DNA of 17,663 nt from an uncultured Rubritalea sp. (lineage in GTDB: Bacteria > Verrucomicrobiota > Verrucomicrobiia > Verrucomicrobiales > Akkermansiaceae), in contig CALFBV010000160.1 of the NCBI GenBank assembly GCA_937951395.1, forward strand, positions 1 through 17,663, in the 5' to 3' direction. This document shows positions 1 to 17,663 of this stretch, piece by piece. Every line of letters begins with the position of its first letter. The stretch's first letter is position 1. Below the pieces are notes generated by a model that saw only the letters and a program-made list of their open reading frames with translations, was not told the origin of the DNA and did not search any database. The position numbers and the translations under genes were made by a program.

Positions 1-460
1 CAAACTTGTAAAAATTACTGAGAATTGGTTACTTCGAATTTTGAGCTAAACTTTTTACTGAATTTTCTAGACATCTGGAAAAAAGTTATAAAAAAAGAAA
101 CAAGTGATTTGGATAAAAGGAAAAAATACTAAAAATCACACAAGTTGGAAGGAAAATCAGTATCCAGAAAAAAACGGGTGAAAGGGAAGTGTGCTTGTTG
201 TTTTGGCTCAAAATTTATTCTATAATTGGAAATTTCAATTGAAAATTAGTGTGAAGACAAGTGCTAAAGCTAGAGGTTTGTAGAGTCTTTTTTTTATAGT
301 TTTTTTTACTCTACTCTAGAGCCATTCTAAGTTTCTCTTTAAGTCCTAACTTGCTTTTATGTGCTTTTCATTGCTTTAATTGTTGAATAATCCTTGAAAA
401 TTTATCTTGTTAAAACTATATTGGATTAGTTTTGAGTTCATTTTTAAAATTGTTAGATGA
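1..460. other. AT-rich intergenic region after pstA, no gene seen
   Basis: I see no convincing coding region. The stretch is much richer in A and T than the rest of the window, with many A and T runs. On the plus strand there is a good -10 hexamer, TATAAT at 221-226, with only a weak -35 (TTGTTT, 198-203). A 12-bp palindrome (TTTCAATTGAAA, 233-244) follows. An inverted repeat GTAGAGT (280-286) / ACTCTAC (308-314) encloses long T runs. None of these forms a clear intrinsic terminator for the minus-strand pst genes. pstB, expected next to pstA, is not here. Confidence 0.6.
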
Positions 461-1585
461 TTACCACTTAAGTTTCTTTCTAAGACGGTTTCTTAATACC
501 ATCGAGAGTAGAGCGAAGCCCATGACGAGAATGAGAAAAGCTGCGATGGAGCCATATTGCATCGGTTTCACATACTCGGAGTCGGGGAACTTTGCTAAAG
601 TATAGATGTGAAATGGCAGAGCTTGAACAGACTGAGTAAGGAAGCTCCAAGGACCTTCTACTTGCTCCCAAGGAAGAGTAGATTTCTCAGACATGGTAGC
701 AGTAAGCATGATGGGTGCGGTCTCACCAGCTACACGTGTGATGCCCAGCACAGAGGCTGTGAGAACTCCTGGAATAGCAAAAGGAAGCACAGATTTACGA
801 ATGGTTTGCCATTGTGTAGCACCTAGGGCATAAGATGCCTCGCGGAAGCCTGTTGGTACTGCGCGGAGACTTTCTTCACAGGCTGTAATGATGACTGGGA
901 GTACCATGATGGCGAGCGTGCAGCTACCTGCGAGGAGAGAAGTACCCCAACCTTGAAAGCTAAGATAGCTATCAGTCCAGAACCAACGGCAGACAAAGGC
1001 AGTAGTGTCCTTCGGTGCGTCTGTGATGACAGGTGCTAACCAGCAGAATACACCTAATCCGAAAAGTGCAAATACAATAGATGGGACACCGGCTAAGTTA
1101 AGAATAGATAGCCTAATCGCGGACATGACTCTACCATGACCGCAGTATTCACTAAGGTAGATAGCGGCAGAAACTCCGATGAATAAGGCGATAATCATAC
1201 AAAAGAAAACGAGTAAAAATGTCCCTGAGAGTGGGCCTAATATTCCACCGCCACTTGCAGTTAGATTTTTCAGGCCGATAATTTCTTTTTCAGGATATGC
1301 TACTATCCATTGCTCGTAGTTCTTTTTCGTCATTGCGTAATTTTTCCCATCTTCGTCTTCCCAAACACTAAGAATCTGAGGGCTTTCTGTGAAGAACTCA
1401 GTATTAATGTAGGGAGCTTCATCGCTAAAAAAAGTAGGTAATCCCTTCATGAAAATATTACTAAATATAAAGACCGCTGACACAATGATGATATAGGTGC
1501 AAAGACGTAGACCCCATAAGGAAAAGAATTCTTTTCTCTGATTCCAGCCTTGTTGGCTTTGAAAGGGATTTGATTTATTAGTCAT
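461..1585 (-). CDS. pstA: Phosphate ABC transporter permease PstA
   Basis: Inner-membrane permease subunit of the high-affinity Pst phosphate importer, partner of PstC. The 374-residue product has a cytoplasmic N-terminus, a first membrane helix at about residues 30-50, then a BPD_transp_1-type core starting near 'GGGILGPLSGTFLLV' (about 112). The EAA-type loop that contacts the ATPase is visible as 'EASYALGATQWQTIRKSVLP' (about 249-268). It is longer than the roughly 300 residues usual for PstA, because the first periplasmic loop carries about 40-50 extra residues (about 55-108). It starts 15 bp after the pstC stop and is the last gene of the run. The start has no strong Shine-Dalgarno sequence. 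The ATPase gene pstB does not follow within the 460 bp available. Confidence 0.93.
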   Translation of the reverse strand: MTNKSNPFQSQQGWNQRKEFFSLWGLRLCTYIIIVSAVFIFSNIFMKGLPTFFSDEAPYINTEFFTESPQILSVWEDEDGKNYAMTKKNYEQWIVAYPEKEIIGLKNLTASGGGILGPLSGTFLLVFFCMIIALFIGVSAAIYLSEYCGHGRVMSAIRLSILNLAGVPSIVFALFGLGVFCWLAPVITDAPKDTTAFVCRWFWTDSYLSFQGWGTSLLAGSCTLAIMVLPVIITACEESLRAVPTGFREASYALGATQWQTIRKSVLPFAIPGVLTASVLGITRVAGETAPIMLTATMSEKSTLPWEQVEGPWSFLTQSVQALPFHIYTLAKFPDSEYVKPMQYGSIAAFLILVMGFALLSMVLRNRLRKKLKW

Positions 1586-1600
1586 AATTGTTAGAGAGTC

Positions 1601-3550
1601 TTAATTTTTGTTAGATCGTTTAGCGATGATGCGTTGGCAAACGCTATTGATGCAAAGTGAAATGAGGAAGAGGACCAGTCCGACCATGAAGAGAGCTTTC
1701 CAGTGCAATACCCCTGGCTCTACTTCACCATATTCTTGAGCGATTATTCCTGTCATGGTGTGAACTGACTCACCCATCACACCTAGACCTTTAGATAGGT
1801 CTGGGATTCTTGCTTTATTTCCCGCTACGAGTAGCACAACCATCGTCTCACCGATGACGCGGCCGAAGCCTAGCATCACTGCTGCTACGATTCCTGATAA
1901 TGAGGCTGGGACGACAATCCTAAGGGCTGTTTGTAGTTTATTTGCCCCCATCGCGAGTGAGGCTTCTGTGTATGCTTTTGGAACGTTATTGAGGGCATCT
2001 TCAGCGAGTGTGAAAATGGTTGGGCACGCCATGAATGCGAGTAGTAGGCCAGCAAGTAAGACATTGAGACGGTCTTGGATGGGGAACCCAGGTATCCATG
2101 ACAGCCAGCCTACATTACTTAAGCCCTGGAGAAGCCCTGCTACGACTAATACGCCGAATAAACCTAAAACGACGGAGGGGATAGCTTGAATAAACTCGAT
2201 ACCAGGCTTGAGGAAACCAGCTTCTCTTTTAGTCGCGAACTGGTTGACATAAATGGCCGCACCGATAGCAAGAGGAACAGCAAAGAACATCGCAACGACT
2301 GAGATAAGTAATGACCCAGTGAAGAGCGGAACTAGTCCATAGAGACTCTGTCGATTACTGCCTGTCTTCCAGTCAGCACCAAAGAAAAACGCGGTGATAG
2401 AATCCCAAATAGTAACTGGCTTTTGGTGATTCCATTCTGTAAGCAGTGCTTTTCTGTCTGAGCTGATTTCTTTGAGTTCATCAAAAAGTCTTGAGCTTTC
2501 TTTGATGAGAATTTCAGATTTTTCTGTCTGAATTTCAGCCTTGGCTAGCAAATCCACTCCCGCTTGAAATTCTGAGATCATTTTGTCTGCTGCTTCATCA
2601 TGTTTCTTGATTTCGGCATAGACTAGCTTGATGTTCTCATCAGTATCTACTTCAACTATTTTGGACCGTAATTTATCGATTCTTTCTTGAATTGCAACGG
2701 CTCTTTTAGATTCTGATTCTAGACTTTCCAAGTCTTTACTAAGCACATCAATACTCTCTTGATTTGTTCGGTTATTAAAAATTGTTTGGTAAGTAGTGAG
2801 AGCTTGCTTTTCGATCATTACATATATCTGACGCAATTCATCATCGGACTGTTTAATAGTATCAATAGCTTTAAAAAAACTACCCATCTGCTCATTGATC
2901 ATTGATGGAATGCGATTCACCTCATCAGGAGTTTCATATTCATTAAGCGCATATTGCTCAGCGAAAATAAGAGCTCTCGTATATGAATCTTCAGAAATTT
3001 CTTCTGTTTCAGGCAGCCGAACTTGGATTTCTTCTAAAAGTTTACTTCTTGGTAGTGTGGCGCATACTTTTCTAACAGATTCTTTCAACGTGATGGCAGC
3101 AGATTCTTTCTCAGGCCCTTCATCTAGTTCTGTATATTCATCTACTTCATTTTCTAGCTGATCGTCGATAATGCTTTCTAATTCTTCATAAATAGGAACA
3201 ACTGTTTCTAGAGCTCCGAATCTAGCACGACGTTCATTGATAAATGCCTGATTTACTTTAGTGTAGAGAGCATCATAGCCAGTTAATTGGTAATTGACAT
3301 GATTAGCGGCTTCGACTCCAGAAATGCGTGCTTCCGATAGCTCAGTGCGGTATCCAGGAATGAATCCTATGGCGGACTTAAAAAGGAAAATACAAATGAA
3401 AAAAAGGAAAAGAATTGCTAAATAGGCATTACCCCCGAAAAAGCCCTTCACTGCTCCATCTGCGTTGAGGTTGAGCCCCATGAGCTGGACCCCGCGTTTG
3501 CGTTTGAAGCTAACTCTTTCAGACAAGTTAGGTTGATTTTTTTTTGCCAT
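1601..3550 (-). CDS. pstC: Phosphate ABC transporter permease PstC with a large periplasmic insertion
   Basis: Inner-membrane permease subunit of the Pst phosphate importer. It has 649 residues, against about 320 for E. coli PstC (family knowledge). The basic N-terminus (residues 1-20) should be cytoplasmic, and the first membrane helix is at about 42-64. The permease core begins near 'FFFGADW' (388-394), where the normal protein resumes, and runs through 'YGLVPLFTGSLLISVVA' to the end. The ATPase-contacting EAA loop is 'EASLAMGANKLQTALRIVVP' (530-549). Between helix 1 and the core lie about 315 extra residues (about 65-380). They are rich in Glu, Lys, Leu and Ile in coiled-coil-like patterns, with a very acidic stretch at about 122-150. 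By the positive-inside rule this segment is periplasmic. pstA follows by 15 bp; pstS lies 139 bp upstream across two hairpins and a PHO-box-like site. The start has no evident Shine-Dalgarno. Confidence 0.94.
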   Translation of the reverse strand: MAKKNQPNLSERVSFKRKRGVQLMGLNLNADGAVKGFFGGNAYLAILFLFFICIFLFKSAIGFIPGYRTELSEARISGVEAANHVNYQLTGYDALYTKVNQAFINERRARFGALETVVPIYEELESIIDDQLENEVDEYTELDEGPEKESAAITLKESVRKVCATLPRSKLLEEIQVRLPETEEISEDSYTRALIFAEQYALNEYETPDEVNRIPSMINEQMGSFFKAIDTIKQSDDELRQIYVMIEKQALTTYQTIFNNRTNQESIDVLSKDLESLESESKRAVAIQERIDKLRSKIVEVDTDENIKLVYAEIKKHDEAADKMISEFQAGVDLLAKAEIQTEKSEILIKESSRLFDELKEISSDRKALLTEWNHQKPVTIWDSITAFFFGADWKTGSNRQSLYGLVPLFTGSLLISVVAMFFAVPLAIGAAIYVNQFATKREAGFLKPGIEFIQAIPSVVLGLFGVLVVAGLLQGLSNVGWLSWIPGFPIQDRLNVLLAGLLLAFMACPTIFTLAEDALNNVPKAYTEASLAMGANKLQTALRIVVPASLSGIVAAVMLGFGRVIGETMVVLLVAGNKARIPDLSKGLGVMGESVHTMTGIIAQEYGEVEPGVLHWKALFMVGLVLFLISLCINSVCQRIIAKRSNKN

Positions 3551-3587
3551 TGCGAGTGCTTTTTAATTGAGAGCTGTAAAAGTATAA

Positions 3588-3625
3588 ATCATTATTATGT
3601 GACAAGCTCGTCACATAATAATGAT
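3588..3625. repeat. Perfect 16-bp inverted repeat between pstS and pstC
   Basis: The arm at 3588-3603 (ATCATTATTATGTGAC) is repeated exactly as its reverse complement at 3610-3625, leaving a 6-base loop. In the pst mRNA it would form a long AT-rich hairpin after the terminator-like stem of pstS. In the DNA it contains PHO-box-like site C. Either role, or both, could apply. Confidence 0.8.
3594..3615 (-). promoter_or_regulatory. PHO-box-like site C (pstS-pstC gap)
   Basis: Read on the minus strand this is two abutting 11-mers, TGTGACGAGCT then TGTCACATAAT. The 11-bp period and the TGTCA core match the known architecture of PhoB-binding PHO boxes. It shares the positions .TG.C.A..T.GTCAC with three other sites in this window. 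A -10-like TATACT lies at 3581-3586, 12 bp after the TGTCAC core, so pstC and pstA may have their own phosphate-responsive promoter. The site lies inside a 16-bp perfect inverted repeat. PhoB binding is inferred. Confidence 0.6.
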
Positions 3626-3632
3626 CGGAAGG

Positions 3633-3664
3633 AAAACCACCAAGGCATTGTTGCTTTGGTGGTT
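3633..3664 (-). terminator. Attenuator or partial terminator after pstS
   Basis: Arms at 3635-3646 and 3653-3664 pair over 12 bp with one G-T wobble and a 6-base loop. On the minus strand the stem is followed by a short, interrupted T tract (TTTTCCTTCC). It begins about 25 bp after the pstS stop. Such stems between pstS and the permease genes commonly let the binding protein be made in excess over the membrane parts; here that is an inference. Confidence 0.6.
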
Positions 3665-3689
3665 ATGTGATGAACTACGTTAAATGTAA

Positions 3690-4550
3690 TTACTCTGTTT
3701 CAGCATCTTTTTTGATTGCGGCAGCTGCCACAGGAGTTGGCACAAAACCTATTTTTGCGACGATCTCATTAGCTTCTTCAGATTGAGTCATCCATGTGAG
3801 GAGCTTAGCTACTTCGCCTTCTGGCTCACCTACAGTGTAGTAGTATAGCTTCCGTGCGAGAGGATATTTAGAGATCTTTGAGATCTTTGGTGAGACACCA
3901 TCAACCTTTACTGTCTTATAGTTATCTCCATCAGCGTAAGCTAGGCCTACATAGCCGATGCCATTTTCGTTTTTGGAGACTTCGGTGCAGATTGGCTGAT
4001 TACCTTCTAGCTTTTGGCATTTGTCACCATAGTCCTTCTTAGACATTGCTAGTCCACTGAATGACTTGTATGTGCCAGAAGAAGTATTTCGCGTATAGAC
4101 AGAAATGGAGCCAGCTTTACCACCGACTTCAGACCAATCTGTGATAGATCCAGTAAAGATACCTTCGATCTGAGTTAGGCTCAGTTTTTTAATAGGGTTC
4201 TTCTCATTGACGATTACCGCAATCATATCATAAGCCGCGATGTGCTCCACGAGCTTCTTTCCCTTCGAGGCAAAATTGTCGAGTTCCTTGTCTTTGACCT
4301 TGCGGCTAGACATTCCAATGTTGGCTGTGCCTGCCACCAAGTTAGAAAATGCATGTCCTGACCCCTGAGCAAGGATGTCAATTGTAAGTGATGGATTAGT
4401 TTTAAGATACTCAGCCTTCAGCTGTGGAACGAGTTTCGCGCCGAGTGTGTCTGATCCTTTAATCTCTATTTTCTCAGCGGCTGCTGAACTGATCATTGCC
4501 AGAGAGGAAAAAAGTGAAGTAACAACAGTTTTTAATGTCTTTATTTTCAT
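3690..4550 (-). CDS. pstS: Periplasmic phosphate-binding protein PstS
   Basis: Solute-binding protein that captures phosphate in the periplasm and hands it to PstC/PstA. The 286-residue product has a signal peptide, residues 1-25 (basic start, hydrophobic run, SSAAA before cleavage), followed by a PBP-like fold. Phosphate-contacting loops recognisable from the family are 'GSDT' (32-35), 'GSGHA' (63-67), 'SSR' (81-83) and 'RNTSSGTY' (154-161). Two cysteines (in 'DKCQ' and 'PICTE') could form a disulfide. It lies 73 bp after phoR and is first in the pstS-pstC-pstA order. PHO-box-like site B lies about 82 bp upstream, inside the end of phoR. No Shine-Dalgarno is visible before the ATG. Confidence 0.95.
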   Translation of the reverse strand: MKIKTLKTVVTSLFSSLAMISSAAAEKIEIKGSDTLGAKLVPQLKAEYLKTNPSLTIDILAQGSGHAFSNLVAGTANIGMSSRKVKDKELDNFASKGKKLVEHIAAYDMIAVIVNEKNPIKKLSLTQIEGIFTGSITDWSEVGGKAGSISVYTRNTSSGTYKSFSGLAMSKKDYGDKCQKLEGNQPICTEVSKNENGIGYVGLAYADGDNYKTVKVDGVSPKISKISKYPLARKLYYYTVGEPEGEVAKLLTWMTQSEEANEIVAKIGFVPTPVAAAAIKKDAETE

Positions 4551-4623
4551 TTGAATAATGTGTGGTTAATATTGGTGTATTTTTTTTGAATACATCCACA
4601 TTTTTCACGTAATGAATAAATCA

Positions 4624-5874
4624 TCAATTTAAGGATGGTGACGAGTTTGTCACGTTGATCGTAAAGGTGGTATTAATGCCCGGTTTGGAGGTTGCTGTGA
4701 TGGTTCCTCCGTGGGCTTCGATGGCGTGTTTTACGATACTGAGTCCTAAGCCTGTGCCCTTGACTTCGTTTTGAGAATGGTGCTTCTGGACACGGTAGAA
4801 GCGGTTGAAGATGTAGGGGAGGTGAGCGGAGGGGATGCCTTTTCCGTTGTCACTTACTTCTATGGTGAGTTGACCGTTTAGCTCACGTGCTGAAATGCTG
4901 ATGTGGACGGGGGATTTGGTGTTTTGTTTGAGGGCGTTTTCGATGATGTTGAAGAGTGCTTGCTCCCAGTAAAATGCGTCTCCTGTGAGGTGGATCAGCT
5001 TAGGGTCGAAACCTGTGGTGATGATTGCGTGTTGATTTTGGATGACGGGGGAGAGGCGTTCGATGACGGTGGTGATGGTGTTATTGAGTAGAAATGGCTC
5101 ACTTGCAAGCTGAGCGGATTCTCCAGACTCTAATTTTGAAATAATCAGCATTTCCTCTATTAGGAGGGCTATTCTCTCGCTATGTTTACGCATGGTGGCG
5201 AGTAGCCTGCGTGCGGTGGCTGGGCTGTCTACTACGTCATCATCGATGAGGTTCTCTAGGTATCCGCTGATGATGGCTAGGGGGGTGCGGAGCTCATGGG
5301 AGGCGTTGGCTACGAACTCTCGCTTGATCTGATCTGTGCGGTGCTCGGTAGTGACATTTCTGAGGATGACGCGGTGTAGTGGAGGCTCAGTATTTTCTGT
5401 GATGTCACTGACCGGGAGGGGGGCGTAGTCGATGATCCAGGCGGAGTCTTCCACTGCATTTTTCTGTCCAAAATTAGTTTCTGTTAGAAGAATGTTCTGC
5501 TTCTGGGCTTCGTTATTAAGGATGGCTTCGGCGATGTGTTTACAGATTTCGTCATTGAGGAATGCGGAGGTGATGGACTTTCCTCTGAGTTCTCGTCCTT
5601 CGCAGAGTATTTTAGTTGCTTCATTGGCTACTTGGATGATTCCAGATGCATTAGTGATGATGAGTGCATCATCGAAGGCGTTGAGGACGAGTTTAAGGTC
5701 TCGCCTTTCAGCCTTGGACTTAGAGAGGATTGTTTTGTGTTCTTTTCTATGAGTGGCGTAGGCGGCCTGTGCCTTGTTGTTCTGAGCAGTGAGCATTCTC
5801 CATAGAATGATGCTACAGATGAGTGAGCCAGCTGTGATCATTAGGAGAGTGATGGTGATAGCTTGCGGATTCAT
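4624..5874 (-). CDS. phoR: Phosphate regulon sensor histidine kinase PhoR
   Basis: Membrane-bound sensor kinase that controls PhoB by phosphorylation and dephosphorylation. It has 416 residues. One N-terminal membrane helix (about 6-28) with almost no periplasmic part is typical of PhoR. A basic linker and a PAS-like domain (about 60-150) follow, then the HisKA domain with the H-box 'ANASHELRTPLA' and phospho-acceptor His193. The ATP-binding domain has the N-box 'FNIIENALK' (308-316), 'DNGKG' (342-346) and 'GTGLGLSIVKHA' (373-384). The ATG overlaps the phoB stop (ATGA at 5871-5874), so the two are translationally coupled. The last codons contain PHO-box-like site B, which would serve pstS. 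The gene order phoB-phoR-pstS and the single-helix architecture favour PhoR over other kinases. Confidence 0.93.
   Translation of the reverse strand: MNPQAITITLLMITAGSLICSIILWRMLTAQNNKAQAAYATHRKEHKTILSKSKAERRDLKLVLNAFDDALIITNASGIIQVANEATKILCEGRELRGKSITSAFLNDEICKHIAEAILNNEAQKQNILLTETNFGQKNAVEDSAWIIDYAPLPVSDITENTEPPLHRVILRNVTTEHRTDQIKREFVANASHELRTPLAIISGYLENLIDDDVVDSPATARRLLATMRKHSERIALLIEEMLIISKLESGESAQLASEPFLLNNTITTVIERLSPVIQNQHAIITTGFDPKLIHLTGDAFYWEQALFNIIENALKQNTKSPVHISISARELNGQLTIEVSDNGKGIPSAHLPYIFNRFYRVQKHHSQNEVKGTGLGLSIVKHAIEAHGGTITATSKPGINTTFTINVTNSSPSLN
4633..4654 (-). promoter_or_regulatory. PHO-box-like site B (end of phoR, upstream of pstS)
   Basis: Minus-strand 11-mers CGTGACAAACT then CGTCACCATCC. 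The core is a perfect GTGAC-N6-GTCAC palindrome at 4638-4653. It ends 82 bp before the pstS ATG, within the coding end of phoR. A possible -10 (TTAAAT) lies shortly downstream but is not strong. It shares the window-wide consensus .TG.C.A..T.GTCAC. Confidence 0.55.
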
Positions 5875-6548
5875 TGAGTAGTTATCTGGTATCCTACGCC
5901 GCGCACAGTCTGGATCAGGTCTGAGTGGGGGCCTATTTTCTGTCTCAGACGCTTCATGTGGGTGTCTAGTGTGCGGCTGTTTACTTCGTCATGATAGCCC
6001 CAGACTTCCTTGAGGAGGGTGTATCTATCTTGCGGAGCATTGGCGCGTTCACAGAGGTAGAGTATGAGTTTAAATTCAGTCGCTGTGAGGTCGATGAGTT
6101 TATTGTCAGCGAAAAGTTGCAGAGTGCTTTTGTTAAATCTAAATGGTGTACACTCAAAGAATGATGAAGAGGTAGACTTGGTGTATCGCTTTAGTATGGC
6201 CTTAATGCGCAAGATGAGTTCCTTGGGGCTGAAGGGCTTTGTTAGGTAGTCATCGGCACCTATCTCTAGTCCTGCGATGCGGTCTTCTGTCTGCGCTTTG
6301 GCGGTGAGAATGAGGACGGGGATGTGTCTGGTGCGGTCATCATTCCTGAGTTCCTTGAAGACTGCGAAACCATCTTTCTTAGGAAGCATGAGGTCTAGTA
6401 TGATGAGGTCTGGCGGATCCTGAAACGCGGCGTCCACACCAGATTGACCATCATGTACCATGACTGAGCTATACTGGTGGCGCTCTAGGTTGAAGCTGAT
6501 GAGTTCAGCGATGTCTACTTCGTCTTCGATGATGAGAATAGTCTGCAT
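5871..6548 (-). CDS. phoB: Phosphate regulon response regulator PhoB
   Basis: Transcription activator of the phosphate-starvation regulon. The receiver domain (about 1-120 from the chosen start) has acidic pocket residues E8/D9, phospho-acceptor D52 in 'LIILDLMLP', T82 and K104. The C-terminal OmpR/PhoB winged helix (about 130-225) ends in 'TVRGVGYQI'. I choose the ATG at 6548 (225 residues, close to the 229 of E. coli PhoB) because GGAG lies 5 bases upstream. An in-frame ATG at 6590 would add 14 residues but has no ribosome site, abuts the PHO-box-like site A and precedes the likely -10. The stop overlaps the phoR start by 4 bp. Confidence 0.95.
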   Translation of the reverse strand: MQTILIIEDEVDIAELISFNLERHQYSSVMVHDGQSGVDAAFQDPPDLIILDLMLPKKDGFAVFKELRNDDRTRHIPVLILTAKAQTEDRIAGLEIGADDYLTKPFSPKELILRIKAILKRYTKSTSSSFFECTPFRFNKSTLQLFADNKLIDLTATEFKLILYLCERANAPQDRYTLLKEVWGYHDEVNSRTLDTHMKRLRQKIGPHSDLIQTVRGVGYQITTQ

Positions 6549-6576
6549 GTCTTCTCCATGATGACATTTCTCTGTA

Positions 6577-6612
6577 ATTTTACCTTCCATTTATGGTGAC
6601 AATTTAGCCATA
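6577..6612 (-). promoter_or_regulatory. PHO-box-like site A and phoB promoter
   Basis: Box at 6591-6612; minus-strand 11-mers TATGGCTAAAT then TGTCACCATAA. A -10-like TAAAAT (6577-6582) lies 13 bp after the TGTCAC core, close to the spacing of activator-dependent Pho promoters. Transcription would start near 6570 and give a short leader to the phoB ATG at 6548. The arrangement implies autoregulation of phoBR. The box overlaps the end of the upstream gene's terminator by 2 bp. Confidence 0.6.
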
Positions 6613-6653
6613 AAAAAACGAGACTAGCAAATCAATTGATCCGCTAGTCTCGT
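6611..6653 (-). terminator. Intrinsic terminator of the Na+/Pi cotransporter gene
   Basis: Perfect 11-bp arms ACGAGACTAGC (6618-6628) and GCTAGTCTCGT (6643-6653), with a 14-base loop that itself contains the palindrome ATCAATTGAT. On the minus strand the stem is followed at once by TTTTTTTA (6611-6618). It lies 25 bp after the stop of the 6679-8415 gene and separates it from phoB. Confidence 0.9.
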
Positions 6654-6678
6654 GGTTTAAATGAGATGCTGCTTATTA

Positions 6679-8415
6679 TTAGCTGCGGATCTCCAGGGAA
6701 GTGCGGGCAATGTGTGTGAGCTGATTTGCTATTCCTCTGAGTTCGTTGTTGGTGTTGATGTTAAGCATTTCTACTTTTACATCACCATTAGCCATGCGCT
6801 TCATTGCAGATTTGTTGAAGTCATTTCTGAGTTGGGCAGCTTTGTCATCTAGCTCGCTGACTTTAGCTGGGTCAACTGTTCCTAGAATGTTGTCATCAGT
6901 GAAGTCTAGGTATGACTTAATGTGGGCAACGAAGAGCTTAATGTTTGTAGTGTGTTCTTCACTAAGGACATTACCTTTTCTGTATTTGCGCTCAGCGAGC
7001 TTCACTAGTCTGTAGATGGCGTCAGAGCATTCTTCTAGCTCAGCTGTGATGCGCAGCATGCCAGTTACTTTCTCGGCATTTTGCTCGCTCATCTCATTGG
7101 ATGTGCAGCGGACTAGGTAATTGGTGATATCGTGCATCATTATGTCTGCATCATCTTCCATTTGCTTAAGTTTGTTCACTAAGCTGGACATGTCTTGGTC
7201 TGGGTTATCGAAGACTTTCTCATAGCCTTTGAACATGGATACACAGTGTTTCGAGAAGTTTTTGAGAGCCTTATCAGCTTCTACGATGTTGAGTTCACCG
7301 AGATCAACAAGACTCTGAGAGATGTATTGTATGGATGGAGCGTCTTCTCCTGTTGGTTTGTCTTTGACCCATTTCTGGACAATCTCTGCAATTTTTTTAG
7401 TGAATGGTAGAAGTAGAAGGATGTTTAGTAGGTTAAATGTGGTGTGGAAGATGGCTACAGCGAATGCCACTTTGACTAGTCCAGCTGGGATTCCACCTTC
7501 TGCTTTTTTAGTCTTAATCTCTATCATCCATTCTGGAAAGAGGTGCAGGGAACTCCAGACTAGTGAGGTGAGCGGGATGATGAGCACGATCGCCCAGATA
7601 GTGCCTATGATGTTGAACAGGAAGTGGGCTCGGGCGGCGCGCTTTGCGTTGACGTTCGCTGAGAGTGAGGCTAGCCAAGCTGTGACAGTAGTTCCGATGT
7701 TTTCACCAAGGACGATGGAAGCACAGCTTACAAATACAGTCTGAGGGTCATCGCCTAGCCAGCCGTTCCATGCGCAGGCAACGGTGATGGCCATTGCAGC
7801 AGATGAGGACTGAACTACGAGGGTGAGGATGATACCGGCTAAGAGGAAGAGAATGGTAGAAAAGTATTGAGAATTTTGAATGAGGGCGATCCAGTATTTC
7901 ACTGTCTCGGCAGCGCCACCCGTGATGTCTGAGGCAGTTGGAACTTGATCTTTAAGTAGAGAAAGACCGTAGAATAGAAGGCCAAAACCGATCAATGTTT
8001 CTCCAAACGATCTCCAGCGATTTTTACCTGTGAAGAAAAGTGGGAGACCTACGCCGATCATGGGTAGTGCGATGTGAGCGATTTTAAATTTAGGGATGAA
8101 TGCGATGAGCCATGCGGTAATCGTAGTTCCTAAGTTAGCCCCCATGATGACTCCGATGGATTCTACGAGTGTGAGAAGACCAGCGTTTACAAAACTAACT
8201 ACTAGAACTGTAGAGGCTGAGGATGACTGGACTAGGCAGGTGGTGAAGAAACCGGTAAAAACTGCACTGAAACGGTTTTTTGTCATGGTGGCTAGTGCCT
8301 TCCGCATGCTGTCACCAGCTACTTTCTGGATACCTTCTGACATGACTTTCATTCCGTAAAGGAATACTCCGAGTGCACCTAAGATGCCTAATGTTTTAAC
8401 GATTGTGTCCCACAT
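6679..8415 (-). CDS. Na+/phosphate cotransporter (NptA/YjbB type) with PhoU-like tail
   Basis: Sodium-dependent phosphate transporter of the Na/Pi cotransporter II family, in the inner membrane. The 578-residue protein has two inverted repeats of the transport unit, each with the hallmark QSSSA (63-67 and 202-206) and a following Gly-rich turn, 'GANLGTT' (92-98) and 'GENIGTT' (237-243). Membrane helices fill residues 1 to about 370. Residues from about 385 to 578 are soluble and helical like PhoU, a common fusion in bacterial members; whether it senses phosphate state is not known from sequence. The direction of transport cannot be read off, since members of this family have been linked to uptake or export. 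It has its own PHO-box-like site and terminator, so it forms a single-gene unit. No Shine-Dalgarno is visible (A-rich leader). Confidence 0.92.
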   Translation of the reverse strand: MWDTIVKTLGILGALGVFLYGMKVMSEGIQKVAGDSMRKALATMTKNRFSAVFTGFFTTCLVQSSSASTVLVVSFVNAGLLTLVESIGVIMGANLGTTITAWLIAFIPKFKIAHIALPMIGVGLPLFFTGKNRWRSFGETLIGFGLLFYGLSLLKDQVPTASDITGGAAETVKYWIALIQNSQYFSTILFLLAGIILTLVVQSSSAAMAITVACAWNGWLGDDPQTVFVSCASIVLGENIGTTVTAWLASLSANVNAKRAARAHFLFNIIGTIWAIVLIIPLTSLVWSSLHLFPEWMIEIKTKKAEGGIPAGLVKVAFAVAIFHTTFNLLNILLLLPFTKKIAEIVQKWVKDKPTGEDAPSIQYISQSLVDLGELNIVEADKALKNFSKHCVSMFKGYEKVFDNPDQDMSSLVNKLKQMEDDADIMMHDITNYLVRCTSNEMSEQNAEKVTGMLRITAELEECSDAIYRLVKLAERKYRKGNVLSEEHTTNIKLFVAHIKSYLDFTDDNILGTVDPAKVSELDDKAAQLRNDFNKSAMKRMANGDVKVEMLNINTNNELRGIANQLTHIARTSLEIRS

Positions 8416-8495
8416 ATTTTTTTTGGTTTGTGTTTAATAATTGTGATGGGAGATTGGTGTTTCGGAGGGGGTGAAGTCAAGTCAGATCAACTTAT

Positions 8496-8517
8496 TATTT
8501 GTGACAATATTGACACA
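8496..8517 (-). promoter_or_regulatory. PHO-box-like site D (upstream of the Na+/Pi cotransporter)
   Basis: Minus-strand 11-mers TGTGTCAATAT then TGTCACAAATA, the most regular tandem repeat of the four sites and also a near-palindrome (8501-8516, one mismatched pair). It ends 80 bp before the cotransporter ATG, in the 193-bp gap behind the HTH gene. I see no strong -10 at the expected distance, only AT-rich sequence. It suggests PhoB control of the cotransporter. Confidence 0.55.
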
Positions 8518-8608
8518 TTGTCGTCATCGTTATTGTTAATAACTCTACCATTCTATACTGTAGCAAGTCCAGCGGTCTATTCCTGCTAGTTCTACGAAAA
8601 CATGAGCT

Positions 8609-9121
8609 TTAGTATAATGTCTTGCGCACTGTTGTTACTACTTCCTTAGTTTTCTCAGGGTCTTCAGCTTCCATGAGTTCGAAGTCACCTTCTTCACAGC
8701 AACGGACGAATCCTTCTCCGTAGCCTTTCAGCTTATCCCAGAGGTGTCTGATGTCTTCTGCTTCATCATTGGTGATGGAGTTATCCTGAGCGGCGACTGA
8801 GATACGCATGAGGAGTGATGAGAACTGGGCAATGATTTCATTCGTAGCAGGGAGAACCTGGAAGCCCTCTTGACAATAGCTGACTGGATTTCTGACGAAG
8901 TAGCCATCACTATGCTCACAGATATATTCAAGGATGCGCGGGTCACCTGTTAGCTTGTAAAGTTCTACCACGCGGTCTAGCGGATTTCTACTGCCTGAAC
9001 CTGTATCTGACTGCTCTTGCGCCCATTTATAGACGAGGGAGAGTGAGACGCCTAGCTTTGTTGCCACCTCTTTTGGTGATGATTTATCAAACGCATCTTT
9101 TAACACTTCATGGGATTTCAT
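8609..9121 (-). CDS. Small HTH DNA-binding protein, resembling phage CII-like (CP76) regulators
   Basis: 170-residue soluble protein. The N-terminus carries a helix-turn-helix, about residues 14-36, 'SPKEVATKLGVSLSLVYKWA', with a typical Gly turn. A central segment, 'YKLTGDPRILEYICEHSDGYFV' (split over about 56-77), resembles the stretch after the HTH in the phage regulatory CII/CP76 family as I remember it. The C-terminal half is helical and acidic (about 90-160). No phage genes surround it, so it looks like a domesticated chromosomal regulator. Targets are unknown. It lies directly before the phosphate genes on the same strand, but site D and a 193-bp gap separate them. The ATG at 9121 has no clear Shine-Dalgarno. 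The family assignment is moderate; the HTH is clearer. Confidence 0.75.
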   Translation of the reverse strand: MKSHEVLKDAFDKSSPKEVATKLGVSLSLVYKWAQEQSDTGSGSRNPLDRVVELYKLTGDPRILEYICEHSDGYFVRNPVSYCQEGFQVLPATNEIIAQFSSLLMRISVAAQDNSITNDEAEDIRHLWDKLKGYGEGFVRCCEEGDFELMEAEDPEKTKEVVTTVRKTLY

Positions 9122-9161
9122 GGGGAGAAGTTAGAGAGTATTCGATTTCTTGGCAAGCTGA

Positions 9162-9980
9162 TTACTCGTGCGCTTTTTGTTTCTTCTTAAACTTAGAATA
9201 CCAGAGAGCAAAGGCAATAGTGGTGACAAAGATAAAGGTGAGTAGTCCGAACAGCTGGAACCCAATGGACGTCTCAGCTGAGACATCTCTGTCTATGATG
9301 GAGGTTTCGGTATTATCCGGGTTACTTACGATGTGGAGTGTGCCGTTGTTGAGCTCTACTTTAGTCAGCTTATGGAAAACGTCCTGGATAGATTCATCAT
9401 TACGGTATTCTACAAACATAAGAACAGGGATAGCTTGGAGGATCTTTGGTGGGACATCCGCGCCTGTGTCTGGCTCAGCTTCCTCTATGATAGGGAAAAT
9501 GGAACCCTGTGCGATTACGGGCTTGAGCTTGAGGAGTCCATTGAAGTGGCGGATGCCAGAGAAGCCTGCATTGACTTGAAATGATGAGCGTGCCTCAATG
9601 TGCTTATCTGTGATGGCTGTGACGAAGAAGGTATTTTTAAATTCTGACAGCTTGTCAAATGATGCTATGGCTAGGTTTAGTTCATCGATGGTGAGATCCA
9701 TGGTGGCGTGCTTCTTCTCTTTGACTAGTATGCCAAAGTCAGAGAATTTCTTATCCAGAGCTGTGACAGCCGCCGTGTCAGTGACAGGTGCGATCTCAGT
9801 AGGGACTGCAGTTTCCTGAGTGATGCTGGTGAATGCGTTCTTGTAGTCGAAGTAACTATATACTGTAACAGAAATGAGAAAGACCACCATTCCAAGGATC
9901 ACCAGAAAGATGCCACAACCCGCGATGTGGTTTGAGTTCTCCTTACTTTTTTCTTCGTTCTCTGTAGTGGTCTCAGACAT
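9162..9980 (-). CDS. Membrane protein of unknown function, two transmembrane helices
   Basis: I do not recognise this family. The 272-residue product has a short charged N-terminus (1-18), one membrane helix at about 20-45, a polar domain of about 190 residues (about 46-238), then a second helix at about 240-262 and a Lys-rich tail ('KFKKKQKAHE'). By the positive-inside rule both ends are cytoplasmic and the middle domain periplasmic. No catalytic motif is visible. It ends 40 bp before the HTH gene on the same strand, so the two may be cotranscribed. It diverges from mnmA. Codon use looks like its neighbours. Confidence 0.8.
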   Translation of the reverse strand: MSETTTENEEKSKENSNHIAGCGIFLVILGMVVFLISVTVYSYFDYKNAFTSITQETAVPTEIAPVTDTAAVTALDKKFSDFGILVKEKKHATMDLTIDELNLAIASFDKLSEFKNTFFVTAITDKHIEARSSFQVNAGFSGIRHFNGLLKLKPVIAQGSIFPIIEEAEPDTGADVPPKILQAIPVLMFVEYRNDESIQDVFHKLTKVELNNGTLHIVSNPDNTETSIIDRDVSAETSIGFQLFGLLTFIFVTTIAFALWYSKFKKKQKAHE

Positions 9981-10093
9981 GTGCTGACTTTTAGGTGGAA
10001 AATGGCTACAGAATCAAGAAGTTTACGCTTTGTGGTAAATAAAGAGTGAAAATAAAGTTGGCGAATCACATGGGGATGATTTAGCTATCACAC

Positions 10094-11188
10094 ATGGCAA
10101 AGATCTTAGTAGGTTTATCTGGAGGCGTGGACTCCAGTGTGGCAGCAGCCCTTCTCATAGAGCAGGGGCATGAGGTTACGGGCGCATACATGAAAAACTG
10201 GATCAATACCGATAATGTGCCAGGTGACTGCCCGTGGCAAGATGATGTGGATGATGCCTATGCGGTGGCACAGAAGCTCGGCATAGAATTTCGCGTCGTG
10301 GATCTGATCGATCAATACCAAGAGAGGATCGTGGATTATCTACTAGAAGGATATCGTAGCGGGATCACTCCGAACCCGGATGTGTACTGTAACAGGGAGA
10401 TGAAGTTTGGCGTCTTCTTAGATTACGCGCTGGAGCAGGGGTTCGAGGCGGTAGCTACAGGCCACTATGCTAGGAAGCGCGTGCGTGAAGACGGCAGTTC
10501 AGACATTTTGCGCGGTGCGGATACCAATAAAGACCAGAGTTATTTCCTAGCTCTTCTGGAGCAGCGCCAAGCGAAGTATGCACTTTTCCCGTGTGGAGAA
10601 ATGCAGAAGCCAGAAGTGCGTGAGGTAGCTCTCAGATTTGATCTCCCCACCGCCACGAAAAAAGACAGCCAAGGAATCTGCTTCATTGGTAATGTCAAAA
10701 TGACTGACTTCCTCAGACACTATGTCCCAGATCGCCCAGGAAATATTGTAGATTACGCAGGCAAGAAGCTAGGCAGACACAAAGGTCTCCACCTCTACAC
10801 CCTAGGTCAGCGAAAAGGCCATGGAGTAGCCTCACCACGCGATGGTATAGCCTACGTCGTAGTAGGGAAAAGTGCCGACCGTAACGAACTTATCATAGGC
10901 TACGACGAGTCCCACACCGAAGGACTTTACACATCAAAATGCACCGTAGGCACAGTCTCCTGGGTCAACAAAGCAGTCACCACCAAACGCAAAATAGAAG
11001 CCCAGCCTCGCTACCGAGCCAAAAGTGAGCCAGTTTGGGTAACTCCGCTAGAAGGCGAGGACTCTAGAGGTAAGTTTTTCGTAGAATTCATCCGCCCCCA
11101 GCGCGCCATCACCCCAGGGCAGATCTGCGGTTTCTATGAAAATGGAGTGCTCTTAGGAGGCGGAGTTTTTGAGAGTATCGAGAGTTAG
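10094..11188 (+). CDS. mnmA: tRNA-specific 2-thiouridylase MnmA
   Basis: Cytoplasmic enzyme that uses ATP and a sulfur relay to make 2-thiouridine at position 34 of tRNAs for Lys, Glu and Gln. The 364-residue product has the PP-loop 'SGGVDSS' (9-15), the catalytic cysteine Cys99 in 'NPDVYCNREMKFG', the 'ATGHYAR' motif (121-127), 'DQSYFL' (147-152) and the second, persulfide-forming Cys196 in 'SQGICFIG'. 'LGQRKGHGVA' marks the central domain, and a C-terminal beta-barrel follows. Length is normal. It is divergent from the membrane protein gene at 9980, with 113 bp between. No strong Shine-Dalgarno is seen, but the protein aligns to the family from the first Met. Confidence 0.97.
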   Translation: MAKILVGLSGGVDSSVAAALLIEQGHEVTGAYMKNWINTDNVPGDCPWQDDVDDAYAVAQKLGIEFRVVDLIDQYQERIVDYLLEGYRSGITPNPDVYCNREMKFGVFLDYALEQGFEAVATGHYARKRVREDGSSDILRGADTNKDQSYFLALLEQRQAKYALFPCGEMQKPEVREVALRFDLPTATKKDSQGICFIGNVKMTDFLRHYVPDRPGNIVDYAGKKLGRHKGLHLYTLGQRKGHGVASPRDGIAYVVVGKSADRNELIIGYDESHTEGLYTSKCTVGTVSWVNKAVTTKRKIEAQPRYRAKSEPVWVTPLEGEDSRGKFFVEFIRPQRAITPGQICGFYENGVLLGGGVFESIES

Positions 11189-11247
11189 TGACTAAGAAGT
11201 AATAAAATTCTCCTTTGCTTTTCATCTACAAGAGGTAAGTCTTTGCT

Positions 11248-12495
11248 ATGAATGAAGCACTTGAAGAAACACGGAGGAGGAAGTATGCCAAACTTCTGTT
11301 AGAAGTGGGGGTGAATCTACAACAAGGACAGAATCTAGTAGTTACAGCCGAGCCATATCACTGGAAATTTCTCAACTTATTAGCAGAAGAAGCCTACAAG
11401 ATGGGGGCAGCCTATGTGCTAGTGGAAGCAAATGATCCCGGTCTACTCAAAGCTCGTGTCGAGTATGGATCAGAAGAAAATCTTGATAAATTAGTGAGCT
11501 GGAGTGACAAGAAAAATGAAACTTACATCAACGAAGGATGGGCGAGAATAAGTCTATTCGGACCTACTGAGCCAGATCTAATGGGCTCGTTCGATAGTCA
11601 TCGCTTAGGGATCATTCAAAAGGTGCAGAGTATCTCAGGAAAACCTGTGAGCGATGCCTGTGGAACGGGAAAGATTACTTGGTGCGTGGCAGCTCTGCCT
11701 ACTCCTAAATGGGCTGCGAAAGTTTACAATCTAGAGCCATCCATAGAAGTGGAAAGAAAGCTGTGGCTAGGGATGGTGAAAATTTTAAATCTAGATGCCG
11801 ATGACCCAAGCGAGCACTGGAGAGAAAAGGGGCAGATCCTGCAAGATAGATGCGAAAAGCTCAGTGAACTTAATCTCGCAGAGGTAAGATTTAGAGGGCC
11901 TGGAACAGATCTTAAGGTGAAATGCATCGCTGGCGCTAGATGGATCGGTGGTGGAATTCCAACAGATAAGAACAGTGACAACAGTTTCATGCCAAATCTC
12001 CCAACAGAGGAGTGCTTCAGTACCCCTGACAGTCGTGGAACAGAAGGGAGAGTGCAAGTCGTCCGCCCAGTCACTGTATTAGATAGAACGGTTGAGGGCG
12101 CTTGGTTTGAGTTCGAAGACGGAAAGGTCATCAGCTACGGAGCAAAGGCTAATAAAGATGTCCTCGATGACTACTTTGCAATGTGTCCGAACGCCTGCTA
12201 TCTAGGCGAGCTAGCTCTAGTGGATGGCTCATCAACAATTTTCCAGAACGGACACGTTTTCCACTGCATCCTCTATGATGAAAATGCTAGCTGTCACGTA
12301 GCTCTCGGTAGCGGATATCCTATGCCAGTGCCAGGAGCCACAGGCATGACTAATGACGAGAAAACTGCAGCAGGAATCAACGTCAGCATCGTCCACACAG
12401 ACTTCATGATTGGTGGGCCAGAAGTAGATGTCACTGGCTACGATGGCCTAGGAAAAGAAATACCCCTCATTCAAAACGGTGACTTTGTAATATAG
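11248..12495 (+). CDS. M29-family metallo-aminopeptidase (AmpS/PepS type)
   Basis: Cytoplasmic, usually dimeric, two-metal aminopeptidase that removes N-terminal residues from peptides. Its 415 residues match the family length. Family metal ligands and catalytic residues are visible in the C-terminal half: Glu254/255 in 'NLPTEECF', Glu321 in 'LGELALV', His350 in 'ASCHVALGSGY' with Tyr357, and His383/Asp385 in 'VSIVHTDFMIGG'. All expected positions are kept, so it should be active; specificity cannot be read from sequence. It follows mnmA by 59 bp in the same direction. An AGAGG lies about 12 bases before the ATG. It converges on the gingipain-like fragment. Confidence 0.94.
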   Translation: MNEALEETRRRKYAKLLLEVGVNLQQGQNLVVTAEPYHWKFLNLLAEEAYKMGAAYVLVEANDPGLLKARVEYGSEENLDKLVSWSDKKNETYINEGWARISLFGPTEPDLMGSFDSHRLGIIQKVQSISGKPVSDACGTGKITWCVAALPTPKWAAKVYNLEPSIEVERKLWLGMVKILNLDADDPSEHWREKGQILQDRCEKLSELNLAEVRFRGPGTDLKVKCIAGARWIGGGIPTDKNSDNSFMPNLPTEECFSTPDSRGTEGRVQVVRPVTVLDRTVEGAWFEFEDGKVISYGAKANKDVLDDYFAMCPNACYLGELALVDGSSTIFQNGHVFHCILYDENASCHVALGSGYPMPVPGATGMTNDEKTAAGINVSIVHTDFMIGGPEVDVTGYDGLGKEIPLIQNGDFVI

Positions 12496-12504
12496 GAATA
12501 AGAT

Positions 12505-12527
12505 TTTTAGCTTAGAATAGCTTAAAA
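12505..12527. terminator. Weak bidirectional hairpin between convergent genes
   Basis: TTTTAGCT (12505-12512) pairs with AGCTTAAAA (12519-12527) with one bulged base. T runs lie on the plus side and A runs on the other, so it could stop transcription from both sides. It overlaps the stop codon of the minus-strand fragment. The stem is short and AT-rich. Confidence 0.3.
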
Positions 12528-12902
12528 GTAAATGTCAGTAGGGATGTCATCTTTCTCACCCCACATATTTCTATGCTGCGTATCGCGATCTGGAACGATG
12601 CCTTTCCCGCCAGGTAGGCTATCCCCACCTAGGATGATCCATTTAGTGCCGTTGTTATCGATGTGATCGCGCACGCAAAGACGAATTGTTTCCTGAATAT
12701 CTGTTCCTTTGTGCTTCTCTGAGATAGCATCAGTTGAAATAATTTCCACAGACTTCCCAAGTTTTTCTTTCCACACTGCAAATGGTTTCCATGAATCTAC
12801 TAGATCTAGTGACGTGATGAGAATCACATCTTTAGCGATCATAGGTGAGACGAGGATGAGTGATGCGAGTAAATATTGACTGAAGCCGGTAAGTGGATTC
12901 AT
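12522..12902 (-). CDS. Truncated gingipain-type (peptidase C25) N-terminal fragment, probable remnant
   Basis: 126 residues with a signal-peptide-like start (about 1-23). The rest matches the opening part of gingipain-type C25 peptidases: 'SLDLVDSWKPFAVWKEKLGK' (31-50) followed by 'VEIISTDAI', 'DIQETIRLCVRDHI' (68-81), 'WIILGGDS' (88-95) and a final 'DIPTDIYF' (119-126). In full-length proteins this last motif leads into the catalytic part with the His and Cys; here TAA follows at once, and the aminopeptidase gene begins only 26 bp beyond. No catalytic residue is present. It is probably a decayed gene, although the reading frame is clean and a short secreted protein cannot be excluded. Confidence 0.7.
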   Translation of the reverse strand: MNPLTGFSQYLLASLILVSPMIAKDVILITSLDLVDSWKPFAVWKEKLGKSVEIISTDAISEKHKGTDIQETIRLCVRDHIDNNGTKWIILGGDSLPGGKGIVPDRDTQHRNMWGEKDDIPTDIYF

Positions 12903-12980
12903 AGGTTATGAAATAGAGATTTCTGAGATAGGTGAAAAGCTTAATTGTTAGGGAGTTGAGCAACAGGTGAATGCTTGAAA

Positions 12981-13016
12981 CGGAAAAGCCGCTCTGGATT
13001 TCTCCAGAACGGCTTT
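12981..13016 (-). terminator. Intrinsic terminator of the EF-G gene
   Basis: Arms 12985-12998 and 13003-13016 form a 14-bp stem with a single C-A mismatch and a TTTC loop. On the minus strand it ends in TTTTCCGTTTC. It begins 27 bp after the EF-G stop, with a GC-rich stem typical of Rho-independent terminators. Confidence 0.85.
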
Positions 13017-13042
13017 GAAATTATGAGTTAGCTTATTTAGGG

Positions 13043-15127
<2,085 letters not shown>

Positions 15128-15176
15128 AATAATTTACTTTTTGGTTGTTGCCTATTGAGGCATAAAATGATGCGGG

Positions 15177-15205
15177 TCTATACGAGGTAAATCCACGTTT
15201 GGCAA
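15177..15205 (-). promoter_or_regulatory. Sigma70-type promoter of the EF-G gene
   Basis: On the minus strand TTGCCA (15200-15205) and TATAGA (15177-15182) are separated by exactly 17 bp, each matching the consensus hexamer closely. The leader to the EF-G ATG would be about 40 bases and contains a small GCCT/AGGC stem (15149-15160). No Shine-Dalgarno is seen. Confidence 0.65.
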
Positions 15206-15300
15206 TCCTTCTATTGATTTTTTTCGAGATTGTTGCGATTTTACTGAAAATGGGAAGTATTAGGTTGTGATTAGTGACTCAGATAGCTAGTTGTATGAGT

Positions 15301-16272
15301 ATGAAAATTCAAATTATATCGAGGAGAGCTCTAGCGATTCTACTTTTGATGGTCTCTGTACTGACCAGTCAGGCTCTACAGGAAAATCTGAGCGCTGCGG
15401 ATAGGAAAGAATTTCTCAAAAAGCTAGAGTTATTAAGAGAGGCTGCTGAGAACTCTTCTAAAAACCGATTTTCAATGGCTCTACGAGCATACCGTAACGC
15501 GATCACAAGTGATGCGGCAGCGCATGATCTCTACCTAAAATGCATCGAGAAAGCCAATTTCACTGACGAAAAGAAGTCATCACAAGATTTTAGAGACTGG
15601 AAGCGTATGCATAAGGAGAAACAAGATACACCAGAATTTCGCCGCGCACTACAGCATCAGCTAAACTGGCTTTTACTCAGCATTGAGGCATCAGTGAACC
15701 CAGATGATATTCAGTCATTGGCCATAAAGGCGCTGAGTAAAATAGATGCCATCATGGATGATTATGAGGTACTAAAAGACCACCGAGGACTCTTGAATCA
15801 GGATGTGTTGAGTTCCGTCTATGCCAAAGCATACGATATTAATGGATTGGAAGCGAAAGATTGGCCGCTTTCTCCCCTCAAAATTAGCGAGATCTATGAT
15901 AAGGTGGTCATGCCTCCACTCAGGAACACCACGTCCGTAAGTCGCCTCCGTGGTGCCTGGAAAAAACGGATCGAGCACGAGGGGTTAATACGTAAAAACT
16001 GGGGCAAGGTGCCTTCATCGTCTCGGGTAGGAATGAAGAAAGACGTAGTGTCGCCAGAATTCCTCAAATGGAAAGCAAACGACTACCCAGAGTTGCTATG
16101 GAAAAAGGAGATGGAATGCTACAAAGCAGGAGACGAAAAACAGTCGTCTACCAATATGCTTGGCCATCTTTCCGAATACATGAGTCATAAACAGTCACTG
16201 AGATGGACCAAGGAATTCCAAGATCTGATGTCAGGTGGAGTTGAGGTGGAGATTGAAGAAGAGGGGGATTAG
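15301..16272 (+). CDS. Predicted exported helical protein of unknown function
   Basis: I do not recognise this family. From the ATG at 15301 the product has 323 residues. It opens with a signal-peptide-like stretch: basic residues, then 'ALAILLLMVSVLTS' and a likely cleavage before about residue 25-28. An in-frame ATG at 15295 and a GTG at 15274 are possible earlier starts, but they only extend the signal peptide and have no better ribosome site. The mature part is alpha-helical and rich in Lys, Glu and Trp, with many charged pairs and no cysteine-rich or catalytic motif. The tail is acidic ('EVEIEEEGD'). It diverges from the EF-G gene and precedes the rhomboid-like gene by under 70 bp, so cotranscription is likely. 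Confidence 0.75.
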   Translation: MKIQIISRRALAILLLMVSVLTSQALQENLSAADRKEFLKKLELLREAAENSSKNRFSMALRAYRNAITSDAAAHDLYLKCIEKANFTDEKKSSQDFRDWKRMHKEKQDTPEFRRALQHQLNWLLLSIEASVNPDDIQSLAIKALSKIDAIMDDYEVLKDHRGLLNQDVLSSVYAKAYDINGLEAKDWPLSPLKISEIYDKVVMPPLRNTTSVSRLRGAWKKRIEHEGLIRKNWGKVPSSSRVGMKKDVVSPEFLKWKANDYPELLWKKEMECYKAGDEKQSSTNMLGHLSEYMSHKQSLRWTKEFQDLMSGGVEVEIEEEGD

Positions 16273-16340
16273 TGATTGGTGAGGATAGTTGCTAATTGGT
16301 TGCTAAGCCGTTAGGTGGGGTGTATGGGTTGATTGATTTT

Positions 16341-17171
16341 ATGAGACAGTATCCTACAAATAATATATCGCGCTTTGCCGCTGCTCCAGTGACGAAGTGG
16401 ATGCTGATCATCCTAGGGGTAAGTTTTTTGGTAGACATCGTGGGGATGGGGGATTCTTTCGGGAGACTGAAACCACATTTTGCGATAGGTAATGGAGTTC
16501 TACATGAAATATGGCGATGGGTGACCTATCCGCTAATTGATTTTAATATTGGTAGCTGGCTGTTTAGTATGATTACGTTTTTCGTGTTCGGGAAGTTAGC
16601 TGAGCCAGCAATAGGCTCACGTAGGTTTTCCATGTTGCTGATCTACACGACTCTTATAGGTGCGGTTGTTTATTCCGTGATGAGTTCCACTAGCTTGACT
16701 CCCTTGACGGGTGCTACTGGTCTAAGCATGGCGGTGCTAGTCGCAGTGGCAATGATGTATCCAGACCAAACCGTTCAGCTTCTCATCCCACCAGTGCCGA
16801 TGAAGCTCAAGACGCTCGTGATAGGGTTGATCGGGTTCCTCGTAGTGATGGCGATCGTCCAGCGAGCTGATCCAGCAGAAACTCTCGCCCATCTGAGTGG
16901 CGTAGGGGTCAGTTTTCTCTGTATGAAGAATTTGAAATGGCTGGACCTAGGAGGTAAGAAGAAGTCTAAGCAGTCAGCGAAGCGTAAAAAAGCGGCTCAA
17001 AAGAGTGTCAAGCGAGGTTCAGGAATGAAACCTCGCACTATCCTCAACATGAGCGTCAGCAAGCGCGAGGCTGAGGTTGATAGGATTTTGGAGAAGGTCT
17101 CTGCTGAGGGGATAGGGAATCTAACAGATGAGGAAAAAGAAATGCTAAAATTTGCATCAAAAAATGACTGA
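16341..17171 (+). CDS. Rhomboid-like membrane protein with altered active site and DUF6576-like tail
   Basis: Polytopic inner-membrane protein of the rhomboid superfamily, 276 residues from the ATG at 16341 (a TTG at 16296 would add 15). Rhomboid landmarks: 'IWRWVTYPLID' (57-67), 'FGKLAEPAIGSRRF' (83-96), the serine-loop position 'LTGATGLSM' (122-130), 'LLIPPVPMK' (147-155) and 'AHLSGVGV' (183-190) with the histidine His184. The nucleophile Ser of 'GASG' is Thr126. The residues where I align the His and Asn of 'HLLFNM' are Ser72 and Ser76. It may therefore be a non-proteolytic pseudo-rhomboid. A Lys-rich cytoplasmic linker leads to 'EAEVDRILEKVSAEG' and 'LTDEEKEML', a tail common in rhomboids of the Bacteroidota and related groups. 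Its end overlaps mazG by 8 bp. Confidence 0.85.
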   Translation: MRQYPTNNISRFAAAPVTKWMLIILGVSFLVDIVGMGDSFGRLKPHFAIGNGVLHEIWRWVTYPLIDFNIGSWLFSMITFFVFGKLAEPAIGSRRFSMLLIYTTLIGAVVYSVMSSTSLTPLTGATGLSMAVLVAVAMMYPDQTVQLLIPPVPMKLKTLVIGLIGFLVVMAIVQRADPAETLAHLSGVGVSFLCMKNLKWLDLGGKKKSKQSAKRKKAAQKSVKRGSGMKPRTILNMSVSKREAEVDRILEKVSAEGIGNLTDEEKEMLKFASKND

Positions 17172-17663
17172 TCAAGAAATGATGGAGTGCTCTACACCTG
17201 GGATGCAGATGGAGCGGTTAAGGGCGATAATGCATAGACTGCGGGCTCCTGGGGGGTGTCCGTGGGATGCGGAGCAGACGCATGAGAGTCTGATTTCTAA
17301 TCTCATTGAGGAAGCTTATGAGGTGGTGGATGCGATCAGGAGGGAGGACCATCCGCATTTGGAGGAGGAGCTTGGGGATTTGTTGTTGCAGGTGGTGTTT
17401 CATTCTGAGATGGCGCAGGAGGCTGGGAGATATGATATGAATGATGTAGCGCGTGGGATCTCTGAGAAGCTGATCCGCAGGCATCCACATGTTTTTGGTG
17501 ATAGTGCAGTAGATGATACGGAAGGTGTGCTGAGTCAGTGGGATGAAATTAAACGCCAAGAAAAAGGCAGCGAGGAAAAACCTTACCTCCACGGTGTAGG
17601 CGATGGTCTGCCAGCGATGCTGAAGGCGGCTAAACTCCAGAAGAAGGCGAGTAAAGTAGGCTT
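17164..17663 (+). CDS. mazG: Nucleoside triphosphate pyrophosphohydrolase MazG, partial (cut by the window end)
   Basis: Cytoplasmic house-cleaning enzyme that hydrolyses NTPs and dNTPs to monophosphates and pyrophosphate. The first 166 codons are present of roughly 260 in the family. Motifs seen are 'APGGCPWDAEQTHESL', the metal-binding 'EEAYEVVDAI' (EExxE), 'EELGDLLLQVVFH' (ExxD) and 'RHPHVFGD', which together define the first MazG domain. The ATG at 17164 overlaps the rhomboid-like gene by 8 bp, indicating translational coupling; in-frame ATGs at 17179, 17182 and 17203 are alternatives. The frame stays open to the last base, so the truncation is only that of the window. Confidence 0.93.
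   Translation, partial: MTDQEMMECSTPGMQMERLRAIMHRLRAPGGCPWDAEQTHESLISNLIEEAYEVVDAIRREDHPHLEEELGDLLLQVVFHSEMAQEAGRYDMNDVARGISEKLIRRHPHVFGDSAVDDTEGVLSQWDEIKRQEKGSEEKPYLHGVGDGLPAMLKAAKLQKKASKVG

Follow-up and report, generated by a model that had tools for sequence, protein, structure and literature searches.

Candidate PhoB operators of mostly inverted-repeat form upstream of phosphate genes in an uncultured Rubritalea and its order

Most regulators of the OmpR/PhoB family bind direct repeats. According to a 2016 structure paper, all known bound sequences of the family are direct repeats (PMC4832192), and an inverted site offered to one member of the family is reported to have given little or no shift (PMC6222199). 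A cited exception is HP1043 of Helicobacter, named as one of a small number of family members with inverted-repeat targets (PMC3960148). The Pho box of Escherichia coli (CTGTCAT-N4-CTGTCAT) shares with the locus described here two subsites with a GTCA core, an 11-bp period, a position upstream of phoB and pstS, and adjacent phoBR genes. A literature search of open-licence papers found, in the portions available, no description of a Pho box from Verrucomicrobia or of an inverted PhoB site.

Phosphate genes and candidate operators in the window

The window (the whole stretch analysed, 17,663 nucleotides of contig CALFBV010000160.1 from an uncultured Rubritalea sp., order Verrucomicrobiales) carries a cluster of phosphate genes on the minus strand. 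The phoB-like response regulator gene (5871..6548; product beginning MQTILIIEDE, with a longer frame starting at 6590) had TIGR02154 (PhoB) as its best NCBIfam match at 223 bits, under the cut-off of 296.2, and adjoins phoR and the pst genes. The sensor kinase gene (4624..5874) is phoR-like, with the PnpS and PhoR families matching best, both under their cut-offs. Matches over cut-off were obtained for pstS, encoding the phosphate-binding protein (3690..4550; TIGR02136), for pstC, encoding a permease that is extended by a long additional stretch at its N terminus (1601..3550; TIGR02138, residues 384-645), and for the permease gene pstA (461..1585; TIGR00974), after which the contig stops without a pstB. 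A Na/Pi cotransporter II-related protein (6679..8415) matched TIGR00704 and NF037997 over cut-off, its tail giving a weak TIGR00153 match under cut-off.

An earlier note had placed a 22-mer of two 11-bp halves upstream of each of four of these genes; all four, with their halves and shared letters, were verified at their positions, as were distances of 42, 82, 43 and 80 bp to the start codons of phoB, pstS, pstC and the Na/Pi gene, respectively. A better frame for all four sites is an 18-bp dyad, TGTGAC-N6-GTCACA, with the inverted-repeat consensus TGTGAC-RAAATY-GTCACA (18 bp). On the minus strand, the candidate operators lie upstream of pstC (3598..3615, TGTGACGAGCTTGTCACA, 0 of 12 dyad positions mismatched), the Na/Pi cotransporter gene (8500..8517, TGTGTCAATATTGTCACA, 1 of 12), pstS (4637..4654, CGTGACAAACTCGTCACC, 2 of 12) and phoB (6595..6612, TATGGCTAAATTGTCACC, 3 of 12, the weakest of the four). 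The pstS site overlaps the last codons of phoR, at its 3' end, rather than lying in an intergenic gap, and the pstC site sits in the middle of a nearly perfect palindrome of 38 bp (3588-3625) that was also flagged as a terminator-like hairpin. Another terminator-like hairpin, with a T-run (6618..6653, minus strand), is located 3' of the Na/Pi gene and directly upstream of the phoB operator.

A loose dyad pattern allowing up to three mismatches occurred at 10 places in the window against 7.2 expected, with no excess over shuffles, and a scoring matrix was therefore used, built from 99 sites of relatives with the window left out. The sites took exactly the top four ranks in the window, with scores of 24.0, 23.5, 22.0 and 14.7 bits, and the best other place reached 10.7 bits. 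Markov sequence of 1 Mb yielded about two scores of at least 14.7 bits, a rate of 2e-6 per position that predicts approximately 0.07 such places for the window. Genome-wide (1.52 Mb, 58% complete), the dyad with at most one mismatch was found at three places, two of them in the window, against none for a control pattern; with at most two mismatches there were 39 places against 28 for the control, and such weak matches are therefore mostly background. Of these 39, 16 were inspected (15 loci): 11 were within reading frames, the pstS site included, and 5 outside. The phoB site alone was not significant in the shuffle test (p 0.15) and misses a criterion that ignores the central bases of the two halves; the support for it comes from relatives. 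Across the family the one-mismatch pattern was enriched (223 versus 85 for the control), while in the rest of the order it was hardly so (152 versus 121), and 12 of 58 genomes held fewer one-mismatch sites than control ones.

Conservation and orientation of the half-sites

By the criterion that ignores the central bases, and with the window's own promoters included, sites were present in 50 of 64 phoB promoters of the order (3.7 expected; counts not thinned for kin, 9 of the 64 being near-identical promoters of genus g3), in 44 of 51 pstS promoters (4.4 expected) and in 19 of 23 Na/Pi promoters (1.8 expected). The signal was weaker for pstC (12 of 30, 3.0 expected), since pstC often follows pstS. 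Loci repeated between searches had been dropped from the phoB set, as had 3 of the order's 20 pstS stretches, whose gene could not be found again, and distant paralogues or fragments among the Na/Pi loci (7 of 30 before the promoter counts, 8 before motif discovery). Unsupervised expectation maximization (EM) on promoters of relatives, with the window left out, recovered the inverted repeat, one motif being returned each for phoB (29 loci), pstS (29) and Na/Pi (21), with log-likelihoods at width 24 of 257, 278 and 184, respectively, against 66-80 in shuffles (each set shuffled five times; 60 starts on real and 12 on shuffled sets). Of 42 loci of the order, 23 had a site that ended 44-49 bp ahead of phoB. 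No site was found at four phoB loci of genus g3 (L183, L184, L185 and L196), nor within 350 bp of phoB in the nearest relative (G003, locus L022). Conservation upstream of orthologous genes, far above expectation for phoB, pstS and Na/Pi, thus bears out the PHO-box-like phosphate regulon of the earlier note. In relatives, sites also precede genes for a PHO4-type transporter, lamin-tail/CotH proteins and a HAD hydrolase, and the regulon is probably wider than the four genes of the window.

Within the same class, roughly half of the phoB promoters from sister orders have a site (34 of 66 have none), in the form of a direct 11-bp repeat whose consensus includes a third unit, CGTCGC, 11 bp further; it lies 46-50 bp before phoB in 15 of the 29 loci with a site. 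The same place and the same neighbouring gene in both groups point most simply to the same regulator. In other classes, 19 of 20 phoB promoters were without a site (1 found, 0.9 expected).

GTnAC is itself palindromic, and an inversion is visible in the central base and the flanks only. The central base of half 1 (n1) was G in 33 of 51 phoB and 34 of 49 pstS sites of the order, as compared with 4 of 35 and 3 of 25 in the sister orders (Fisher p 7e-7 and 4e-6, related sites being treated as independent, although contexts at least 80% alike were merged in the n1 and n2 counts); there the base is mostly C or A, and C, A or T is tolerated. The base following half 1 was a purine in 85 of 101 sites of the order versus 19 of 49 sister-order sites (p 4e-8). 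Scored site by site, the mirror form was preferred over the direct form by 57 to 12 in the order (32 ties) but lost to it by 5 to 26 in the sister orders (18 ties). Summed column divergence was 0.23 for the mirror against 1.16 for the shift in the order, and 1.05 against 0.39 in the sister orders; bootstrap intervals of the difference exclude zero, and the columns outside site selection are mirror-symmetric in the former and shift-symmetric in the latter. Direct repeats pooled in opposite orientations could also give the look of mirror symmetry on average, but this was ruled out by the pairing of central bases (G,C in 66 of 122 order sites from phoB, pstS and Na/Pi promoters; C,C in 8; G,G in 2). 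The first half had earlier been described as looking inverted, unlike the enterobacterial direct repeat, and this proved right, E. coli and the sister orders both having the direct form. Some order sites, such as TGTCACAAATTCGTCACC (L049), are direct, and on the PhoB tree 10 changes are required to account for n1 = G. Two GTCA-core subsites 11 bp apart, evident in the EM motif and the column frequencies, thus stand upstream of phosphate-starvation genes including phoB, yet not as direct repeats; judged by its sequence, the order's site would work like a Pho box, but not in the classical form.

Placement of PhoB on the operators

We consider it likely that the four sites are PhoB operators, equivalent to a Pho box but mostly dyadic, with a flipped far half and a symmetric PhoB. 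When phosphate is short, PhoB would activate phoBR, pstSCA and the Na/Pi transporter gene; we infer PhoB binding, activation by that binding, and the turned far protomer. The order's operator would mostly be a dyad in which YGTCAC faces its mirror image GTGACR, the half-sites being 11 bp apart; the promoter-near half would keep the usual orientation and, since the promoter-far half would be flipped, the two protomers would most likely be symmetric, with wings outward, rather than head to tail. This suggests that PhoB is placed differently on DNA in the order than in E. coli and related orders.

Like the sites, their conservation and dyad symmetry and the direct form in the sister orders, recognition-helix changes specific to the order were computed here. 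The base-contacting residues of PhoB agree in 126 of 130 rows, while columns 190, 194 and 199 differ almost completely between the order and its sister orders; the three best-separating columns are in or just before the recognition helix, and the sister-order state V/R at 194/199 is that of E. coli. This contrast is a single split of the PhoB tree (99 SH-aLRT); the association of helix change with operator form therefore draws on one event, and any two clades would be expected to show fixed differences. On balance, we lean towards a passage of PhoB from head-to-tail to symmetric binding at the base of the order, with a regulon-wide flip of the far half, loss of the third unit, and accompanying change in the recognition helix and in portions of the domain interfaces.

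It is less probable, though still to be taken seriously, that PhoB binds head to tail as before, its first subsite preferring G at the third base and a purine thereafter, and that the dyad appearance is a by-product of self-palindromic GTnAC. The 11-bp spacing is that of direct repeats, E. coli units are degenerate too, the sister orders' tolerance at the central base and the unchanged base-contact residues fit equally, and half 1 is more variable at A4 (15 of 101) than half 2 is at the mirror place T13 (7 of 101), beyond expectation for a mirrored half. However, two columns outside selection, n1 and the base that follows half 1, each become the mirror of half 2, the centre columns pair as mirrors, and of the 30 order sites whose n1 is not G, 27 retain the purine and therefore resemble decayed dyads, not direct repeats. 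Binding by another dimeric regulator, for example of CRP/FNR type, instead of PhoB is highly improbable and was rejected: TGTGA and TCACA resemble CRP half-sites, and dyads are the rule for such proteins, but the CRP consensus is TGTGA-N6-TCACA, whereas the spacer in the frame of the four sites is 8, and the sites lie on phosphate genes and phoB itself, near the position at which the sister orders have a direct-repeat box. Least credible is an RNA hairpin (terminator or attenuator), prompted by the 38-bp pstC palindrome and rejected, as the two nearest pstC relatives examined (L052 and L053) keep the 18-bp core without the long arms and the window's other three sites are imperfect palindromes.

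Comparison with known systems

The matrix can be used for Pho regulons of the order. An inverted-operator PhoB lineage beside direct-operator sisters would make the coupling of the receiver dimer to DNA directly testable and, if true, would represent a canonical response regulator whose change in dimer geometry can be traced. The half-site skeleton and spacing recur in the Streptomyces AfsQ1 and GlnR sites (GTnAC-N6-GTnAC), which belong to other regulators and are taken as direct repeats. HP1043 is an atypical family member, not a PhoB, and its likeness lies in the inverted repeats; we know of no half-site flip traced within a lineage in its case. The phoB boxes of the sister orders share with those of the order a similar distance to phoB, GTnAC units and the 11-bp step, but are direct, often have a third unit, and in unit 1 mostly carry C or A where the order has G. 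The E. coli Pho box is likewise a direct repeat (phoA, phoB and pstS of K-12 examined), whereas in the order of the window the promoter-far half is inverted.

Candidate operators and phosphate genes of the window

The window, an entire contig of a 1.52-Mb, 58% complete assembly from Rubritalea (a genus in Verrucomicrobiales, Verrucomicrobiia), carries a Na/Pi cotransporter gene (Na/Pi), phoB, phoR, pstS, pstC and pstA on the minus strand. The earlier note had placed four 22-mers before pstC, pstS, phoB and Na/Pi, and their letters and distances to the starts were all correct when rechecked in the sequence. Each contains an 18-bp site resembling the dyad TGTGAC-N6-GTCACA (3598-3615, 4637-4654, 6595-6612 and 8500-8517, respectively). 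The dyad pattern by itself was no proof, since with up to three mismatches it occurred at 10 places in the window (7.2 expected). Scored with a matrix built from 99 relatives' sites (window left out), the four sites were the top four places in the 17.7 kb (24.0, 23.5, 22.0 and 14.7 bits), the next best reaching 10.7 bits.

The pstS operator shares its sequence with the final codons of phoR (4624-4654), so each constrains the other. PstC (1601-3550) has 649 residues, of which the family model covers only 384-645, leaving a long additional N-terminal part; its relatives have frames of comparable length. PstC relatives at 81% and 73% identity lie on uncultured Rubritalea contigs. Downstream of pstA, the expected pstB is absent from the AT-rich contig end (1-460); on L020, another Rubritalea contig, pstA is followed by pstB and phoU. 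Adjoining the Na/Pi operator is a small protein (8609-9121) whose match to a phage regulator of the YmfL type is weak, at 29 bits against a cut-off of 90.

Conservation and genome-wide occurrence

Promoters were grouped by kinship into those of the same order ('order') and those of the same class but a different order ('sister orders'). The DNA upstream of phoB, pstS and Na/Pi orthologues (58 genomes, 30 loci for each search) was given to an EM motif search with the window left out, and every one of the three promoter sets returned a form of TGTGAC-RAAATY-GTCACA. Promoters of a larger collection were then counted with a criterion that ignores the bases at issue (GTnAC-N6-GTnAC, at least 7 of the 8 fixed letters). 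The conservation before orthologous phosphate genes that the earlier note had proposed as a check was borne out in the order, where the site was present in 50/64 phoB (3.7 expected), 44/51 pstS (4.4) and 19/23 Na/Pi promoters (1.8), and in 12/30 pstC promoters (3.0); each set includes the window's own promoter, that of phoB failing the criterion. Sister orders had the site in 32/66 phoB (2.6 expected) and 21/44 pstS promoters (4.1), and phoB promoters of other classes in 1/20 (0.9 expected).

Allowing one mismatch, the window's genome held three dyads, two of them inside the window (control pattern, 0); allowing two, 39 (control 28). Across the 58 genomes the one-mismatch pattern occurred 375 times (control 206), with 223 against 85 within the family and a weak enrichment, 152 against 121, in the order outside it; 12 of the 58 genomes fell below control. 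Of the 11 places in a 6.4-Mb single-contig relative (control 2), three precede pstS, another three are at lamin-tail/CotH or phosphatase-N-domain proteins, a HAD hydrolase and a DUF7452 protein have one each upstream, and the last three fall within unassigned frames. Of the two places in a genome of genus g3, one precedes phoB and the other a PHO4-type phosphate transporter, at a distance of 58 bp; the site was absent from four other g3 phoB loci. On L020 a site stood at every predicted unit (phoBR, Na/Pi, a second phoBR, pstS and pstCAB-phoU), which is not an independent test because L020 has sites in common with a genome that contributed to the matrix. There (2994-8894) Na/Pi lies between two phoBR copies, one operator per copy, in what looks like a duplication.

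Sites with at most one mismatch were seen at or near the starts of lamin-tail-domain protein genes at four loci (L306, L308, L309 and L319), some of the products having CotH kinase or purple-acid-phosphatase N domains; these genes are candidate members of the Pho regulon. Elsewhere in the window's genome, TGTCACAAATTTGACACA lies at the start of an over-long glyceraldehyde-3-phosphate dehydrogenase frame (L009:1501-1518).

Orientation of the promoter-far half

The central base of the promoter-far half was G, giving the inverted form, in 33/51 phoB, 34/49 pstS, 18/22 Na/Pi and 7/12 pstC sites of the order, and in 4/35 phoB and 3/25 pstS sites of sister orders. Sister-order phoB sites are direct repeats, such as TGTCACTAAATTGTCACT and TGTAAC-N5-TGTAAC-N5-TGTCGC, with as many as four units; in the order, unit 1 is mostly GTGAC. 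Columns unused in site selection were assessed for mirror and for shift symmetry. Divergence in the order was 0.23 as mirrors vs 1.16 as shifts (difference between the two, bootstrap interval 0.68 to 1.20), and in sister orders 1.05 vs 0.39 (-1.13 to -0.26). A purine directly followed the far half in 85/101 order sites vs 19/49 sister sites. The half-site YGTCAC, taken as a whole unit, thus reads GTGACR; the palindromic nature of GTnAC leaves the inversion visible in few columns.

We therefore consider it likely that the sites are PhoB operators, predicted equivalents of the Pho box with the promoter-far half flipped; our confidence is slightly lowered by how little the pattern is enriched across genomes beyond the family. 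Under low phosphate, PhoB is phosphorylated by PhoR, as established for the family of regulators. It would then bind the dyad, and RNA polymerase would be recruited from the half nearer the promoter, which keeps its orientation; the protomer on the far half would presumably be turned round. An AT-rich, -10-like hexamer lies 11-12 bases past the phoB site in the window and in relatives L023 and L026, a spacing as in E. coli promoters of this kind. The order's pstS promoters share a conserved TTG 9 bases past the site, possibly a -35 element.

PhoB and comparison with known systems

A single branch (99 SH-aLRT) separates the order from sister orders in the PhoB tree (71 rows), and the contrast between them is one evolutionary event. 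The far-half G, as a label on this tree, required 10 changes and was thus gained and lost within the order. When 64 PhoBs of the order were compared with 66 of sister orders, the three of 225 columns that differed most were 190, 194 and 199 (D to H/Q/N/L, V to L and R to K), which lie within the recognition helix or immediately before it; those ranking next (64, 143, 13, 187 and others) are scattered. Differences also lay in columns 136-145, where the DNA-binding domain begins, and in 86-92 of the receiver, both of which we take to be interface regions. E. coli PhoB has the sister-order V and R, which makes it probable that the order's residues are the derived ones.

The recognition helix was aligned by eye to M. 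tuberculosis PhoP, whose DNA contacts are described in PMC4832192. The base-contact places so mapped (192, 193, 195, 196, 197 and 200) are R, T, D, T, H and R in 126/130 PhoB rows, so the order's protomer should still read GTCAC, which in the far half lies on the lower strand.

All known DNA sites of the OmpR/PhoB family are said in PMC4832192 to be direct repeats; of two further papers, one cites HP1043 as an exception (PMC3960148) and the other reports little or no binding of a family member to an inverted site (PMC6222199). Searches of open-licence literature turned up no description of an inverted Pho box. With the same scripts, E. coli K-12 phoA, phoB and pstS gave direct boxes deviating from the E. 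coli consensus at 1-2 positions; the dyad was matched with three mismatches, and its matrix gave 7.5 to 10.1 bits.
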